Part shown: piece after piece, positions 1 to 64,000 of the stretch
Position numbering within the stretch: the first letter of the stretch is position 1
How the letters are laid out: every line of letters begins with the position of its first letter
Assembly (NCBI RefSeq): GCF_000379625.1
Contig: NZ_KB903218.1
Span: 186,001 to 250,000, forward strand
Source: Actinomycetospora chiangmaiensis DSM 45062
Lineage (GTDB): Bacteria; Actinomycetota; Actinomycetes; Mycobacteriales; Pseudonocardiaceae
Length of the DNA: 64,000 nt
Reading direction: 5' to 3'
Program-made: the position numbers and the translations under genes
The notes under the pieces: generated by a model
What the model was told of the DNA's origin: nothing
What the model saw: the letters and a program-made list of their open reading frames with translations, nothing else
Databases searched by the model: none

Positions 1-608
1 GCCGCCCGCTCGGTGACCTCGAGCTTCTCGTACATCCGCTGCACGTGGGTCTTCACGGTGCTCGGCGCGACGTAGAGCTGCTTCGCGATCGCCGGGGTCG
101 TCAGTCCCTGCGCCATGAGCCGCAGGATCTCGGTCTCCCGCTCGGAGAGTGCCGGTCCTCGGTCGGCCCGGCGGTGCCGGATCTCCCCGGCCAGCCCGGC
201 GGCGAGGTCCGCGGGCAGCACGGTGCCGCCGTCGGCCGCCGTCCGGACCGCCTCGACCAGTTCCCGACGACGGGTCTCCTTCGGCAGGTAGCCCGCCGCC
301 CCCTCCTCGAGGGCGCCGTACACGAGCGTCGGGTCGGTGAACGCCGACAGCACGACGATGCGCGTGGCCACGCCGTCGCGCGCGGCGCGTCGGACGATCT
401 CCGTCCCGTCGAGCCCGGGCATCCGGTGGTCGACCAGCGCCACGTCGGGGCGGTGCTCGACGATGGCCGCCAGCGCGGCGTCCCCGTCCTCGGCCTCCCC
501 GACGACGTCGATCCAGCCGCTGCCGGTCAGCGCGCGGACGACGCCGTCGCGGTACATCTCGTGGTCGTCCGCGACGACCACCGTGATCTTCTCGCGGCTG
601 TCACGCAC
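1..608 (-). CDS. NarL/LuxR-family response regulator (C-terminus cut by window edge)
   Basis: Two-component response regulator that would bind DNA after phosphorylation by an unseen histidine kinase. The receiver domain has the acidic pair at residues 14-15 (VVADDHE) and the phospho-acceptor Asp near residue 60 (LVDHRMPG). A LuxR helix-turn-helix follows at about 145-200 (LSERE, then TTPAIAKQLYVAPSTVKTHV). Only the last residues are missing. I chose the GTG at 608: it overlaps the stop of the upstream hydrolase by 8 bases and gives a normal NarL-type N-terminus, so translational coupling is likely. No kinase is visible in the window; it may lie beyond the left edge. Confidence 0.9.
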   Translation of the reverse strand, partial: MRDSREKITVVVADDHEMYRDGVVRALTGSGWIDVVGEAEDGDAALAAIVEHRPDVALVDHRMPGLDGTEIVRRAARDGVATRIVVLSAFTDPTLVYGALEEGAAGYLPKETRRRELVEAVRTAADGGTVLPADLAAGLAGEIRHRRADRGPALSERETEILRLMAQGLTTPAIAKQLYVAPSTVKTHVQRMYEKLEVTERA

Positions 609-1647
609 TCGCCCAGAACTCCGTCGCGACCTCGAGCCAGCGCTCGGCGGCGTCGACGTGGGGACCGTGACCGGATTCGGCGAACATCTCCGTCCGCGCC
701 CGGCCGCCCGCCTGCTCGTAGCGGGCGAGCACCTCGCGGATCTGCGACACCATCGGCTGCGGGGGGAACACGTCGTCCCCGGGCCAGCCCGGCACGATCC
801 CGACCTGCCCGAGGGTGCCGAGCTCCAGCATCGAGCCGTCGGCCACCACCACGTCCCGGGTGCCGTGCGTCCACAGCACGGGCGGCTTCGGGTCCAGCTC
901 GGGCAGCCACGACCAGTCGCAGTACTTCGGCGACAGCGCGTTCAGCAGGCCGCGCGTGCCGGGGGCGGCGCCGGGCCAGTTCTCCGAGGTCGTGGCGTCG
1001 CCGGGGTAGCCGTCGTCGCCGATCTGCGACAGCAGGATCTCGTCGACGAGCAGGTCCTCGCGCTCCTGGGGCAGCCGGAAGTCGGGTGACCAGTAGGTGC
1101 CGGCCATGACGTTGCGCGGGCTCAGCGCGTCGTCGCCGGAGCGGTCGCCCTCGCGCAGCTTCGCGACGAACTGCTGGTTGGCGACTCCCGCGCCCGACCC
1201 GGCGAAGTCCGCGAAGCACGGCCGCCCGTCCGCGAGCGTGCCGCCGTAGCCGTGCGGGCTGACGGGATCGAGGAACAGCAGGCTCGCCACCGGCCGCTGC
1301 CGCGCGACCAGCGCGATCGCCGCGCCCGCCGTCGACCACCCGACGAGGTGCGGGCGCTCGATCCCGAGGGTGTCGAGGTAGGAGACGAGGTCGTCGGCCC
1401 AGTCGCCGAGGCCCCGGGTGGCGTCGATCGGGGCCGGTTCCGTGCGCCCGAAGCCGCGCATGTCGGGGGCGAGGAACCGCCACCGGTCGCTCGCCGGCGA
1501 CATCAGGTGCTCGAAGAACCGGCCGGTCGACAGGTTGCCGTGCACCAGCACGACCGGCTCGCCGTCCGCCGGGCCCGACGTCAGGTGGTGGATGCGGATA
1601 CGGGCCTCGACGGTCCCGGCCTCGACACCGGGGAGCAGCTCACTCAT
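601..1647 (-). CDS. alpha/beta-fold hydrolase
   Basis: 348-residue cytoplasmic alpha/beta hydrolase, probably an esterase or epoxide-hydrolase-like enzyme. Visible elements are the oxyanion HGN motif at residues 36-38, a nucleophile elbow GWSTAG with Ser about 105, and a late His in ESGHGPH near 325. There is no signal peptide. Its 3' end overlaps the start of the response regulator by 8 bases, so the two are co-transcribed; whether they work together is unknown. Substrate cannot be read from sequence. Confidence 0.88.
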   Translation of the reverse strand: MSELLPGVEAGTVEARIRIHHLTSGPADGEPVVLVHGNLSTGRFFEHLMSPASDRWRFLAPDMRGFGRTEPAPIDATRGLGDWADDLVSYLDTLGIERPHLVGWSTAGAAIALVARQRPVASLLFLDPVSPHGYGGTLADGRPCFADFAGSGAGVANQQFVAKLREGDRSGDDALSPRNVMAGTYWSPDFRLPQEREDLLVDEILLSQIGDDGYPGDATTSENWPGAAPGTRGLLNALSPKYCDWSWLPELDPKPPVLWTHGTRDVVVADGSMLELGTLGQVGIVPGWPGDDVFPPQPMVSQIREVLARYEQAGGRARTEMFAESGHGPHVDAAERWLEVATEFWASA

Positions 1648-1730
1648 GGTGCCCGGGACGCTAGTGCCGCGCGGCCGTCCGCGGAACGACCTTCATGACG
1701 ACGGGTGTGCCCGTGCCGGTGCCGCTGCGC

Positions 1731-2000
1731 GTCGCACACAGTCCGTCCGTGGACGCGAGCGATTCCGGGGACTCCTGCGCGTCGCGCACACACGCCGCTA
1801 AGTGACACGACCGGTCTGGGGGAGTCCTCCGCGCCGCGCACACAGTCCGCTGGGCGCCGGGACCGGTCTCGCGGAGTCCTGCACGCGGCGCACACGATCT
1901 GCCGGGCGACGCGAGCGGTTCCGCGGACTCCTACGCGTTGCGCACACATTCCGCTCGGCGACCCGGCCGGGTGCGGAGATTCCTCTGCGTGGCGCACGCA
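1731..2000 (-). repeat. 52-bp tandem repeat array A (about 6 degenerate units)
   Basis: Units carrying CGCACACA recur near 1735, 1787, 1839, 1891, 1942 and 1994, a period of 51-52 bases. Read on the minus strand each unit starts TGTGTGCGC and continues GCG(C/G)AGGA(C/G)TCC, resembling the units of array B. A 52-base period shifts frame every unit, so the open frames crossing it are accidental. The copies are more diverged from one another than those of array B. Confidence 0.85.
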
Positions 2001-2028
2001 CCGGGACGAGCGCACGCCCCCCTCCTCA

Positions 2029-2101
2029 TGATCACGTCGAGTGGACGCTCAGGGCTGATGTCGATCTTCGGAACAGCCATGACGGTCCACTCGACGTGAT
2101 C
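2029..2101. repeat. hairpin element, family 1 copy 1
   Basis: A 73-base element lying between arrays A and B. A perfect 17-base inverted repeat (GATCACGTCGAGTGGAC and its complement) encloses the core CAGGGCTGATGTCGATCTTC followed by AGCCATG; within the core GGCTG can pair with CAGCC. A second copy with the same core but different stem bases lies at 44818-44891. Function unknown. Confidence 0.85.
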
Positions 2102-2144
2102 TTGAGGGCCGGTCCAGGAGCCGACGCCGCCTCGGCCGAGAACG

Positions 2145-2421
2145 GTGTGCGCGGCGCGCAGGGGTCTGCAGACCCGTGTCCGTGGGGGAGCGGATTGTGT
2201 GCGCGGCGCGCAGGGGTATGCAGACCCGTGTCCGTGGGGGAGCGGATCGTGTGCGCGGCGCGCAGGGGTATGCAGACCCGTGTCCGCCGGGGGGGCGGAT
2301 TGTGTGCGCGGCGCGCGGAGGTCTGCAGACCTGTGTCCGTGGTGGAGCGGATCGTGTGCGCGGCGCGCGGGGGTCTGCAGACCTGTGTCGGTGGGGGAGC
2401 GGATTGTTTGCGCGGCGCGCA
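2145..2421 (+). repeat. 52-bp tandem repeat array B (6 units)
   Basis: The sequence GTGTGCGCGGCGCGC (last copy GTTTGCGC) starts at 2145, 2197, 2249, 2302, 2354 and 2406, so the period is 52 with one 53. Each unit continues with GGGGT(C/A)TGCAGACC, a palindrome in several copies, then a GTGTCCGTGGGGGAGCGGAT-like tail. The array is not protein coding because 52 is not a multiple of 3. It points the opposite way to array A, with the family 1 hairpin between them, making a roughly symmetric structure of about 690 bases in the 792-base gap between genes. Confidence 0.92.
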
Positions 2422-2439
2422 CCCGCCGTCGGGAAGGAC

Positions 2440-4056
2440 TCAGCCGAGGGGGACCCGGGCGAGGATCCCGTCGACGTCGACACCCGGGGGGAGCGTGCCG
2501 AAGGCGGCACCGTGCTCGCCCGCCACGCGCGAGCCGACGAACGCGTCGGCCACGGCGGCCGGCGCGTGTCGGACCAGCAACGACCCCTGCAGCACGATCG
2601 CGAGACGCTCGGCGAGCCAGCGGGCGCGGTCCTCGGCGACGTCGCGGAGGTCGTCCTGGACGGCCTTCCACGCCGCGTCGAGCCGGTGGTCGGCGCCCGC
2701 GGCGAGCTCGACCTCGGCGCGGTACGCCTCGACGGCGGCCGGCTCGCGGGCGAGGACCCGGAGCAGGTCGAGCGCGTTGACGTTGCCCGAGCCCTCCCAG
2801 ATCGAGTTGAGCGGCGACTCGCGGAACAGCCGCGGCATCCCCGACTCCTCGACGAACCCGTTCCCGCCGAGGCACTCCAGCGCCTCGCCGACCACCGCGG
2901 TCTGACGCTTGCAGATCCAGTACTTCCCGAGCGTCACCCCGATGCGGCGGAAGGCGGCCTCGTGCTCGTCGGTCGCGGCCCGGTCCTGGGCGCCCGCGAG
3001 GCGCATCGACAGCGCGACCGCGGCCTCCGACTCCACCGTCAGGTCCGCGAGCACCGCGCGCATCAGCGGCTTGTCGATCAACGCCGACCCGAACGCCGAC
3101 CGGTGCCGGGCGTGCCACACGGCGCGGCGCACGGCGTCACGCATCCCGGCCGCCGAGCCGAGCGCGTTGTCCAGGCGGGTGCAGGCGACCATCTCGATGA
3201 TCGTGCGGACCCCGCGGCCCTCGTCGCCGATCCGGAACCCGATCGTCCCGTCGAACTCCGGCTCCGACGAGGCGTTCGAGCGGTTGCCCAGCTTGTCCTT
3301 GAGGCGCTGGATCGCGAACGGGTTCCGGGTGCCGTCGGGGAGGATGCGCGGCACGAGGAAGCAGGTCACGCCCGCGGCGGTCTGCGCGAGCACCAGGAAG
3401 ACGTCGCACATCGGCGCCGAGGTGAACCACTTGTGGCCGGTGAGGGTGTAGGTGCCGTCGGCGTTCGGGGTCGCCGTGGTCGTGTTCGTGCGGACGTCCG
3501 AGCCGCCCTGCTTCTCGGTCATCCCCATGCCCGCCAGCAGCCCCGCCTTCGACGACGGGTCGGTCAGCCCCGGCTGGTAGCTCCGGGACATCAGGCCCGG
3601 CCCGTACTGCGCGAACAGCTCGGGCGCGGCCCGCAGCGCGGGCACCACCGCGTGGGTCATCGACACCGGGCAGCCGTGGCCGGCCTCGGCCTGCGACCAC
3701 ACCAGGAAGCCCGCCGCCCGCGCGACGTGCTGCCCCGGGCGGCCCTCCCACACGGCCCCGGCGAACCCGCGGTGCACGGCCTCGCCGAGCAGCGCGTGGT
3801 AGCCGGGGTCGTAGTCGACCTCGTCGACGCGGTTCCCGACCCGGTCGTGCGTGAGCAGCCGCGGCTCGTTGCGGTGCGCGGCGTCCGCCCACTCGCGAAC
3901 CTCGGCGCTGCCCACCCGACGGCCCGTCTCGTGCAGGTCGTCGAGCGACCAGCCCGCGCCCTCCCGCTCGAGGGCCTCGAGCAGGGGCGGGTCGGCGGCC
4001 GCGTCGAACCCGACGAGGTCGGGGGCCTGGTTCGTGACGACGTGGGTGGGCGCCAT
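2440..4056 (-). CDS. aidB: AidB-like acyl-CoA dehydrogenase
   Basis: 538-residue flavoprotein matching the AidB/isovaleryl-CoA dehydrogenase-like branch in length (Escherichia coli AidB is about 540). Family-typical stretches include GMGMTEKQGGSDVRTNTT near residue 190, the HKWFTSAPMCD segment, and RESPLNSIWEGSGNVNALD near 425, plus the long C-terminal helical domain. AidB proteins bind FAD and DNA and are linked to alkylation resistance; real acyl-CoA turnover is weak or unknown. The ATG at 4056 fits the family N-terminus (MAPTHVVTNQ). The downstream end abuts repeat array B. Confidence 0.87.
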   Translation of the reverse strand: MAPTHVVTNQAPDLVGFDAAADPPLLEALEREGAGWSLDDLHETGRRVGSAEVREWADAAHRNEPRLLTHDRVGNRVDEVDYDPGYHALLGEAVHRGFAGAVWEGRPGQHVARAAGFLVWSQAEAGHGCPVSMTHAVVPALRAAPELFAQYGPGLMSRSYQPGLTDPSSKAGLLAGMGMTEKQGGSDVRTNTTTATPNADGTYTLTGHKWFTSAPMCDVFLVLAQTAAGVTCFLVPRILPDGTRNPFAIQRLKDKLGNRSNASSEPEFDGTIGFRIGDEGRGVRTIIEMVACTRLDNALGSAAGMRDAVRRAVWHARHRSAFGSALIDKPLMRAVLADLTVESEAAVALSMRLAGAQDRAATDEHEAAFRRIGVTLGKYWICKRQTAVVGEALECLGGNGFVEESGMPRLFRESPLNSIWEGSGNVNALDLLRVLAREPAAVEAYRAEVELAAGADHRLDAAWKAVQDDLRDVAEDRARWLAERLAIVLQGSLLVRHAPAAVADAFVGSRVAGEHGAAFGTLPPGVDVDGILARVPLG

Positions 4057-4097
4057 GGCCCGATCCCACCACGGTCGGCTACCCGTGGGTAGGGGTG

Positions 4098-4754
4098 TCA
4101 GGTGACGAGGGCGAACACCGCGGCGGCCACGGTCAGCACCCCGAGGGAGACGAGCGTGCCCACGACGTCGGTCCGAGGCTGGGGCGTGTCGGACGCGGGT
4201 TCGAGCCAGCGGCCCAGGGCCCGGGTGACGACGGGCATGACGACCCACGTCAGCACGCTCACCGACGCCACGTTGCCCACCAGCAGGGCCGCCCAGAGCG
4301 GGGCCGTCGGCCACAGCGCGGCGAGCCCGAGGGTGAGCAGCACGACCGTCGGGTAGAGCCCGACCAGCACCGACAACGCCGTCTTCCAGGACGGCGTGAC
4401 CGGGCCGGGGGCACCGGTCGTCGGGAACCAGCTGCCGAAGGAGGCCGGCACCCGCTGGAGCCGGAAGTCGCGGAACCGTTCGCTCTCGCCGATCAGGTGG
4501 GCGCGCTCCGGGGAGTCGAGCCAGGTCTCCAGGTCGTGCTCGGAGGCGAACCGGGTCACCGCGACCCAGTCGTCCTGCACGCCCGCGACCGGCGGGTGCA
4601 GCTCGGTGCCGCGGTGGCCCGGGGACCGGCGCTCGGCGTCGGTCATCCGCTGCTGCCAGGCGAGGAAGGCGGCCTCGTCGTGGACCGGGACGTGGTGGGC
4701 GACGACGACCGTGACCAGGTCGGTCGCCCGGTCGGTGGTCGGGTCGGCGCTCAT
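4098..4754 (-). CDS. ABM-type monooxygenase-like domain fused to a membrane anchor
   Basis: 218 residues. The first 100 look like an antibiotic-biosynthesis-monooxygenase (dimeric alpha/beta barrel) domain of the type found in putative membrane proteins. A TPSWK segment follows, then about three hydrophobic helices (near 118-140, 148-170 and 195-216). Reaction unknown; the catalytic role of such domains is often unclear. Its ATG shares one base with the stop of the deaminase upstream, so it is the second gene of an operon. Confidence 0.75.
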   Translation of the reverse strand: MSADPTTDRATDLVTVVVAHHVPVHDEAAFLAWQQRMTDAERRSPGHRGTELHPPVAGVQDDWVAVTRFASEHDLETWLDSPERAHLIGESERFRDFRLQRVPASFGSWFPTTGAPGPVTPSWKTALSVLVGLYPTVVLLTLGLAALWPTAPLWAALLVGNVASVSVLTWVVMPVVTRALGRWLEPASDTPQPRTDVVGTLVSLGVLTVAAAVFALVT

Positions 4755-5320
4755 CAGTAGGGGTGGCGGTCGGGGACGGTCAGGTACTCCTCGTACACCG
4801 CCGCCCCGAGGTCCGGGCGGAGCTGCTCGATCTTGATGCGGCGCTCGTTCAGGGGCCGCTGGAAGTCCTCGTACTGGAACTGGTCGTCGAAGCCCGCCCC
4901 GCGCGTGGCCTCGAGGTCGTTGGCGAAGTAGACGGCGTCGCAGCGGGCCCAGTAGATCGCGCCCATGCACATGGGGCAGGGGATCCCGCTGGTGTAGACC
5001 TCGGTGCCCATGAACATCCGGGCCCGTGCCTCGACGACGTCCGCGGAGCCCTCCGGGCGCGGGACGAGGGCGAGGTGGCCCTCGGCGCGCTGCTCGGGGG
5101 CGATCGTCGGGGCGTAGGGGTGCAGCACCGTCGCGGCCTTGCGCAGCATCTCGACCTCGGCGTGCGCGGTGACGTCGCCGGTGAGCAGGACCCGGTTCTG
5201 GCCGCGCGCGACGATCTCGCCGTCCTTCGCGAGGACGGCGCCGAACGGGCCGCCCCAGCCCTTGCGCACCGACTCCGCCGCCAACCGGCAGGCCTCCGCC
5301 ATCAACTCGTCGTGGGTCAT
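4754..5320 (-). CDS. nucleoside/guanine deaminase-like zinc enzyme
   Basis: 188-residue member of the cytidine/deoxycytidylate deaminase fold. Zinc motifs are HAE at 53-55 and PCPMC at 114-118, so hydrolytic deamination of a base or nucleoside is expected. The stretch between the two motifs (about 60-103) is longer than in typical guanine deaminases, and a long C-terminal part follows. First gene of a two-gene operon with the downstream ABM/membrane protein. Substrate is not certain from sequence. Confidence 0.85.
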   Translation of the reverse strand: MTHDELMAEACRLAAESVRKGWGGPFGAVLAKDGEIVARGQNRVLLTGDVTAHAEVEMLRKAATVLHPYAPTIAPEQRAEGHLALVPRPEGSADVVEARARMFMGTEVYTSGIPCPMCMGAIYWARCDAVYFANDLEATRGAGFDDQFQYEDFQRPLNERRIKIEQLRPDLGAAVYEEYLTVPDRHPY

Positions 5321-5434
5321 CCCGGGCCTCTCGCCGTGGTCCGCGGGGTTGCGGACGCGGCGGAACGTTAGGCCGGATGCGGATCTGCAGATAGCTCGAA
5401 TGGACTAACGAGTGGTCTCGGATCGGCTACGTGC

Positions 5435-6274
5435 TCAGAGGATCTCGAGCGGTCGCTTGCGGTCCGGGGGCGGGAAGGCGGCGTCGAGGTCGGCGAGGTC
5501 GTCGTCGGTCAGGTGGACGTCGAGGGCACCGCGGTTCTCGGCGATCCGCGCCGGCGTCGACGTCTTCGGGATCGCGATCGTGCCGGGTCGGCGCAGTACC
5601 CAGGCCAGGGCGACCTGCGCGGACGTGGCGCCGTGCCGGTCCGCGACGGCGCGCAGGGTCGGTTCCCCGAGCAGCCGCCCCTGCTCGACCGGCGAGTAGG
5701 CCATGACCGGGATCCCGTGGTCGGCGCACCAGGGCAGGAGGTCGTACTCGGGACCGCGCCGCGTGAGGTTGTACAGGATCTGGTCGGTGGCCACGGCCGT
5801 GCCGGAGGCGAGCCCGTAGAGCTCCTCCAGGTCGTCGGTGTCGAGGTTGCTGACGCCCCAGGCCCCGATCTTCCCGGCGGCCTGCAGTTCCTCGAACGCG
5901 CTGACGGTGTCGGCGAGGGGGTACCGCCCGCGCCAGTGCAGCAGGTAGAGGTCGATCCGGTCGGTCCGCAGCCGCCGCAGGGCGCGCTCGGCGGCCTCGA
6001 CGGTCCCTCGCCGCGAGGCGTTCGAGGGCAGCACCTTGTCCACCAGGAACGCCTCGTCCCGTCGGCCCGCCAGGGCCTCGCCCACCAGCTCCTGGGCCCC
6101 GCCGTCGGCGTACATCTCGGCGGTGTCGATGAGGGTGATGCCCTCGTCCAACGCCGCGTGCAGGGAGGCGATCTCGTCCCGACGGCGGGACGGGTCCTCC
6201 GCGTAGTGCCAGGTCCCGGCCCCGAGGACCGGGACCGGCGTGCCGTCGGGCAGGGGTGTGGTCGGGATGCTCAT
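5435..6274 (-). CDS. aldo/keto reductase
   Basis: 279-residue NADPH-dependent oxidoreductase of the AKR TIM-barrel family. The catalytic tetrad is visible: Asp and Tyr in [11 protein letters not shown], Lys in [10 protein letters not shown], His in [11 protein letters not shown]. The cofactor-binding end is [16 protein letters not shown]. Start ATG at 6274 gives [11 protein letters not shown]. It stands alone between the deaminase operon and the divergent MTHFS-like gene; the 117-base gap to that gene probably holds both promoters. Confidence 0.9.
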
Positions 6275-6391
6275 CGCTCCGGGGTGCCTCCGGGCGCGCA
6301 GGTCCAACCCGCGATCCCCGAGGACCGGCCCGGGGGCAGGAACCGGTGTCGGCGACATCGGTCCCGTGGGGTGGTGCGCGAGGATCCGAAC

Positions 6392-7159
6392 ATGCCGAAG
6401 GCCCACGACCACGACGCCGGCGGGGACGCCGACACACTCGCGGCCAAGCAGGAACTGCGCGAGCACGTGTGGGCGCGTCTGTCCGAGGAGAAGCAGGCGC
6501 GCTTCCCGGGCGCACGTAACCGCATCCCGAACTTCGTCGGGGCGGAGCAGGCGGCCGAACGGCTCCGGGATACCGACGTCTGGCGGAACGCGCGGACGAT
6601 CAAGTGCAACCCGGACTCGGCGCAGTGGCCCGTGCGGCAGCGGGCGCTCGAGGACGGCAAGACGGTCTACATGGCGGTGCCCCGCCTCGCGGAGGAGAAC
6701 CCCTTCTTCCTGCTCGACCCCGACGACCTCGGCGGCCGCACCCCGCGGCAGGCGTCGTCGATCAAGGGGGCGAGTGCGGCCGGGCGGACGGTCGCGGTGG
6801 AGGACCTGGAGCCGGTCGACCTCGTCGTCGCCGGCTGCGTGGCGGTGACGGAGGCGGGCGCGCGGCTCGGCAAGGGCGGCGGCTTCTCGGACCTGGAGTA
6901 CGCGGTCGCCTTCGCGGCGGGGCTGATCCGCACCGACACGCCCGTCGTCACGACGGTGCACGAGCTGCAGGTCGTCGACGCGATCCCGACCGTCGCGCAC
7001 GACGTCACCCTGGACCTGGTCGTGACCCCCGGACGCACCCACCGCTGCCGTCGGGAACCCCGTCACGATCCCGAGATCGTCTGGACGGAACTGACCGAGG
7101 AGAAGATCGGGAAGATCCCGCTGCTCGCTTCCCGCAGCCGCATGCGCATGGCACGGTGA
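6392..7159 (+). CDS. 5-formyltetrahydrofolate cyclo-ligase (MTHFS)-like protein
   Basis: 255 residues with the MTHFS fold, including the conserved [14 protein letters not shown] region (about 165-180) and the [15 protein letters not shown] region. The C-terminus (VTPGRTH, then [19 protein letters not shown]) is longer than in classic MTHFS and is seen in MTHFS domain-containing proteins. It may act on folate or on another substrate. The downstream cyclase starts 48 bases later on the same strand. Confidence 0.78.
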
Positions 7160-7206
7160 GACCCGGGTCACGCACCGACTGCTACTCGATGACGAGGAGA
7201 CAGACC

Positions 7207-8169
7207 ATGGCCGACGCACCCTCGATGGCGGAACTGCTCGGGGACGACACCCCCAAGAACTGGGGCAAGTGGGGTCCGGACGACGAGGTCGGCGCGCTCA
7301 ACTACCTCGACGCCGCGCAGGTGATGCGGGGTATCGCGAGCGTCAAGGACGGGCAGGTCTTCACCCTGCAGTGCCCGATGGGACTCCCGCACGGCGACCC
7401 GGTCTTCCCGGGCCGCACCGGGGTGGAGCGGGAGATGGTCTACGACCAGAACTCGTTCAAGGAGGGCGGCAACGGGCCGAAGTTCCCGGGGGGCATCTGC
7501 TACTCCGACGACAAGGCCACGATGTTCCTCCAGGGGTCGACGCAGTACGACGCCCTGGGCCACGCCTGGTACGACGACACACTCTGGAACGGCGTCTCCG
7601 CGGCCGAGACCAACGGGGGCATGAGCAAGAACTCGATCATGCCGATCGCCGAGCGCGGCGCGGTCGGCCGCGGGGTGCTCATCGACATGGCGCGCTACCG
7701 CGGCAAGGAGTGGCTGGACAAGGGCGAGACGTTCACCCACGAGGACCTGGAGGAGGCGGCGAACGCGCAGGGCACGCCGATCCAGGACCGCGACATCATC
7801 TGCATCCGCATGGGCTGGCTGAAGTACTTCTACTCGGTGCCCAACGAGGAGTTCAACGACGGGCTCGTGGAGCCCGGCCTGCGGTACTCCCGCGAACTCG
7901 TCGAGTGGTTCCAGCGCCGCGAGATCCCGAACCTGGTGACGGACACCATCGCCAACGAGGTCACCTACGACCCCGAGACCGGCGTCGCCCTCCCGCTGCA
8001 CGCCGCCCTGCTGCGCAACCTCGGCGTGAGCCTCACCGAGATCACGTGGCTCGACGACCTGGCGGACGCGTGCGCCGCCGACGGCCGGTGGGACTTCCTC
8101 TACACCGCCGCGCCGCTCAAGGTCTTCGAGGCCTGCGGGTCGCCGGTGAACCCGATCGCCATCCGATGA
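7207..8169 (+). CDS. cyclase-family (kynurenine formamidase-like) metal hydrolase
   Basis: 320-residue protein of the Cyclase family (PF04199), which contains kynurenine formamidases and isatin hydrolases. The motif region reads [11 protein letters not shown], the variant seen in many actinobacterial members in place of HTGTHIDAPxH. The ATG at 7207 is preceded by GACGAGGAGA; an in-frame ATG at 7189 overlaps that site and is less likely. It is followed 28 bases later by an acyl-CoA ligase, suggesting a shared degradation pathway for an aromatic or cyclic acid. Confidence 0.82.
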
Positions 8170-8197
8170 GGGACGCGGAGCGCAGCGGAGCCGGACG

Positions 8198-9871
8198 ATG
8201 AGTACCGGTTCGGTCTACGAGTCGAAGCCGTGGCTCGCGCGCTACCGGGACGACTACAACCACGGCGCGGTCACCATCGAGTTCGCGAGCGCGCTCGACA
8301 TGGTCCGGGCCGCGGTGGACCGGGACCCCGACGGCGAGATCGTCCGCTACTTCGACGGCACCCTGACGATGCGGGAGCTCGACGAGCTGTCCGACGCGTT
8401 CGCGGTCGCCCTCGTCGAGCGCGGTTTCACGAAGGGCGACCGCCTTGCCACCTACCTGCAGAACATCCCGCAGGTGCTCGTCGTCGTGGTCGGGACCTGG
8501 AAGGCCGGCGGCATCGTCGTCAGTGTCAACCCGATGTCGCGGCAGCGGGAGCTGACCACGATCCTCACCGACTGCGAGGCGACGGCGATCGTCGCGCAGG
8601 AGGACCTGTGGTCGATCGCGAGCGAGGTCGTGCCGAACACGAGCGTCCGCATCGCCTTCACCACCTCGCCGCTGGAGTTCCAGACCCGCCACGACGAGCG
8701 CCTCTTCACGGGCATGCAGCGCATCGACTGCGACGGGGCCGAGGACCTGACGACGGTGCTCGAACAGTTCCGGGGCCGGACGCCCGAGCCGGTCACGCTC
8801 ACCGGGGACGACGTGGCCTTCCTCGGCTACACGAGCGGGACGACGGGTCCGCCCAAGGGCGCGATGAACACGCACGCCAACATCGTGTTCAACGCCCAGA
8901 CCTACCGGGACTGGATCCAGCTCGGGCGGGACGACTCCGTGTTCGGGGTGGCGCCGCTGTTCCACATCACGGGCGTCGTGGGGCACATGGCGATCGCGCT
9001 GCTGCTGCCCTGCCCGCTGGTGCTGGCCTACCGGTTCGAGCCCGGCGTCGTGGTCGACGCCATCCGCGAGCACCGGCCGACCTTCTCGATCGGCTCGATC
9101 ACCGTGTTCATCGCGATGATGAACGCGCCGGGGGCCGACCGGGACGCCCTGTCCTCGATGGTCAAGGTGTACTCGGGCGGGGCGCCCATCCCGCCGTCGA
9201 CGGTCAAGGCGTTCCAGGACCAGTTCGGCCACTACATCCACAACTTTTACGGGCTCACCGAGACCAACTCGCCGTCGCACGGGGTGCCGCTCGGTGCCAC
9301 GGCGCCGGTCGACGAGGCCTCGGGCGCGCTGTCGGTGGGGGTTCCGGTGTTCGACACGGTCGTGCGGATCGTGCGCGACGACGGCACCGACGCGGACGTG
9401 GGGGAGGTCGGGGAGATCGTCACCCGCGGCCCGCAGGTGGTGCCGGCCTACTGGGGGAAGCCCGAGGAGACCGAGAAGGCCCTGCGGGGACCGGGCGGGG
9501 TCGTCGAGCTCAAGACGGGCGACGTCGGGTACATGGACGCCGAGGGCTGGTTCTACGTCGTCGACCGCAAGAAGGACCAGATCAACGCGGGCGGCTACAA
9601 GGTCTGGCCGCGCGAGGTGGAGGACGTCCTCTACGAGCACCCGGCGGTCCGCGAGGCGGCCGTCGTCGGGGTCCCGGACGAGTACCGGGGCGAGACGGTC
9701 AAGGCGTTCGTCTCGCTGCGGCCCGGGCAGGCGGCGGAGCCCGAGGAGCTCATCGCGTTCTGCAAGGAGCGCATGTCGGCCTACAAGTACCCGCGGCAGG
9801 TCGAGCTGCGGGACGAGCTGCCGAAGACGGTGACGGGGAAGCTGCTGCGCCGGGAGCTGCGGGGCGCCTGA
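8198..9871 (+). CDS. AMP-forming acyl-CoA ligase
   Basis: 557-residue adenylate-forming enzyme that would activate a carboxylic acid to its CoA thioester. The ATP-binding P-loop-like motif YTSGTTGPPKG begins near residue 211. It is followed by GLTETNSPSHG, TGDVGYMDAEGWFYVVDRKK, and the C-terminal catalytic Lys in TVTGKLLRREL. It lies directly after the cyclase gene, likely the same operon, which ends at a strong hairpin. Chain length of the acid is not predictable. Confidence 0.9.
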   Translation: MSTGSVYESKPWLARYRDDYNHGAVTIEFASALDMVRAAVDRDPDGEIVRYFDGTLTMRELDELSDAFAVALVERGFTKGDRLATYLQNIPQVLVVVVGTWKAGGIVVSVNPMSRQRELTTILTDCEATAIVAQEDLWSIASEVVPNTSVRIAFTTSPLEFQTRHDERLFTGMQRIDCDGAEDLTTVLEQFRGRTPEPVTLTGDDVAFLGYTSGTTGPPKGAMNTHANIVFNAQTYRDWIQLGRDDSVFGVAPLFHITGVVGHMAIALLLPCPLVLAYRFEPGVVVDAIREHRPTFSIGSITVFIAMMNAPGADRDALSSMVKVYSGGAPIPPSTVKAFQDQFGHYIHNFYGLTETNSPSHGVPLGATAPVDEASGALSVGVPVFDTVVRIVRDDGTDADVGEVGEIVTRGPQVVPAYWGKPEETEKALRGPGGVVELKTGDVGYMDAEGWFYVVDRKKDQINAGGYKVWPREVEDVLYEHPAVREAAVVGVPDEYRGETVKAFVSLRPGQAAEPEELIAFCKERMSAYKYPRQVELRDELPKTVTGKLLRRELRGA

Positions 9872-9876
9872 CCTCC

Positions 9877-9937
9877 GTTCCGGACGAACGAGTCGTTCGT
9901 GGCCTCTAGCTGCACGAACGACTCGTTCGTCCGGAAC
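9877..9937. repeat. hairpin element, family 2 copy 1 (possible bidirectional terminator)
   Basis: Perfect 25-base inverted repeat (9877-9901 and 9913-9937) with an 11-base loop. Each arm contains GACGAACGAGTCGTTCGTG, itself a near palindrome. It lies between two convergent genes, where it could terminate transcription from both sides. A related element with an 11-base loop and GGGTC in place of GAGTC is at 52479-52533, inside a coding region. Confidence 0.9.
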
Positions 9938-9945
9938 GAGCCGGA

Positions 9946-10170
9946 TCAGCCCGCCGCCAGCACCTCGTCGAGCACCCCGTTGCGGGCGTCCGCCACGAGG
10001 TCGGCGAGCTGGCCCAGGCTCATCCGGATGCGCTGGCCGAAGTCGTCGGTGATGACGACGCGGCGGTCGTCGTCGGCGGCCGGGTCGAGGTAGAGCTCGG
10101 GGCAGCCGCAGTTGCACTGGCCGCAGAAGGTGGCGACGTGCTGCAGGCCGGTCGTGTCCTGGTGGATCAT
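9946..10170 (-). CDS. small cysteine-rich protein of unknown function
   Basis: 74 residues, starting MIHQDTTGLQHVATFCGQC. The cluster CGQCNCGCPEL (four Cys in eight positions) suggests a metal site. The rest (VVITDDFGQRIRMSLGQLADLV) is a compact regulatory-looking segment that resembles small conserved actinobacterial proteins I cannot name. Start ATG at 10170. It ends in LAAG. Neighbours give no functional hint. Confidence 0.7.
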   Translation of the reverse strand: MIHQDTTGLQHVATFCGQCNCGCPELYLDPAADDDRRVVITDDFGQRIRMSLGQLADLVADARNGVLDEVLAAG

Positions 10171-10226
10171 GCCGCTCGACCCTAGGGACCGGGCCGCCGT
10201 CGTGCGGTCGTCCGATCGGGTCGGCC

Positions 10227-10769
10227 TCAGCGCGAGGCGCGGCGCAGGCTCAGGGCGAGGCCGATCTCGGACGCGCCGCGCAGGAGGAACCCGAACCCGG
10301 CGAGCAGGGCGATCGTCCCGACGGCGGCGCCCGGCGAGAACAGCAGGATCACGGCGGCGAGCAGGGCGAGCACGCCCATCCCGATGTTCCAGCCCCGGTG
10401 CTCCTTCGAGCGGGCGGCGACGAACAGGTCGTTGATCCCGACGAAGAGGAACCAGAGCAGCAGGCCGACCACCATGATCGTCACGCCGGTGCCCGGGAAG
10501 AAGATCACGAGGATGCCGGCGAGCGCGGTGATCACGCCGAAGATGGCCACCCACCACCGCCCGGGCGCGCCGTGCTGCACGCGCAGCGCCACGGTGGCCT
10601 CGATGATCCCGGAGATCAGCAGGCCGATCCCGAGGAACACCGCCAGCACCAGGACGGTGGCGATGGGGAAGATGAGGGCGATCAGACCGACGATCACCCC
10701 GAGGATGCCGTCGGCCAGGATCCAGCCCCAGCGCGCGGAGACCTGACGCAGGTCGATCGAGGAGGTCAT
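10227..10769 (-). CDS. HdeD/DUF308 family membrane protein
   Basis: 180-residue integral membrane protein with about six hydrophobic helices arranged as three pairs, the DUF308/HdeD pattern (GWILADGILGVIVGLIALI repeated in form as VAIFGVITALAGILVIFFP). HdeD of E. coli is linked to acid resistance; the biochemical role in actinobacteria is not known. It is divergent from the DUF305 lipoprotein, with an 86-base shared upstream region. Confidence 0.85.
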   Translation of the reverse strand: MTSSIDLRQVSARWGWILADGILGVIVGLIALIFPIATVLVLAVFLGIGLLISGIIEATVALRVQHGAPGRWWVAIFGVITALAGILVIFFPGTGVTIMVVGLLLWFLFVGINDLFVAARSKEHRGWNIGMGVLALLAAVILLFSPGAAVGTIALLAGFGFLLRGASEIGLALSLRRASR

Positions 10770-10855
10770 GCCTGCTCCCTACCGCTTTCCCGGACCGCTG
10801 ACCAGCGCCATCGGGTGTACGGCGCGCCAACAGGTGATCGGGCACCCTGATCTTC

Positions 10856-11410
10856 GTGCGCCGCACCCTCCTGCTCGTCCTCACGGCCGTCCTGCTGTGC
10901 GCCGGATGCGCCACCGCGGCTGGTCCGACGGCCGCGGCTGGGCCGACGGCCGTCCCCGCTCCGACGGCCGCGGCCGCCGACGACGCCGGGTACGCCGCGA
11001 TGATGGTGCCGCACCACGAGCAGGCCCTCGAGCTGTCGGCGCTGGTGGCGGGCCGGACGACCGACCCGACCGTGCAGGACCTGGCGTTCCGCATCGACCG
11101 GGAGCAGGTCGAGGAGGTCGGGCAGCTGCAGGGGTTCCTCGCCCTGCGCGGGGCGCCGGCCCCGGCGCCGACGGGGGCCATGGCGGGCATGGCCGACGCC
11201 GCGACGCTGGACCGGCTCCGCGCCTCGTCGGGACCCGCCTTCGACCGCCTGTGGCTGCAGACGATGGTCGCCCACCACGAGGGCGCCCTGACGATGTCCC
11301 GGCAGTACCTCGCCGGCCCGCCGGGGGCGCTCAGCGAGTTCGCGCGCACGGTCCTGCGCAGCCAGCAGCTCGAGATCGACCGGATGCGGACCGCGCTCGG
11401 TCCCGTGTGA
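10856..11410 (+). CDS. DUF305 family lipoprotein
   Basis: 184 residues from a GTG start (MRRTLLLVLTAVLLCAGC), giving a lipoprotein signal with lipobox LCAGC, so it should be anchored outside the membrane. A short AAGPT-type repeat linker follows. The DUF305 domain then carries two His motifs, MMVPHHEQALELS and MVAHHEGALTMS, typical of this ferritin-like family. DUF305 proteins are often linked to copper or other metal stress; that is family knowledge and not shown here. Confidence 0.85.
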   Translation: MRRTLLLVLTAVLLCAGCATAAGPTAAAGPTAVPAPTAAAADDAGYAAMMVPHHEQALELSALVAGRTTDPTVQDLAFRIDREQVEEVGQLQGFLALRGAPAPAPTGAMAGMADAATLDRLRASSGPAFDRLWLQTMVAHHEGALTMSRQYLAGPPGALSEFARTVLRSQQLEIDRMRTALGPV

Positions 11411-11474
11411 CCGGTCCGATCACCTGATCGGCGGCCTCGCCCGATCGAGCCCGGTCTCACGGGGCGAAGCCACC

Positions 11475-12371
11475 TCAGGCCCGGTAGCGCTCCTCCAGCT
11501 CCCGCACCTCGGTGATCCCCACGATCTCGGTGAACCGGTCGAGGCCGGACACGTCGAGCTGCTCGAGCGCGCCGGTGGGGGAGCCGTGCTCGGCGAGGTG
11601 CCCGAGCATCGTCCGGACGCCGGAGGCGGCGGCGAGCAGCGTCGAGACCGGGTAGAGCACGAGCGCGAACCCGAGCTCGGCCAGCCGCGACAGGGGCGGC
11701 AGGGGGGTGCGCCCGCCCTCGGCGCCGTTGAACACGAGGGGGAACCCCGCGAGCGACGAGGCGACCTTCTCCAGGTCGTCGCCCGACGTCGGGGCCTCGA
11801 CGAAGAGGAGGTCGGCGCCGGCGTCGGCGAAGGCCCGCGCGCGCTCGATCGCGGCGTCCACGCCGTGCGTCTGGGCCGCGTCGGTTCGGGCGATGAGGAC
11901 GAGGTCGGGGTCGGTCCGCGCGTCGACGGCCGCTCGGATCTTGGCCGTCATCTCGCCCAGCGGGACGACCTCCTTGCCGGCGAGGTGACCGCACTTCTTC
12001 GGCATCACCTGGTCCTCGAGGTGCAGCCCCGCCACCCCGGCCTGCTCGTACTCGCGGACCGCCCGGATGACGTTGATCGGGTTCCCGTAGCCGGTGTCCG
12101 CGTCCGCGATCAGCGGCACGTCGACCACCGAGACCATGCGCCGCGCGTTGTCCACCATCTCGGCCTGCCCGAGCAGCCCGACGTCGGGGCGGCCCAGCAG
12201 CGAGGCCGTCGTCCCGAAGCCCGTCATGTACACGACGTCGAAGCCGGCCTGCTCGACGAGCCGCGCGGAGAGGGCGTCGTAGGCGCCGGGCGCGACGACG
12301 GGCGCCCCGGAGGCCAGCAGCTCGCGCAGGCGCGCGCGCCGACCGGTGGGGTGGCTGAGCAGGTCCGCCAT
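11475..12371 (-). CDS. isocitrate lyase/PEP mutase superfamily protein
   Basis: 298-residue TIM-barrel enzyme of the PEP mutase/methylisocitrate lyase superfamily. Visible are VAPGAYDALSARL at the N-terminus, the metal-binding DADTGYGN, the lyase signature MPKKCGH near residue 125, and IARTDA. The intact KKCGH favours C-C lyase activity (2-methylisocitrate or a similar 2,3-substituted malate) over mutase activity. Divergent from the GntR gene, with two GntR-like sites between them, so it probably belongs to the same regulon as the RutA-like operon. Confidence 0.87.
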   Translation of the reverse strand: MADLLSHPTGRRARLRELLASGAPVVAPGAYDALSARLVEQAGFDVVYMTGFGTTASLLGRPDVGLLGQAEMVDNARRMVSVVDVPLIADADTGYGNPINVIRAVREYEQAGVAGLHLEDQVMPKKCGHLAGKEVVPLGEMTAKIRAAVDARTDPDLVLIARTDAAQTHGVDAAIERARAFADAGADLLFVEAPTSGDDLEKVASSLAGFPLVFNGAEGGRTPLPPLSRLAELGFALVLYPVSTLLAAASGVRTMLGHLAEHGSPTGALEQLDVSGLDRFTEIVGITEVRELEERYRA

Positions 12372-12387
12372 GACCGTCCTTCCGAGT

Positions 12388-12449
12388 TTGTGTACAACCG
12401 GGGAAGTTTTACTGGTCTTCCGGCCGCACTCACCTTACGTTGCACACAA
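12388..12449. promoter_or_regulatory. putative GntR operators between divergent genes
   Basis: Two similar palindromes, TTGTGTACAA (12388-12397) and TTGCACACAA (12440-12449), lie in the 96-base gap between the lyase and the GntR gene. Spacing is 52 bases centre to centre. The TTGT...ACAA form fits FadR/GntR-type operators. Autoregulation and control of both directions is inferred. Confidence 0.65.
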
Positions 12450-12467
12450 CGCGGAGCGGGAGGTGTG

Positions 12468-13121
12468 ATGGCGACGACGTTCGCAGGACGGGCGAGCGAG
12501 CGGGCCCACCTCGCGCTGCGCGACGAGATCCTCCGCGGTGCGCTCCCGCCCGGCACCCGCCTGGGCGAGGTCGAGCTCGCCGACCGGCTCGGGGTCTCCC
12601 GGACCCCCGTGCGCGAGGCCCTCTCCCGCCTCGCCGCGGAGGGCCTCGTCGAGGTGCTCCCGCACCGCGGGGCCCGGGTGGTCGACTTCAGCACGGACGA
12701 CCTCGACGCGATCTTCGACGTCCGCCTCGCCCTCGAACCCCGCGCGACCGGTCGGGCCGCGGCCCGGGTCACGGCGACGGACCTGGCCGACCTCGACGAC
12801 CTCGCCACCCGCATGCTGGTGATCGGTGCCCCCGGGCCGGACCAGGACCTCGACGCCCTCGTCGGCCTCAACCGCGAGTTCCACGCCCGGCTGCTCGCCG
12901 CCGCCGCCGCGCCCGCGCTCTCGACCGCGCTCGCGAACGTGGTGCACCTGCCGGTCGTCCTACGCACCTTCCACGCCTACGACCCGGCGTCGCTGCAGCG
13001 CAGCCTCGCCCATCACGCGGAGATCGTCGCGGCGCTCCGGGTCGCCGACGCGGAGTGGGCGACCGCGGTCATGCGCAGTCACATCCGCAACGCCCGGGCC
13101 GTGATGGTGAGGCAGACATGA
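12468..13121 (+). CDS. GntR-family (FCD) transcriptional regulator
   Basis: 217 residues. The winged-helix domain at about 10-75 contains LGEVELADRLGVSRTPVREA, followed by an all-helical FCD ligand domain (DAIFDVRLALEPRATG, then NREFHARLL and HHAEIVAAL with metal-type His). The stop overlaps the ATG of the isochorismatase gene (ATGA), so it is the first gene of a three-gene operon. It probably senses a carboxylate intermediate of the pathway. Confidence 0.92.
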   Translation: MATTFAGRASERAHLALRDEILRGALPPGTRLGEVELADRLGVSRTPVREALSRLAAEGLVEVLPHRGARVVDFSTDDLDAIFDVRLALEPRATGRAAARVTATDLADLDDLATRMLVIGAPGPDQDLDALVGLNREFHARLLAAAAAPALSTALANVVHLPVVLRTFHAYDPASLQRSLAHHAEIVAALRVADAEWATAVMRSHIRNARAVMVRQT

Positions 13122-13735
13122 GCAACCCCCACGGCTCGAACTTCGCCGGCCGCCTGGGGTGGGGGAGCAGCCCCGCCGTCGTCGTGGTGGACCTCGTCCG
13201 GGCCTACACCGAGCCCGCCGGACCCTTCTTCCTCGACGGGCAGCAGGACCGGGTCCTCACGGCCACCGCCGACCTGCTCGGCGCGGCGCGCGCCGCGGCG
13301 CTGCCGGTGCTGTGGACCGTGGTGCGCTACGCGCCCGACCTGGCCGACGGCGGGTTCTTCCCGGTCAAGGTGCCAGCGCTCGCCTGCTTCGCCGAGGGTG
13401 CCGACGGCGGGTGGGGCGAGCTCGCGCTCGCGCCCGGCGCCGACGACGCCGTCGTCGTGAAGCAGCACGCGTCGGCCTTCGTCGGGACCTCCCTGGCCGG
13501 GACCCTGCGCGCCCGCGGGGTCGACACGGTGGTCGTCAGCGGGGTGTCGACCTCGGGCTGCGTCCGTGCCACCGCCACCGACGCGCTGGCCGCCGGATTC
13601 CGGCCCGTCGTCGTGGCGGAGGCCTGCGGCGACCGGAGCGAGGCGCTCCACGAGAACAACCTGGCCGATCTCGACGCGAAGTACGCCGACGTCGTCGGAC
13701 TCGCCGAAGCACTCACCCACCTCGGAGGCATCTAG
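13118..13735 (+). CDS. isochorismatase-family cysteine hydrolase (RutB-like position)
   Basis: 205-residue amidohydrolase with the catalytic triad of the family: Asp25 (VVVDLV), Lys115 (VVKQHASAF) and Cys148 (STSGCVR). Likely reactions are hydrolysis of a carbamoyl or amide group, as in N-carbamoylsarcosine amidase, maleamate amidase or RutB. It overlaps GntR by four bases and its stop is directly followed by the RutA-like gene, which supports an amidase role after ring opening. Confidence 0.88.
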   Translation: MSNPHGSNFAGRLGWGSSPAVVVVDLVRAYTEPAGPFFLDGQQDRVLTATADLLGAARAAALPVLWTVVRYAPDLADGGFFPVKVPALACFAEGADGGWGELALAPGADDAVVVKQHASAFVGTSLAGTLRARGVDTVVVSGVSTSGCVRATATDALAAGFRPVVVAEACGDRSEALHENNLADLDAKYADVVGLAEALTHLGGI

Positions 13736-14821
13736 ATGCAGTACGGCGTCTTCATCCCCAACGCGACCAACGGCTACATCATCTCGACGGGCAGCCCGCA
13801 GTACCGGCCCAGCTTCGCGCACAACGTGGCGATCACGCAGGAGGCCGAGAAGCAGGGCCTGGACTTCGTGCTGTCGATGATGAAGCACCGTGGCACGGGC
13901 GGCCCGAGCGACTTCTGGGGCGAGTGCCTGGAGTCGTTCACGCTCTTCGGCGGGCTCGCCGCGGTCACCGAGCGGATCGGGCTCTACCCGTCGGTGACCA
14001 CCCTCGCCACGCACCCGATCATGGCGGCGCGGATGGTCGCGACGATCGACGAGATCTCGGGCGGGCGCTGCGGGCTCAACATCGTCACCGGCTGGAACAA
14101 GCCGGAGTACACGCAGATGGGCCTCTGGCCGGGCGACGACTACTTCAACCGCCGCTACGAGTACGCCGCCGAGTACGTCGAGGTGCTCCGGGCGCTCTGG
14201 AGCGAGGGTCCGACGACCTACCACGGCGAGTTCTTCACCTTCGACGAGGCGGACATGCGGCCGAAGCCGCTGCACACGCCCACGGTGGTGTGCGCGGGCC
14301 AGTCGCCGGCGGGCCAGGCGTTCACGGCGAAGCACGGCGACCGCAACTTCATCATGGCCGAGCGCTCGAAGGTCGGGTCGATCGCCGGCGGGGTGAAGGA
14401 ACTCGGCGGGAAGGAGGGCCGCGACGTCGGCACCTTCGCGCTCTACTGCATCATCGCCGAGGAGACCGACGAGGCGGCCGACGCGCTCTGCGACCACATC
14501 GTGAAGAACGCCGACCTCGACGCGATCAGCCACATGACCACGGGTGCCTCGCTCGACTCCAACCCGGACGGGACCTCGGCGCAGCTCCTCGCCTCCCTCG
14601 AGCGCCCGGCCGCGGAGGGGAACATGGCGTTCCTGTCGCTGCCGGTGGTCAAGGGGTCCTACGAGCGGGTCGCCGCCCAGCTCGACGAGATCGCGGTCAC
14701 CACCGGGATCGACGGGGCCCTGCTGACCTGGCCGGACTTCGTGGACGGCGTCACGAAGTTCGGGGAGCGGGTCAAGCCGCTGCTGAAGGAGGCCGCGCAG
14801 GGGGAGGCAGCCGCCGCGTGA
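13736..14821 (+). CDS. RutA-like flavin-dependent monooxygenase
   Basis: 361-residue luciferase-fold enzyme closely resembling pyrimidine monooxygenase RutA: LSMMKHRGTGGPSDFWGE, VARMVATIDEISGGR-type helix, NIVTGWNKPEYTQMG, LWPGDDYFNRRYEY and VVCAGQSPAGQAF. RutA splits the uracil ring with O2 and FMN. With the preceding isochorismatase-type gene this is a RutA-RutB-like pair, but the substrate need not be uracil because the other rut genes are absent. The stop codon sits within a hairpin repeat. Confidence 0.9.
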   Translation: MQYGVFIPNATNGYIISTGSPQYRPSFAHNVAITQEAEKQGLDFVLSMMKHRGTGGPSDFWGECLESFTLFGGLAAVTERIGLYPSVTTLATHPIMAARMVATIDEISGGRCGLNIVTGWNKPEYTQMGLWPGDDYFNRRYEYAAEYVEVLRALWSEGPTTYHGEFFTFDEADMRPKPLHTPTVVCAGQSPAGQAFTAKHGDRNFIMAERSKVGSIAGGVKELGGKEGRDVGTFALYCIIAEETDEAADALCDHIVKNADLDAISHMTTGASLDSNPDGTSAQLLASLERPAAEGNMAFLSLPVVKGSYERVAAQLDEIAVTTGIDGALLTWPDFVDGVTKFGERVKPLLKEAAQGEAAAA

Positions 14822-14857
14822 GTACTTTTCCGTGCCAGGACACGGATGAGTACTCAC
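14818..14857. repeat. hairpin element, family 3 copy 1
   Basis: GTGAGTACTTTTCCGTG, a 6-base loop, then CACGGATGAGTACTCAC: 15 of 17 positions pair. It begins on the stop codon of the RutA-like gene and could act as its terminator. A second copy with different arm bases is at 52320-52359. Confidence 0.85.
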
Positions 14858-14873
14858 GGGCCGGAGGCACCTC

Positions 14874-15392
14874 ATGAACGTGCTCTCCGCCCCCCAGGTG
14901 CCGATGCTCTTCGTCGAGCTCGACGCGGTCCGCCGGACCGAGGCCGACCTCGGTCGGCCCTACCGCGGGCCGCTGGACGTCGAGGTGCACCTGGACGCGG
15001 TGGAGCGACTGCGGCTGTGGAAGGCCGGGGGTGGGCGGGCCGTCGGGTTCGCCCACCTGCCGGCGGTGGCGCGGGGGGAGCTCGCCGAGGAGATGGCGGT
15101 CCGCCTGCTCTGGACGATCCACGAGCGGGCGGGCAACCCCTTCGACACGCTGATGCACTGCCCGCACGACCCGGACGCCCCGACGCCCGACCTCGCCCGG
15201 TGCTGGTGCCGGCCCCCGCTGCCCGGGATGCTCATCGCCGGGCAGGAGCAGGTCGCGCTGCGGCAGCGGGAGCGCTACCCGGTGTGGATGGCCCTCGTGG
15301 TCGCCGCGAGCGAGCCGGTGCGGGCGTGCGCCGAGGCCCTCGGGCTCGACGTCGTCGACGCCGCGGCGTGGCGGTGGGGTGCCGCCGGGTGA
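14874..15392 (+). CDS. degenerate HAD-like protein with a GmhB-type zinc site
   Basis: 172 residues. The pattern CPHDPDAPTPDLARCWCRPP (C96, H98, C110, C112) matches the zinc loop of histidinol-phosphate/heptose-bisphosphate phosphatases (GmhB type). The N-terminal strand MLFVELDAV occupies the place of the nucleophile motif DxDG but reads ELD, so the catalytic Asp appears to be Glu15, and the region after it differs from working enzymes. It may be a regulatory or binding relic. It follows the RutA-like gene by 52 bases across a hairpin. Confidence 0.65.
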   Translation: MNVLSAPQVPMLFVELDAVRRTEADLGRPYRGPLDVEVHLDAVERLRLWKAGGGRAVGFAHLPAVARGELAEEMAVRLLWTIHERAGNPFDTLMHCPHDPDAPTPDLARCWCRPPLPGMLIAGQEQVALRQRERYPVWMALVVAASEPVRACAEALGLDVVDAAAWRWGAAG

Positions 15393-15526
15393 CGATCGAC
15401 GAGCGGTCGCCCGATACACCATGATCCGCGCTGACCTGGGCGAATGACGCCGAACGTCCGGTGGTCGCGAGGTGGCCACCAGGTGTATCCCAGAGGGACA
15501 CATTGTCGCTCCGGGGAGCGTGTCCC

Positions 15527-15907
15527 ATGTCCGACCGACCGATGTCCGAGCGCAAGCACGTCGTCCCGGCCCCGCCCTCGCACTGCTGGGAGGTCCGGGG
15601 CTGGCAGCCCCCGCCGCCGCCGTCGGAGGAGCGGACCGGCTGGCACACGGTGGCGTTCTGTCCCACGCACGACGACGCGGTGGTGATCGCCCACGCGCTG
15701 GTCGCGGGGAACGGTCCCGACGGCGGGGCCATGCTCGCCTCGGTGCCGGCCCGGCCGTTCGAGTACGTGGAGGTCTGGGGCCCCTCGGAGGAGGCGGGCG
15801 GCCGGTCGCACAGCTGCGAGCGCTACCCGGAGCCGGACGCCGACGAACGGCGTGCGATGTGGTTGCGCGCGGCGTCCTCGCTGTACACCGACGGGTTGAG
15901 TATCTGA
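15527..15907 (+). CDS. hypothetical protein, 126 aa
   Basis: Not recognised. Starts MSDRPMSERKHVVPAPPSH with GGGGAG upstream, so the ATG at 15527 is preferred over one 66 bases earlier. A Pro run (QPPPPPSEE) precedes a compact region with WHTVAFCPTHDDAVVIAHALV and FEYVEVWGPSEE. No membrane segment or signal peptide is seen. It sits between the HAD-like gene and the TetR gene. Confidence 0.6.
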   Translation: MSDRPMSERKHVVPAPPSHCWEVRGWQPPPPPSEERTGWHTVAFCPTHDDAVVIAHALVAGNGPDGGAMLASVPARPFEYVEVWGPSEEAGGRSHSCERYPEPDADERRAMWLRAASSLYTDGLSI

Positions 15908-15962
15908 TCGCTGACCGCACCCGTTGTCCGGAGCGCGCATGCGTGCGTGACAAGATAGATGC

Positions 15963-16550
15963 ATGGCGACGGCCACACGGGAGGCGTTCTTCGACGCTGC
16001 ACTCCGGCTGCTGGCCGCGGGTCATGACGACGGGTCCGCGGCCCGCTCGGTCGCGCGGACGGGCCTGAAGCTCGCGCCGCTGTGCCGGGCCGTGGGGGTG
16101 ACGACCGGGTCGTTCTACCACCACTTCGACGGGTGGGACGGCTTCGTCCTCGCGCTGCTCGAGCACTGGGAGACCACCGAGACCGCCCGGCTCGTGGCGG
16201 CGGCGTCCCGCGAGGCCGACGCGGGGGAGCGGCTCGCGCTGCTCACCCAGCTCGCGGTGACGTTCCCCCACGAGGCGGAGGCCGCGATCCGGGCGTGGGC
16301 CCACCTGGACACCCGGGTCGCCCGGGTGCAGCGCCGCGTCGACGACGCCCGACGCCAGGTGGTCTCGGCCTGCGTGCGCGAGCTGCGTCCCGAGGACGGC
16401 GACGAGGTGGCCGACCTCGCAGTCGACGCCCTGATCGGATTCCAGTCGCGCCTGCTCCCGCTCGACACCGACGAGCTCCGGCGCCGCTTCGCCCTCGTCC
16501 TGCGCCTCGCCGAGCTGCCGGCCCCGGTCGGGCTGGTCCCGCAGCGCTGA
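15963..16550 (+). CDS. TetR-family transcriptional regulator
   Basis: 195 residues. The N-terminal helix-turn-helix is recognisable as LKLAPLCRAVGVTTGSFYHHFDGWDGF (about 30-57, split here only by naming), with a variable ligand domain. It starts right after a TGACAAGATAGATGC stretch with little leader. Nearest divergent or convergent partner is the FAD monooxygenase, 28 bases away tail to tail, so its target is not obvious. Confidence 0.88.
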   Translation: MATATREAFFDAALRLLAAGHDDGSAARSVARTGLKLAPLCRAVGVTTGSFYHHFDGWDGFVLALLEHWETTETARLVAAASREADAGERLALLTQLAVTFPHEAEAAIRAWAHLDTRVARVQRRVDDARRQVVSACVRELRPEDGDEVADLAVDALIGFQSRLLPLDTDELRRRFALVLRLAELPAPVGLVPQR

Positions 16551-16578
16551 GCCGCTCCGGCGCCCGACCGGGCGGTGC

Positions 16579-17808
16579 TCAGCCGGCGAGCGCCGGAGCG
16601 GGGGACATCCCCGTCGTCTCGAACAGCCAGGCGAGGTTGTCGGGGGCGAAGAACTCCTCGCCCGGGACCCCGCCCGCGACCATGCCGAAGAACTTGCGGG
16701 TGTACTCCGGGCTCGCGGCCGCGGCCCGGAAGATCGCGTCCCACTCGGCGGAGAGCTCGAGCTCGGAGATCGCCAGGGTGAACCGGAAGGTGTGGTGGGT
16801 GCGCTCGTCGCGCTCCCGCACGTAGGCCGCGAGGGCCGCCTCCAGGTCCTGCTCGCCGGACAGGCCCGCGTGCAGGCGGTCGGCCAGCAGCCCGGCGTGC
16901 TTGAGCGCGTCGCTCATGCCCTGCCCGGTGAACGGGTCCTTGTGGTACCCGGCGTCGCCCACCAGGGCCCAGCCGGCGCCGGCCGAGCGGCGGTAGTAGT
17001 TGTCCGGGTAGACCATCGGCCGCCAGCGCTCCTCGCGGACGCCGGTGTCGCGCAGCTCCTCGACCAGCTCGGGGGCGCAGCGCGAGATGGTGCCGGCGAC
17101 GTTGTCCTCGACGTCGCGGCGGTAGCTGCGCAGCTTCTCGCGGCGCGCCATCGTGGCGACGAGGGTGAGGCCGTCGTTGGTGGGCCAGGCGCCCATCTGC
17201 TCGTGGCCGAAGCCGGTGCGGTGGTGCGCGCCGGTCCAGTCCAGGCCGCTGAAGTAGGAGTAGTAGATGAAGCAGCCGCCGGGGTGGCGGTCGTACATCT
17301 CGGCGCCGACCTTGTCCGCGACGATCGAGTTGGCCCCGTCGGCGCCGACCACGACGCGGGCCCGCGCCTCGTAGGCGGGCCCGTCGCCCTCGCGGGCGCG
17401 GATGCCCACGACGCGGTCGCCCTCCCAGAGCAGGTCCTCCACCGCGGTGTTCTCGCGGACGTCGGCCCCCGCCTCGCGGGCGGCGTCGACGAGGGCGGCG
17501 TCGAAGCTCGTCCGGCGCGGCGCGTAGGTCTCGGTGAAGCCGTCGATCGGGTCGGCGAAGCCGTCGAACTCGATCCCGGTGTAGGTCAGCGTGATGTTCC
17601 GGAACGGGGGGCAACCGGCCAGCGCCCGGTCGAGGATGCCCCACTCGCGCAGGCGGGCGAGTCCGGTCTGCTGCATGAAGTGGCTCGACACGGTGTCGGA
17701 CGGGAAGCTGGCCCGGTCGACGACCAGGACGTCGTGGCCGCGGCGGGCGAGCAGCATGGCCAGCGGGGAGCCGGCGACGCGGGCGCCGACCACGATGACG
17801 TCGTACAT
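16579..17808 (-). CDS. FAD-dependent monooxygenase/oxidoreductase
   Basis: 409-residue flavoprotein of the p-hydroxybenzoate-hydroxylase/geranylgeranyl-reductase-like group. The N-terminal dinucleotide fold VIVVGARVAGSPLAMLLARRG and VVDRASFP are clear. So are VVVGADGANS and GDAGYHKDPFTGQGMSDAL near residue 285, which place FAD. It would hydroxylate or reduce a small lipophilic substrate. It is divergent from a thioesterase gene, with an inverted repeat between them. Confidence 0.86.
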   Translation of the reverse strand: MYDVIVVGARVAGSPLAMLLARRGHDVLVVDRASFPSDTVSSHFMQQTGLARLREWGILDRALAGCPPFRNITLTYTGIEFDGFADPIDGFTETYAPRRTSFDAALVDAAREAGADVRENTAVEDLLWEGDRVVGIRAREGDGPAYEARARVVVGADGANSIVADKVGAEMYDRHPGGCFIYYSYFSGLDWTGAHHRTGFGHEQMGAWPTNDGLTLVATMARREKLRSYRRDVEDNVAGTISRCAPELVEELRDTGVREERWRPMVYPDNYYRRSAGAGWALVGDAGYHKDPFTGQGMSDALKHAGLLADRLHAGLSGEQDLEAALAAYVRERDERTHHTFRFTLAISELELSAEWDAIFRAAAASPEYTRKFFGMVAGGVPGEEFFAPDNLAWLFETTGMSPAPALAG

Positions 17809-17914
17809 GTGTTTTCCGCTCCTCGGGATGGGGCAATTCGGCGGCGGGTTCGCATTCGAGTCTCGTGAGCGCCGCGGGAGGGGTCAACGCGGTCGGTCCC
17901 GTACTCATCGCCCG

Positions 17915-17939
17915 ATCGTCGTTGACGATTCACGACGAT
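17915..17939. promoter_or_regulatory. inverted repeat in a divergent promoter
   Basis: ATCGTCG, 11 bases, CGACGAT (perfect 7-base arms) between the FAD enzyme and the thioesterase. A candidate operator; no regulator can be assigned, although the TetR gene at 15963 is close. Confidence 0.4.
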
Positions 17940-17990
17940 TCGTCGCCGTTCGTTCACCGGATGGTCGGACGCGACCTCTTCGGTGACGCC

Positions 17991-18512
17991 ATGACCACGA
18001 CGCCGTCGCTGTCCTCGTTCCGGCCCGCCACGTTCGCGGACCTCGCCCCCGCGCCCGGCGCGGCCCCGGACTACGACCACATCCGGGCCACCGCCGAGGC
18101 GATGGTGCCCTTCAACTCCTTCGTCGGCCTGCGCATCGCCGAGGTGCGCCCGGACGGCGCGGTCGTCGAGAACCCGGTGTCGGAGTCCCTGCACAACCAG
18201 ATGGGCACGGTGCACGCCGGGGTGCTCTTCCTGCTCGGGGACGTGGCGGGGGCCGCCGCGTTCTGCGGGCAGCTCGCGCCGCTGCTCGCGGGCGTCGAGC
18301 GCCTCGTCCTGCGCGACGCCCGCACCCAGTTCCTCAAGCCCGCCCTCGGCCGGATCCGCGCCCACGCGCACGTCGACGACCGGGTCGTCGCGGACGTGCT
18401 CGCCGGCCGCACGCGGGGCCGGTTCGACCTCGACGGGCGCGCGACGCTCACCGACGACGCGGGGGTCGTCGTGGCGCGGATGTCCCTCGACTACGTGTGC
18501 GTCGTGAACTGA
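17991..18512 (+). CDS. PaaI/DUF4442-type hotdog thioesterase
   Basis: 173 residues with a single hotdog fold: FNSFVGLRIAEVRPDGAVVE, LHNQMGTVHAGVLFLLGDVAG (the HAG turn before the long helix) and a late strand TDDAGVVVARMSLDYV. It would hydrolyse acyl-CoA or another thioester in the cytoplasm. The ATG at 17991 is chosen over an in-frame ATG at 17961 because the family begins near there. Confidence 0.82.
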   Translation: MTTTPSLSSFRPATFADLAPAPGAAPDYDHIRATAEAMVPFNSFVGLRIAEVRPDGAVVENPVSESLHNQMGTVHAGVLFLLGDVAGAAAFCGQLAPLLAGVERLVLRDARTQFLKPALGRIRAHAHVDDRVVADVLAGRTRGRFDLDGRATLTDDAGVVVARMSLDYVCVVN

Positions 18513-18520
18513 TGCCGGCC

Positions 18521-18550
18521 GGGGCCGCGATCCGTGCCGGTCGCGGCCCC
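18521..18550. terminator. bidirectional terminator hairpin
   Basis: GGGGCCGCGA, 10-base loop, TCGCGGCCCC: a perfect 10-base stem in the 46 bases between two convergent genes. No T tract, as usual in high-GC actinobacteria. Confidence 0.7.
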
Positions 18551-18558
18551 ACCCGCCG

Positions 18559-20223
18559 TCACGAATAGAGCGCCGTCACGTCGGCGGCGAATTCGGCGAG
18601 GACCGCCGCGCGCCGCAGTTTCAGCGACGGGGTGAGATGTCCCGCCGCGATCGTCAGATCGCCGGGCAGGATGCGGAATTCCCGCACCGATTCGGCGCGC
18701 GACACGAGGTCGTTCGCGTTCCCGACCGCCTCGGCGATCTCCGCCCGCAGCGCCGGGTCCGCCGTCCAGTCGTCGCGGCTCGTGTCGACGCCGTGTCCGG
18801 TCCGGGCCGCCCAGGCCGCGAGGGCGGCGCGGTCGACGGTCACCAGCGCGGTCACGTAGGGGCGGCCGTCGCCGAGCACCATCGCGTTCGCCACCAGCGG
18901 GTGCAGCCGGATGCGGTCCTCGAGCGGTGCGGGGGCGACGTTCTTGCCCCCGGAGGTCACCAGGATCTCCTTCGCACGGCCGGTGATGGTGAGGAAGCCG
19001 TCCGCGTCGAGCCGGCCGAGGTCGCCGGTGTGCAGCCAGCCGTCGGTGTGCTCGGGCTCGCGACCCCAGTACCCGGCCGTGACGTTCGCTCCGGCCACGA
19101 GCACCTCCCCGTCCGCCGCGAGGGCCACCGTCACCCCCGGGATCGGGCGGCCGACGGTGCGCGGCCGGGCCGCGCCGGGCCCGTTGATGGTGGCGGCGGT
19201 CGCGGTCTCGGTGAGCCCGTAGCCCTGGTAGACGGTGATCCCGGCGTCGGTGGCCCACTGCTCGGTGGACGGGTCGAGGGAGGCGCCCCCGCTGATGACG
19301 GCGGTGAGGGCACCGCCCGTCCCGACCCCGCCCTTGCGCATCTTCTCCAGCGCGTAGGGCACGAGGGTGAGGAACGTCGGGCGCACCGTGGGCAGTGCGC
19401 CGAGCAGCTCGGGGACCCCGGGCGCCAGCGTCGTCCGGGTGCCGCCGACGAGGCAGGCGAACAGCACCGTGCGCCCGAAGACGTGGGAGAGCGGGAGCCC
19501 GAGCACGGTCCGCGCCTGCTCGTCCGGGCCGCCGGCGAACAGGGTCCCGGTCTGGGCCACCACGCCCGCGGCGGCCACGAACATGTTGCGGTGGGAGAGC
19601 ATGCAGCCCTTGGGGCGGCCCGTCGTGCCGCTGGTGTAGACGATGGTCGCGAGGTCGTCGCGGCGGACGGCGACGCGGCGGCGGACCGTCTCCGCCTCGA
19701 GCTCGGGCGTGGGCGGGGTCGCGGCGAGACCCGCGAGCGGGAGGACGGCGCGCAGCCCGGGGCCCTGCGCCCGCAGCAGGTCGCGGCCCTCCTCGGTCTC
19801 GGCGAGGGCGAGCACCGTGCCGGAGTCGGCGAGCACGTGCGCGACCTGCTCCGCCGAGGAGGTGGGGTAGATCGGGACGACGACGGCACCGACCGCGAGG
19901 GAGGCCAGGTCGGCGACCACCCAGTCGAGGCTCGTGCGGCCCAGCACGGCGACCCGGTCGCCGGCCCCCACCCTCGCGGCCACCAGCCGGGCGGCCGCCG
20001 CGTGGACGTCCCGGCGCAGCGTGGCGGCGTCGACGGGAGCGGCGGGGTCGTCGATCACCACCCGCTCGGCCGGGAGGGCGTCGAGGACGGCCGCGAGCCC
20101 GGCGTCGGGCGGCAGGTCGGGTCCGGGCGGCGTGGTCGCACGGGCGACGGTGACGGTCGTGTCCGTGGACGGCTCGGTGGACGGGTCGGTGGTCGGGAGG
20201 GACGGGGGCGAGGTGGTGGACAC
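18559..20223 (-). CDS. long-chain acyl-CoA ligase (FadD15/FAA1 type)
   Basis: 554-residue adenylate-forming enzyme. Motifs are IVYTSGTTGRPKGCMLSH, YGLTETATAATINGP, TGDLGRLDADGFLTITGRAKE and VTSGGKNVAPAPLED, the last typical of the long-chain (FAA1) subgroup. The GTG at 20223 begins MSTTSPPSLP and leaves a 20-base gap to the acyl-CoA dehydrogenase; a Thr/Pro-rich N-terminal stretch precedes the core. Last gene of a hydrolase, dehydrogenase, ligase operon, which suggests fatty acid or ester catabolism. Confidence 0.9.
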   Translation of the reverse strand: MSTTSPPSLPTTDPSTEPSTDTTVTVARATTPPGPDLPPDAGLAAVLDALPAERVVIDDPAAPVDAATLRRDVHAAAARLVAARVGAGDRVAVLGRTSLDWVVADLASLAVGAVVVPIYPTSSAEQVAHVLADSGTVLALAETEEGRDLLRAQGPGLRAVLPLAGLAATPPTPELEAETVRRRVAVRRDDLATIVYTSGTTGRPKGCMLSHRNMFVAAAGVVAQTGTLFAGGPDEQARTVLGLPLSHVFGRTVLFACLVGGTRTTLAPGVPELLGALPTVRPTFLTLVPYALEKMRKGGVGTGGALTAVISGGASLDPSTEQWATDAGITVYQGYGLTETATAATINGPGAARPRTVGRPIPGVTVALAADGEVLVAGANVTAGYWGREPEHTDGWLHTGDLGRLDADGFLTITGRAKEILVTSGGKNVAPAPLEDRIRLHPLVANAMVLGDGRPYVTALVTVDRAALAAWAARTGHGVDTSRDDWTADPALRAEIAEAVGNANDLVSRAESVREFRILPGDLTIAAGHLTPSLKLRRAAVLAEFAADVTALYS

Positions 20224-20243
20224 CGGGGCTCCAGGGCGTCGGG

Positions 20244-21437
20244 TCAGCGTGGCGCGCGCAGCGCGCGGCGGGCGATCGACCAGCGGAGGACCTCGGACGG
20301 GCCCTCGTAGATGCGGAAGGCGCGGGCCTCGAGCAGGAACCGCATGACGAGCTCGTCCTCGGCGACGCCGACCGACCCGTGCAGCTGCACGGCGCGGTCG
20401 AGCACCCGCCACACCGCCTCGGAGACGAACGTCTTGGCCACCGCGGCGGCGTGGCGGGCAGCGGCGGACGTCGGTCCCGCCGTGTCGAGGACGGCGGCGG
20501 CGTCGCGGACGAGGGCGCGGGCGGCGGTGAGGTCGATCTCGGAGTCGGCGACCTGCGCCTGCGCGATCCCCAGTTCCGCGACGGGGACCCCGAAGGCATG
20601 CCGTCCGCGCAGGTGCGCACAGGTGAGCTCGTGGGCGCGGGCGGCGAGGCCGAGGAACTTCATGCAGAACGTCAGCCGTGACGGGGCGAGCCGGGTCTGC
20701 GCCTGGGCCAGTCCGCCGCCGACCGGGCCGAGGACCTCGCCGGGGGCGACGGCGACACCGTCGAGGTCGACCTCGCAGTGCCCGCCGACCGCCGCGCGGT
20801 CGATCGTCGGGATGCGCCGGCCGATCCGCACCCCGGGCCGGCCCGCGTCGACGAGGAAGATCGTCGGTCCCTCGTCGGTGGCGGCGACGACGATGAGGAA
20901 CGCCGCTCCCTGGGCACCGGTGACGTAGGTCTTGCGGCCCGTGACGCGCCAGCCGTCGCCGGTCCGCTCCGCCCGGGTGAGCAGCATCGACGGGTCGGAC
21001 CCGGCGCCCGGCGCGGGTTCGGTCATCGCGATCGCGGACCGCACCTCACCCCGGGCCAGCGGCGCGAGGTGGCTCTCGGCCTGCACCGGGTCGGCGACCG
21101 CGGCGAGCAGTTCGATGTTCGCGTCGTCGGGGGCCGAACCGTGCACGGCCAGGGGCCCGAGCAGGCTGCGGCCGGCCGCCTCGAGGACGAGGGCCTGGCC
21201 GCGCATGTCGAGGCCGAGGCCGCCGTACTCCCGCGGCGACACCGGGCCGAAGACACCCGCCTCCCGGGCGGCGGCCTGCAGCTCGACGCGCAGGGCGTCG
21301 TCGACGGGACGGCCGGCGATCACCTCCGCCTCGGCCGGGGTCACGGTCGTCTCCACGAACGCGCGGGTGCGGGCGGCGAGCTCCTCGGGGTCGGCGACGG
21401 GGGCGGCGGGGCGCAGCGGCGCGGGGGTGGCGGTCAT
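20244..21437 (-). CDS. acyl-CoA dehydrogenase
   Basis: 397-residue FAD enzyme. Shows VFGPVSPREYGGLGLDM at the N-terminus, IAMTEPAPGAGSDPSMLLT (FAD/substrate loop), KTYVTGAQGAAFLIVVA, and the C-terminal LHGSVGVAEDEL with RIYEGPSEVLRWSIARR. The catalytic base is not assigned. Middle gene of the operon with the alpha/beta hydrolase (61-base gap) and the ligase (20-base gap). Confidence 0.92.
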   Translation of the reverse strand: MTATPAPLRPAAPVADPEELAARTRAFVETTVTPAEAEVIAGRPVDDALRVELQAAAREAGVFGPVSPREYGGLGLDMRGQALVLEAAGRSLLGPLAVHGSAPDDANIELLAAVADPVQAESHLAPLARGEVRSAIAMTEPAPGAGSDPSMLLTRAERTGDGWRVTGRKTYVTGAQGAAFLIVVAATDEGPTIFLVDAGRPGVRIGRRIPTIDRAAVGGHCEVDLDGVAVAPGEVLGPVGGGLAQAQTRLAPSRLTFCMKFLGLAARAHELTCAHLRGRHAFGVPVAELGIAQAQVADSEIDLTAARALVRDAAAVLDTAGPTSAAARHAAAVAKTFVSEAVWRVLDRAVQLHGSVGVAEDELVMRFLLEARAFRIYEGPSEVLRWSIARRALRAPR

Positions 21438-21498
21438 GGCCGGCTCCTCGGGGAGGTCGCGGGGGAGGTCGCGCGGGACGTCGAGGTGGGCGGGCGGG

Positions 21499-22425
21499 TC
21501 ATCGGGCGCGCCGGGCCGCGCCGTCGGGGAGCCGGTGGTCGCCCGCGATCCACGCCGCCACGGTGGGGCCGAGGACGTCGCTGTCCTTGACCCACGCGAA
21601 GTGGTCGCGGTGGCGGACGTCGGACGAGGCGTCGAGGTGCAGGCGGGTGATCGCGGCCGAGCGCAGGCGCCGGCAGAGGTGGTCGACGGTGGAGCGGGGC
21701 CCGAGCGGGTCCTCGTCGAGGGAGATGACGAGCAGCGGGCGCTCCAGCGCGGCGACGAGGTCGTCGTAGCGGACCGAGGAGCCGGCGGGCCGGTAGCGGC
21801 CGGTCCGCGAGTGGCGGGCCCAGTCGGTCATCACCCGGCCCGCCATCGGGCCACCGATGAGCATGCCGCCCGGCCAGTGGCCCGCCCACCAGGAGCGCAC
21901 CCCGATCGTCTGGATCTTCCACAGGGCCTCGAACCAGCGGGGCCCGAAGGCGCGCCACCACACCGATCCGGTGCCGATGAGCACGACGCCGCGGACGGTG
22001 TCGGGGCACCGCGCCGTGTGCAGCACGGCGAGCTGGCCACCGAGGCTGTGACCGAACAGGTGGAGCGGGGCGCCGGGGAAGCGCGCGGCGACGGCGTCGA
22101 CGACGGCCGGCAGGTCGGTCTCGACGAGCTCGCGGTACCCGAAGCGCGAGGCGGGGTCGAGGGCGGGCCGTGCCTCACCCTGGCCGCGCAGGTCGACCGA
22201 GGCGGCCGACAGCCCGGCAGCGCGCAGCGCCGTCAGCAGCGGGAAGTAGAACTTGGCCTTCATGGCCATGGCCGGCAGCACGAGCACGACCGGGGCGGTG
22301 GGGTCGGCCGCCGGCGCGACGCGGACCGTGAGGGTGACGCCGGCCTCCGGGGTGACGGTCAGGGTCTCCAGGGCCGTGAAGCCGGACGGGGAGCTCGGTG
22401 CGGGGCGCGTGGACTCGGTGGTCAT
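21499..22425 (-). CDS. alpha/beta hydrolase (lysophospholipase-like)
   Basis: 308 residues. Nucleophile elbow GHSLGGQ and a final His in VRHRDHFAW identify the fold; the nucleophile is preceded by FPGAPLHLF. It lacks a signal peptide. As first gene of an operon with acyl-CoA dehydrogenase and acyl-CoA ligase it may release a fatty acid from an ester for activation and oxidation. Substrate unproven. Confidence 0.87.
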   Translation of the reverse strand: MTTESTRPAPSSPSGFTALETLTVTPEAGVTLTVRVAPAADPTAPVVLVLPAMAMKAKFYFPLLTALRAAGLSAASVDLRGQGEARPALDPASRFGYRELVETDLPAVVDAVAARFPGAPLHLFGHSLGGQLAVLHTARCPDTVRGVVLIGTGSVWWRAFGPRWFEALWKIQTIGVRSWWAGHWPGGMLIGGPMAGRVMTDWARHSRTGRYRPAGSSVRYDDLVAALERPLLVISLDEDPLGPRSTVDHLCRRLRSAAITRLHLDASSDVRHRDHFAWVKDSDVLGPTVAAWIAGDHRLPDGAARRAR

Positions 22426-22534
22426 CTCGGGGCTCCGGACGGGGCGGGGGCTGCGGACTCGAGGGCGATCATCGCCAGCCCGCCGCCCCCGTCGGAGCCC
22501 CGTGGCGGGCTTCCGATGAGGCGATCGCGCCGCC

Positions 22535-23509
22535 CTATCGGCCGCCCGCCGCGCGCACGCCCGGGGGCCGGGTGCGCGCCGTCGTCCGGGCGCCGCGCGA
22601 TCCGGGGGCCCGGAACGGTCCCGCCGCCTCGACGCAGCGCATGAACTCCTCGACGAGGGTGCTGTCCTGGTCGAGTCGCCACGCCGCGCACAGGTCCAGC
22701 GCCGGGGTGGGCTCGACCAGCGGCAGCGCCACCGGCCGGATCCCGGTGGTGGGGGAGCACACGAGGCTCGCGCGGGGCGCCGAGCAGAAGCCCACGACGT
22801 CGCGGGTCGACACCACGATGGCGGTCGCCACGGGGTCGTCGACCTGGTCGACGACGTCGAGGGCGAACCCGAGCGACTGTGCCGTGCCGGTGAGCAGGTC
22901 GTACATCGACGGGCTCTGCTCGCGCCGGAACAGCACGCAGCGCTGGTCGGCGAGCTCCGCGAAGGGCACGTGGGGGCGGCTCGCCCACGGATGCCGCTCG
23001 CCGACGAGCGCGACCAGCGGCAGCCGCATCAGTCGCCGCGACCCGATCGACGCCTCCGTCGGGCGCCCGTAGAGCACGGCGACGTCCAGGCTCCCGTCCA
23101 GCAACCCCTCGGTCTGCGGACCGGTCCGCATCTCGCGCGGGACGACGACCACGTCCGGCAGCTCGGCGTGCACCCGGGGCAGGGCGCGGGGCAGCACGAA
23201 CTGCCCGGCGGGGTAGTTGTAGCCCACCCGGATCGTCCCGGTGCGGCCCGCGGCCGCCTGCCGGGCGGCATCACCGGCCCGCTCGACCAGGGCGAGGACC
23301 TCCCGGGCCTCGACGTCGAAGGCCCGGCCGGCCGCCGTCAGCCGGACCTCGTGCGAGCTGCGGGCGACGAGCTGGACGCCCACGCTCTGCTCGAGGCGTT
23401 GCAGTTGCTGGCTCAGCGACGGTTGGGCCAGGTGCAGCCGGGCGGCGGCCCGGCCGAAGTGGAGTTCGTCGGCGATGGCGAGGAAGGACTGCAGGTGCCG
23501 GAGTTCCAC
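22535..23509 (-). CDS. LysR-family regulator (paralogue A)
   Basis: 324 residues. The winged helix at 1-60 (MELRHLQSFLAIADELHFGR, then AQPSLSQQLQRLEQSVGVQL) and a periplasmic-binding-like effector domain are typical. It is divergent from the AtuA-like gene (136-base gap), the usual arrangement for a LysR target. It is strikingly similar to the LysR protein at 57273-58214 through most of its length, differing mainly in an extra Arg-rich C-terminal tail (GARTTARTRPPGVRAAGGR). Confidence 0.92.
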   Translation of the reverse strand: MELRHLQSFLAIADELHFGRAAARLHLAQPSLSQQLQRLEQSVGVQLVARSSHEVRLTAAGRAFDVEAREVLALVERAGDAARQAAAGRTGTIRVGYNYPAGQFVLPRALPRVHAELPDVVVVPREMRTGPQTEGLLDGSLDVAVLYGRPTEASIGSRRLMRLPLVALVGERHPWASRPHVPFAELADQRCVLFRREQSPSMYDLLTGTAQSLGFALDVVDQVDDPVATAIVVSTRDVVGFCSAPRASLVCSPTTGIRPVALPLVEPTPALDLCAAWRLDQDSTLVEEFMRCVEAAGPFRAPGSRGARTTARTRPPGVRAAGGR

Positions 23510-23645
23510 GGGTTCCCCTCACGGGTCGGTCCCGCGAACGTAAGCGCGCTCCGGCAACTCGACGTGAACGCCGACGGAAATCGATCGCGCGCGACCGAAG
23601 TCACACGCGCACCGTGCGTCCCCCGCGGCGCTAGGGTGATCGTCC

Positions 23646-25379
23646 ATGGCGGCCGTGCGCATTGCCAACTGTGCCGGGTGGCTGTGGGACCGGTTCTCCG
23701 GCCTGCGCGACGCGCTCGCCGGCCCGGTCGACGTCGTCACGGGCGACTACCTGGCCGAGCCCACGCTGCGCCAGCTCGCGCTCGAGCGCACCCGGGACCC
23801 GTCGCTCGGCTACGCCCGGAGCTTCCTCGCCCAGTTCACCGACGCCGTGGACCTGCTGGTCGAGCGCGGCGCCAAGCTCGTCGTCGACGCGGGCGGTCTG
23901 AACCCCGCAGGGCTCGCGCAGGAGTGCCGCCGCGTGATCGCCGAGCACGGGCACACCCTCGTCGTCGCGCACGTGGAGGGCGACGACGTGCTGGGGCGGC
24001 TCGGCGGGTTCGGGCCGCTGCCCCATCTCGACGACGGGCGCGCGCTCGCCGCGTGGGGCCACGACCCCGGCACCGCGAACGCCTACCTCGGCGGCTGGGG
24101 GATCACGGCGGCCCTCGACGCGGGCGCCGACGTCGTCATCACCGGCCGGGTCACCGACGCGTCCCTGACGACGGGCGTCGCCGCCTGGTGGCACGGCTGG
24201 GGATCCGAGGACTGGGACGCGCTGGCCGGCGCGGTCGCCGCCGCGCACGTCATCGAGTGCGGCCCCCAGGCCACCGGCGGCAACTTCTCGGGCTTCACCA
24301 CCGTGCCGCGCGTCGAGGACCTCGGCTACCCGATCGCCGAGATCGCGGCCGACGGCACCGCGGTGATCACGAAGCACGACGACGCGGGCGGCACCGTCAC
24401 CACCGACACCGTCACCGCCCAGCTGCTCTACGAGATCCAGGGCCCGATCTACCTCAACCCCGACGTGACGGTCGATCTCACCGACGTCACGGTCACGCAG
24501 GAGGCGCCGGACCGGGTCGCGCTGACCGGTGTGCGCGGCACCCCGCCGAGCCCGACGACGAAGCTCGCGATCACCGCCCCCGGCGGCTTCGAGTCGAGCG
24601 TGTCGTTCTACGCGACCGGGCTCGACCTCGAGGCCAAGGTCGCGTTGCTGCGCACCCACGTCGACCGGATCACCGCGCGGCTCGACCTCTCGCTGCTCCG
24701 TGTCGACCGCATCGGCACGCCCGTCGAGGACCCGCCCGACCAGTGGGCCGCCGCCCAGCAGATCCTCGTCACCGCGCAGGCCCGGGACCGCGCCCAGGTC
24801 GGGGCCGAGCGCTTCATCGCCCCGCTCACCGGCCTGTTCCTGCCCGGCTACCCGGGGCTCTACGTCAACCCGCTCAAGGTCGCCGCGCCCGTCGTCGAGT
24901 ACTGGCCGACGCTCGTGCCGACCGAGGCGCTGCACCACGAGGTGGTCCTCGCCGACGGCTCGCGGGTGCCGGTGAAGGACACGCCCGTCCGCAGCGAGTT
25001 CGGGGGTCAGCCGCCGTCGGTACCGGCCCCGCCCCGCGAGGTCGCGGCGACGCGGCGGGCCCCGCTCGGGTTCGTCGCACACGGCCGGTGCGGGGACAAG
25101 GGCGGGAACTCCAACGTCGGGTTCTGGCCGCGCGGGGACTCGGACGAGGCGTGGGCGTGGCTGCGGTCGGCGATCACGGCCGACTGGATCGCGGCGGTCT
25201 ATCCAGGTGCCGGGGTCGAGCGCCACGAGTTCCCCGGCCTGCGGGCGGTGCACCTGGTGATCCACGGGATCCTGGGCAAGGGCGCCTCGTCGAACGGGCG
25301 CCCCGACATCGCGGGCAAGGCCGTCGCGGAGTTCCTCCGTGCCCGGCACGTCGACATCCCCGAGGAGCTGCTGTCGTGA
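23646..25379 (+). CDS. DUF1446/AtuA-like acyclic terpene utilisation protein
   Basis: 577 residues matching the DUF1446 (AtuA) family: VRIANCAGWLWDRF at the N-terminus, GDYLAEPTLRQLA, VITGRVTDASL, ECGPQATGGNFSGF and YLNPDVTVDL. AtuA is needed for citronellol/geraniol catabolism in Pseudomonas, but its reaction is unknown. Its C-terminal part (GRCGDKGGNSNVGFWPR) is the usual AtuA-type ending. The stop codon lies in a family 4 repeat, and a CoA transferase follows, giving a probable LysR-controlled acid-CoA catabolic unit. Confidence 0.86.
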   Translation: MAAVRIANCAGWLWDRFSGLRDALAGPVDVVTGDYLAEPTLRQLALERTRDPSLGYARSFLAQFTDAVDLLVERGAKLVVDAGGLNPAGLAQECRRVIAEHGHTLVVAHVEGDDVLGRLGGFGPLPHLDDGRALAAWGHDPGTANAYLGGWGITAALDAGADVVITGRVTDASLTTGVAAWWHGWGSEDWDALAGAVAAAHVIECGPQATGGNFSGFTTVPRVEDLGYPIAEIAADGTAVITKHDDAGGTVTTDTVTAQLLYEIQGPIYLNPDVTVDLTDVTVTQEAPDRVALTGVRGTPPSPTTKLAITAPGGFESSVSFYATGLDLEAKVALLRTHVDRITARLDLSLLRVDRIGTPVEDPPDQWAAAQQILVTAQARDRAQVGAERFIAPLTGLFLPGYPGLYVNPLKVAAPVVEYWPTLVPTEALHHEVVLADGSRVPVKDTPVRSEFGGQPPSVPAPPREVAATRRAPLGFVAHGRCGDKGGNSNVGFWPRGDSDEAWAWLRSAITADWIAAVYPGAGVERHEFPGLRAVHLVIHGILGKGASSNGRPDIAGKAVAEFLRARHVDIPEELLS

Positions 25380-25422
25380 GGGGACGTTCCGAGCGATCTG
25401 GTGGCACGAGGGCTCCCCTCAC
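25376..25422. repeat. palindromic element, family 4 copy 1
   Basis: 47 bases from GTGAGGGGA to TCCCCTCAC (perfect 9-base ends), containing CGTTCCGAGCG and GGTGGC. It starts on the AtuA-like stop codon. The same length element in reverse orientation, with matching CGAGCG.TCT.GTGGC core, is at 62934-62980 inside the PKS gene. Confidence 0.75.
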
Positions 25423-25440
25423 GCCGGACGGGGGAGTGGC

Positions 25441-26925
25441 GTGAGCGGCCTGACGGAGCGCCTGGAGCAGGCGTGGGAGAAGCCGGTCGCGGCCGAGCAG
25501 CCGTTCGACCTGCTCGGTGAGCTGGAGACGGTGCTCCGCGGCGTCGGGCTCTCGGCCGCGGACGCGGGCGGTGCGATCACGACGACGGGTGCGGACCCGG
25601 TGGTGCCCTCCCCGATGCGGATCGGGGGCGCGGCGACCCTCGGGCTGCTGACCAAGTCGGTGGCGGCCGCCGCCGTCCACCGGTGGCGCGGCGGGCCGGG
25701 CCAGGACGTGCACGTCGACCTGCGCCGCACGCCGCACCGGCTCTGCCCGTTCTACGACCGGCGCTGGGAACGGCTGGGCCGCTACCCCGTCGGCTCGTCG
25801 CTCGAGCGCGGCAACGCCATGGCGTTCTCCTTCTTCCGGTGCGCCGACGACCGGTGGGTGATGCCGCAGAACATGTACCCGGGCCTGCGGCGACGCGCCC
25901 AGGAGCTGCTCGGCGTCCCGCTGACGAAGGACCGGGTCCGCGACGCGATCGCGACGTGGACCGCGCCCGAGCTGGAGACCGCGGCGGCCGAGGCGGGCGT
26001 CGTCATGCCGATGCTGCGGACGGTCCCGGAGTTCCTCGCCTCCGAGCAGTACCCGCACCTGGCCGACCTGCCGCTGATCGAGCTGACGAAGGTGGGCGAG
26101 GCGGATCCGCAGCCCCTGCCCGCCGTCGGGAACCAGCCCTTCGAGGGGCTGCGGGCGCTGGGGATGGGACACGTGATCGCCGGGGCGGGGTTCGGGCGGT
26201 CGTTCGCGCTGCACGGTGCGGACGTGCTGAACCTCTGGCGCCCGGGCGAGGGGGAGCACGAGTCGACGTACGCGTCGGCGAACGTCGGGATGCGCTCGGC
26301 GTGGCTGGACCCGCGGGCCGACAGACAGGTGCTCCTCGACCTCCTCGACCATGCCGACGTGTTCTTCCACAACCGGCGCCAGCAGTTCCTGTCCGAGATC
26401 GGGCTGACGCCGGCGGAGGCGTGCGCCGAGCGGCCGGGCCTGGTCTACGTGTCGGTCTCGCTGCACGGGCTGAGCGGTCCGTGGGCCGGGCGGCCCGGGT
26501 TCGACCAGTCCGCCGGGTCGGTCACCGGGATGATGCTGCTCGAGGGATCGACCGACCGGCCGCGGCTGCCGCCGATCACGGTGGTCAACGACTACATCGT
26601 CCCGTGGCTCGCGCAGGCCGGGGTCGCCGCGGCGCTGCGGCGTCGGGCCGAGGAGGGCGGGTCGTGGCACGTGCACGTGTCACTGACCCGGGTGGCGCTG
26701 TGGATCCTCTCGCTCGGGATCTTCGAGAAGGAGTGGGCGCACGCCGTGGCGGGGACGGCGGGGGAGCACGAGTACCTCGACCCGGAGACGTTCACGGCCG
26801 CGACGCCGATGGGCGCCTACCAGGGCGTCACCGACCAGGTCGACATGTCGGTGACGCCCGGCGCGTACGACCCGGTGCTCGACGCCCGCGGCGCGGCGCC
26901 CCTGGCGTGGGCTCAGAGCTCGTAG
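25441..26925 (+). CDS. class III (CaiB/BaiF) CoA transferase-like protein
   Basis: 494 residues from a GTG start. CaiB-family features include HVIAGAGFGRSFALHGADVLNL near 245, VFFHNRRQQFLSEIG, and a C-terminal WLAQAGVAAALRRRAEEGGSW segment. Family members move CoA between acids through an Asp thioester. The N-terminal 200 residues are less like the canonical fold (a duplicated or split-type arrangement), so activity is presumed. Follows the AtuA-like gene by 61 bases. Its 3' end overlaps the phosphatase gene by 13 bases tail to tail. Confidence 0.8.
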   Translation: MSGLTERLEQAWEKPVAAEQPFDLLGELETVLRGVGLSAADAGGAITTTGADPVVPSPMRIGGAATLGLLTKSVAAAAVHRWRGGPGQDVHVDLRRTPHRLCPFYDRRWERLGRYPVGSSLERGNAMAFSFFRCADDRWVMPQNMYPGLRRRAQELLGVPLTKDRVRDAIATWTAPELETAAAEAGVVMPMLRTVPEFLASEQYPHLADLPLIELTKVGEADPQPLPAVGNQPFEGLRALGMGHVIAGAGFGRSFALHGADVLNLWRPGEGEHESTYASANVGMRSAWLDPRADRQVLLDLLDHADVFFHNRRQQFLSEIGLTPAEACAERPGLVYVSVSLHGLSGPWAGRPGFDQSAGSVTGMMLLEGSTDRPRLPPITVVNDYIVPWLAQAGVAAALRRRAEEGGSWHVHVSLTRVALWILSLGIFEKEWAHAVAGTAGEHEYLDPETFTAATPMGAYQGVTDQVDMSVTPGAYDPVLDARGAAPLAWAQSS

Positions 26926-27368
26926 AGCATCTCCAGGAACTCCGGGTTGTTCAGCGCCCCGTGGCGGGCCTCGCGCACCGTCGCGACGGCCTCGTCGGGG
27001 GTGTAACCGTCGCGGATCAGCGCCGCGGCCGACAGCAGCCCCGACCGGTTCATCCCGGCCGCGCAGTGGATCAGCACCCGCTTGCCGTTCGCGTGCATCG
27101 AGCGGACGAGGTCGGCGAGGGAGATCAGGGTGTCGCGGTCGGGCTTCGGCCCGTCCTCGATGAGCCAGTGGACGTAGAACTCCACGTCCTCGAGCGGCGG
27201 CTGCTCGCCCGAGAGGTCGAACACCGCGTCCCAGGACTCGCCCGGGCTGGGGTGCCCGGACTGCCAGAGCCCGGGGACGACCTCGTCGGCGGGCCAGGGT
27301 GGGGTCTCGTCGGCGCGGTCGTCGCGGAGGTGGGCGGGGACATAACCCTCGAGTGGATCAGAGCTCAC
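26913..27368 (-). CDS. dual-specificity protein phosphatase-like protein
   Basis: 151-residue cysteine phosphatase. The P-loop HCAAGMNRSG has Cys102 and Arg108, and a general acid Asp is likely in WLIEDGPKPD (72). It could dephosphorylate a protein or a small phosphoester. The GTG at 27368 lies 24 bases after the VOC gene, so it is the last gene of the ligase-acyltransferase-ComA-VOC operon. A small-molecule role in that pathway is possible (see findings). Confidence 0.83.
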   Translation of the reverse strand: MSSDPLEGYVPAHLRDDRADETPPWPADEVVPGLWQSGHPSPGESWDAVFDLSGEQPPLEDVEFYVHWLIEDGPKPDRDTLISLADLVRSMHANGKRVLIHCAAGMNRSGLLSAAALIRDGYTPDEAVATVREARHGALNNPEFLEMLYEL

Positions 27369-27391
27369 ACGAGGGGTGTACCCGGGCGGGC

Positions 27392-27790
27392 TCAGTACAT
27401 CATCCGCGGATCGTCGTAGTGCTTGAACTCCAGCAGGTTGTTCGACGGATCGGCCACCACGAACGTCCGGTGCTCCTCGACGAGGCCCTCGAAGCGGCGG
27501 GACGGCTCGGCGAAGAGCGGGAGCTTCCGGGTCTCCACGAGGGCGAGGAGCCGGTCCCAGTCCGCGCCCTCCCGGAAGGTCACGCCGAAGTGGCGGGGGT
27601 AGAGCGCGGGATGCCGCTCCCACCCGTCGGAGAGGTGGCACACGACCTGGTCGCCGAAGAAGTCGAGCGTGATGCGGTCGGCGTAGCGGCGGGCGAGCCG
27701 GCACCCCAGCCCGGCCAGGTAGAACTCCTGGGCCTCGTCGAGGTCGCGGGCGGGGATCGCGAGGTGGAAGGCGTCGCGGGTCTCGCGCAT
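27392..27790 (-). CDS. VOC-family (glyoxalase/dioxygenase fold) protein
   Basis: 132 residues forming a single vicinal-oxygen-chelate domain: FHLAIPARDLDEAQEFY, HFGVTF, and EHRTFVVADPSNNLLEFKHY at the end. His and Glu residues for a metal are present. VOC proteins do isomerisation, ring cleavage or epoxide opening. The ATG at 27790 shares one base with the ComA stop, so translation is coupled and a role in the ComA pathway is likely. Confidence 0.84.
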   Translation of the reverse strand: MRETRDAFHLAIPARDLDEAQEFYLAGLGCRLARRYADRITLDFFGDQVVCHLSDGWERHPALYPRHFGVTFREGADWDRLLALVETRKLPLFAEPSRRFEGLVEEHRTFVVADPSNNLLEFKHYDDPRMMY

Positions 27791-28563
27791 CAGCAGCGTC
27801 CGAACGTGTCGGCGCGCAGCCCCAGGCGCAGCGTCTCCAGCCCGACGACGTCGGCCGTGGCCACGTTCCCGAGGTTGACGTCCGTGCCGAACCGGCCGAG
27901 CAGGTCCACCTGCAACGCCCGCGTCGGCGCCTCGAACAGCAGGTCGTCGAGCGGGGCGCCGCACCCGGCGAGCGCCTCGAGGACGTCCTCGCGGGGCGTC
28001 CCGTCGGCGGTGCAGAAGCCGCTGCGACCGCTCTCCCGCGCCTCCAGCGTCACGGTCGTCGCGCCCGCGGCGAGGTCGGAGCAGACCGACCACGCCCAGT
28101 CCGCGTGCGTCAGGGTCATCGACCGGCCGCCGTCCTTGAACCCGACCTCGCTGATGACGGTGAACTCCTCGGCCATCCGCCGGATCCAGCCCGACTTCTC
28201 GGTCGCGGACATCACGACGGTGCCGTCGGAGATCTCGACGGTGGTGACGCCGGCCGCGCGCTGCAGCGCCACCCAGTCGTCCACGGCGTCGCCCGCGACG
28301 TAGCGCTCGAACAGCGTCCCGCCGAAGTAGGCGTCGACCCCCGCCGCCCGGCAGATGTCGATCTTCGTCTTGATGTCGCGGGTGACCAGACAGGTGCCCC
28401 AGCCGAACTTCACGGCGTCGACGAGGTCCCCGTGGCTCTCGACGAGGTCCTCGAAGGCCCGGGTGGGCGTCCCGGTGTCGATCACCATCGTCCGCCCGCG
28501 CGGGCGGGGCTTGGCGGGGCGGAGCGGGACGGCGGGCGGGGCGTACGGCGAGTCGATGAACAC
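27790..28563 (-). CDS. comA: phosphosulfolactate synthase (ComA family)
   Basis: 257 residues. Family hallmarks are clear: TMVIDTGTPTRAFEDLVE, VDAVKFGWGTCLVTRDIKTK, AYFGGTLFERYV, VTTVEISDG and SEVGFKDGG. ComA adds sulfite to phosphoenolpyruvate to give (2R)-phosphosulfolactate, the first step to coenzyme M in archaea and to sulfolactate in Bacillus spores. The GTG at 28563 has GAGGAGG just upstream. It overlaps the acyltransferase gene by 82 bases and the VOC gene by one. No other coenzyme M genes are visible in the window. Confidence 0.85.
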   Translation of the reverse strand: MFIDSPYAPPAVPLRPAKPRPRGRTMVIDTGTPTRAFEDLVESHGDLVDAVKFGWGTCLVTRDIKTKIDICRAAGVDAYFGGTLFERYVAGDAVDDWVALQRAAGVTTVEISDGTVVMSATEKSGWIRRMAEEFTVISEVGFKDGGRSMTLTHADWAWSVCSDLAAGATTVTLEARESGRSGFCTADGTPREDVLEALAGCGAPLDDLLFEAPTRALQVDLLGRFGTDVNLGNVATADVVGLETLRLGLRADTFGRC

Positions 28564-29624
28564 GGGTTCCTCCTCGAGGGACGGGACTTGCCGGTGAGAG
28601 CGAGGCTCAGGGGGGTGCGGCGGGCGACCGCGACGACGACCAGGGAGCCGACCGCGCCGACGGCGTAGAGCACGACGGCGACGACGGGGCCGGGCAGGTC
28701 GCGCAGCAGGGCCGCCGATCCGGCGACGGTGGCGAGGTACATCAGCATCGGGTGGGCGAGGAACACGCCGAACGAGCGGTCCGAGCCGTAGCGCACGGCC
28801 GCAGCGGCGCGGCCGGTCGGCACGCCGCCCGCCCGCGTGGACCACACCTCGCCGAGGGTCCACATCCCGACGACGGCGGCGGCCGACCAGAGCGCGACGG
28901 CGGGGTGGAAGACGTCGGCGGCGAGCGCCGGTGTCGTGCCGCCGCGGACGGCGAGCAGGTACACGGCCTCGGCGAGCGCAGCCGTCGTCAGGACCCCGAG
29001 GGCGACGAGGGTGCCGCGCCCGGCGAGCGCCCGGCGGACCCGGTCGCGGTGCAGGGCGAGCAGGCCGCCGCCGACGAACCAGCCCACGTAGGTCGGGGCG
29101 AGCACCCCGGCCCAGCTCTGCGCGCCGGGGTCGGCGTGCATCAGGGCGTCGATCGCGAGCTGGAGCGCGGCGGCGCCCGCGAGGAGCAGGCCATGGTGGC
29201 CGTGGGTGCGGGCGAGGAGCCCGCGCAGCAGCGGAAACAGGACCGCGAACTGCAGGGACACCAGCAGGAAGTAGAGGTGGTACTCGGCGGTGCCGGTGAG
29301 CACCGCGACGGCGGCGGTGCGCAGGTCGTCGCCGAACAGTCCGGCGTAGAGCAGGGACCAGACGAGGTAGGGCACCCCGATGAGCAGGAACCGGCGGCGC
29401 ACGAACGTGCCGTACGGCAGCGGCTGCCCGGCCCAGCGCAGCACCAGGACGAAGGCCGTGAGCACGAAGAACGCCTCGCGGGTGGCGTGCAGGAGCATCA
29501 GCACCGCGCCGGCGCCCACGCTCGAGGTCGCCGTGCCCACCGCGGTGGCGTGCACGGCGATGACGGCGGCGAAGGTCAGGACCCGCATCACCTCCGCGGG
29601 CCAGACCCGGTCCCCGGGTGTCAC
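28482..29624 (-). CDS. membrane acyltransferase (acyltransferase 3 family)
   Basis: 380 residues with about ten hydrophobic helices. The N-terminal helix contains the family His (FAAVIAVHATAVG), followed by a REAFFVLTAFVLVLRW segment. Such enzymes move an acyl group onto sugars, lipids or small molecules at the membrane. The GTG at 29624 overlaps the ligase stop (GTGA). The basic C-terminal tail (about 30 residues) overlaps the ComA start, which may be a read-on tail. Confidence 0.8.
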   Translation of the reverse strand: MTPGDRVWPAEVMRVLTFAAVIAVHATAVGTATSSVGAGAVLMLLHATREAFFVLTAFVLVLRWAGQPLPYGTFVRRRFLLIGVPYLVWSLLYAGLFGDDLRTAAVAVLTGTAEYHLYFLLVSLQFAVLFPLLRGLLARTHGHHGLLLAGAAALQLAIDALMHADPGAQSWAGVLAPTYVGWFVGGGLLALHRDRVRRALAGRGTLVALGVLTTAALAEAVYLLAVRGGTTPALAADVFHPAVALWSAAAVVGMWTLGEVWSTRAGGVPTGRAAAAVRYGSDRSFGVFLAHPMLMYLATVAGSAALLRDLPGPVVAVVLYAVGAVGSLVVVAVARRTPLSLALTGKSRPSRRNPCSSTRRTPRPPSRSAPPSPARAGGRW

Positions 29625-31069
29625 GCGCCGGCCGCCACGAGCTCGCGGAGGTCGGCCCGACGGACCTTGCCGGTGGCGCCGCGCGGGAGGTCGGCCAGGA
29701 CCTGGATGTCGACGGGGCACTTCCAGCGGCTGAGCTCCGCCCGGCACCGGGCGTGCAGGGCGTCGGCCAGCTCCGCGCCGCCCCGAGTCGCGCGGACGCA
29801 GGCCACGGGGACGGCGCCGAGCACGTCGTGGGGCCGGCCGACGACGACCGCCTCGGCGACGCGCGGGTCGCCCAGCAGCACCTCCTCGATCTCGCGGGGG
29901 TGCAGCAGCTCCCCGCCCCGGTTGATCACGTCGTCGTCGCGGCCGGCGAGGAAGAGGAAGCCGGCGTCGTCCAGGTGCCCGACGTCGCCGGTGTCGAGCC
30001 ACCCGGCGGCGAACCGCTCGGCGGCGCGACCGTCCTCGTAGGCCGTGATCACCCCGGCCCCGCGGATCCACACGCGACCGCGCACGCCCGGACCGACGGG
30101 GTGGCCCGCGGCGTCATGGACGGCGACCTCGGCGCCCGCCGCCCGACCGGCCGAGCCGGGGGGACACGGTTCGTGCAGCGGCGCCGCGGTGATCTGGCTG
30201 GCCGCCTCGGTCATCCCGTAGCTCTCGACGACCCGGACGCCCGTCCGCTCCTCGACGGCCGTGCGGACCGCGGCGGGCAAGGGGGCCGAGGCCGAGCGCA
30301 GCAGGCGCAGCCCCGGGGGCGGCACGGGGTCGACCGGGTCCCGGCCGAGCACCGTGAGGACGGCGGGGACGGCGTTGATCCACGTGACGTCGTGGGCGCG
30401 GGCGCGCTCCCAGAAGTCGGTGCGGTGGAACCGGGCGTCGAGCACGAGGGAGGCGCCGGCCGTGAGGGTCGCGAGCAGGCCGACCACCTGGGCGTTCACG
30501 TGGAAGAGCGGCAGCGGGGTCAGGCCACGGTCGGCGGGGGTGAGCTCGAGGTGGTCCGCGACCGCGCGGGCGACGTGGCGGAGGCGGTCGGCGGTGAGCA
30601 GGACGCCCTTCGGCTCCCCGGTCGACCCGGACGTCGCCAGCAGGGTCGCCCCGCCGTCGTCGCTGCCGCGGTGCGGGCCGACGACCGGGAGCGGCCCGGG
30701 GCGCCCGGCGTGGTCGACGACGACAGTGGGGAGGTCGCCGGTGGCGGGGCCGCCGTCGGTCACGAGCAGGACCGGGCGCGTCCGGCCCGTCGTCCGGCGG
30801 CGCTCCGCCGCGGGCGCGCCGGGGTCGAGCGGCACCGACACCCGGCCGGCGGCGAGGACGGCCAGGTGCACCGTGGCGAAGGTCAGCGGGTCGGCGACGG
30901 CGATCGCGATCCGGGCCCCGCGGGCGATCCCAGCGCGGTCCAGCGCGTCGCCCCAGCGGTCCGCGGCACCGCGCAGGTCACCGTGCGTGATGCGTGCCGT
31001 GCCGCGCGCGGCGAGGAACACCGGACGGTGGTGCGCGCCGTGCGAGAGCAGTTCCGCGATTCCGTTCAC
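29621..31069 (-). CDS. acyl-CoA/acyl-AMP ligase
   Basis: 482-residue adenylate-forming enzyme: LLATSGSTGEPKGVLLT, VVESYGMTEAASQI, GWLDTGDVGHLDDAGFLFLAGRDDD, and RGATGKVRRADL with the catalytic Lys. The GTG at 31069 (MNGIAELLSHG) is chosen because the fold begins there. First gene of the five-gene operon with acyltransferase, ComA, VOC and phosphatase; it probably activates the acyl donor or a product acid. Confidence 0.88.
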   Translation of the reverse strand: MNGIAELLSHGAHHRPVFLAARGTARITHGDLRGAADRWGDALDRAGIARGARIAIAVADPLTFATVHLAVLAAGRVSVPLDPGAPAAERRRTTGRTRPVLLVTDGGPATGDLPTVVVDHAGRPGPLPVVGPHRGSDDGGATLLATSGSTGEPKGVLLTADRLRHVARAVADHLELTPADRGLTPLPLFHVNAQVVGLLATLTAGASLVLDARFHRTDFWERARAHDVTWINAVPAVLTVLGRDPVDPVPPPGLRLLRSASAPLPAAVRTAVEERTGVRVVESYGMTEAASQITAAPLHEPCPPGSAGRAAGAEVAVHDAAGHPVGPGVRGRVWIRGAGVITAYEDGRAAERFAAGWLDTGDVGHLDDAGFLFLAGRDDDVINRGGELLHPREIEEVLLGDPRVAEAVVVGRPHDVLGAVPVACVRATRGGAELADALHARCRAELSRWKCPVDIQVLADLPRGATGKVRRADLRELVAAGA

Positions 31070-31178
31070 CGCTCCGACCGTGGCCCGACCGGCTGTGTTC
31101 GAGCTGTGTGCGCGCTGGAGGTCCGCTGAAGTCGACGATTCACGGAAATACTTCCCGGTCGTTCTAGGCTGGCCGACG

Positions 31179-32162
31179 ATGGAACGTCGTCTGCGGCCCG
31201 CCGGTGCGATCACGGCCGTGGTGACCGTTCTGCTCGTGTCGTTCGTCGGATATGTCGCGCTCCGTCCCGCGCCACCACCGCCGGCGCCACCGCCGATGGT
31301 CCCGGCGGTCAGCACCGGCCCGGCCGTCGCCGCCGTGACGATGCCGCTCGTGGCGCCCGCCGGGACGGTGCTGAGCACCCGCAGCGTCGTCGTCGACGGG
31401 CTCCGGCGGACCTCGGTGCTCGTCCGGCCCGCCGTCGGGACGCGGGGTGCGCTCCCACTGGTGGTGGTGCTGCACGGGCGCGGGCAGTCGCCCGGGGCGG
31501 CGGTGACGGTCAGTGACCTGGGGGCGCTCGCCGCCGAGGGTCGCGCCGCGCTGCTCTACCCCGAGGGCCTCGGCGCCTCGTGGAACGCGGGCCACGGGTG
31601 CTGCGGACCGGCGGCCGTGCACCGGCCCGACGACGCGGCCTTCGTGCAGGCCGCCGTCGCCGACCTGCAGGAACACGTCGACATCGACGATCGGCGCATC
31701 GCCCTGGTCGGCTACTCCAACGGCGGCAAGCTGGCCTACGACCTCACCTGCGACCCGCGGGCGCCCTTCTCCGCGCTCGCGACCTACGGGGCCGTGCCGC
31801 TCGGGCGCTGTCCCGGCCCGGCTGCGCCCCGGCCGGTGTCCTACCTCCTCGCGGCCGGCTCCGCGGACACCGTCATGCCCCTCGCAGGGCGCGATCACGG
31901 GTCGACGCCCGAGCCCCCGGTCGCGACCGGGCTCGCCTGGCTCCGTACCCGCGACGGCTGCGCCACTCCGCCCGCCGTCGCCGGGGACACCACCACCTGG
32001 CGGTGCGCGAGCGGGACGCGTGTCGTGTTCCGGCTCTATCCCGGACATGCGCACGCATGGCCGACCGGAAACGACGGACCGCCCATGTCCGCCGTCATCG
32101 GCAGGTTCCTGGCCGATCCCGCCATCGGAATCATTCGCGACGAGTCGCTGCGTCCGTTCTGA
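31179..32162 (+). CDS. membrane-anchored or secreted esterase (LpqC/PHB-depolymerase-like)
   Basis: 327 residues. An N-terminal hydrophobic segment (AGAITAVVTVLLVSFVGYVA) and a Pro run suggest export, with anchoring or cleavage. The catalytic fold has the oxyanion VVLHGRG, nucleophile GYSNGGK and C-terminal His in YPGHAHAWP, as in LpqC/feruloyl-esterase-like and PHB depolymerase-like proteins. Cys pairs (GHGCCG, CDPRAP, CATPP, WRCAS) could form disulfides. Divergent from the ligase operon (109 bases). Confidence 0.85.
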   Translation: MERRLRPAGAITAVVTVLLVSFVGYVALRPAPPPPAPPPMVPAVSTGPAVAAVTMPLVAPAGTVLSTRSVVVDGLRRTSVLVRPAVGTRGALPLVVVLHGRGQSPGAAVTVSDLGALAAEGRAALLYPEGLGASWNAGHGCCGPAAVHRPDDAAFVQAAVADLQEHVDIDDRRIALVGYSNGGKLAYDLTCDPRAPFSALATYGAVPLGRCPGPAAPRPVSYLLAAGSADTVMPLAGRDHGSTPEPPVATGLAWLRTRDGCATPPAVAGDTTTWRCASGTRVVFRLYPGHAHAWPTGNDGPPMSAVIGRFLADPAIGIIRDESLRPF

Positions 32163-32187
32163 CGTGATCGTCCCGAAAGGGATCACG
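32163..32187 (+). terminator. putative terminator after the esterase
   Basis: CGTGATCGTCCC, GAAA loop, GGGATCACG: an imperfect stem immediately after the esterase stop, followed by GAAAACATC. Assigned from position and structure only. Confidence 0.5.
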
Positions 32188-32311
32188 AAAACATCACGAG
32201 ATCGGCCGCGGCGCTCCTGCCGTTGTTTTCCTGACAACATCTTCACGCCCCGCGGTCAGGATTCGCGGACGCATTGTCCGGGCCGCAACTCCCGGGGAGG
32301 GAGGAGCGCCC

Positions 32312-33214
32312 GTGGCCGCGAGCCGGAGCACGCGTGCCGCGACGGAGCCGGCCGGGGAGCACGAGAACGGGTCCTCGGCCTGGTCGCGGGCGCTCACCGT
32401 GCTGGAGATGCTGGGGGCACCCGAGGGCGCTACGGGGCTCGGCGTCGTCGAGATCGCGCGGCGGCTCGGCCGGGACAAGTCCTCGGTCTCCCGGATGCTC
32501 CGCGGGCTGGCCGAGGAGGGCTACGTCGAGCGGGAACCGCGCTCGGCGCGCTACCGCCTGGGGGCGCGGCTGTTCGCGCTCGCCGCGCACGCGGTGGACG
32601 AGCGGCTGCGGACCGAGGCGGACCTCCTCGTCGAGCGGGAGTCGGTGCGCCTCGGTGAGCGCGTCGAGGTGGGCGTCCGCACGGGCGGGCTGTGCCTGAC
32701 GCTCGCCACCGCCGCACCGGGGCTCGAACTGCGCACCGTGGGTTGGGTGGGCCGGACCGTGCCCCTGGCGGGCTCCGCGCTCGGCCGCGCGCTGCTCGCC
32801 GACCTCGCCGACGACGACGTCGCCCGCCTGGTCGTCCTCGGCGGTCTGCCCGGCGCGGTCGCCCCCCGCTCGCTCGACGCGCTGCTGGTCGGGCTGCGGG
32901 AGGACCGGCGGCGCGGGTGGAGCCTCGACGACGACGACGCCGGGGGACTCGCCGCCCTCGCGGTGCCGGTGCGGGACGCCACGCGCCGGGTCGTCGCCGC
33001 GGTCGGGCTGAGCGGGCCGCGCTCCCGCCTCGCGCCGGTTCTCGAGGACGCCGCGGCGGCTCTCGTCGCGGCCGCGGACGCCCTCTCCGGCGCGCTCGGC
33101 GGCCCGCCGCCCGTGCGCCGGTCCGTCCTGACCGGCCGGCCCCGCGGGCCCGGAGCCCGGCCGTCCGCCCCGCCGACCCCCATTGCCCCGGACCCCGAGG
33201 ACGCCCAGACATGA
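32312..33214 (+). CDS. IclR-family transcriptional regulator
   Basis: 300 residues from GTG with GGGAGGGAGGAG upstream. The winged helix at about 25-85 (LGVVEIARRLGRDKSSVSRML) and an IclR effector domain follow, with a Pro/Arg-rich C-terminal tail. Its stop overlaps the ATG of the ABC ATPase (ATGA), so it is co-transcribed with the osmoprotectant importer and probably regulates it. The upstream 149 bases hold the likely promoter. Confidence 0.9.
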   Translation: MAASRSTRAATEPAGEHENGSSAWSRALTVLEMLGAPEGATGLGVVEIARRLGRDKSSVSRMLRGLAEEGYVEREPRSARYRLGARLFALAAHAVDERLRTEADLLVERESVRLGERVEVGVRTGGLCLTLATAAPGLELRTVGWVGRTVPLAGSALGRALLADLADDDVARLVVLGGLPGAVAPRSLDALLVGLREDRRRGWSLDDDDAGGLAALAVPVRDATRRVVAAVGLSGPRSRLAPVLEDAAAALVAAADALSGALGGPPPVRRSVLTGRPRGPGARPSAPPTPIAPDPEDAQT

Positions 33215-34209
33215 CCGCCACCCCTGAGCCCCGCACCCCCGACCGACCCCCGGCCGACATCGTCTTCGACCACGTCGTCAAGCGGTACCCGGGCCAGGAG
33301 ACCCCGGCCATCGACGACCTGTCGCTGACCGTGCGGGCCGGGGAGACCTGCTGCCTCGTCGGCCCCTCGGGCGGCGGCAAGACGACGGCGATGAAGCTGG
33401 TCAACCGCCTGATCGACTTCGACTCCGGCGACATCACCATCGGCGGCCGGAGCATCCGGTCGGTCGACGTCACCTCCCTGCGCCGCGACATCGGCTACGT
33501 GATCCAGCAGGTGGGCCTGTTCCCGCACATGACGATCGCGGCGAACATCGCGGTGATCCCGAACCTGCTCGGCTGGTCGGGCGACCGCATCCGGGCGCGC
33601 ACCGACGAACTGCTCGACCTGGTGCGCCTCGACCGGGCGTTCGCCAAGCGCTATCCCGCCCAGCTCTCCGGGGGCCAGCAGCAGCGCGTCGGGCTGGCCC
33701 GCGCGCTGGCTGTCGACCCGCCGGTGATGCTCATGGACGAGCCCTTCGGGGCGCTCGACCCGATCACCCGCACCGAGATCCAGGACGAGTTCCTCAACCT
33801 CGAGAGCGAGATCGACAAGACGGTCATCTTCGTCACCCACGACATCGACGAGGCCATCAAGATGGGGGACCGGATCGCGGTCCTGCGCCAGGGCGGCGTC
33901 CTCGCCCAGTACGGCACCGCCGACGGGCTGCTCGCGCACCCCGCCGACGACTACGTCGCCGACTTCGTCGGCGCCGACCGCGGCCTCAAGCGGCTCTCGC
34001 TGCGCACGATGCGCGAGATCGTCGCCCCGGACGGGCTCCCCGACGACGGGTCCGGGCCCAGCGTCGACGCCGACGCCTCGCTGCGCATCGGGCTCTCGAC
34101 GCTGTTCGCGGCGGGCACCGACTCGGTGCGGGTCACCGACGGCGACCGGGTCCTCGGGCGCGTCTCGCTCGCGCAGCTGCAGGGCGCGGTCTCCGGGAGC
34201 ACGGTGTGA
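33211..34209 (+). CDS. osmoprotectant ABC importer, ATP-binding subunit (OpuCA type)
   Basis: 332 residues. Walker A GPSGGGKT near residue 50, Q-loop, signature LSGGQQQR, Walker B VMLMDEPFGALDP and the switch His in FVTHDIDEA are all intact. The C-terminal part has a single-CBS-like region (RVTDGDRVLGRVSLAQL). OpuCA-type ATPases drive glycine betaine or choline uptake. Translationally coupled on both sides (ATGA with IclR, GTGA with the permease). Confidence 0.9.
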   Translation: MTATPEPRTPDRPPADIVFDHVVKRYPGQETPAIDDLSLTVRAGETCCLVGPSGGGKTTAMKLVNRLIDFDSGDITIGGRSIRSVDVTSLRRDIGYVIQQVGLFPHMTIAANIAVIPNLLGWSGDRIRARTDELLDLVRLDRAFAKRYPAQLSGGQQQRVGLARALAVDPPVMLMDEPFGALDPITRTEIQDEFLNLESEIDKTVIFVTHDIDEAIKMGDRIAVLRQGGVLAQYGTADGLLAHPADDYVADFVGADRGLKRLSLRTMREIVAPDGLPDDGSGPSVDADASLRIGLSTLFAAGTDSVRVTDGDRVLGRVSLAQLQGAVSGSTV

Positions 34210-34910
34210 CGGGCCTTCCCGCGCAGGTCATCCCGGTCTTCTCGGGCACCGAGTGCTCGCCGGACGACCCCCTGTGCTGGTCCTGGGTGACCGGGAACTG
34301 GAGCTCGGTGCTCGCCCCCGCGCTGGTCCAGCACGTGTACATCACGCTCATCGCAGTGGTCGCCGGTCTGGTGATCTCGCTGGCCGCCGCGCTGTTCGCG
34401 TTCTCCCGGGACTGGTTCGCCACCGGGTTCGGCGGCCTCTCCACGTTGCTCTACACGTTCCCGTCCCTGGCCTTCTTCATCGCCTTCGTCCCCATCACCG
34501 GGATCTCGCTGACGACGATCGAGATCGGCCTGACGAGCTACACGCTGCTCCTGCTGTTCCGCAACGCGCTCACCGGCCTGCGGACCGTGCCGCGCAACGC
34601 GATCGAGGCGGCCGAGGGCATGGGGCTCACCCCGGCCCAGATCCTCTTCCGCATCCGATTCCCGCTGGCCCTGCCGTCGATCATGGCCGGGGTCCGGGTG
34701 GCCACGGTCACCGTCATCTCGCTCGCCACCGTGGCGGCCGCGGTCGCCCCCCTCGGCCTCGGCAAACCGATCTTCGACGCCATCCACACGCTGTTCGACA
34801 CCGAACTGGTCGCGACCGGGATCCTGACGATCCTGCTCGCGCTCGTGGCCGACGCGGTCGTCCTCGGCATCCGCTGGGCGGTCACCCCGTGGTTGCGGGC
34901 CGCGCGATGA
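34206..34910 (+). CDS. osmoprotectant ABC importer permease 1
   Basis: 234 residues, about five to six membrane helices, with the permease-ATPase coupling motif EAAEGMGLTPAQILFRIRFPLALP. Begins with a GTG overlapping the ATPase stop. The N-terminal part (FSGTECSPDDPLCWSW) faces outside before the first helix. One of two permeases, as in OpuCB/OpuCD systems. Confidence 0.88.
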   Translation: MTGLPAQVIPVFSGTECSPDDPLCWSWVTGNWSSVLAPALVQHVYITLIAVVAGLVISLAAALFAFSRDWFATGFGGLSTLLYTFPSLAFFIAFVPITGISLTTIEIGLTSYTLLLLFRNALTGLRTVPRNAIEAAEGMGLTPAQILFRIRFPLALPSIMAGVRVATVTVISLATVAAAVAPLGLGKPIFDAIHTLFDTELVATGILTILLALVADAVVLGIRWAVTPWLRAAR

Positions 34911-34920
34911 GGAGCACCCG

Positions 34921-35601
34921 ATGAGCAGCTACTTCTCCTTCTTCGGCGAGAACGCGGGCCTGCTGCTGCAGATCACCCTCGGGCACATCCTCCTGTCGGT
35001 GGTGGCCGTGCTCGTGGCCGTCGTCCTGGCGCTGCCGCTCGGCGCCTGGATCGGACACCTGCACCGCTTCTCGTTCGCCGTCGTGACGGTGACGAACGTG
35101 TTCCGCTCCCTGCCCACGCTCGCGCTCGTCGCGATCGCGATCGCCTTCGTCGGGTTCGGCTTCACCAACATCCTCATCGCGCTCGTGGTCCTCGCCTTCC
35201 CCCTCGTGCTCACCAACACCTTCACCGCGGTGGAGGGGGTGGACCCGGGCACCGTCGAGGCCGCGCGGGGGATGGGCATGACCGGCCCGCAGATCCTCTT
35301 CCGCGTCGAGCTGCCCTCGTCGGTGCCGCTGATCATGACCGGCGTCCGCACCTCGTGGGTGTACGTCGTCGCGACCGCCTACCTCGCCGTGTTCGCGGGC
35401 CGGACGGACACGTTGGGCGACATCATCAACGACCAGGCGGGCTACGGCTACGCCGGCGTGATGGCCGCGGCGACCGTCTCGGTCGTGCTGGCCTTCGCCG
35501 GCGACTACCTGCTGGGCCTGATCGAGCGGGCCGTCACCCCGACCGGCCTGCGCCTGCTGGCGACCCAGGCCCGGGGCGTCCCGGCCCCGGTGCCCGCCTG
35601 A
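34921..35601 (+). CDS. osmoprotectant ABC importer permease 2
   Basis: 226 residues with about five to six helices and the coupling motif EAARGMGMTGPQILFRVELPSSVP. It starts 10 bases after permease 1 with GGAGCACCCG upstream. The near-identical motif to permease 1 indicates a heterodimeric channel. TAYLAVFAGRTDTLGDIIND is typical of OpuCD-like subunits. Confidence 0.88.
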   Translation: MSSYFSFFGENAGLLLQITLGHILLSVVAVLVAVVLALPLGAWIGHLHRFSFAVVTVTNVFRSLPTLALVAIAIAFVGFGFTNILIALVVLAFPLVLTNTFTAVEGVDPGTVEAARGMGMTGPQILFRVELPSSVPLIMTGVRTSWVYVVATAYLAVFAGRTDTLGDIINDQAGYGYAGVMAAATVSVVLAFAGDYLLGLIERAVTPTGLRLLATQARGVPAPVPA

Positions 35602-35675
35602 GCCCGGTCGGATCCAGCCTCCGCACGCCCCATCGACACCGCCGACCGTGGCGGGTACTGCAGAAGGAGACATCC

Positions 35676-36722
35676 ATGTCCACCACCACCGGCGGTCGCC
35701 TCGGGCGACTGTCCCTCGTCGGCGTCGCGGCCGCCGGGGCGCTCCTCCTCGCCGCCTGCGGCGGGGGAGGCAGCAGCTCGTCGGCCGCGCCGAGCACCGC
35801 CCCGAGCAGCGCGAACTCCAGCGTCCCCGCCGATGCCGTCTCGGTGACCGCGATGCCCGGGTCGATCCAGCTCCCCGCGGGCACGCCCGGCGCCGGGAAG
35901 CCCGCGATCGTCATCGGGGACAAGAACTTCCCCGAGGAGTTCGTGCTCGGCGAGCTCTACCGCCAGGCCCTGGCGGCCAAGGGCTACGCGGTCTCGATCA
36001 AGTCGAACATCGGCGGGTCGGAGCTCATCGACACGGCGCTGAGCTCGAACCAGATCCAGATGTACCCCGAGTACCTCGGCGAGATCGTCACCAGCGTCGC
36101 CAAGCAGACCAACCCCCCGACCAGCGCGTCCGGGACCTACCAGGCGGCCAAGCAGTTCGAGGAGTCGCAGCGGCAGTCCACGGTGCTGCTCCAGACGCCG
36201 TTCCAGGACACCGACACGGTGATCGTGCCGAACGCCTACGCCCAGCAGCACGGGCTGGCCGCGGTGGGTGACCTGAACAAGGTCGGGCCGGGCGGTGCCG
36301 GCGCCACCATCGCCGGGCCGGTCGAGTTCAAGACCCGCCAGACCGGCTTCCTCGGCATGCAGCAGCAGTACGGGCTGACCGGGATGGGCTACCTGCCCGT
36401 GCAGGCCGGCTCGCAGTACACGGCGATCGACCAGGGCACCGCCCAGGCCGCCGACGCCTTCAGCACGGACTACCAGCTGCTCTCGAACAAGTACACGGCG
36501 CTCGCCGACCCGAAGGGCATCTTCGGGTTCCAGTACGTGGCGCCGATCGTCAAGCAGTCGGTGGTCCAGTCCGAGGGGCCGGAGTTCACCCAGACCCTGA
36601 ACTGGGTCAGCTCGCTGCTCTCGACGCAGGCGATCCAGGCCCTGAACTCGGCGGTCCAGGGTCACGGCGCCCAGCCGGCCGACGTCGCCGGGCAGTTCCT
36701 CGCCGCCAACGGCCTGAAGTAG
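35676..36722 (+). CDS. osmoprotectant-binding lipoprotein (OpuCC/ProX type)
   Basis: 348 residues. Lipoprotein signal with lipobox LLAAC, then a Ser/Ala-rich linker (about 25-60) and an OpuAC/OsmF-type binding domain: IVIGDKNFPEEFVLGELYRQ, the IQMYPEYLGE segment and KYTALADPKGIFGFQYVAP. AAGGAGA lies before the ATG at 35676. Last gene of the IclR-importer operon; would deliver betaine, choline or a related quaternary amine. Confidence 0.9.
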   Translation: MSTTTGGRLGRLSLVGVAAAGALLLAACGGGGSSSSAAPSTAPSSANSSVPADAVSVTAMPGSIQLPAGTPGAGKPAIVIGDKNFPEEFVLGELYRQALAAKGYAVSIKSNIGGSELIDTALSSNQIQMYPEYLGEIVTSVAKQTNPPTSASGTYQAAKQFEESQRQSTVLLQTPFQDTDTVIVPNAYAQQHGLAAVGDLNKVGPGGAGATIAGPVEFKTRQTGFLGMQQQYGLTGMGYLPVQAGSQYTAIDQGTAQAADAFSTDYQLLSNKYTALADPKGIFGFQYVAPIVKQSVVQSEGPEFTQTLNWVSSLLSTQAIQALNSAVQGHGAQPADVAGQFLAANGLK

Positions 36723-36726
36723 GCGA

Positions 36727-36753
36727 GTCGGGGGCCGGGACCCGGCCCCCGAC
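36727..36753. terminator. bidirectional terminator hairpin
   Basis: GTCGGGGGCCGG, 3-base loop, CCGGCCCCCGAC: perfect 12-base stem between the importer operon and the convergent sigma gene, ending two bases before the sigma stop. Confidence 0.8.
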
Positions 36754-36754
36754 C

Positions 36755-37453
36755 TCAGCCGTCGACGAGGTCGCCGAGCGCGGTGTCGGCGTCGACGACC
36801 AGCGCGTCCAGCTCGGCGTCACCGGTCGGACCGGCGTCGGCAGGCCCGTTCGGGAAGCTGCGCCGCAGGGTGGCCAGGGCGCGATGCTGCGCGACCCGGA
36901 CGGCACCCGCCGTCGAACCGATCGCCGCCGCGGTCTCCTCGGCGGACAGCCCGAGGACGACGCGGAGGTGGAGCACCTCCCGTTGTCGGGCGGGGAGGGC
37001 GGCGACCACGCGCAGCAGGCCCGGCTCGCCGGCCCGGCGCACGGCCAGCGTCTCCGGTCCGTCGTCGGGATCGGCCCTGTCGTGCGTCACCTCGACCGGG
37101 ACGGGACGCCGTGCCGTGCCCCGGTGGGCGTCGGCGACCTTGTGGGTGGCGATGCCGAAGACGAAGGCGAGGAAGGGACGCCCCTGGTCGCGGTAGTCGG
37201 GCAGGGCGCGGAGCACGGCGAGACAGACCTCCTGGGCGACGTCGTCGGCCTCCCCGGCGGACGTCGCGGTGCGCCCCAGCCGCGACCGGCAGTAACGGAC
37301 GACGAGCGGGCGCACGACGCGCAACACCTGCTCGAGCGCGCCCCGGTCGCCGGTGCGGGCGCGGTCGACGAGACCGTCGAGGCGGGCGTCGGGACCCTCG
37401 TCGTGGGGGGCGACGCCCGAGAACAGGCGGGCGGCGGAGGGCTCAGCGCGCAT
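36755..37453 (-). CDS. sigma-70 family (ECF/SigD-like) RNA polymerase sigma factor
   Basis: 232 residues. Region 2 (AGEADDVAQEVCLAVLRALP and the FLAFVFGIATHKVADAHR helix) and region 4 (LPARQREVLHLRVVLGLSAEETAAAIGST) are intact, with a short acidic tail. It would direct RNA polymerase to a small promoter set. The ATG at 37453 overlaps by 11 bases the end of a second sigma-like gene. No anti-sigma gene is adjacent downstream. Confidence 0.86.
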   Translation of the reverse strand: MRAEPSAARLFSGVAPHDEGPDARLDGLVDRARTGDRGALEQVLRVVRPLVVRYCRSRLGRTATSAGEADDVAQEVCLAVLRALPDYRDQGRPFLAFVFGIATHKVADAHRGTARRPVPVEVTHDRADPDDGPETLAVRRAGEPGLLRVVAALPARQREVLHLRVVLGLSAEETAAAIGSTAGAVRVAQHRALATLRRSFPNGPADAGPTGDAELDALVVDADTALGDLVDG

Positions 37454-38000
37454 CGTCGTCCTCCCGCGGCGGCAACCCGAGGTCCTTGCGCAGGAGGCGG
37501 TTGGCCCGGGCGATGCCATTGCGCACCGTCCCGATGCCGGTGGCCATCTCCCGCGCGATCTGCTCGAGACCGATCTCCTGCGTCCGGTACATCATGATCC
37601 GCTTCTCCTCCTCGGGCAGCCGCGCGACAGCGCGGTGGAACTCCAGCCGGCGCTCGCGGCGCACCACCTCCGACGCCGGGTCGGCCCCCCACTGCCCTGC
37701 GGGTACCTCCCGGTCGAGCGCCGTCGACCCGTCGTCGGGGAACTCGTGGCGGCGCCACGAGGACGTGCGCTCGCCGTGCGCCTTCCGGACCATGACGATC
37801 GCGGCGAACCGCAACCGCACACCGTCCTCGGGGACGATCTGCGGCCACTTGCGCCACAGGACCTCGAGCGCGTGGGAGAACAGCGTGGCCGGGTCGGTGC
37901 CGTTCTGGATGGCGACCTTCCAGGCCCGGCGCTGCAGGTCCTGGTGACCACGACGGACGAAGGCGTCGAAGTCGTCGTCCTGCGGGGTGCGGCCGGTCAC
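37443..38000 (-). CDS. second sigma-70-like factor
   Basis: 185 residues. Region 2 is weak but present (DPATLFSHALEVLWRKWPQI, RFAAIVMVRKAHGER) and region 4 is clear (ARLPEEEKRIMMYRTQEIGL, then IAREMATGIGTVRNGIARAN). It overlaps the downstream sigma gene by 11 bases, so the two are made together. It may be a true ECF factor or a co-regulator of its partner. Confidence 0.72.
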   Translation of the reverse strand: MTGRTPQDDDFDAFVRRGHQDLQRRAWKVAIQNGTDPATLFSHALEVLWRKWPQIVPEDGVRLRFAAIVMVRKAHGERTSSWRRHEFPDDGSTALDREVPAGQWGADPASEVVRRERRLEFHRAVARLPEEEKRIMMYRTQEIGLEQIAREMATGIGTVRNGIARANRLLRKDLGLPPREDDDAR

Positions 38001-38177
38001 CGCTCGCCCGGGAAGGGCGTGGCGCCCCTCCGGCCCGGCGGGTCCGTCCGGCGGTGCTCGTGCATGTGGGCCTCCCCGATGGCCTCGTCGACCGTGTCAC
38101 CCGGGAAGGGGCGTCCGAGACCGTCCCGTCACACTTTCGTGACCGAACCACCCGGACGGAGCAGCACCAGCTGCCGG

Positions 38178-40697
38178 TCAGCGGGGGTGGACCGGTTCCG
38201 CGTCGGGCCGGCGGTGGGCGGAGCGGCCCTCGGGGGCGCCGCTGACCAGGTCGGCCACCGTGCGCCGACGCGGGGAGGCTCCGTCGTGACGGGAGGGTCC
38301 CGACGTCGGGTGCGCCCGGCTCGCGGGGGTCGGTCCCGACGCCGGGTCGCGCGGCCCGGGCACGGCGGGCGCGTGAGGGGGCGTGGGAACGGGCGGCGGT
38401 GTGGGGCGCGGGACGGGTCCGTTCGGCACGAACGGGTCGTCGGTGCCGATGGAGCGTGATGAACGGCCCGGTCGTCCGGGCGCCGCCGCAGGTCCGGGCG
38501 CCGGCGCGGTTCCGAGCGCCGGCGTGGGTGACGGCGTGGGTCCAGGTGACGGTGTGGCGACGGGTGAGGGCGCGCGTCCGCGTGAGGGCGCGGGTGCCGG
38601 CGTCGTCCGGCCCGGCCGTGGTCCCGACGCAGCCGGCGCGACGGTGCGCGATCCCCGGTCAGCGGGCGCGCGCCGTGACGCCGTGCCGCCACGGACGTGC
38701 AGGGGCGTCGGGCGGGTGGTGGCGGAGATCGCGGCGTCGGCGGCCGCGAGCGCGAGCAGGCGGAGCGGGTTGGTCACCACCGCGTCGACGAGGGCCGGTA
38801 CGGGCTGCGGGCGCCGCGGGGGCACCGGCCGGGCCGGGCGGGCGGGCGCGACCGGCACCGGCTCGACGTCGCGACGGTCGCCCTGCTGCGCGGCCCAGAG
38901 GTCGGCGTAGACCCCGGGCCGGGCGAGCAGGTCGGCGTGGCGGCCCTGCTGCACGATGCTGCCGGCGTCGAGGACGACGACGAGGTCGGCGTCGCGGGCG
39001 GGCGTGAGGTCGTGGCTGACGACGATCGTGGTGCGCCCGCCGGACAGGCGGCGCAGCGGGTCGAGGACGGCGCGAGCGGTGGGCGCGTCCAGACCGGTGG
39101 TGGGCTCGTCGAGGACCAGCACCGGGGAGGTGCGCAGCAGGGCACGGGCGATCGCGAGCCGCTGGCGCTGGCCGCCGGAGAGTACGGCGCCGTCCTCGCC
39201 GACGAGGGTGTCGAAGCCGTTCGGGAGCTCGCGGACGAAGTCGAGCGCCCCGGCGTCACGGGCTGCCGCCTCGATCTCGGCGTCGGTGGCGTCGGGGCGG
39301 GAGTACGCGATGTTCTCCCGCACCGTGAGGTCGAACAGCATGGGCTTCTGCGGGAGCAGCGTGACAGCGCCGCGGACGGCGGCGAGGGTCCGGTCCCGCA
39401 CGTCGACGCCGTCGAGCAGGATCGCGCCGGACTGCACGTCGACGAAGCGCAGCAGCAGGCGGGTGAGCGTCGACTTCCCGGCGCCGCTCGGGCCCGTGAC
39501 CAGCACGAACTGTCCGGGCCGCACGTCGAGCGACACGCCGCCGAGCCCGGCGGACTCGGTGCCCGGGTACACGTAGCGGACGTCGCGGAGCTCCACCCGG
39601 CCGGTGCGCACGGGGGAGCCGAGGGCGTCCGGGACGTCGATGACGTCGGGCTCGGCGTCGAGGATCTCGAGCAGCCGCTCGCAGGACGCCGACGCCGCCG
39701 TGATCGTGAGGTTGAGCGACCCGAGCTGGGAGAGCGGCGGGTAGAGGTAGCCGAGGTAGGCGGCGAAGCCGAACAGGCCGCCGACGGTCAGCTCGCCCGC
39801 CGCGATGAACGCCGCGCCCGCGATCAGCACCGCGAGCAGCGCGCCGCTCTGGATGATCGTCGAGATCGGCGCGTAGATCATCTGCAGCCGGCTCTCGCGG
39901 GCCCGAGCGCGCCACCAGACCTCGGCGTGGTGGTCGAGGCGGGCGCTCTCGACGCTCTCGGTGCCGTAGGACTGGACGATCGGGAGGTTCTGCAGCGACT
40001 GCTGGATGGACGTCCCGACCTCGCCCGCGGCGGCCCGTTCCACGCGCGCCGCCGTGCGCGTGAACCGCCCGGTGATGCGGCTGGTGAGCCACATGAGCGG
40101 GGCGAGCGCGACCACGATCAGGGCGAGCTGCCACTGCACGAGCACGGCCGCGGCGGCGTAGGCGATCGCGGTGCCGACCGCGATGAGCGTCGTGACGATC
40201 CCGGAGGAGGCGAGCGCCTCGACCCCGTCGATGTCGGTGGAGAGCCGCGAGATCAGGTCGCCGGTGGCGTGGCGGGAGAAGAAGGAGGGGCCGAGCCGCT
40301 GGAGGTGCTCGAACACGTCGTGGCGGAGCCGGAACACGAATCGTTCCGCGGCGCCGACCATGAGCCAGCCGCCGGTCACCGACAGCACGCCGCCCAGCGC
40401 GGTCAGCGCCATCCACTCGATCGCGGAGGGCCACACCGCGGCCATGGACCGCGCGACGGTGGCGCCGTCGACGATGCGGGCGAACATCGTCACCACGTAG
40501 GTGTCGCAGGCCGTCGAGGCGGCCATGAAGAAGAAGGCGAGGACGAGCTTGGTGCGGTCGCCGTGGGTGTGGCGCCCGAACCGCCGGACGATCGCCCGCA
40601 GGGTGAGCGGGGGAGCGGCGAGGTCCGGTCCGTCGTCCGCCACGCCGTCGCCCGTCACCCCGGAGTCCGCCGTCGTCGTCGGCGAGTGCGCGCCCAC
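38178..40697 (-). CDS. ABC exporter (fused membrane and ATPase domains) with long Pro-rich tail
   Basis: 839 residues. A six-helix type IV exporter membrane domain (about 50-330) is followed by a complete ATPase: Walker A GPSGAGKST (402-410), Q-loop LLPQKP, signature LSGGQRQR (507-514), Walker B VLVLDEP (526-532) and His562. A cytoplasmic tail of about 230 residues (from 611) is mostly Pro, Arg, Ser and Thr and ends SAHRRPDAEPVHPR. There is no C39 peptidase domain. The GTG at 40697 follows GGGAGGAG. The small Cys/His peptide gene lies 118 bases upstream on the same strand. Confidence 0.9.
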   Translation of the reverse strand: MGAHSPTTTADSGVTGDGVADDGPDLAAPPLTLRAIVRRFGRHTHGDRTKLVLAFFFMAASTACDTYVVTMFARIVDGATVARSMAAVWPSAIEWMALTALGGVLSVTGGWLMVGAAERFVFRLRHDVFEHLQRLGPSFFSRHATGDLISRLSTDIDGVEALASSGIVTTLIAVGTAIAYAAAAVLVQWQLALIVVALAPLMWLTSRITGRFTRTAARVERAAAGEVGTSIQQSLQNLPIVQSYGTESVESARLDHHAEVWWRARARESRLQMIYAPISTIIQSGALLAVLIAGAAFIAAGELTVGGLFGFAAYLGYLYPPLSQLGSLNLTITAASASCERLLEILDAEPDVIDVPDALGSPVRTGRVELRDVRYVYPGTESAGLGGVSLDVRPGQFVLVTGPSGAGKSTLTRLLLRFVDVQSGAILLDGVDVRDRTLAAVRGAVTLLPQKPMLFDLTVRENIAYSRPDATDAEIEAAARDAGALDFVRELPNGFDTLVGEDGAVLSGGQRQRLAIARALLRTSPVLVLDEPTTGLDAPTARAVLDPLRRLSGGRTTIVVSHDLTPARDADLVVVLDAGSIVQQGRHADLLARPGVYADLWAAQQGDRRDVEPVPVAPARPARPVPPRRPQPVPALVDAVVTNPLRLLALAAADAAISATTRPTPLHVRGGTASRRAPADRGSRTVAPAASGPRPGRTTPAPAPSRGRAPSPVATPSPGPTPSPTPALGTAPAPGPAAAPGRPGRSSRSIGTDDPFVPNGPVPRPTPPPVPTPPHAPAVPGPRDPASGPTPASRAHPTSGPSRHDGASPRRRTVADLVSGAPEGRSAHRRPDAEPVHPR

Positions 40698-40724
40698 GGT
40701 CTCCTCCCGTCCCGCTCGGCAGAA

Positions 40725-40797
40725 CGGCCGGGGACCTCCCCCAGGAGGTCACCGGCCGGACCGTCGTCGTCACGCGGGCCCGTGGTCCGGGCCCGCG
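40725..40797. terminator. two hairpins between peptide gene and exporter (attenuator-like)
   Basis: First stem: arms 40725-40739 and 40744-40758, 14 of 15 pairs. Second: CGCGGGCCCG, TGGTC, CGGGCCCGCG at 40773-40797, a perfect 10-base stem. They fill the 118-base gap and could stop part of the transcription after the peptide, giving much peptide and little exporter. That use is inferred. Confidence 0.6.
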
Positions 40798-40815
40798 CCG
40801 CTCACACGGACTGCG

Positions 40816-40956
40816 TCAGTCGTCGCAGCAGTGCTTCGGCTTGCACTCGCGCTTCGGCTCACAGTGCTGCGGCTTGCACTCGTGGCAGTGGCAGTGCTTG
40901 TGGTGGTGGTGCTTGTGCTTTGGGGGAGCGCAGCCATCCAGCAGGGAGAAGCCCAC
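40816..40956 (-). CDS. 46-residue Cys/His-rich peptide
   Basis: Starts at GTG 40956 (MGFSLLDGCAPPKHKHHHHK) preceded by GAGAGGATCGATC, and ends KPKHCCDD. It has 8 Cys (9, 22, 24, 27, 32, 38, 43, 44), 10 His and 8 Lys in 46 residues, including HCHCHEC and two CKP-like steps. This suggests a metallothionein-like metal binder or a precursor/bacteriocin-like peptide. It is too short for usual gene calls. It precedes the ABC exporter, which may carry it or its metal. I do not recognise a named family. Confidence 0.75.
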   Translation of the reverse strand: MGFSLLDGCAPPKHKHHHHKHCHCHECKPQHCEPKRECKPKHCCDD

Positions 40957-41159
40957 GATCGATCCTCTCGGGGGAAGGAACCATCCCTCGCCGGTCGGCG
41001 AGGCCTGGTCACGATCGGGTCACGACTTAAGGATTTGCTGTGAGCCAGCTGTCACCCGATCGAGTGATGCGCACATGTCTGTGAATGCATCAATCCTCCG
41101 GTCAAGGGACCGGCCCCGAAACCAAAGACCCGTCAAGGGCGGACCTTCTCAGAATCCAC

Positions 41160-42389
41160 TCAGGACGTTCCTGTCAAGGCGGGGCGACGACGGCGGGAGC
41201 GCACCACGGTGAGCGCCCCGGCGGCCGCCCCGAGGACCACCACGACGGCGCCGTAGGTCTCCGCGGCGGTGGCCAGACCGACGATGCCGCTGCCGACTCC
41301 CGCGAGGACGGCGGGCACGGAGAACGCGGTGTAGGAGATGACGTAGAAGGTCGCGAACAGCTCGCCGCGTTCGTGGGGTTCCGCGATCTCGGCGAAGACC
41401 CCGAAGCAGGCGAGGGCGGCCGCGCCGAACCCGACCCCGGCGATCACGGTGCCGAGCCCGGCGACGAGCACCGAGGCCAGGGCCATCCCGAGCAGTGTCA
41501 CCAGGGTGCCGACCGCGAGCAGCCCGGAGGCCGGGGCGACGAGGGAGCGCATGGGTCGGGTGCGCAGCAGGTAGGACGCCACCGCGCCCGTGCCGCACAG
41601 CAGCGTGACCACGAGGCCGCCGACGAGCCGGGACTGCACCCCGAGCAGCGTCGCCGCGATCGACGGCCCGAGCGACAGGTAGAGCCCGCCCAGCGCCCAG
41701 CTCGTGACCAGGACCGGGGTCAGGGCCAGCACCTCGCCTCGCAGGCGCGGCGCGACGCCGACCCGGGGGATCAGGGACGCCCAGCCCCCGGGCCGTCGCG
41801 TCGCGGTCTCCGGGAGCACGGCCACGATCAGCGCGGAGCCGGCGAGGAGGACCAGGAGCACGATCCAGACGAGGCGGGTCGGGGCCGGGGCGAGCTGGAC
41901 GAGCGCGCCGGCGCCGACGGCGCCCGCCGCCAGCCCGGCGAGGGTGCCGACCCCGGTGACCATGCCGGCCCGGTGCGGCGCCTCGCGGGGGGCGAGGTCG
42001 ACCATCGTGGCGCCCAGGGTGGTGATGGCGGCGCCGGTCGCGATGCCCTGCAGGAACCGGGCCACGAGCAGCGCCGGGACCCCACCCGCCGTCAGGAAGA
42101 CGACGAAGGCGACGGCCTCCAGGGCGATCGCCCCCGCGAGGACCGGGCGGCGGCCGACGTGGTCGGACAGCGCGCCCACGACGAGGAGCGCCCCCAGCAG
42201 GCCGACGACGTAGACCGCGAAGACGACGGTCAGCGTCGCGGCCGAGAAGCCGAAGAGCTGCTGGTAGACGGGGTACAGCGGGCTCGGCACGCTCGAGGCG
42301 GCCGGGAAGAGCACGACGATGCCGCCGACGGCCGCGAAGAGCCGGGCGCGGGTCCGATCCTCGGGACGCACAGATCGCTGCGTTTGCAC
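41160..42389 (-). CDS. MFS transporter (drug-efflux type)
   Basis: 409 residues with about twelve membrane helices and the MFS loop motif GALSDHVGRRPVLAG between helices 2 and 3. Typical of 12-helix efflux proteins such as Bcr/CflA or the YcaD-like group. Divergent from a TetR gene, so the efflux pump is its probable target. A GTG at 42371 is a possible alternative start that would leave the first operator copy outside the coding region. Confidence 0.87.
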   Translation of the reverse strand: MQTQRSVRPEDRTRARLFAAVGGIVVLFPAASSVPSPLYPVYQQLFGFSAATLTVVFAVYVVGLLGALLVVGALSDHVGRRPVLAGAIALEAVAFVVFLTAGGVPALLVARFLQGIATGAAITTLGATMVDLAPREAPHRAGMVTGVGTLAGLAAGAVGAGALVQLAPAPTRLVWIVLLVLLAGSALIVAVLPETATRRPGGWASLIPRVGVAPRLRGEVLALTPVLVTSWALGGLYLSLGPSIAATLLGVQSRLVGGLVVTLLCGTGAVASYLLRTRPMRSLVAPASGLLAVGTLVTLLGMALASVLVAGLGTVIAGVGFGAAALACFGVFAEIAEPHERGELFATFYVISYTAFSVPAVLAGVGSGIVGLATAAETYGAVVVVLGAAAGALTVVRSRRRRPALTGTS

Positions 42390-42430
42390 GTCGGCGACGC
42401 TAGCACGTGTCGAGCAAAGATCGCTGCGTT
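42372..42430. promoter_or_regulatory. direct-repeat operator candidate for the TetR/MFS pair
   Basis: AGATCGCTGCGTT occurs twice, at 42372-42384 and 42418-42430, 46 bases apart in the divergent region. The first copy is inside the MFS gene if the 42389 start is used. A 13-base exact match at this position suggests regulator binding. Confidence 0.6.
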
Positions 42431-42441
42431 AGGATCGGGAT

Positions 42442-43026
42442 GTGAGCGAGACCAGCGGTTCCCGGCCGGGTGGCCGGTCGGCCCGGGTGCGGGCGGCGGT
42501 GCATCGTGCGGTGGCCAACCTCGTCGCGGAGGGCGTGCGCACGGAGGACCTGACGATCCCGGTGATCGCCGCGCGGGCCGGCGTGCACGCGACGACGGTG
42601 TACCGGCGGTGGGGCTCGGTCGCCGAGCTCCTCACCTCCGTGGCCGAGCACCGCTTCACCGGGGACGTCGTCGTCCCCGACACCGGCAGCCTCGGCGCCG
42701 ACCTCGAGCGGTGGGCGACCGACGTCGCCCGGGACCTCGCCGACCCGGACTCCCTCGCCCTCATGCGCGCCTCCATCGGCGCCGGCGAGACCGCCGCGTG
42801 CGCCTGCACCGCCGACCGCCGCGCCCAGATCACGGCGATCCTCGAGCGCGAGACCGCGCGCGGGGGAGAGGTGCCGGAGGTCGACGCCGTGGTCGACGGT
42901 CTGCTGTCGCCGCTGTACTACGCCGCGCTGTTCGTCCCCGCGCAGCAGCGAGGGCCCGCACCCGGGGATCGGGTACGGGCCCTCGTCGGGAAGCTCCTGG
43001 GCGGAGCTCAGGCACTCACGCCGTAG
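42442..43026 (+). CDS. TetR-family regulator
   Basis: 194 residues from GTG. The DNA-binding domain has LTIPVIAARAGVHATTVYRRW at about 43-63. The C-terminal domain resembles the TetR_C_16-like group (NLVAEG at the start, LYYAALF near the end). Divergent from the MFS pump, with direct repeats between, so it most likely represses the pump. It overlaps the end of alkB by 19 bases tail to tail. Confidence 0.9.
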   Translation: MSETSGSRPGGRSARVRAAVHRAVANLVAEGVRTEDLTIPVIAARAGVHATTVYRRWGSVAELLTSVAEHRFTGDVVVPDTGSLGADLERWATDVARDLADPDSLALMRASIGAGETAACACTADRRAQITAILERETARGGEVPEVDAVVDGLLSPLYYAALFVPAQQRGPAPGDRVRALVGKLLGGAQALTP

Positions 43027-44177
43027 CGGCGGCGCTTGCGGGGCAGCACGTTGGCGAGCTCGAGGTCGCCGTCGTAGTGCGCCCGGACCTTCGGGTCCAT
43101 GATCGCCCGCCACAGCGGGGGGATCACCGCGACGACGATCATCGTGCCGTAGCCGCTGGGCAGCTGCGGCGACTCCTCGAAGTGGCGCAGCGTCTGGTAC
43201 CGGCGGACCGGGTTCGCGTGGTGGTCGGAGTGCCGCTGCAGCTGGTAGAGCAGCAGGTTCGACACGGTGTGGTCGGCGTTCCAGGAGTGCCGCGGGTCGA
43301 CCCGCTCGTACCGGCCGTCGGCACGGCGCTGGCGCTTGAGCCCGTAGTGCTCGAGGTAGTTCACGACCTCCAGCAGGCTGAACCCGACGAACGCCTGCAC
43401 CAGCAGCCACGGGAGCACGGCCAGGCCGAACACCGCGATCAGCGCGCCGAAGAGCACGATCGTCATCGCCCAGGCGATCAGGATGTCGTTGCGCCAGGTC
43501 CAGTGGCTCCTGTCGTGGCGCGCGAACTTCTTCTTCTCCAGGTGCCACGAGCTGGAGAGCGATCCCCAGACGCTGCGCGGCAGGAAGCTCAGCCAGAAGT
43601 TCTCACCGAGGCGCGAGCTCGCCGGGTCCTCGGGGGTCGCGACGCGCACGTGGTGCCCGCGGTTGTGCTCGACGTAGAAGTGGCCGTACGCGGAGGTGGC
43701 GAGCGCGATCTTCGAGAGCCAGCGCTCGTTCTCCTCGCGCTTGTGCCCGAGCTCGTGCGCGGTGTTGATCGCGACGCCCGATACGACGCCCATGGTCAGG
43801 GCGAGCCCGATGTCGCTGATGACGCCCTGGTCCTGCGTGGCCCAGACCCAGCAGCTGAACACGAGGCTCACGTACTGCACCGGCAGGAACAGGAAGGTGA
43901 TCCACCGGTAGTACCGGTCGGCCTCCAGACGGGCCCGCTCGGACTCCGGCGGGTTGTCGTCGGTCGTCCCGATCAGCAGGTCCAGCGCGGGCAGCACCAC
44001 GAACAGGATGATCGGGCCGAGCCACCAGAAGAGATTCAGGCCCGTCGCGTGCACGAGGCCGTAGGCCGCGATCGGCAGGGCGGGCATCAGCGTGCCCAGG
44101 GGCCACAGGTACCGGCGCCGGTCGCGCCACGGCTCCTGCTTCTCGAGCTCCGGTTCCCGTGCCTGTTCGATGGTCAT
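43008..44177 (-). CDS. alkB: alkane 1-monooxygenase (AlkB)
   Basis: 389-residue integral membrane di-iron enzyme that hydroxylates the terminal carbon of medium-chain alkanes. All three His boxes are present: HELGHKREE, HNRGHHVR and LQRHSDHHANP, together with the AlkB signature NYLEHYGLKRQ. Membrane helices fill the N-terminal half. The ATG at 44177 has AGGAGGCCGACG before it. No rubredoxin gene lies next to it and none is fused to the C-terminus, although many actinobacterial alkB genes carry one. Confidence 0.95.
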   Translation of the reverse strand: MTIEQAREPELEKQEPWRDRRRYLWPLGTLMPALPIAAYGLVHATGLNLFWWLGPIILFVVLPALDLLIGTTDDNPPESERARLEADRYYRWITFLFLPVQYVSLVFSCWVWATQDQGVISDIGLALTMGVVSGVAINTAHELGHKREENERWLSKIALATSAYGHFYVEHNRGHHVRVATPEDPASSRLGENFWLSFLPRSVWGSLSSSWHLEKKKFARHDRSHWTWRNDILIAWAMTIVLFGALIAVFGLAVLPWLLVQAFVGFSLLEVVNYLEHYGLKRQRRADGRYERVDPRHSWNADHTVSNLLLYQLQRHSDHHANPVRRYQTLRHFEESPQLPSGYGTMIVVAVIPPLWRAIMDPKVRAHYDGDLELANVLPRKRRRYGVSA

Positions 44178-44486
44178 CGTCGGCCTCCTCACGCTCCCCG
44201 TACACGAATAACTGTGACAGGGCGTCGCGATAGAAACAAGACCGAGTTTTTGTATCAGTTCGGGCACCGGCCCGGTTGTGGCAGCAATGCGTCGTTGCCG
44301 GCGTCCAGTGGGTGGTTCGCCGCTTCGTCGTTCTCTTCCCGACGGCGGGTCGATCCTGTCGCGGGATTCCTCCCGGCCTGCGACGCCTTGTCGTCGTGAC
44401 TCCGAACGACAGGGCGTCGACGGGGGTGCGGGTCCCCGCGACAGGGGGGCGACCCGGGGAGCCGGGGCGCGACCCGTCGTCGGGAA
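44178..44486. other. 309-base intergenic region upstream of alkB
   Basis: No supported gene. The stretch nearest alkB is unusually AT-rich for this window (ACACGAATAACTGTGACAG, and GATAGAAACAAGACCGAG, TTTTTGTATCAG) and is the likely alkB promoter region. It contains CTGTGACAG, a small palindrome. The far half has GC-rich sequence and one copy of the recurrent 12-mer CCCGTCGTCGGG at 44473. Confidence 0.6.
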
Positions 44487-44792
44487 TCAGGGGAGGAGGG
44501 GCCGCATGAAGGTGCGTTCGTGGCGCAGCACGCAGCCCGACTCGTCGCGGATACGGTCGGCGGCGACGAACTCGGGGTCGGTGCCGAAGCGCTGCCGGTA
44601 GACCTCGTAGGCGGCGAGGCTCGGGAAGCTGAACAGGGCGAGGGCCTCGTCGCTCGAGCCCTCACCCGGCAGGTAGTAGCCGTGGTGGGTGCCACCGTGG
44701 CGGTCGACGAGGCCCATCCAGGCGGTCGCGAAGCGTTCGAAGGCGTCGATCTTCGCGGGGTCGATCTTGTAGCGGACGACGCAGGTGATCAC
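44487..44792 (-). CDS. NIPSNAP-family protein
   Basis: 101 residues from GTG: MITCVVRYKIDPAKIDAFER, then GYYLPGEGSSDEALALFSF and ERTFMRPLLP, the pattern of NIPSNAP-type dimeric alpha/beta barrels. Function in bacteria is poorly known. A family 1 hairpin lies just upstream, between it and the TetR gene's stop. Confidence 0.85.
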   Translation of the reverse strand: MITCVVRYKIDPAKIDAFERFATAWMGLVDRHGGTHHGYYLPGEGSSDEALALFSFPSLAAYEVYRQRFGTDPEFVAADRIRDESGCVLRHERTFMRPLLP

Positions 44793-44817
44793 GCCCGGCG
44801 GAGTACCCGGCAGGTCA

Positions 44818-44891
44818 TGATCACGTCGGGGGACGTCCAGGGCTGATGTCGATCTTCCGGGAGAGCCATGGGCGTCCCGCCGACGTGATCA
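44818..44891. repeat. hairpin element, family 1 copy 2
   Basis: 74 bases starting TGATCACGTCGG and ending CGACGTGATCA, with the core CAGGGCTGATGTCGATCTTC followed by AGAGCCATG. Compared with copy 1 at 2029-2101 the lower stem is the same, the upper stem differs on both arms so pairing is largely kept, and the core is nearly identical. Its last three bases are the stop codon of the TetR gene. Confidence 0.85.
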
Positions 44892-45497
44892 CGGCCGGTT
44901 CAACAGGCAGGCGGCGATCCGGGCGAGCCGGTCCGCGGCGTCGGCATGGCTCAGGCCGGGGGTGACGAGGTGGCTGATGGTCAGGCGGACGACCGCGTCG
45001 ACGGCGTCGTCGACCACCCGGCCCTCGATCTCCGGCAGGCGCTCGTGCACCCAGCTGCCCACGAGGCCGCTGCCGCCGGCGATGATCGCGTCGCCGCGGG
45101 TGGTGAGGAAGGGCAGCAGGCCGGTGTCGCCGCTGCGACTGCCGGTGAGGATGGCGCGCAGCAGCGGGTTGTCGGCCGCCTCGTCCAGGGTGAAGCGCAC
45201 GGCGCCGCGGATGCCCTCCGGCACGCTGTCGGCGTCGTCGAGCACCGTGCCGATCCCGGTGAAGAACCGCTCCGCCTCGCGCGCGACCAGCGCCTCGCCG
45301 ACCCCGTCCTTGGTGCCGAACTCGCGGTAGAGGGTGGGCCGGGACACCCCCGAGGCGGTCGCGACCTCACCGATACGGACCCGGTCCCACCCGTGCTCGA
45401 CGGCGAGCGCGGCGGCGGTGTCCAGCACGCGTTCGCGTACCTGGCGTCGGAACTCGACGCGGAGAGATTCGCCGGTCATGCGTCGAGTCTCACTCAT
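44889..45497 (-). CDS. TetR-family regulator
   Basis: 202 residues from ATG 45497 (MSETRRMTGES); an in-frame ATG at 45479 is also possible. Helix-turn-helix IGEVATASGVSRPTLYREFG, followed by TetR_C ligand domain. The final stop codon lies within a family 1 hairpin. No divergent partner is close (275 bases to the secreted protein gene). Confidence 0.9.
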   Translation of the reverse strand: MSETRRMTGESLRVEFRRQVRERVLDTAAALAVEHGWDRVRIGEVATASGVSRPTLYREFGTKDGVGEALVAREAERFFTGIGTVLDDADSVPEGIRGAVRFTLDEAADNPLLRAILTGSRSGDTGLLPFLTTRGDAIIAGGSGLVGSWVHERLPEIEGRVVDDAVDAVVRLTISHLVTPGLSHADAADRLARIAACLLNRP

Positions 45498-45771
45498 TGC
45501 GACCGATCGTGACCCGGGAGCACACACATAGCCGCCGTACGGGTGTCGACACTCCGCCCGTTACCGCATCGTGACCCGACTATTTTCCGCAGGCGAACGG
45601 CCTGACCTGCAGGTCTGTGCGGAGCAAGCACAGGGGGTGAGCACTAGGCCAACTCAGTGAAGCGATCACGTACGGCCATGCGGGTGTAACGCGATCGTGC
45701 GTCTACCGATGAGTCGGCCAGATCAGGTGCTGGACCGGTCGTCGGGGCCAACGAGCGAAGGGGTCGCAAGG

Positions 45772-46746
45772 ATGCGAGTACGTCCCGGGCGGTTGCTGCC
45801 GAGTTTGATGGTCGGCGGACTACTGATCTCTGGACTGGCCCTCGGGGCCGGGGTCGCGGGCGCTGCAGGCAGTACGCAGATTCTGGTGGACGGCGCACCC
45901 TGCACCATCACCACGCGGCCGGCGGACACCCGTGCCGTGGCGACTGGTGGAGCCTGGATCGGCACGGTGAACGGAGCGAACTGCGATCAGCCTGAGCCCA
46001 AGGGCACCTTGGCCGACACGGTGGCTGCGACCGCGAACGCTGCGACATCCGCCTTGGCCGGCCCCGTCGTTCTCGGCCCTGTGTCGGAGTCCACCCAGGA
46101 GATCGCGGCACAGAAGGCAGCGTCGGACAAGGCGGCGAAGGCTGCTGCTGACAAGAAGGCCGCGGACCAGGCTGCGGCAGACAAGAAGGCGGCTGACGAA
46201 GCTGCGCTTCAGCAGAAGCAGCAGCAGGCCGCGCGGCAGGGCGGTGCTCCCGCGCCGCTTGTCGCCGCTCCTGCCGCTCTGGCCGCACCCCCCCTCGCCG
46301 CGCCGGCTGCGCTGGGTGCCGCCGGGCCGCTCGGGGCGCTGCCGCCGCTGGCCGGGGTGGCGCCCGCGGGACTGGCGTCGAACCTGTTCAGCGCCAACGC
46401 CTACGACCCGGGCCTGCTCTTCGGCAGCCCGCTGGGCAACGCGGCGTCCGCGCTGTTCTCGCCGAAGGCCGACACCGACGTCACGACCGTCAGCCATGCG
46501 GAGGTCCTCCCGACGACCGTGGGCGACGGCTACGGCACGCCCGTGACCATCGGTGTGATCATCCTGGCCTGCCTCGTCGGCTTCGCCGTCCGGCACCGGA
46601 TCATCAGCCGGATGAAGAACCGTGAGCTGCCCGCGGCCGAGTACCAGCCGCGTCACGCGGCCCCGGACGCCGAGCCGGAACCGGAGACCGAGCTCCACGA
46701 CGCGGCGGACGAGGCGCGGACGCTCGTCGTCCTCACCCGGAAGTGA
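45772..46746 (+). CDS. secreted, membrane-anchored Ala/Lys-rich protein
   Basis: 324 residues. Signal peptide (SLMVGGLLISGLALGAGVAG), one small domain with a Cys pair (CTITTRP, NCDQPEP), an Ala/Lys/Asp coiled-coil-like stretch AAKAAADKKAADQAAADKKA (about 120-160), a Gln run, then an Ala/Pro/Leu-rich region. A C-terminal transmembrane helix (TIGVIILACLVGFAV) and a charged cytoplasmic tail end it. Codon use looks less GC-biased than its neighbours in the first part. Surface or envelope role is likely; not recognised. Confidence 0.7.
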   Translation: MRVRPGRLLPSLMVGGLLISGLALGAGVAGAAGSTQILVDGAPCTITTRPADTRAVATGGAWIGTVNGANCDQPEPKGTLADTVAATANAATSALAGPVVLGPVSESTQEIAAQKAASDKAAKAAADKKAADQAAADKKAADEAALQQKQQQAARQGGAPAPLVAAPAALAAPPLAAPAALGAAGPLGALPPLAGVAPAGLASNLFSANAYDPGLLFGSPLGNAASALFSPKADTDVTTVSHAEVLPTTVGDGYGTPVTIGVIILACLVGFAVRHRIISRMKNRELPAAEYQPRHAAPDAEPEPETELHDAADEARTLVVLTRK

Positions 46747-46949
46747 CTCGTGTGGCACCGGGGGCACCGACGTGCGCCCGGTGCCACACAGCCCAGGAAG
46801 CCACATAGCCGGTCGGTCACCGCGCCGACCGACCGGCGATCGACGGCCGGCCTGCCCCCGGCCGCCGAGGGCCCGGCGGCGCACCTCCCCTGGTCGCCGC
46901 CGGGCCGTCGGGCATCGGGCCGCACCATGGGCCGATAGCGTCACCGCTC

Positions 46950-47501
46950 GTGACCGACACGCCCTGGGAACCGCCGTTCGCAGGCACCGAGGCCGAGCAG
47001 CTGGTCGGGGCACTCGAACGGGTGCGGGCGACGTTCCGGTGGAAAGCCGACGGGCTCGACGAGGACGGTCTCGCGGCCGGCGTCGGGGTGTCCGCGCTGA
47101 CGATCGGCGGCCTGCTCAAGCACCTCGCGTGGGTCGAGGCCCTGACGTTCCGGGCCAAGCTGCACGGTGATCCGCTCGGCCCGGAGTGGGACGACGCGCC
47201 CTGGGACGACGACCCCTGGGAGTTCACGTCCGCGGCCGCCGACGCCCCGGCCACGCTCTACGACCGCTACGACCGGGCGGTCGCGTACTCCCGAGCGGCG
47301 TTGCAGGAGGCCCTCGACGACGGCGGCCTGGACCGCGCGGTCCACCTCACCGGTCCCGACGACGAGGCCGTCAGCCTCCGTCGACTCGTCTGCGACCTCG
47401 TCGAGGAGTACGGCCGCCACACCGGGCACGCCGACCTGATCCGCGAGTACGTCGACGGCACGGTGGGAGAAGACCCGCCGTCGGGATGGAGGCCCACGTG
47501 A
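46950..47501 (+). CDS. DinB/DUF664-type mycothiol-linked protein
   Basis: 183 residues from GTG. The four-helix DinB fold is suggested by LIGG-type LTIGGLLKHLAWVEA with its His, and by EEYGRHTGHADLIREYVDG at the end, the metal-binding HxxxH pattern of DUF664/mycothiol-dependent proteins. Its stop overlaps the GTG of the aldo/keto reductase gene. Confidence 0.88.
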   Translation: MTDTPWEPPFAGTEAEQLVGALERVRATFRWKADGLDEDGLAAGVGVSALTIGGLLKHLAWVEALTFRAKLHGDPLGPEWDDAPWDDDPWEFTSAAADAPATLYDRYDRAVAYSRAALQEALDDGGLDRAVHLTGPDDEAVSLRRLVCDLVEEYGRHTGHADLIREYVDGTVGEDPPSGWRPT

Positions 47502-48388
47502 GCAGGCTCGTCCTCGGCTGCATGCGCATCGAGGGTCTCGACGACGGGTCGGTGCGGGCGCTCGTCGACACCGCGCTCGACGTCGGGATCACCGCGTTCG
47601 ACCACGCCGACATCTACGGCTCCACCCGCCACGCCTGCGAGCGGCGGTTCGGTGAGGCGGCGGGGCTGACGGGCGCGCGGCGCGAGCAGGTCACGCTCCA
47701 GACGAAGGTCGGCATCCGCCAGGGGTACTACGACTTCTCGCGCGAGCACGTCCGTCGCTCGGTGGACGAGTCCCTCGACGCGCTGCGGGTCGACCACGTC
47801 GACGTCCTGCTCCTGCACCGGCCCGACGCCCTCGCCGACCCGGACGACGTCGCCGAGACGCTGGACGGACTCGTCACCGCCGGGAAGGTCCGCGCCGTCG
47901 GCGTCTCCAACCACACCGCGGGGCAGATCGAGCTGCTGGCCCGCGCGCTGCCGCACCCGGTCGTCGCCAACCAGATGCAGCTCGGCCTCGGCCACGCGCC
48001 GATGATCGCCGCCGGGCTCGCGGCGAACGTGGCGGGCCTCGAGCAGTCGGTCGACCGCGACGGCGGGGTGCTCGACGCGTGCCGGCTGCGGGGTATCACG
48101 GTGCAGGCGTGGTCGCCGTTCGCCGACACGCAGGGCCGGATCGTGCTCGGCGACCGCGAGCACCACGCGGAGCTGAACGACGCGCTCGAGGAGATCGCGG
48201 ACGCGCACGGCGTCACGCCCGCCGCCGTCGCCACGGCCTGGATCACGACCCACCCGGCGCGGATGCAGGTCGTCCTCGGGTCGACGCGCCCCGAGCGCAT
48301 CCGGGAGGCCGCGCCCGGCGCGGACCTCACACTCACGCGCCCCGAGTGGTACCGCCTCGTCGCCGCGGCGGGCTATGCCATCCCTTGA
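47498..48388 (+). CDS. aldo/keto reductase (YdhF-like)
   Basis: 296 residues if GTG 47498 is used (GTGA overlap with DinB); ATG 47486 is an alternative giving four more residues. Tetrad residues: Asp and Tyr in FDHADIYG, Lys in TLQTKVGI, His in LLLHRPDALADP. The pattern RLVLGCMRIEG, FDHADIYGS, LLHRPDAL is typical of the YdhF subgroup. Operon partner of DinB. Confidence 0.87.
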   Translation: MSRLVLGCMRIEGLDDGSVRALVDTALDVGITAFDHADIYGSTRHACERRFGEAAGLTGARREQVTLQTKVGIRQGYYDFSREHVRRSVDESLDALRVDHVDVLLLHRPDALADPDDVAETLDGLVTAGKVRAVGVSNHTAGQIELLARALPHPVVANQMQLGLGHAPMIAAGLAANVAGLEQSVDRDGGVLDACRLRGITVQAWSPFADTQGRIVLGDREHHAELNDALEEIADAHGVTPAAVATAWITTHPARMQVVLGSTRPERIREAAPGADLTLTRPEWYRLVAAAGYAIP

Positions 48389-48424
48389 GGTAACGCACTG
48401 CTCCGAACGGACGAACAACTCGAC

Positions 48425-48766
48425 ATGGATTCCGTCGCCGGCTGGGTGTTCCTCGGCCTCGGGCTGCTCGTGATCCCGCTCGTCTCCGCCGTGCTGACCC
48501 ACCGGCTGCTTCGCAGCCCGGTGTGGAGTTGGCAGGCGACGCTCGCCCGCACGCTCTCGGGCGTCCCGGCCTTCCTCGGCATCGGGGCGGTGACGACGAT
48601 CGTGCTCTCGTACGCGACCGGCCTCCCGGAGGACGTCGGGGCGATCGCCGCGGTGGGCACCGGCGTGCTCGTCGCGGGCAGCGTCTGCTTCACCGCCCGC
48701 GGCCTCCGTATGCCGGACGTCCCGGCCGAGCCGGTCAGCCCGCCAGACGCACCGGCAGGTGCTTGA
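48425..48766 (+). CDS. small membrane protein, 113 aa
   Basis: Three hydrophobic stretches (FLGLGLLVIPLVSAVL, FLGIGAVTTIVLSYA, AIAAVGTGVLVAGSV) and a Pro-rich C-terminus. Not recognised. It overlaps the P450 gene end by 32 bases tail to tail. Start ATG at 48425. Confidence 0.65.
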   Translation: MDSVAGWVFLGLGLLVIPLVSAVLTHRLLRSPVWSWQATLARTLSGVPAFLGIGAVTTIVLSYATGLPEDVGAIAAVGTGVLVAGSVCFTARGLRMPDVPAEPVSPPDAPAGA

Positions 48767-49967
48767 TCCCGTTCACGAAGATCGACTGCAGGCGGTCCGG
48801 CTCGCCCACGACCTCGAGCGTCGGCATCTCGGTCAGCAGCCGCCGGAACATCACGCCGGCCTCGCGACGCGCGAGGTGCGCCCCGAGGCAGAAGTGCGGT
48901 CCGTGGGCGCCGAAGCCCTGGTGCGGGTTGGGGGAGCGGCGCAGGTCCAGCCGGTCGGGTTCGGTGAACACGGACTCGTCGCGGTTCGCCGACCCGTAGA
49001 GCAGCAGCAGCTTGTCCCCGGCCGTCACGGGCACCCCACCGACGGTGGTGTCCGCGACGACGGTGCGCCGCATCCAGTTGATCGGCGACGCCCAGCGCAC
49101 CACCTCGTCGACCGCGGTCGGCAGCTCCGGCTCGGCCGCCCACAGCGCGCGGACGTCGGGGTCGAGGTGCATCCCCCACACCCCGTGCGTGACGGCGTTG
49201 CGGGTCGTCTCGTTCCCGGCGACGCAGAGCAGGATGAAGAACGACGCGATCTCCTGGTGGGTGAGCCGCTCGCCGTCGACCTCCCCGTGGACCAGCGCCG
49301 ACAGCACGTCGTCCCGCGGGTCGTCCTCGACGGTCGCCGCCAGCTCCGTCATCAGCCCCGACAGGCCCGCCCCCGCCGTCAGGTAGTCCTGCAGCGGGTT
49401 CTCCGAGGTCACGTACTCCGGGTCGTCCCCGGCCAGGATCATGTTCGACCACGTGAACACGTCCGCGCGGCGCGACTCGGGGATGCCCATCATGTCGCAG
49501 ATCAGCAGGAGCGGGAGCGGCGCGGAGATCTCGGCGACCAGGTCGAACTCGCCGCCGTTCGCCGCCGCGGTCTCCCGTGCCCGGGCGAGCACCTCGTCGG
49601 CGATCCGCTCGACGTCGTCGATCAGGCCCGCCACGCGCTTCGGCGTGAACGCCGCTGCGGCGATCCGCCGGATCTTGGTGTGCCGGGGCGCGTCCATGCT
49701 GATCAGCGAGCCGAAGAACTCGTGCGCCTCGGCCGGCAGGTCGAGGATCGACACGGCGCCGCGGCCCGAGCAGAACCGCTGCGGGTCCCGGCTCACCTCG
49801 TCGACGTCGGCGTGGCGGGAGACCACCCGGAACCCGTTGCCCTGCGGGAACCCGGGGAACTCCGGCTCCTCGAACCACGGCAGGCCCTCGGTCGCCCGCA
49901 ACTCGGCGAAGGTGGCGTAACGGTCCTTCCAGGGCAGTGCCCAGAACTCGCGGTTGCCGAGATCCAT
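48735..49967 (-). CDS. cytochrome P450
   Basis: 410-residue class I bacterial P450. I-helix oxygen motif CVAGNETTRNAV, K-helix ExxR in VDEVVRW, and heme loop FGAHGPHFCLGAHLAR with the axial Cys are intact. The sequence VFTWSNMILAGDDPEY fits CYP families acting on hydrophobic or sterol substrates, but the family is not certain. The ATG at 49967 shares one base with the TetR stop; with the GMC oxidoreductase it forms a three-gene operon. Confidence 0.92.
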   Translation of the reverse strand: MDLGNREFWALPWKDRYATFAELRATEGLPWFEEPEFPGFPQGNGFRVVSRHADVDEVSRDPQRFCSGRGAVSILDLPAEAHEFFGSLISMDAPRHTKIRRIAAAAFTPKRVAGLIDDVERIADEVLARARETAAANGGEFDLVAEISAPLPLLLICDMMGIPESRRADVFTWSNMILAGDDPEYVTSENPLQDYLTAGAGLSGLMTELAATVEDDPRDDVLSALVHGEVDGERLTHQEIASFFILLCVAGNETTRNAVTHGVWGMHLDPDVRALWAAEPELPTAVDEVVRWASPINWMRRTVVADTTVGGVPVTAGDKLLLLYGSANRDESVFTEPDRLDLRRSPNPHQGFGAHGPHFCLGAHLARREAGVMFRRLLTEMPTLEVVGEPDRLQSIFVNGIKHLPVRLAG

Positions 49968-50542
49968 CAGTCCTCCAGAATCGTCACGAGCGCGGTGGTC
50001 AGGAGCTTCCGGACGGCGGGTCGGTCCAGGGCGCCGCGCACCAGCCACTCGCGCGAGGCGGCGCGGACCATGCCGAAGAAGGCGCGCACGCGGGCGCGGA
50101 GCGGTTCGTCGCAGGGGTCGCGGTCGAGTGCCGTGAGCACCCGGTCGACGGCGGTCTCGTCGGCGTCCTCGACGACGGCGTCGACCTCGGCGTCCCCGGA
50201 GAGCCCGATCCCCACGGAGAGCCACAGCGTGCGCCGCTCGGACACCGTGTCGAGGAACCAGTCGACGGCGGCCGCGACCCGGTCCTCCCGCCGTTGTCCA
50301 GCGAGGTCGGCGGCCGCCTGCTCGGGGATCGTCAGGAGCTCGCGCAGGGCCTCCAGGTACAGCGCACGCTTGGTGCCGAAGTAGTGGTTCAGCAGGGCCC
50401 GCGCGACGCCGGCCTCCCGGGCCAGGTCCGTCGTCGAGACCTCCGCGTAGGGACGGACGGCGTAGAGCCGCAGCGCGGCGTCGAGGATCTCGGTGCGGCG
50501 GGCGTCGGGGTCGAGCCGCCGACGCGCCGCCAGCTCGTTCAC
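49967..50542 (-). CDS. TetR-family regulator
   Basis: 191 residues from GTG 50542 (MNELAARRRLDPDARRTEIL). Helix-turn-helix STTDLAREAGVARALLNHYFG. Sits between choD-like and P450 genes with overlaps of four and one bases, so it is co-transcribed and probably autoregulates the operon. A palindrome upstream of the first gene is a candidate site. Confidence 0.9.
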   Translation of the reverse strand: MNELAARRRLDPDARRTEILDAALRLYAVRPYAEVSTTDLAREAGVARALLNHYFGTKRALYLEALRELLTIPEQAAADLAGQRREDRVAAAVDWFLDTVSERRTLWLSVGIGLSGDAEVDAVVEDADETAVDRVLTALDRDPCDEPLRARVRAFFGMVRAASREWLVRGALDRPAVRKLLTTALVTILED

Positions 50543-52263
50543 CGCAGGACCGTGAGCGGGAGCCGCAGCGCGCCGGGCGCCTCGGCCGGGACGACGGGCC
50601 GTGTCGGGGCGATCGGCTCCACCCGGCGGTAGGCCTCCCCGGGCGCGGGCCGCACGTCGGGTTCCCCGGCGTTCGGCCACAGGGACAGCGCCCGCTCAGC
50701 GAGCGCGGTGATCGTCAGCGACGGGTTGACCCCGAGATTCGACGGGATCGTCGACCCGTCGATCACGTGCACGCCGGGGTGGCCGTGCAGGCGGTGGTAG
50801 GCGTCGACCACGCCGTCGTCGGGGGTGGAGCCCAGCAGCGCCCCGCCGAGGAAGTGCCCGGTCACGGGGATGTTCGCGAGGCTCGACGCCGCGCCGACCG
50901 GCACCCCGCGGATCCGTCGGGCGACCCGTCGGGCGACCTCGTGGCCCGCGGGGATCCACGGCGGGTTGGCCTCGCCGTCGGGGGCCGCGCTGGTGAGCCC
51001 GGGCAGGAACCGTCGCCGCTTGACGGTGAGCGAGTTGTTCAGCGTCTGCATCACCAGCAGGACGATGGACTCCTCCGACCAGCGCTTCGGCCGGTGGAGC
51101 AGGGGGATTTCCCGACGACGGGTCGCGAACTCCCGGAGGACCCGCCGCCAGCCGGGTCCCTGCCGGCCGATCGTCGGGTCGTCCGGGTCCGCCGTGCCGT
51201 CGATGAGCATCGCCGACATCAGCGCGAGCAGGTTCGACCCGTGCCCGTAGCGGACCGGCTCGACGTGGGTGTTCTCGTCGACGTGGATCGACGAGGTGAT
51301 GGCGACGCCGTCGGTGAAGTCGGCGGTCGGGTCGGGCGTGCGTGCCGCGAGGATGGCCTCGGAGTTGGTGCGCACGCCGTGGCCGAGCCGGCGCGAGACG
51401 CGGGGGAGGAAGCCCTTGTCCCGCTGCCGGTGCAGGAGCCGCTGCGTGCCGAGCGCGGAGGCGGAGACGACCACCTGACCCGCCGTCAGGACCCGTCGTC
51501 GGGAACGGCGTCCGGGGCGCGGGGTCTCGCGGACCTCGACCTCGTAGCCGGAGGCGCCCGAGAGGTCGCCGTGGCGGGGCCGGATGACGGTCGCCGTCGT
51601 CAGCGGGTGCACGGTGGCGCCCGCGGCCTCGGCGAGGTGCAGGTAGTTCTTCGCGACGGTGTTCTTGGCGTTGTGCCGACACCCGGTCATGCACTCGCCG
51701 CAGTCGATGCAGGTGCGGCGGGCGGGGCCGACGCCGCCGAAGTACGGGTCCGGGACCTCGACGCCCGGCCGGTCGCCGAAGAGGACCCCGACGTCGGCGT
51801 TGCGGTAGGTGTGCCCGACCCCGAGCTCCTCGGCGACGTCGCGCATCACGGCGTCGGCGGCGGAGGTGCGCGGGTAGGTCTGCACGCCGAGCATGCGAGA
51901 GGCCTGGTCGTAGTGGCGGTCGAGCTCGTCGTCCCAGTTCACCCCGACCGGCCAGGTGCCGTCGGCGAACACGCGGGCCGGCGGCCGGTAGAGCGTGTTC
52001 GCGTACACCAGCGACCCGCCGCCGACGCCCGCGCCGGAGAGCACGAGCACGTGGCGCAGCGGGTCGACGCGGAAGATGCCGTGCAGACCCAGGCGCGGGG
52101 CCCACAGGAAGTCGCGCAGGTGCCAGGAGGTGCGGGCGAACTCGTGGTCGGCGAACCGCCGACCCGCCTCGAGCACCCCGACCCGGTACCCCTTCTCGGT
52201 GGCCCGCAGCGCGGCCACGCCGCCGCCGAATCCCGAGCCGATCACGAGGACGTCGTAGTCCAT
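50539..52263 (-). CDS. choD: cholesterol-oxidase-like GMC oxidoreductase
   Basis: 574 residues. FAD motif VLVIGSGFGGGVAALRATEKG, then GGGSLVYANTLY. The Cys-rich CIDCGECMTGCRHNAKNTV is the feature of the ChoD-type mycobacterial cholesterol oxidase group. C-terminal HVIDGSTIPSNLGVNPSLT carries the active-site region. It would oxidise a sterol or other lipid alcohol. First gene of the operon with TetR and P450; regulation is inferred from the palindrome upstream. Confidence 0.85.
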   Translation of the reverse strand: MDYDVLVIGSGFGGGVAALRATEKGYRVGVLEAGRRFADHEFARTSWHLRDFLWAPRLGLHGIFRVDPLRHVLVLSGAGVGGGSLVYANTLYRPPARVFADGTWPVGVNWDDELDRHYDQASRMLGVQTYPRTSAADAVMRDVAEELGVGHTYRNADVGVLFGDRPGVEVPDPYFGGVGPARRTCIDCGECMTGCRHNAKNTVAKNYLHLAEAAGATVHPLTTATVIRPRHGDLSGASGYEVEVRETPRPGRRSRRRVLTAGQVVVSASALGTQRLLHRQRDKGFLPRVSRRLGHGVRTNSEAILAARTPDPTADFTDGVAITSSIHVDENTHVEPVRYGHGSNLLALMSAMLIDGTADPDDPTIGRQGPGWRRVLREFATRRREIPLLHRPKRWSEESIVLLVMQTLNNSLTVKRRRFLPGLTSAAPDGEANPPWIPAGHEVARRVARRIRGVPVGAASSLANIPVTGHFLGGALLGSTPDDGVVDAYHRLHGHPGVHVIDGSTIPSNLGVNPSLTITALAERALSLWPNAGEPDVRPAPGEAYRRVEPIAPTRPVVPAEAPGALRLPLTVLR

Positions 52264-52283
52264 GACGAGAACTGTGCGCCGCT

Positions 52284-52302
52284 TGTTGGCAGCTTGTCAA
52301 CA
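52284..52302. promoter_or_regulatory. operator/promoter candidate upstream of choD-like gene
   Basis: On the minus strand TGTTGACA, AGC, TGCCAACA: an inverted repeat (7 of 8 pairs), 20 bases before the start codon, overlapping a TTGACA -35-like box. The most likely binding site for the TetR of the same operon. Confidence 0.5.
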
Positions 52303-52319
52303 GGGTGCGCTGCGCGCCT

Positions 52320-52359
52320 GTGAGTACTTCTCCGTGCCCTGACACGGAAAAGTGCTCAC
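52320..52359. repeat. hairpin element, family 3 copy 2
   Basis: GTGAGTACTTCTCCGTG, 6-base loop CCCTGA, CACGGAAAAGTGCTCAC: 15 of 17 positions pair. Compared with copy 1 at 14818-14857 the loop and inner arm bases differ, but length and layout are the same. It lies in the divergent region between the XRE gene and the choD-like gene. Confidence 0.85.
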
Positions 52360-52422
52360 GGGCGTTCTGCTCCTGGCGGATCCGGGGGACGGCGGGCGGC
52401 GGGGTCTGCGACGGTGCTCGGC

Positions 52423-52821
52423 ATGGGTGAGCTGATTCGGCTGGACGCGCGCCGCCCCGGGCGGGGCGCCGGCCCGGACCTGACGAACGGGTCGTTCGTG
52501 CACCACGAGGCCACGAACGACCCGTTCGTCAGGTCGAGGACCGCCCACGCCCCCGAACCCCTGTGGCGCGAGGTGGTCGGCCGACGGATCCGTGCCGTGC
52601 GCCGGGACCGGGGCGAGCGGCTGACCGACACCGCCGAGCGGGCCGGGATGTCGCCGCAGTACCTGTCGGAGATCGAGCGCGGCCGCAAGGACTCGTCGAG
52701 CGAGATCCTCGCGGCCGTCGCCGGGGCGCTGGAGGTGCCGCTGCGCGACCTGATCGGGCTGGCCCACGCCGACCTCGCTCGCGGCGCCGGGTCGCGCGGG
52801 CCGGTGCTGCTGGCGGCGTGA
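52423..52821 (+). CDS. XRE-family regulator with LAA end (ClgR/PopR-like)
   Basis: 132 residues from ATG 52423 (a GTG at 52414 is alternative). The helix-turn-helix at 54-108 contains LTDTAERAGMSPQYLSEIER. This HTH with the LVLxxEIERG pattern matches ClgR/PopR, activators of clp genes in actinobacteria. The protein ends VLLAA, like the Ala-Ala-type degrons of those regulators. Residues 20-37 are encoded by a family 2 hairpin. The clpP operon ends three bases away, tail to tail. Regulation of that operon is inferred. Confidence 0.78.
   Translation: MGELIRLDARRPGRGAGPDLTNGSFVHHEATNDPFVRSRTAHAPEPLWREVVGRRIRAVRRDRGERLTDTAERAGMSPQYLSEIERGRKDSSSEILAAVAGALEVPLRDLIGLAHADLARGAGSRGPVLLAA
52479..52533. 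repeat. hairpin element, family 2 copy 2 (inside the XRE gene)
   Basis: Perfect 22-base inverted repeat (52479-52500, 52512-52533) with an 11-base loop, the loop length of the 9877 copy. Arms carry GACGAACGGGTCGTTCGTG. It is translated in frame as LTNGSFV, a short loop, and TNDPFVR within the N-terminus of the regulator. Confidence 0.9.
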
Positions 52822-52823
52822 CA

Positions 52824-53411
52824 TCAGTGCCGGTCGATCACCTGGTCGACGATCCCGTAGTCGCGGGCCGCGGCGGCGGTGAGCACGAGGTCGCGGTCGG
52901 TGTCGCGTCGTAGCGTCTCCGACGAGCGTCCCGTGTGCTTCGCCAGGATCGTCTCCATCTCGGCGCGCACCCGGACCACCTCGTCGGCGGCGAGGATGAG
53001 GTCGGGGATCGCACCACGACCCTGGGCGGCGGGCTGGTGCAGCACCACCCGCGCGTGGGGGAGAGCGGAGCGTCGCCCCGGCGCGCCGGCCGCGAGGAGC
53101 ACCGCACCCGCGGCGACCGCCTGCCCGACGCAGGTCGTCGCGACCGGCGCGCGCACGTACTGCAGCGTGTCGTAGACCGCGAGCATCGCCGCCGTGTCGC
53201 CGCCCTCGCAGTTCACGTACAGCCCGATCTCCTGCTCCGGGGCCTCCGCCTCGAGGTGGAGCAGCTGGGCGATCAGCGCGTTCGCGACCCCGGCGTCGAT
53301 CGCCGTCCCCAGGTACACGATGCGTTGGCTGAGCAGGTGGGAGTAGACGTCGGTGATCCGCTCGCCGCGCGAGTCGCGGGTCAGGACGTTCGGGATCGTG
53401 TAGCTGCTCAT
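52824..53411 (-). CDS. ClpP-like protein with missing catalytic Ser
   Basis: 195 residues. The fold matches ClpP, but the Ser motif reads TCVGQAVAAGAVLLAAG: by alignment with GQAASMGA the catalytic Ser is Ala100 (codon 53112-53114). The oxyanion stretch VNCEGGDTAA lacks the canonical SPGGS. The catalytic His (LHQP, 125) remains. The ATG at 53411 overlaps the stop of the active clpP (ATGA). It is probably a structural or regulatory partner, comparable in idea with ClpR of cyanobacteria. Confidence 0.86.
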   Translation of the reverse strand: MSSYTIPNVLTRDSRGERITDVYSHLLSQRIVYLGTAIDAGVANALIAQLLHLEAEAPEQEIGLYVNCEGGDTAAMLAVYDTLQYVRAPVATTCVGQAVAAGAVLLAAGAPGRRSALPHARVVLHQPAAQGRGAIPDLILAADEVVRVRAEMETILAKHTGRSSETLRRDTDRDLVLTAAAARDYGIVDQVIDRH

Positions 53412-54019
53412 GCCGCCACCCCCATGCCCACCCGCAGTCGCCGCACGGGCATGACCTGGTCGAAGTCCGACACGATCCCGTCGATGAACCCGTAGTCCCG
53501 GGCTTCGTCGGCGGTGAACCACCGGTCGTGGAGCGAGTCCTCGAAGACCCGCTCCGGCGGTTGCCCGGTGTCGGCGGCGATGAGGCCGAGCACGGTGTCG
53601 CGCGTGTGCCGCAGGTCGTTGGCCTGGACCTCGACCTCCACCGCGGACCCTCCGATCCCGGACGACCCCTGGTGCATGAGGATCTTCGCGTGCGGCAGGG
53701 CGAACCGTTTGCCCGGCGTGCCGGCCGAGAGCAGGAACTGGCCGGCGCTGCACGCGAGGCCCAGCGCGAGCGTCGAGACGTCGACCGGCACGAGGCGCAT
53801 GACGTCGCGGATCGCGAGCATCGCCGGCACCGAGCCGCCGGGGGAGTGGATCCACAGCGCGATGTCCGCCGCGTCGTTCTCCGCGGCCAGGGTGAGCAGG
53901 TGGGTGGCGAGGGCGGTGCCGTTGTCGTCGTCGAGCGCGCCGTCGAGCACGAGCACGCGGTGGCGCAGCAGCTGCGCCCGCAGGTCGGGGGAGAAGGACG
54001 TCGGGTCGGTCATGGCCAC
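53408..54019 (-). CDS. clpP: ATP-dependent protease subunit ClpP (catalytic)
   Basis: 203 residues. The Ser motif GLACSAGQFLLSAG (Ser91), the His in ILMHQ (116) and SPGGSV for the oxyanion hole are all present. Would form the proteolytic ring with ClpX/ClpC, which are not in the window. It ends VGMGVAA. First gene of the two-gene operon; the partner gene starts in its stop codon. Not the main housekeeping pair, which is usually beside tig or clpX. Confidence 0.9.
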   Translation of the reverse strand: MAMTDPTSFSPDLRAQLLRHRVLVLDGALDDDNGTALATHLLTLAAENDAADIALWIHSPGGSVPAMLAIRDVMRLVPVDVSTLALGLACSAGQFLLSAGTPGKRFALPHAKILMHQGSSGIGGSAVEVEVQANDLRHTRDTVLGLIAADTGQPPERVFEDSLHDRWFTADEARDYGFIDGIVSDFDQVMPVRRLRVGMGVAA

Positions 54020-54168
54020 GACCCTGGCGTCCCGACGACGGGTCCCGCCGCGGGTTCCGCCGTCGGCCGCGTCGTGCTGCCGTGAGCAGCGCGAGAGCCG
54101 AACGGGCCGCGCGTGATCGCTCCGCGCGGCCCGACAGGATCTCGTCCTCCGACTCCTACCCTGGAGCC

Positions 54169-54597
54169 GTGATCGTCGCCGCCCTCCACGTCGCGCCGGA
54201 GCGCAAGGCGCCGACGGAGGCCGTCGAGCGGATCGCGTGCGAGGCCGGGAAGGGCGTCGTCGGCGACCGCTACTTCGGCACGCGGCACCGCCACGTCTCG
54301 GTCCAGTCGCTCGAGGAGCTGGCCGAGGCCGCCGACGCGCGCGGCGCCCCGGTGCCCGCCGGCGACACCCGGCGCATGGTCACGGTCGACACCGGCCGTG
54401 TCCCGACGACGCCCGGAGCGCGGATCACGCTCGGCGACGTCGAGCTCGAGGTCGTCCGCAAGGCCGCCCCGTGCCGCGTCATGGAGACCGCCGTCGGCCC
54501 CGGCGCGGCCCGGGCGATGCACGAGCGCGGCGGGGCGATCTGCCGGGTCCTGACGTCGGGTGTCGTCGAGCTGGGGAGCCCCGTCACCTACGGGTGA
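54169..54597 (+). CDS. MOSC domain-containing protein
   Basis: 142 residues from GTG 54169 with CTGGAG just upstream. MOSC fold with VGDRYFGTRHRH at the front, APCRVMET carrying the conserved Cys, and GGAICRVLTSGVV. MOSC proteins handle molybdenum-cofactor or sulfur groups. Divergent from the clpP operon and convergent with the formamidase-like gene. Confidence 0.88.
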   Translation: MIVAALHVAPERKAPTEAVERIACEAGKGVVGDRYFGTRHRHVSVQSLEELAEAADARGAPVPAGDTRRMVTVDTGRVPTTPGARITLGDVELEVVRKAAPCRVMETAVGPGAARAMHERGGAICRVLTSGVVELGSPVTYG

Positions 54598-54655
54598 GTG
54601 TCGGACGGAGCGCGGGGAGGACGACCAGGTGGTCGCCGGCGCCGGAGCGCCAGGG

Positions 54656-55495
54656 CTACCGGCTGGTCAGCAGCGGCACCGCTATGTCGCGCAGCGGCCC
54701 CGGGAGCGCGAGCCGGTCGCAGGCGTCGAAGTGGGTGCCGCCCTCCTGCTGCAGGACGTCGATCGTCACGCCGGGCCAGGCGTCGACGAGCAGGCGCTGC
54801 TGGCGGTCGAACTCGCCCGGCTCGTCGCCGCCGCAGGTCAGGAGCAGCGGACCCGGGCCCGTCGGGGTCATGTGGACCGGGCTCGCGTCGTGGGCCGTCG
54901 CCTCGTCCATGGCCAGCACGTCGTTGAGGTAGGAGCGTCGGATCGGGTCGAGGTCGTAGAGGCCGCTGATCCCGACGACGGGTCCGACGGTGTCGGCCGG
55001 GAGGTCGTGGGCCGTCCAGTCGGTCGCCATCGCGGTGGTCACGAGGTGCCCGCCGGCGGAGTGGCCGACCAGGCCGATCGACGTGGGCCGGGCCCCGAGG
55101 TCGGGCGCGCGCCGGGCGAGCTCCGCGATCCCCGCCCGGACGTCGGCGACGACGTCGGTGATCGCGACGTCCGGCACGAGCCGGTAGTCGAGCGAGGCGA
55201 AGACCGCACCCGCCGTCAGGAAGGACTCGGCGAGGAACCCGAAGGTCTCCTTGTCCAGCGCCTGCCAGTACCCGCCGTGCACGAACACCACGAGCGGCGA
55301 GGTGCCGCCGCCGGGCGGGGGCGAGTACACGTCCGCGGCCTGCCGTGGGTCGTCGCCGTAGCGGATCGTGAGCGGCGGGTGCTCCCGGCGCACCGCGTCG
55401 CTGCGGGCCGCCCAGTCCGCGATGATCGCGTCCGCGTCGTCCACGAGCGCCCGCGCGTCGTACTGCGCGTCCAGCCATTCCCTCGTCTCCGCCAT
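54656..55495 (-). CDS. alpha/beta hydrolase (kynurenine formamidase-like)
   Basis: 279 residues. The motif VVFVHGGYWQALDK (HGGYW) and the nucleophile GHSAGGH with the His in GGTHFDACD are typical of KynB/AFMID-like esterases. Would hydrolyse an N-formyl or ester bond. The ATG at 55495 is used; a GTG at 55501 adds two residues. Divergent from the phosphotriesterase-like gene (105 bases). Confidence 0.85.
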   Translation of the reverse strand: MAETREWLDAQYDARALVDDADAIIADWAARSDAVRREHPPLTIRYGDDPRQAADVYSPPPGGGTSPLVVFVHGGYWQALDKETFGFLAESFLTAGAVFASLDYRLVPDVAITDVVADVRAGIAELARRAPDLGARPTSIGLVGHSAGGHLVTTAMATDWTAHDLPADTVGPVVGISGLYDLDPIRRSYLNDVLAMDEATAHDASPVHMTPTGPGPLLLTCGGDEPGEFDRQQRLLVDAWPGVTIDVLQQEGGTHFDACDRLALPGPLRDIAVPLLTSR

Positions 55496-55600
55496 GGTCA
55501 CCGGTGTACCCGGCGGGCGGTGATCGCCCACGCCACACGCGCGGACGGCGGCGTCGATCGCCGCACCCGGGGCGGCGGCCCCGCCGTCATCCTTCGGCCC

Positions 55601-56578
55601 ATGACGAGCACGACGGTGCCCACCGTCCGCGGTCCCGTGGCCGCCGAGGACCTCGGGGATGTCCTCGCCCACGAACACGTCTTCGTGCGCAGCGAGGAGA
55701 TCCTGCGCAACTACCCGCACCTGTGGGACGAGGAGGCGCGGGTGGCCGACGCGGTCACCCGGCTGCGGGCGATGGTGGACCGCGGCGTGCGCACCATCGT
55801 CGACCCGACCGTCCTCGGGCTCGGCCGCGACGTGGCGCGGGTCGCCCGCGTGAACGCGCACGTCGACCTGCACGTCGTCGTCGCCACCGGCGTCTACACC
55901 TACGACTCGGTGCCGTTCTTCTTCTCCCAGTACGGCCCCGGCACCCTGCTCGGCGGCGAGGACCCGATGGTCGAGCTGTTCGTCCGGGACATCACCGAGG
56001 GCATCGCCGACACCGGCATCCGCGCCGGGATGCTCAAGTGCGCCATCGAGACGGAGCTGACGCCCGGGGTCGAGCGGGTCCTCGTGGCCGTCGCGGCCGC
56101 GCACCGGGCGACCGGCACCCCGATCACCGTGCACACCAGCCCCGCCCACGGCACCGGGGCGGTCGCCCTCGACGTGCTCGAGCGGGAGGGCGTGGACCCG
56201 CGCCACGTCGTCCTCGGGCACAGCGGCGACTCCGACGACGTCGACGCGCTGCGCGCCCTGGCCGACCGCGGCGCGATCCTCGGCATGGACCGCTTCGGCC
56301 TCGACGTCATCCTGCCGACCGACCGGCGCGTCGCCACCATCGCCGCGCTGGCCGCCGCGGGCTACGCCGACCGCATGGTGCTGGCCCACGACGCGTCCTG
56401 CCGCATCGACTGGTTCCGCCCCGAGGCGCTCGCCGCCCTCGCCCCCGACTGGCACTTCACCTTCATCCACGACGCGGTGCTCCCGGCGCTGCGGGCCGCC
56501 GGGGTCACCGACGGGCAGCTCACGACGATGCTGGTGGACGTCCCGCGACGCCACCTCACCACGGCCGGCCCGGCATGA
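55601..56578 (+). CDS. phosphotriesterase-family metal hydrolase
   Basis: 325 residues. The first metal motif HEHVFVRSEEILRNYP, the bridging Lys in GMLKCAIE, VHTSPAH, VLGHSGDSDD and the late Asp in MVLAHDASC map to the amidohydrolase-fold PTE family. Members hydrolyse lactones or phosphotriesters. The stop overlaps a possible ATG at 56575 of the next frame. Its neighbour downstream is a thioesterase. Confidence 0.88.
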   Translation: MTSTTVPTVRGPVAAEDLGDVLAHEHVFVRSEEILRNYPHLWDEEARVADAVTRLRAMVDRGVRTIVDPTVLGLGRDVARVARVNAHVDLHVVVATGVYTYDSVPFFFSQYGPGTLLGGEDPMVELFVRDITEGIADTGIRAGMLKCAIETELTPGVERVLVAVAAAHRATGTPITVHTSPAHGTGAVALDVLEREGVDPRHVVLGHSGDSDDVDALRALADRGAILGMDRFGLDVILPTDRRVATIAALAAAGYADRMVLAHDASCRIDWFRPEALAALAPDWHFTFIHDAVLPALRAAGVTDGQLTTMLVDVPRRHLTTAGPA

Positions 56579-56679
56579 CGCATCGTCCGATCGACGCCGC
56601 CTCTCGACCGCCGCACGGCGCCCGCCGGCTCGGCAGCATCACGGGGGTCGCAGCGAGGGGACCGAGGGGGACCAGGGGC

Positions 56680-57156
56680 ATGACGGACGTCGACGACCGT
56701 CGGGACGGCACCGACCGGGCGCGGGACTACCGGGCGCTGGTGGACTACGGGCTGGCCGCCGGCATCGGGCTCGGGCACTCGCTCGGGCTGCGGCTCGAGT
56801 CGCTCGGCGCGGGCCGATCGGTCTGGTCGCTGACGCCCTCCGCCCGCGCCGCCGACGCCCGCTACACGCTGGCGGGCGGGGTGCTGGCGGCGCTCATGGA
56901 GGTCGCCATGTCCAGCGCCGTGCAGGCCGGGCTGCCGCCGCGCACCACGCAGACGACGAGCCAGCTCTCCACCTCGTTCGTCGGCTCGGTCCGCGTGGAC
57001 GACCCGCAGGTGTGCTGCGAGGCGAGGGTGCTGCACCTCGGTGGGCGCACCGCGACCGCGGAGGCGCGGGTGCTTGCGTCGGACGGGACGCTCGTGGCCC
57101 ACGGATCCGCGACCTGCCTGCTCTTCGCGATCCCCTCCGGGGCCGCCCCGGAGTGA
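56680..57156 (+). CDS. PaaI-type thioesterase
   Basis: 158 residues from ATG 56680 with ACCAGGGGC upstream; an ATG at 56575, overlapping the phosphotriesterase stop, gives a longer form. Hotdog fold with YTLAGGVLAALMEVAMSSAV and RTATAEARVLASDGTLVAHGSATCLLF. Acyl-CoA or aryl-CoA hydrolysis is likely. Confidence 0.82.
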   Translation: MTDVDDRRDGTDRARDYRALVDYGLAAGIGLGHSLGLRLESLGAGRSVWSLTPSARAADARYTLAGGVLAALMEVAMSSAVQAGLPPRTTQTTSQLSTSFVGSVRVDDPQVCCEARVLHLGGRTATAEARVLASDGTLVAHGSATCLLFAIPSGAAPE

Positions 57157-57272
57157 CCGCCGTTACCCGGAGTGTCGGGTGCCCACACGGCGGCACGATC
57201 GAGTTCCTCCACCGTTCACACGACGTTGCCCGCGGCCTCCTACGGTCGGATCACCACCGCCGAGGAGACCTC

Positions 57273-58214
57273 ATGGAACTGCGGCACCTGCACTCGTTCC
57301 TCGCCATCTCCGAGGAACTGCACTTCGGACGCGCGGCGCAGCGCCTGCACCTCGCGCAGCCGTCGCTGAGCCAGCAACTCCAACGGCTCGAGCAGAGCGT
57401 GGGGGTGCAACTGGTCGCCCGCTCCTCCCACGAGGTGCGCCTCACCCCGGCGGGGGAGGCGTTCTGCCCGGAGGCCCGCGCCGTCCTCGCCCGGGTGGAG
57501 AAGGCCCGCGAGGCCGCCCGCCAGGCCGCCGCCGGTCGCACCGGCACCGTGCGGGTCGGCTACAACTTCCCGGCCGGGCAGGGGGTGCTGCCTCGGGTGC
57601 TCGCCCGCGTCCACGCCGAGCTGCCCGAGGTCGTCGTCACGCCCCGGGAGATGCGGACGGGCCCACAGCTGCGGGCCCTGCTCGACGACGAGCTCGACGT
57701 CGGGATGGTCTACGGGCGGCCCACCGACCCGTCGCTCGGGCACCGTCGCCTGCTGCGGCTGCCGCTCGTGGCGCTGGTGGGGGAGCGGCACCCGTGGGCG
57801 TCGCTGACCCAGGTGCCGTTCGCCGAGCTGGCCCACCAGCAGTGCCTGCTGTTCCGCCGCGACCAGAGCCCCGCGATGTACGACCTGATCACCCACACCG
57901 CCCAGGCCGCGGGCTTCACGCTCGACGTCGTCGACCAGGTCGAGGACCCGGTGGCCACCTCCATCGTGGTGTCGACCCGGCCCGTCGTCGGGTTCTGCTC
58001 CGCGCCGCGCGCCGCGGCGGTGTGCTCCACGGCCACCGGCATCCGGCCGGTCGCGCTGTCGCTCGTCGACCCCACCCCGGTGCTCGAGCTCAACGTGGTC
58101 TGGCGGGTCGACGTCGAGCACATGCTCGTCGAGGAGTTCCTGCGCTGCGTGCAGACGGCGGGGCCGTTCGGCATGCCCGGCCTGCGCACCGAGACCCGCG
58201 CCGTCGGCGCCTGA
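57273..58214 (+). CDS. LysR-family regulator (paralogue B)
   Basis: 313 residues from ATG 57273 with GCCGAGGAG upstream. Almost the same layout as paralogue A at 22535: MELRHLHSFLAISEELHFGR, shared AQPSLSQQLQRLEQSVGVQL, and MRTGPQLRALLDD in place of MRTGPQTEGLLDG. Without paralogue A's Arg-rich tail. Next gene downstream is the MBL hydrolase (118 bases), the upstream one the thioesterase. Confidence 0.92.
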   Translation: MELRHLHSFLAISEELHFGRAAQRLHLAQPSLSQQLQRLEQSVGVQLVARSSHEVRLTPAGEAFCPEARAVLARVEKAREAARQAAAGRTGTVRVGYNFPAGQGVLPRVLARVHAELPEVVVTPREMRTGPQLRALLDDELDVGMVYGRPTDPSLGHRRLLRLPLVALVGERHPWASLTQVPFAELAHQQCLLFRRDQSPAMYDLITHTAQAAGFTLDVVDQVEDPVATSIVVSTRPVVGFCSAPRAAAVCSTATGIRPVALSLVDPTPVLELNVVWRVDVEHMLVEEFLRCVQTAGPFGMPGLRTETRAVGA

Positions 58215-58332
58215 GCGCGCATCGCCCGCGACGATCGCACGATCGGAACTCCGATCTTGCCGCCGCGGCACCCGCCTCCCGACCATCGGGGGCCCGGTCG
58301 GCGCCCCGTCGGCCCGGGGCGAGGGAGGCGAC

Positions 58333-59166
58333 GTGGAGCTGACGGTGCTCGGATGCTGCTCGGGGATGCCCGCGGGCGGTGAGGCGAGCTCGGGCTATCT
58401 GGTCCGCGGCGGCGGGACGGCGGTGCTGCTTGACTGCGGCCCCGGCGTCGCGACCGCCCTCGGGGCCCGCGGCGGCCCCGCCGGTCTCGGCGCGGTGGTG
58501 ATCAGCCACCTGCACCTGGACCACTGCTACGACCTCCTGCCCGTCGGGAAGACCCTCCTGACGATGGCGCTGCACTACCCGGGCGGCCCGCCGCGCCCCG
58601 AGTGCGCGCCCGACCCGCTGCCGCTCTACCTGCCACGGGGCACCGCGGACCTCCTGCGACGCTGGCAGGCGCTCTTCCCGGTCCCGACGCTGCCCCAGCT
58701 CGACCGCGCCTTCGACGTCGCCTTCGACGTGCGGGAGTACCGCCCGGGCGACACCGTCGACGTGGCCGGGCTGGAGCTCGAACTGCACGAGCTGCGCCAC
58801 GGCGCCCCGAACTGCGGCACCCGCGTCACCGACGGCACCACGACGCTCGCCTACACCGGCGACACCGGCACGACGCCGGCGCTCGACGACCTCGCCCGCG
58901 GCGCCGACCTCCTCGTCGCCGAGTGCTCGCTCGAGGCCACCGACACCGGACCGCAGGGCCATCTCAGCGGCGGCGACGCGGGGCTCGCCGCCGCGAGCGC
59001 CGGCGCGCGGGAGCTGCTGCTGACGCACTGGACGAGCGACGACCCGGCCTGGCGCGCGGCCCGGTGCGCCGACGCGCGGGCGGTGTACGACGGCCCCGTG
59101 CACGTCGCCCGCGACGGGTGGACCGACCGCCTGGAGGCGCCCCGACCTGCCGTCGTGACCGGCTGA
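58333..59166 (+). CDS. MBL-fold metallohydrolase (ribonuclease Z/AtsA-like)
   Basis: 277 residues from GTG 58333 (MELTVLGCCSGMPAGGEASS). The dinuclear zinc motif is HLHLDHCYDLLP, followed by HGAPNCGTRV and LLLTHWTSDDP. Short-loop group similar to RNase Z-like or AtsA-like enzymes; substrate unknown. It is followed 168 bases later by an SGNH hydrolase. Confidence 0.87.
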   Translation: MELTVLGCCSGMPAGGEASSGYLVRGGGTAVLLDCGPGVATALGARGGPAGLGAVVISHLHLDHCYDLLPVGKTLLTMALHYPGGPPRPECAPDPLPLYLPRGTADLLRRWQALFPVPTLPQLDRAFDVAFDVREYRPGDTVDVAGLELELHELRHGAPNCGTRVTDGTTTLAYTGDTGTTPALDDLARGADLLVAECSLEATDTGPQGHLSGGDAGLAAASAGARELLLTHWTSDDPAWRAARCADARAVYDGPVHVARDGWTDRLEAPRPAVVTG

Positions 59167-59334
59167 CCGACCCCGACCGGGGGTCGGTCATCGTCGGCGT
59201 CAATCACGCGATGCCGGCCGCCCCTTCGTCGTTGCCCGCCCCCCACCCGGTCCGCAGACTTCTCCTCGAGATCGCCGCCGGAGGCCTCCCGCCCCGGTCG
59301 TCCGCGACATCCCCACCTCTCGAGGAGCGTCCCC

Positions 59335-59964
59335 GTGCCCACGATGCGACTGACCGTGCTCGGCGACAGCTTCGTCGAGGGCCGGGGCGATCCCGATCCC
59401 GACGGCGGGTTCCGCGCCTGGGCCCCGCTGCTCGCCGAGTCGCTCGGGGTGCGCGCGGAGCGCTGGCGCAACCTCGGCGCCTACCGCGCCACCACGCAGG
59501 ACGTGGTCGACCGCCAGCTCCCGCGCGCCGTGGCCGACCAGGCCCCGGTGGTGGGGGTGGTGGTCGGCACCAACGACGTGGTGTCGGACTGGTCCGCGCC
59601 CCGCTTCGCCGCCAACCTCGACATGATCTTCGGAGCGCTCGCCGGGCCCGGGACCGTCGTGTTCACCGCCGGCTACCCCGACATGCCATCCCGTCTCCCG
59701 GTCCCCGAGCGGTTCCGGGACCTGCTGCGCGGCCGCTTCGGCGAGGCCAACGCCGTCCTCGCCGCCACCGCCCGTCGTCACGGCGTCGCCGTCCTCGACC
59801 TCGCCCGCTGCCCGCACTGGGCCGCCGACGAGGTGTGGAGCGCCGACGGGCTCCACCCCAACGCCGCGGGGCACCGCCGCTTCGCGGCCGCGGCCGCCGC
59901 CGTCCTGTCCGACGACGGGTGGGGCGCCGCCGCGCTCCCCGCGGCCCTGCCCGCCGCCGCCTGA
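59335..59964 (+). CDS. SGNH/GDSL hydrolase
   Basis: 209 residues from GTG 59335. Block I is LGDSFVEG (Ser about 11), block III VVVGTNDVVSDW, and block V DGLHPNAAGH, giving a complete esterase/lipase set. No signal peptide. It precedes the PKS gene by 55 bases, so it may act as a tailoring or hydrolytic enzyme of that cluster. Confidence 0.9.
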   Translation: MPTMRLTVLGDSFVEGRGDPDPDGGFRAWAPLLAESLGVRAERWRNLGAYRATTQDVVDRQLPRAVADQAPVVGVVVGTNDVVSDWSAPRFAANLDMIFGALAGPGTVVFTAGYPDMPSRLPVPERFRDLLRGRFGEANAVLAATARRHGVAVLDLARCPHWAADEVWSADGLHPNAAGHRRFAAAAAAVLSDDGWGAAALPAALPAAA

Positions 59965-60019
59965 CCCGACCCGTCGTCGGGACCCTCCCGTCCGCTGCCC
60001 CGGCCCCTCGAGGAGCACC

Positions 60020-63000
60020 GTGAGCACCGCCGTCCCCGCCTCCCCCCACCGCCCCGACGAGTTCTCCGCCCGGCGGCTCGCCGGGACCCCGATCGCGGTC
60101 GTCGGCATGGGTGGGCTCTTCCCGCAGGCGCCGACCGCGCGCCACTACTGGCAGAACATCGTCGACGGCACCGACTGCACCGCCGAGGTCCCCGCCGACC
60201 GCTGGCGGATCGCCGACCACTGGGACCCGGACCCGGCGGCGCCGGACAAGTCCTACTCCCGCCGCGGCGGGTTCGTCCCCGACGTCGAGTTCGACCCGCT
60301 CGAGTTCGGGCTCCCGCCCAACCAGCTCGAGGTCACCAGCGCGCTGCAGACGCTCTCGCTCGGCGTCGCCCGGGGCACCCTCGCCGACGCCGGGGCCCCC
60401 GGCTCGGGCTGGTACGACCCGAGCCGCACCGGGTGCGTCCTCGGCGTCACCGGGCCGGTCCCGCTCATGCACCCGCTCGCGGCGCGGCTCTCGACGCCGG
60501 TGCTGCGGGAGGTGGTGCGCAGCTGCGGGCTCTCCGAGGACGACGGCCGCCGCATCGCCGACACCTACGCGCAGGCCTTCGCGCCGTGGGTCGAGAACTC
60601 GTTCCCGGGGCTGCTGCCGAACGTGACGGCGGGGCGGGTCGCGAACCGGCTCGGGCTCGGCGGCATGAACTCGACGGTCGACGCGGCCTGCGCGGCCTCG
60701 CTGTCGGCGATCCGCGTCGCGGTCGCCGAGCTGGTCGACGGCCGCGCCGACCTCATGCTCACCGGCGGCGCCGACACCGAGAACTCGATCTTCATCTACC
60801 TGTGCTTCGCCAAGGTCGGGGCGCTCTCGCACACCGACCGCATCCGTCCGTTCGACGCGTCCGCCGACGGCACGCTCATCGGCGAGGGCATCGGCATGCT
60901 CGCCCTCAAGCGCCTCGCGGACGCCCGCCGCGACGGTGACCGGGTCTACGCGGTCATCTCCGGCCTCGGCTCGTCGAGCGACGGCCGGCACAAGAGCATC
61001 TACGCCCCCCGCGCCGAGGGGCAGCGCCTCGCCCTCGAGCGCGCCTACGACGACGCGCAGCTCTCCCCGTCGGAGCTCGGCCTGGTCGAGGCCCACGCGA
61101 CGGGCACCGCGGTCGGCGACCGCACCGAGCTCACCGCGCTCGGGGGCCTGCTCACCGACCACGGCGCCGCGCCCCGCTCGGTGGCGATCGGCAGCGTGAA
61201 GTCCCAGATCGGCCACACCAAGGGCGCCGCCGGCACCGCGAGCCTCATGAAGGTCGCCTACGCCCTGCACCAGCGGGTGCTGCCCGGGACGATCAACGTC
61301 GAGCAGCCGAACGAGGCCCTCGGCGCCGACTCCGCGCTCTACGCCAACACCCGCACCCGCCCCTGGGTCAGCGGCCGGCCGCGCCGCGGCGCCGTCTCCG
61401 CGATGGGCTTCGGCGGCACCAACTTCCACGTCGTGCTCGCCGAGGAGCCCGTCACCGGGCCGCGGCCGGTGCTGCACCGGACCGCGCGGTCGTGCGTCCT
61501 CCACGCCGCCGACGTGCCGGCGCTGGTGGCGCTGCTCGACTCCGACGCCCGTCCCGACGACGGGCCGGTGCCGGACCACCACGTCCGCGTCGGCTTCGCC
61601 GCGGTCGGCGACGAGGACGCGGCGGAGCTGCGGGCGCTGGCCGCGTCCGGCCTGCGGGCGCTCGCCGACGACGCCGCGGAGTGGTCGCACCCGCGTGGCA
61701 TCTGGTTCCGCCGCCGCCCGCTCGCCGACCGCCGGGTGGCGGCGGTGTTCGCCGGCCAGGGCAGCCAGTACCTCGACATGGGCCTCGACGCCGCCTTGAA
61801 CGACCCGGCCGTGGCCGACGCCCTCGACGTCGCTGACGCCGCGGTGCCCGGGCTCGGCGCCACGATCTTCCCGCCGCCGGTGTTCGACGCGGCGCAGCGC
61901 CGGGAGCAGGAGGCGGCGCTGCGGGCGACCGCGTCCGCCCAGCCGGCGATCGGCGCCCTGTCGGCCGGCCAGTTCCGGTCGCTCTCCCAGCGCGGGCTCA
62001 CGGTGTCGGCCGCGCTCGGCCACAGCTTCGGCGAGCTCACCGCACTGTGGGCCGCCGGCTCGCTCACCGACACCGACTTCTTCACGCTCGCCCGGGCGCG
62101 GGGTGCCGCGATGGCGCCGACCGGCTCGGGCGACCCGGGGACGATGGCGGCCGTCTCGGCGTCGCGCGACCGGGTCGAGGCGCTGATCGCCGACGCCGGG
62201 CTGGACGACGTCGCGGTGTGCAACCACAACGCCTCCGAGCAGGTCGTCGTCGGCGGCGGCACCGAGCAGGTCGAGCGGTTCGTCGCGCGGTGCGGCGAGC
62301 AGGGGATCGGCGCGAAGGCGCTGCCGGTCGCCGCCGCGTTCCACACCGCGCACGTGGCGCACGCCGTGGCGCCGTTCCGCGAGGCCGTCGCCGCCGTCGA
62401 GATCGCCGAGCCGCGCGTCCCCGTCGTCGCGAACACCGCGGGCGCCGCGTACGGCGCCGACGTCGCGGCGAACCGGGACGTGCTCGTCGGGCAGCTCTCG
62501 TCGCCCGTCGAGTTCGTCGCCGGGCTGGAGGCGTTGCGGCCCGCGGCCGGCATCGTCGTCGAGTTCGGCCCGAAGCAGGTGCTCACCGGCCTCGTGCGCC
62601 GGGTCCTGGGCGACGAGGTCGTCGCCATCGCGACCGACGCCGGCCCCGTCGGCGACTCCGACCTCGCCCTCGAGCAGGCCGCCGCCCGGCTCGCCGTCCT
62701 CGGCGTGCCGCTGTCCGCCCCGGTGCGCGGCGCGGTGCCGGCGCTGCCCGAACGCCGCTCCGGCGGCATGACCGTCACCCTCAGCGGCGCCGAGCACGTC
62801 CCGGCCTCCCGGACCGAGGCGTACGCGGCGGCCCTGGCCGACGAGCGGCCGTTGGAGGCCGTCGCGGCGGCCGCCACCACGTCCGCCCCCGCGGTCACCG
62901 CTCCCGCCGTGGCCGCTCCCGCCGTCGCCCTGCGCGAGGGGAACCTTCACGCCACAAGAGCGCTCGATTCCTCCCCTCACGGTGGGAGCGCGGCCGCCGT

Positions 63001-64000
63001 CGTCCCGAGTGACGGGTCCCCTCGCGCAGTGGAGCAGGCCGTGGGCGCCCCCCGCCCGATCACCCCGGAGGTCCCCGTGCCCGAGACGTCCACCGACGTC
63101 CTCGCCCAGCACGCCGCCCTGCACACCCGCTACCTCGACGGACAGCTCGACCTCGCCCAGCGCCTCGTCGACACCTGGCGGACCGACGCCGGCCCGGACA
63201 CGACCGAGCGTCTGCGCGCCGTCGCCGACCACGCCGACGCGATGTCGCGGGCGCACGTGCGCGCCAACGAGGTGCTGGCCTCCCTGGCGGCGCTCGACGG
63301 CGCGCCGGCGCTCGAGCAGGGCGCGGCGGCCCCGGCAGCGATCGCGGCCGACGTCGTGACCGAAGGGTCCCCTCGCGCCATAGAGCCGGCGGCGGGCGCC
63401 CTTCGCCGGGACGTTCCGCCCGTCGTCGTTCCGAGCGACGGGGCCCCTCGCGCGGTAGAGCCGCTCGTGGGCGCCCCTCGCCACGAGGTGATCGCGACGA
63501 ACGGGCACGCGCCGACGACGCCGTCCACGCCGGAGCCGGCCCCCGAGGCCACCGGGTTCGACACGGCCGCGTTGCGTCAGGTGCTGGTCGAGGTGGTGGC
63601 GGACAAGACGGGCTATCCGGCGTCGATGGTGAACCCGGGGCTGGACCTGGAGGCCGACCTGGGGGTCGACTCGATCAAGCGGGTGCAGGTGTTGGGGGCG
63701 GTGCAGGAGCGCTATCCGCAGCTGCCGGCGATCGGCCCGGAGTCGATGGCCGAGCTGCGCACGCTGGACCAGATCGTCGAGCACTTCGCGGCCGACGTCC
63801 CGGCCGCCCCGGCAGCACCGGCCGTCGGCGGGTTCGACGCCGCCGCGCTGCGGCGGGTGCTCGTCGAGGTGGTGGCCGACAAGACGGGTTATCCGGCGTC
63901 GATGGTGGACCCGGGGCTGGACCTGGAGGCCGACCTGGGGGTCGACTCGATCAAGCGGGTGCAGGTGCTGGGGGCGGTGCAGGAGCGCTATCCGCAGCTG
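60020..64000 (+). CDS. PUFA-synthase-like polyketide synthase (PfaA-type), 3' end beyond window
   Basis: An open frame from GTG 60020 (AGGAG upstream) runs through the window end without a stop, at least 1327 residues. Domains in order: ketosynthase (PIAVVGMGGLFP; active Cys224 in VDAACAASL; EAHATGT; SQIGHTKGAAG), acyltransferase (FAGQGSQYLDMG; GHSFGE with Ser669), a linker of about 350 residues holding family 4 repeats, then two acyl carrier domains with DSIKRV (Ser1218 and Ser1310, 92 residues apart). DSIKRV and KS-AT-tandem ACP are the layout of PfaA-type synthases. Further ACPs and KR may lie beyond the edge. Confidence 0.88.
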   Translation, partial: MSTAVPASPHRPDEFSARRLAGTPIAVVGMGGLFPQAPTARHYWQNIVDGTDCTAEVPADRWRIADHWDPDPAAPDKSYSRRGGFVPDVEFDPLEFGLPPNQLEVTSALQTLSLGVARGTLADAGAPGSGWYDPSRTGCVLGVTGPVPLMHPLAARLSTPVLREVVRSCGLSEDDGRRIADTYAQAFAPWVENSFPGLLPNVTAGRVANRLGLGGMNSTVDAACAASLSAIRVAVAELVDGRADLMLTGGADTENSIFIYLCFAKVGALSHTDRIRPFDASADGTLIGEGIGMLALKRLADARRDGDRVYAVISGLGSSSDGRHKSIYAPRAEGQRLALERAYDDAQLSPSELGLVEAHATGTAVGDRTELTALGGLLTDHGAAPRSVAIGSVKSQIGHTKGAAGTASLMKVAYALHQRVLPGTINVEQPNEALGADSALYANTRTRPWVSGRPRRGAVSAMGFGGTNFHVVLAEEPVTGPRPVLHRTARSCVLHAADVPALVALLDSDARPDDGPVPDHHVRVGFAAVGDEDAAELRALAASGLRALADDAAEWSHPRGIWFRRRPLADRRVAAVFAGQGSQYLDMGLDAALNDPAVADALDVADAAVPGLGATIFPPPVFDAAQRREQEAALRATASAQPAIGALSAGQFRSLSQRGLTVSAALGHSFGELTALWAAGSLTDTDFFTLARARGAAMAPTGSGDPGTMAAVSASRDRVEALIADAGLDDVAVCNHNASEQVVVGGGTEQVERFVARCGEQGIGAKALPVAAAFHTAHVAHAVAPFREAVAAVEIAEPRVPVVANTAGAAYGADVAANRDVLVGQLSSPVEFVAGLEALRPAAGIVVEFGPKQVLTGLVRRVLGDEVVAIATDAGPVGDSDLALEQAAARLAVLGVPLSAPVRGAVPALPERRSGGMTVTLSGAEHVPASRTEAYAAALADERPLEAVAAAATTSAPAVTAPAVAAPAVALREGNLHATRALDSSPHGGSAAAVVPSDGSPRAVEQAVGAPRPITPEVPVPETSTDVLAQHAALHTRYLDGQLDLAQRLVDTWRTDAGPDTTERLRAVADHADAMSRAHVRANEVLASLAALDGAPALEQGAAAPAAIAADVVTEGSPRAIEPAAGALRRDVPPVVVPSDGAPRAVEPLVGAPRHEVIATNGHAPTTPSTPEPAPEATGFDTAALRQVLVEVVADKTGYPASMVNPGLDLEADLGVDSIKRVQVLGAVQERYPQLPAIGPESMAELRTLDQIVEHFAADVPAAPAAPAVGGFDAAALRRVLVEVVADKTGYPASMVDPGLDLEADLGVDSIKRVQVLGAVQERYPQL
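62934..62980 (-). repeat. palindromic element, family 4 copy 2 (inside PKS linker)
   Basis: On the minus strand GTGAGGGGA then CGAGCGCTCT, GTGGC and TTCCCCTCGC: the same 47-base length and shared core as the copy at 25376-25422. It is translated in the PKS frame as REGNLHATRALDSSPHGG. The first Cys/His or catalytic residues of the enzyme are not touched. Confidence 0.7.
63001..63485. repeat. shortened family 4-like units in the PKS linker
   Basis: Three related units: 63001-63030 (CGTCCCGAGTGACGGGTCCC), about 63355-63385 (GACCGAAGGGTCCCCTCGCG) and about 63427-63455 (GTTCCGAGCGACGGGGCCCC). Each is followed by CTCGCGC and GGAGC/AGAGCC and then a GGGCGCCC step. The 63408-63450 unit begins GGGACGTTCC as in the 25.38 kb copy. 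All lie between the acyltransferase and the first ACP. Confidence 0.6.
63566..64000 (+). repeat. tandem ACP coding repeats (276-base period)
   Basis: The first and second ACP are 276 bases apart (Ser codons at 63671 and 63947) and share long near-identical DNA, including unusual TAT codons for CGCTATCCG and GGCTATCCG. Such identity suggests recent duplication or gene conversion. The array runs out of the window. Confidence 0.85.

Follow-up and report, generated by a model that had tools for sequence, protein, structure and literature searches.

Organization of the peptide–exporter locus

The window analysed here, a stretch of 64,000 nucleotides from Actinomycetospora chiangmaiensis DSM 45062, carries on its minus strand a very small gene candidate followed by a gene for an ABC exporter (Table 1). 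Re-reading the sequence bore out what a first-pass annotation had described: a GTG-started frame, VGFSLLDGCAPPKHKHHHHKHCHCHECKPQHCEPKRECKPKHCCDD, with 8 Cys and 10 His among 46 residues (our own count), the bases GAGAGG ahead of its start, two hairpins behind it, and the GTG of the exporter gene 118 bases beyond its stop. By our own count the peptide has a net charge of +2, to which its 10 His residues are additional, and it contains no Trp.

Table 1. Coordinates of features at the peptide–exporter locus and at related loci
Feature	Position	Strand	Description
ABC exporter, a single chain with membrane and ATPase domains	38178..40697	-	Pfam ABC_membrane and ABC_tran; 839 residues; GTG start
Second, terminator-like hairpin of the peptide–exporter spacer	40725..40758	-	14 inner pairs, one mismatch; MFE -30.3 in 44 bases, z -1.9
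First hairpin of the peptide–exporter spacer	about 40772..40798	-	By eye; sequence varies among copies
Cys/His-rich peptide gene	40816..40956	-	46 residues; GTG start; reading frame VGFSLLDGCAPPKHKHHHHKHCHCHECKPQHCEPKRECKPKHCCDD
Shine-Dalgarno sequence of the peptide gene	40963..40969	-	GAGAGGA; 6 bases from its end to GTG
Small leader hairpin	40987..41002	-	CTCGCC-GACC-GGCGAG; by eye; also in aligned copies
Direct repeat	41007..41025	-	TCGTGACC, two units 11 bases apart; in the window and in aligned copies
PhoP-like direct repeat	41037..41054	-	TGACAGC-N4-TCACAGC; conserved upstream of copies
Stand-alone peptide copy L049	L049:10001-10144		Contig C10 of the source genome; promoter of the window gene kept
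Stand-alone peptide copy L050	L050:9998-10141		Genome G010; different promoter
Exporter ATPase relic	L083:9901-9990 (G007)		About 90 bases, directly after the MFS gene
Small frame upstream of the L063 exporter	L162:6691-6858 (G000:C27)		55 residues, MGDKWGGWSGHDKDSDHDWGKGWGWGGW...; hairpin behind

The richness of the frame in Cys and His exceeds chance, since its best 30 residues hold 16 of them and the maximum in 40 first-order Markov copies of the window was 9, the comparison being made over frames with at least four Cys and at least four His in 30 residues. A survey of 362,213 bases (2606 frames of at least 30 residues) yielded only seven frames with at least 11 Cys plus His and at least four of each, all of them copies of the window peptide family. 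A Pfam scan of the window peptide returned no family, and a plasmid search with it gave no match. Its sole NCBIfam match (E 0.56) and the one match of its profile to solved structures (E 0.5) were taken as chance. Across the whole window there was no Rfam match and no tRNA gene was found.

The exporter has the ABCB/MsbA-type architecture, and among solved sequences P-glycoprotein and MsbA come nearest to it. Its scores against the listed NCBIfam exporter models stay under their curated cut-offs; because its match to the MsbA model reached 429 of the 602 bits required, we do not file it as MsbA. As the first-pass annotation had stated, no C39 peptidase domain is listed on the exporter by Pfam, and no modification enzyme occurs among the neighbours scanned. 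These neighbours include no metal gene; the genes upstream of the pair are an MFS gene, a TetR regulator, a desaturase, a NIPSNAP protein and another TetR. After about residue 605 (38178-38882) the exporter runs on into a long low-complexity Pro/Arg/Ala tail, the length of which differs among orthologues, two exporter frames being near 1000 residues.

Conservation of the pair within Actinomycetospora

A search with the single peptide sequence found 8 copies in 6 of 61 genomes, and copies occur in 6 of the 18 Actinomycetospora genomes. The profile of these 8 copies recovered the same 8 and no other strong match in 390 genomes of the family (18 of the genus). Matches confined to E 4.6e-4 or weaker (12 of the 18 genomes that gave any match in the family search), and those at E 5e-4 to 1e-3 in 3 of 394 genomes besides the source genome itself in the class search, were attributed to chance.

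Close exporter orthologues (80-92% over the first 332 residues) are present in the same 6 of the 18 genus genomes, and in each the exporter lies directly behind the peptide gene, with the Cys/His pattern conserved. A. soli SF1 carries the pair as well. Thus the proposal that the peptide gene is tied to the exporter holds in every genus genome with a close orthologue, and the alternative, that the gene lies near the exporter by chance, is disfavoured by this conservation. The Shine-Dalgarno region, CCCCCGAGAGGA, is invariant in all six aligned exporter-linked copies; the start codon is ATG in the five others and GTG in the window. Judged from its sequence, the frame has the appearance of a genuine gene that belongs with an export pump.

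The remaining 12 genus genomes, three of which are <90% complete, lack the pair. One of them, G007, has the upstream genes without peptide and exporter, and because a relic of the exporter ATPase follows its MFS gene directly (Table 1), the pair was probably once present there and removed by one deletion. A single deletion of two neighbours carries little information on shared function. At the MFS locus of six more of the pair-less genomes there was no homologue of peptide or exporter. Two of the 8 genus copies stand alone, with no exporter beside them; one of these, L049, retains only 5 Cys and 4 His (our own count).

Selection on the reading frame

Among the 8 copies 13 residues are invariant, 8 of them Cys or His, and the Actinomycetospora copies share the core motif HHH-[KR]-x-C-x-C-H-[EQ]-C-K-P. 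Length changes among aligned copies preserve the reading frame. Across the four close orthologues, 5 first, 8 second and 12 third codon positions are variable. The first-pass annotation had held that equal synonymous and non-synonymous rates would speak against the frame. When the same changes were placed at random in 12 pairs of copies, non-synonymous changes proved too few (p <0.01) in six pairs and not in the other six, so that the expectation of unequal rates stood for one half and failed for the other; dN/dS ranged from 0.03 to 1.61 over all 28 pairs of copies. In these alignments, comparisons of close copies give good evidence of selection and those of distant copies give none.

A conserved regulatory stretch that is open by happenstance, and no gene at all, could explain why the promoter side is conserved as much as the frame and why half of the tested pairs lack an excess of synonymous change. 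We regard this as scarcely credible in view of the frame-preserving length changes, the invariant Shine-Dalgarno region, the six pairs with too few non-synonymous changes and a Cys/His content far above that of the Markov copies.

A wider group of exporters preceded by small peptide frames

In a quick tree of 59 exporters (midpoint root only, with several long branches meeting) the window exporter falls in a group of 44 rows (SH-aLRT 100) of MsbA/ABCB-like exporters from several actinomycete families. Relatives share 35-52% over the membrane domain, with E up to 1e-54 in the family and up to 1e-50 in the class. A tiny peptide frame lies upstream of 43 of the 44 group exporters, usually with a strong hairpin behind it; 41 of these were found by a composition-blind rule, and the GTG frame of the window and that of L097 were added by eye. 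No upstream peptide was seen at L129, which lies in the group on a long branch. The frames have their own Shine-Dalgarno sequences, as in MGFPIPVPGKRPHFPRPEQPAPGRPQQPRK, MSFHKIAPVKKTRKPAAPAPAPKKKPVAKTAAPKRRPVAHKG, MPLKKILPPPPKPKKHKKPLPPPLPKKPFHG and MAGTRFSKIGFQQGWGCRRRRRWRRCCYVPVRWWGCC.

The family peptides are low-complexity, mostly cationic sequences of 25-53 residues, and by composition they fall into Pro/Lys, Arg/Trp/Cys and Pro/His types, with the Cys/His type in the window branch. We listed 39 distinct relatives, chosen by eye and mostly of 25-43 residues. All 39 carry a net charge between +3 and +15, more than the window peptide, and 24 fit an N-terminal motif, M-x-F-x-[ILV]-x-P, that we formulated by eye on these very sequences. 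Tandem pairs of peptides occur at four loci. Scans of 10 relatives against NCBIfam and 11 against Pfam gave no match at cut-off. In the MSFHK, MGFPxPVPGK, RWC and MGSFK groups every pair had dN below dS, and in the PLKKIL group dN was about equal to dS or lower; in the MADT group it was not below dS in two of three pairs.

The composition-blind rule called for an ATG start, a length of 24-60 residues and a Shine-Dalgarno sequence; in its stricter form the frame also had to be followed by a hairpin with a folding energy of -28 kcal/mol or lower. The frame alone was present at 41 of 44 group loci and before 21 of 169 other genes, and frame plus hairpin at 38 of 44 and 3 of 169; a rule for cationic frames found one at 36 of 45 exporter loci and before 7 of 129 other genes. 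Because homologous loci are not independent, these contrasts are weaker than the counts suggest, and a Fisher value is no true probability. None of 12 exporters outside the group has such a frame by the composition-blind rule; as these come mostly from other phyla (mostly alphaproteobacteria and Deinococcus, with one Eleftheria and one Streptomyces), base composition and gene packing differ in these controls. Both rules required ATG and so excluded the GTG frame of the window, and the cationic rule missed L060, L063, L114, L116 and L118. L097, cut at a contig end and represented in the tree mostly by its ATPase, was scored as a miss in 36/45, 41/44 and 38/44; the end of its peptide frame, though not the start, is visible and resembles that of L114.

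Next to the 44-row group in the tree lie L063, a second exporter of the source genome, and an exporter from Streptomyces nigrescens, the latter with an Arg-rich small frame upstream. The frame MGDKWGGWSGHDKDSDHDWGKGWGWGGW..., which is followed by the distant L063 exporter, is rich in Trp, Gly, Asp and His, contains an internal repeat and has no Pfam match.

Besides the exporter, no gene was common to more than 4 of 20 wide loci (crude gene calls), and the unit therefore looks like two genes placed in many contexts. The comparison suggests that these peptide-plus-pump gene pairs constitute an undescribed family. Searches of one open-access library, which covers part of the literature, gave no description of the peptides or of small frames paired with such exporters, and the Pfam and NCBIfam scans given above assigned them to no family; other papers may describe some of them.

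Metal binding as a proposed explanation of the family

The first-pass annotation had read the locus as a peptide- or metal-handling exporter system. As a general reading metal handling finds no support, because the peptides at the corresponding place before homologous exporters match in size yet contain little Cys or His; by itself it cannot account for the family. The same peptides, nearly free of Cys and His, count against an intracellular metallothionein-like metal buffer whose gene adjoins that of the exporter because one and the same stress calls for both. Small size combined with abundant Cys and His is also found in bacterial metallothioneins and in His-rich metal peptides, and a buffer would account for the 8 Cys and 10 His of the window peptide, for the predominance of these residues among the invariant positions and for the existence of stand-alone copies. 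Yet no sequence relation to metallothioneins emerged from Pfam or from the chance-level NCBIfam match, no metal gene lies among the scanned neighbours, and stand-alone copy L049 keeps only its 5 Cys and 4 His. We judge a buffer of this kind improbable.

Hairpins between peptide and exporter

A terminator-like hairpin lies between peptide and exporter, as had been claimed for the window, and L051-L053 have a hairpin of different sequence at the same place as the second window hairpin. Spacer hairpins were stronger than those of shuffled sequences (z < -1.5) in 39 of 44 spacers, 42 of them before exporters and two behind stand-alone copies, with a median z of -3.8; the five that failed were L049, L054, L055, L108 and L116, the stretches tested for L108 and L116 being very short.

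This layout resembles that of attenuator leader peptides, in which a small frame and a hairpin precede a regulated gene, always in cis. Ribosomes pause at residues such as those enriched here, and Cys-responsive leaders occur in mycobacteria. The peptide might therefore be a cis-acting leader, otherwise jobless, whose slow translation through a Pro-, Arg-, Lys- or Cys/His-rich frame holds the hairpin open so that transcription enters a drug exporter. This is the strongest rival to secretion, as a paused ribosome could hold a nearby hairpin open: in most loci the order is frame, hairpin, exporter; the hairpin starts a median of 10.5 bases past the stop (36 loci), within the reach of a paused ribosome; and Pro is among the last four residues of 19 of the 39 peptides. 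The leader reading is nonetheless unlikely, in our estimation. Two of the 8 genus copies have no exporter beside them, peptides occur in tandem at four loci, and the MSFHK group is conserved at both ends. Nor was there an excess of pairing between the frame and the 5' arm of the hairpin (median z -0.11; below -2 at 1 of 36 loci), and no alternative antiterminator pairing was seen in the 36 loci; direct blocking of the hairpin by a ribosome is compatible with these values.

Upstream region and possible regulation

The region 5' of the peptide start is well conserved in the alignment of the copies. Its leader hairpin has one mismatch in two of the aligned copies and reads CTCGTC-GCCC-GACGAG in the stand-alone copy L049. 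The PhoP-like repeat of the window differs at 1 of 14 positions from the M. tuberculosis PhoP motif, given as a TCACAGC repeat with a strict 4-base spacer (PMC4832192). A Streptomyces-type PhoP repeat had at least 3 mismatches in the window even at best and was rejected. A longer promoter pattern, derived from these same peptide copies, occurs with up to 3 mismatches at two places in the genome, the window gene and the stand-alone copy on contig C10.

Using a matrix built from sequences already seen, we found period-11 PhoP-like repeats enriched 5' of family peptides (p ~1e-5; 43 regions compared with 182 upstream of other genes); for two repeats in the same regions, spacings of 9 and 13 also gave low values (0.0016 and 0.0003). 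With the 25 regions that remained without near-copies, spacing 11 gave 0.0014 for two repeats and 0.0008 for three, spacings 9 and 13 gave 0.04 for two repeats, and nothing appeared at 8, 10, 12 or 14. The array is absent in several lineages. For PhoP-like control of the family promoters these sequence patterns are suggestive only.

A putative two-gene secretion cassette

We incline, by slightly more than even judgement, to a two-gene cassette in which the exporter would secrete an unmodified peptide that has no detachable leader and would work like a leaderless bacteriocin. The conserved promoter would give rise to a short mRNA with the peptide gene, perhaps under a PhoP/OmpR-type regulator; the layout suggests that the hairpin behind the stop would terminate most transcripts and that read-through would provide a lesser amount of exporter. 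The MsbA/ABCB-like exporter, presumably a homodimer, would then export the whole unmodified peptide. The exporter may recognise the first few residues, which often fit M-x-F-x-[ILV]-x-P, in which case the low-complexity remainder would be cargo. An exporter with its own unmodified cargo would fit the order of peptide, hairpin and exporter, the tandems, the copies that stand alone and the finding that the wide loci have no other widely common gene.

In charge and make-up most cargoes resemble antibacterial peptides, and the cationic Pro-, Lys- or Arg-rich sequence of most relatives would fit an envelope-active or antibacterial role. No immunity gene was seen. In Actinomycetospora the Cys/His core would probably bind Zn, Cu or Ni, and the peptide, when secreted, may be metal-dependent or metal-scavenging; this branch would be a Cys/His, probably metal-binding, version of the family. 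More tentatively, and with somewhat less than even confidence, we propose that actinomycetes possess an undescribed family of leaderless, low-complexity peptides that change fast and are each paired with a dedicated ABC exporter. Cargo chemistry (Pro/Lys, Arg/Trp, Trp/Gly, Cys/His) would change freely in this family while the layout stays constant, and the Cys/His members would be metal-dependent secreted peptides.

A small peptide with an exporter is also a common layout of RiPP systems, and the Cys residues could in principle be modified by tailoring enzymes encoded elsewhere in the genome. We consider a RiPP precursor very improbable, as no enzyme gene is common near the exporters in the 20 wide loci, the peptides have no leader with a conserved cleavage site, and no single enzyme would suit the range of cargo chemistry found across the lineages.

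Comparison of the proposed cassette with known systems

Leaderless bacteriocins of the aureocin A53/lacticin Q type are described, in the sections of the two sources drawn upon, as small, unmodified, cationic peptides without a leader, occurring in one- and two-peptide systems, some with ABC-type transport genes nearby, PH-domain proteins being named as well (PMC11580447, PMC6131525). Aureocin A53-like members are given as having about 51 residues, a helical fold and Trp (PMC11580447). The family resembles them in charge, all 39 listed relatives being at +3 or above, with the window peptide at only +2 plus its 10 His. As to a detachable leader and post-translational modification, the observations are that the window exporter has no peptidase domain and that the wide loci have no further widely common gene. 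Compared with what those sections give, however, the family peptides are mostly shorter and rich in Pro, Lys, Arg or Cys/His, and the exporter is the only common gene. Because the composition does not show the size, Trp content and helical fold of the aureocin A53-like peptides (the window peptide lacks Trp, and most relatives are of 25-43 residues), and because any antimicrobial activity of the cassette is putative, we do not file it as a leaderless bacteriocin.

Many relatives share a Pro/Arg/Lys composition with the proline-rich antimicrobial peptides of animals; the peptides described here are bacterial and have an exporter gene, and the likeness noted is one of composition. If the proposal is true, bacteria whose renown rests mostly on small-molecule antibiotics would gain a further class of gene-encoded peptides. 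Genes of this kind are easily missed because they are tiny and of low complexity and because those scanned match no family. The cassette would also offer a test case for the recognition of leaderless peptides by an exporter, since the exporter is conserved and its cargo ranges from Pro/Lys to Cys/His.

Observations at further exporter loci

At L128, whose exporter was placed with the outside exporters in the tree, a divergent small frame, MSHHHGRRHRRPKKKPFDVTPTPVTPVTP..., with TPV repeats by eye lies on the opposite strand upstream of the match, at about -315 to -130; it has one weak Pfam match, below cut-off. Genome G010 has a second exporter, 52% over the membrane domain and sister of the Cys/His group in the tree, with a Pro/Arg/Lys peptide, MAIPRPLPSRRPVQVRKPAKPARKTCQPQRPGR, upstream (L090:7840-7941, G010:C6). 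At L142:8290-10062 (G710) an in-frame TGA splits the exporter into two pieces, which may reflect a broken gene or a sequencing error.
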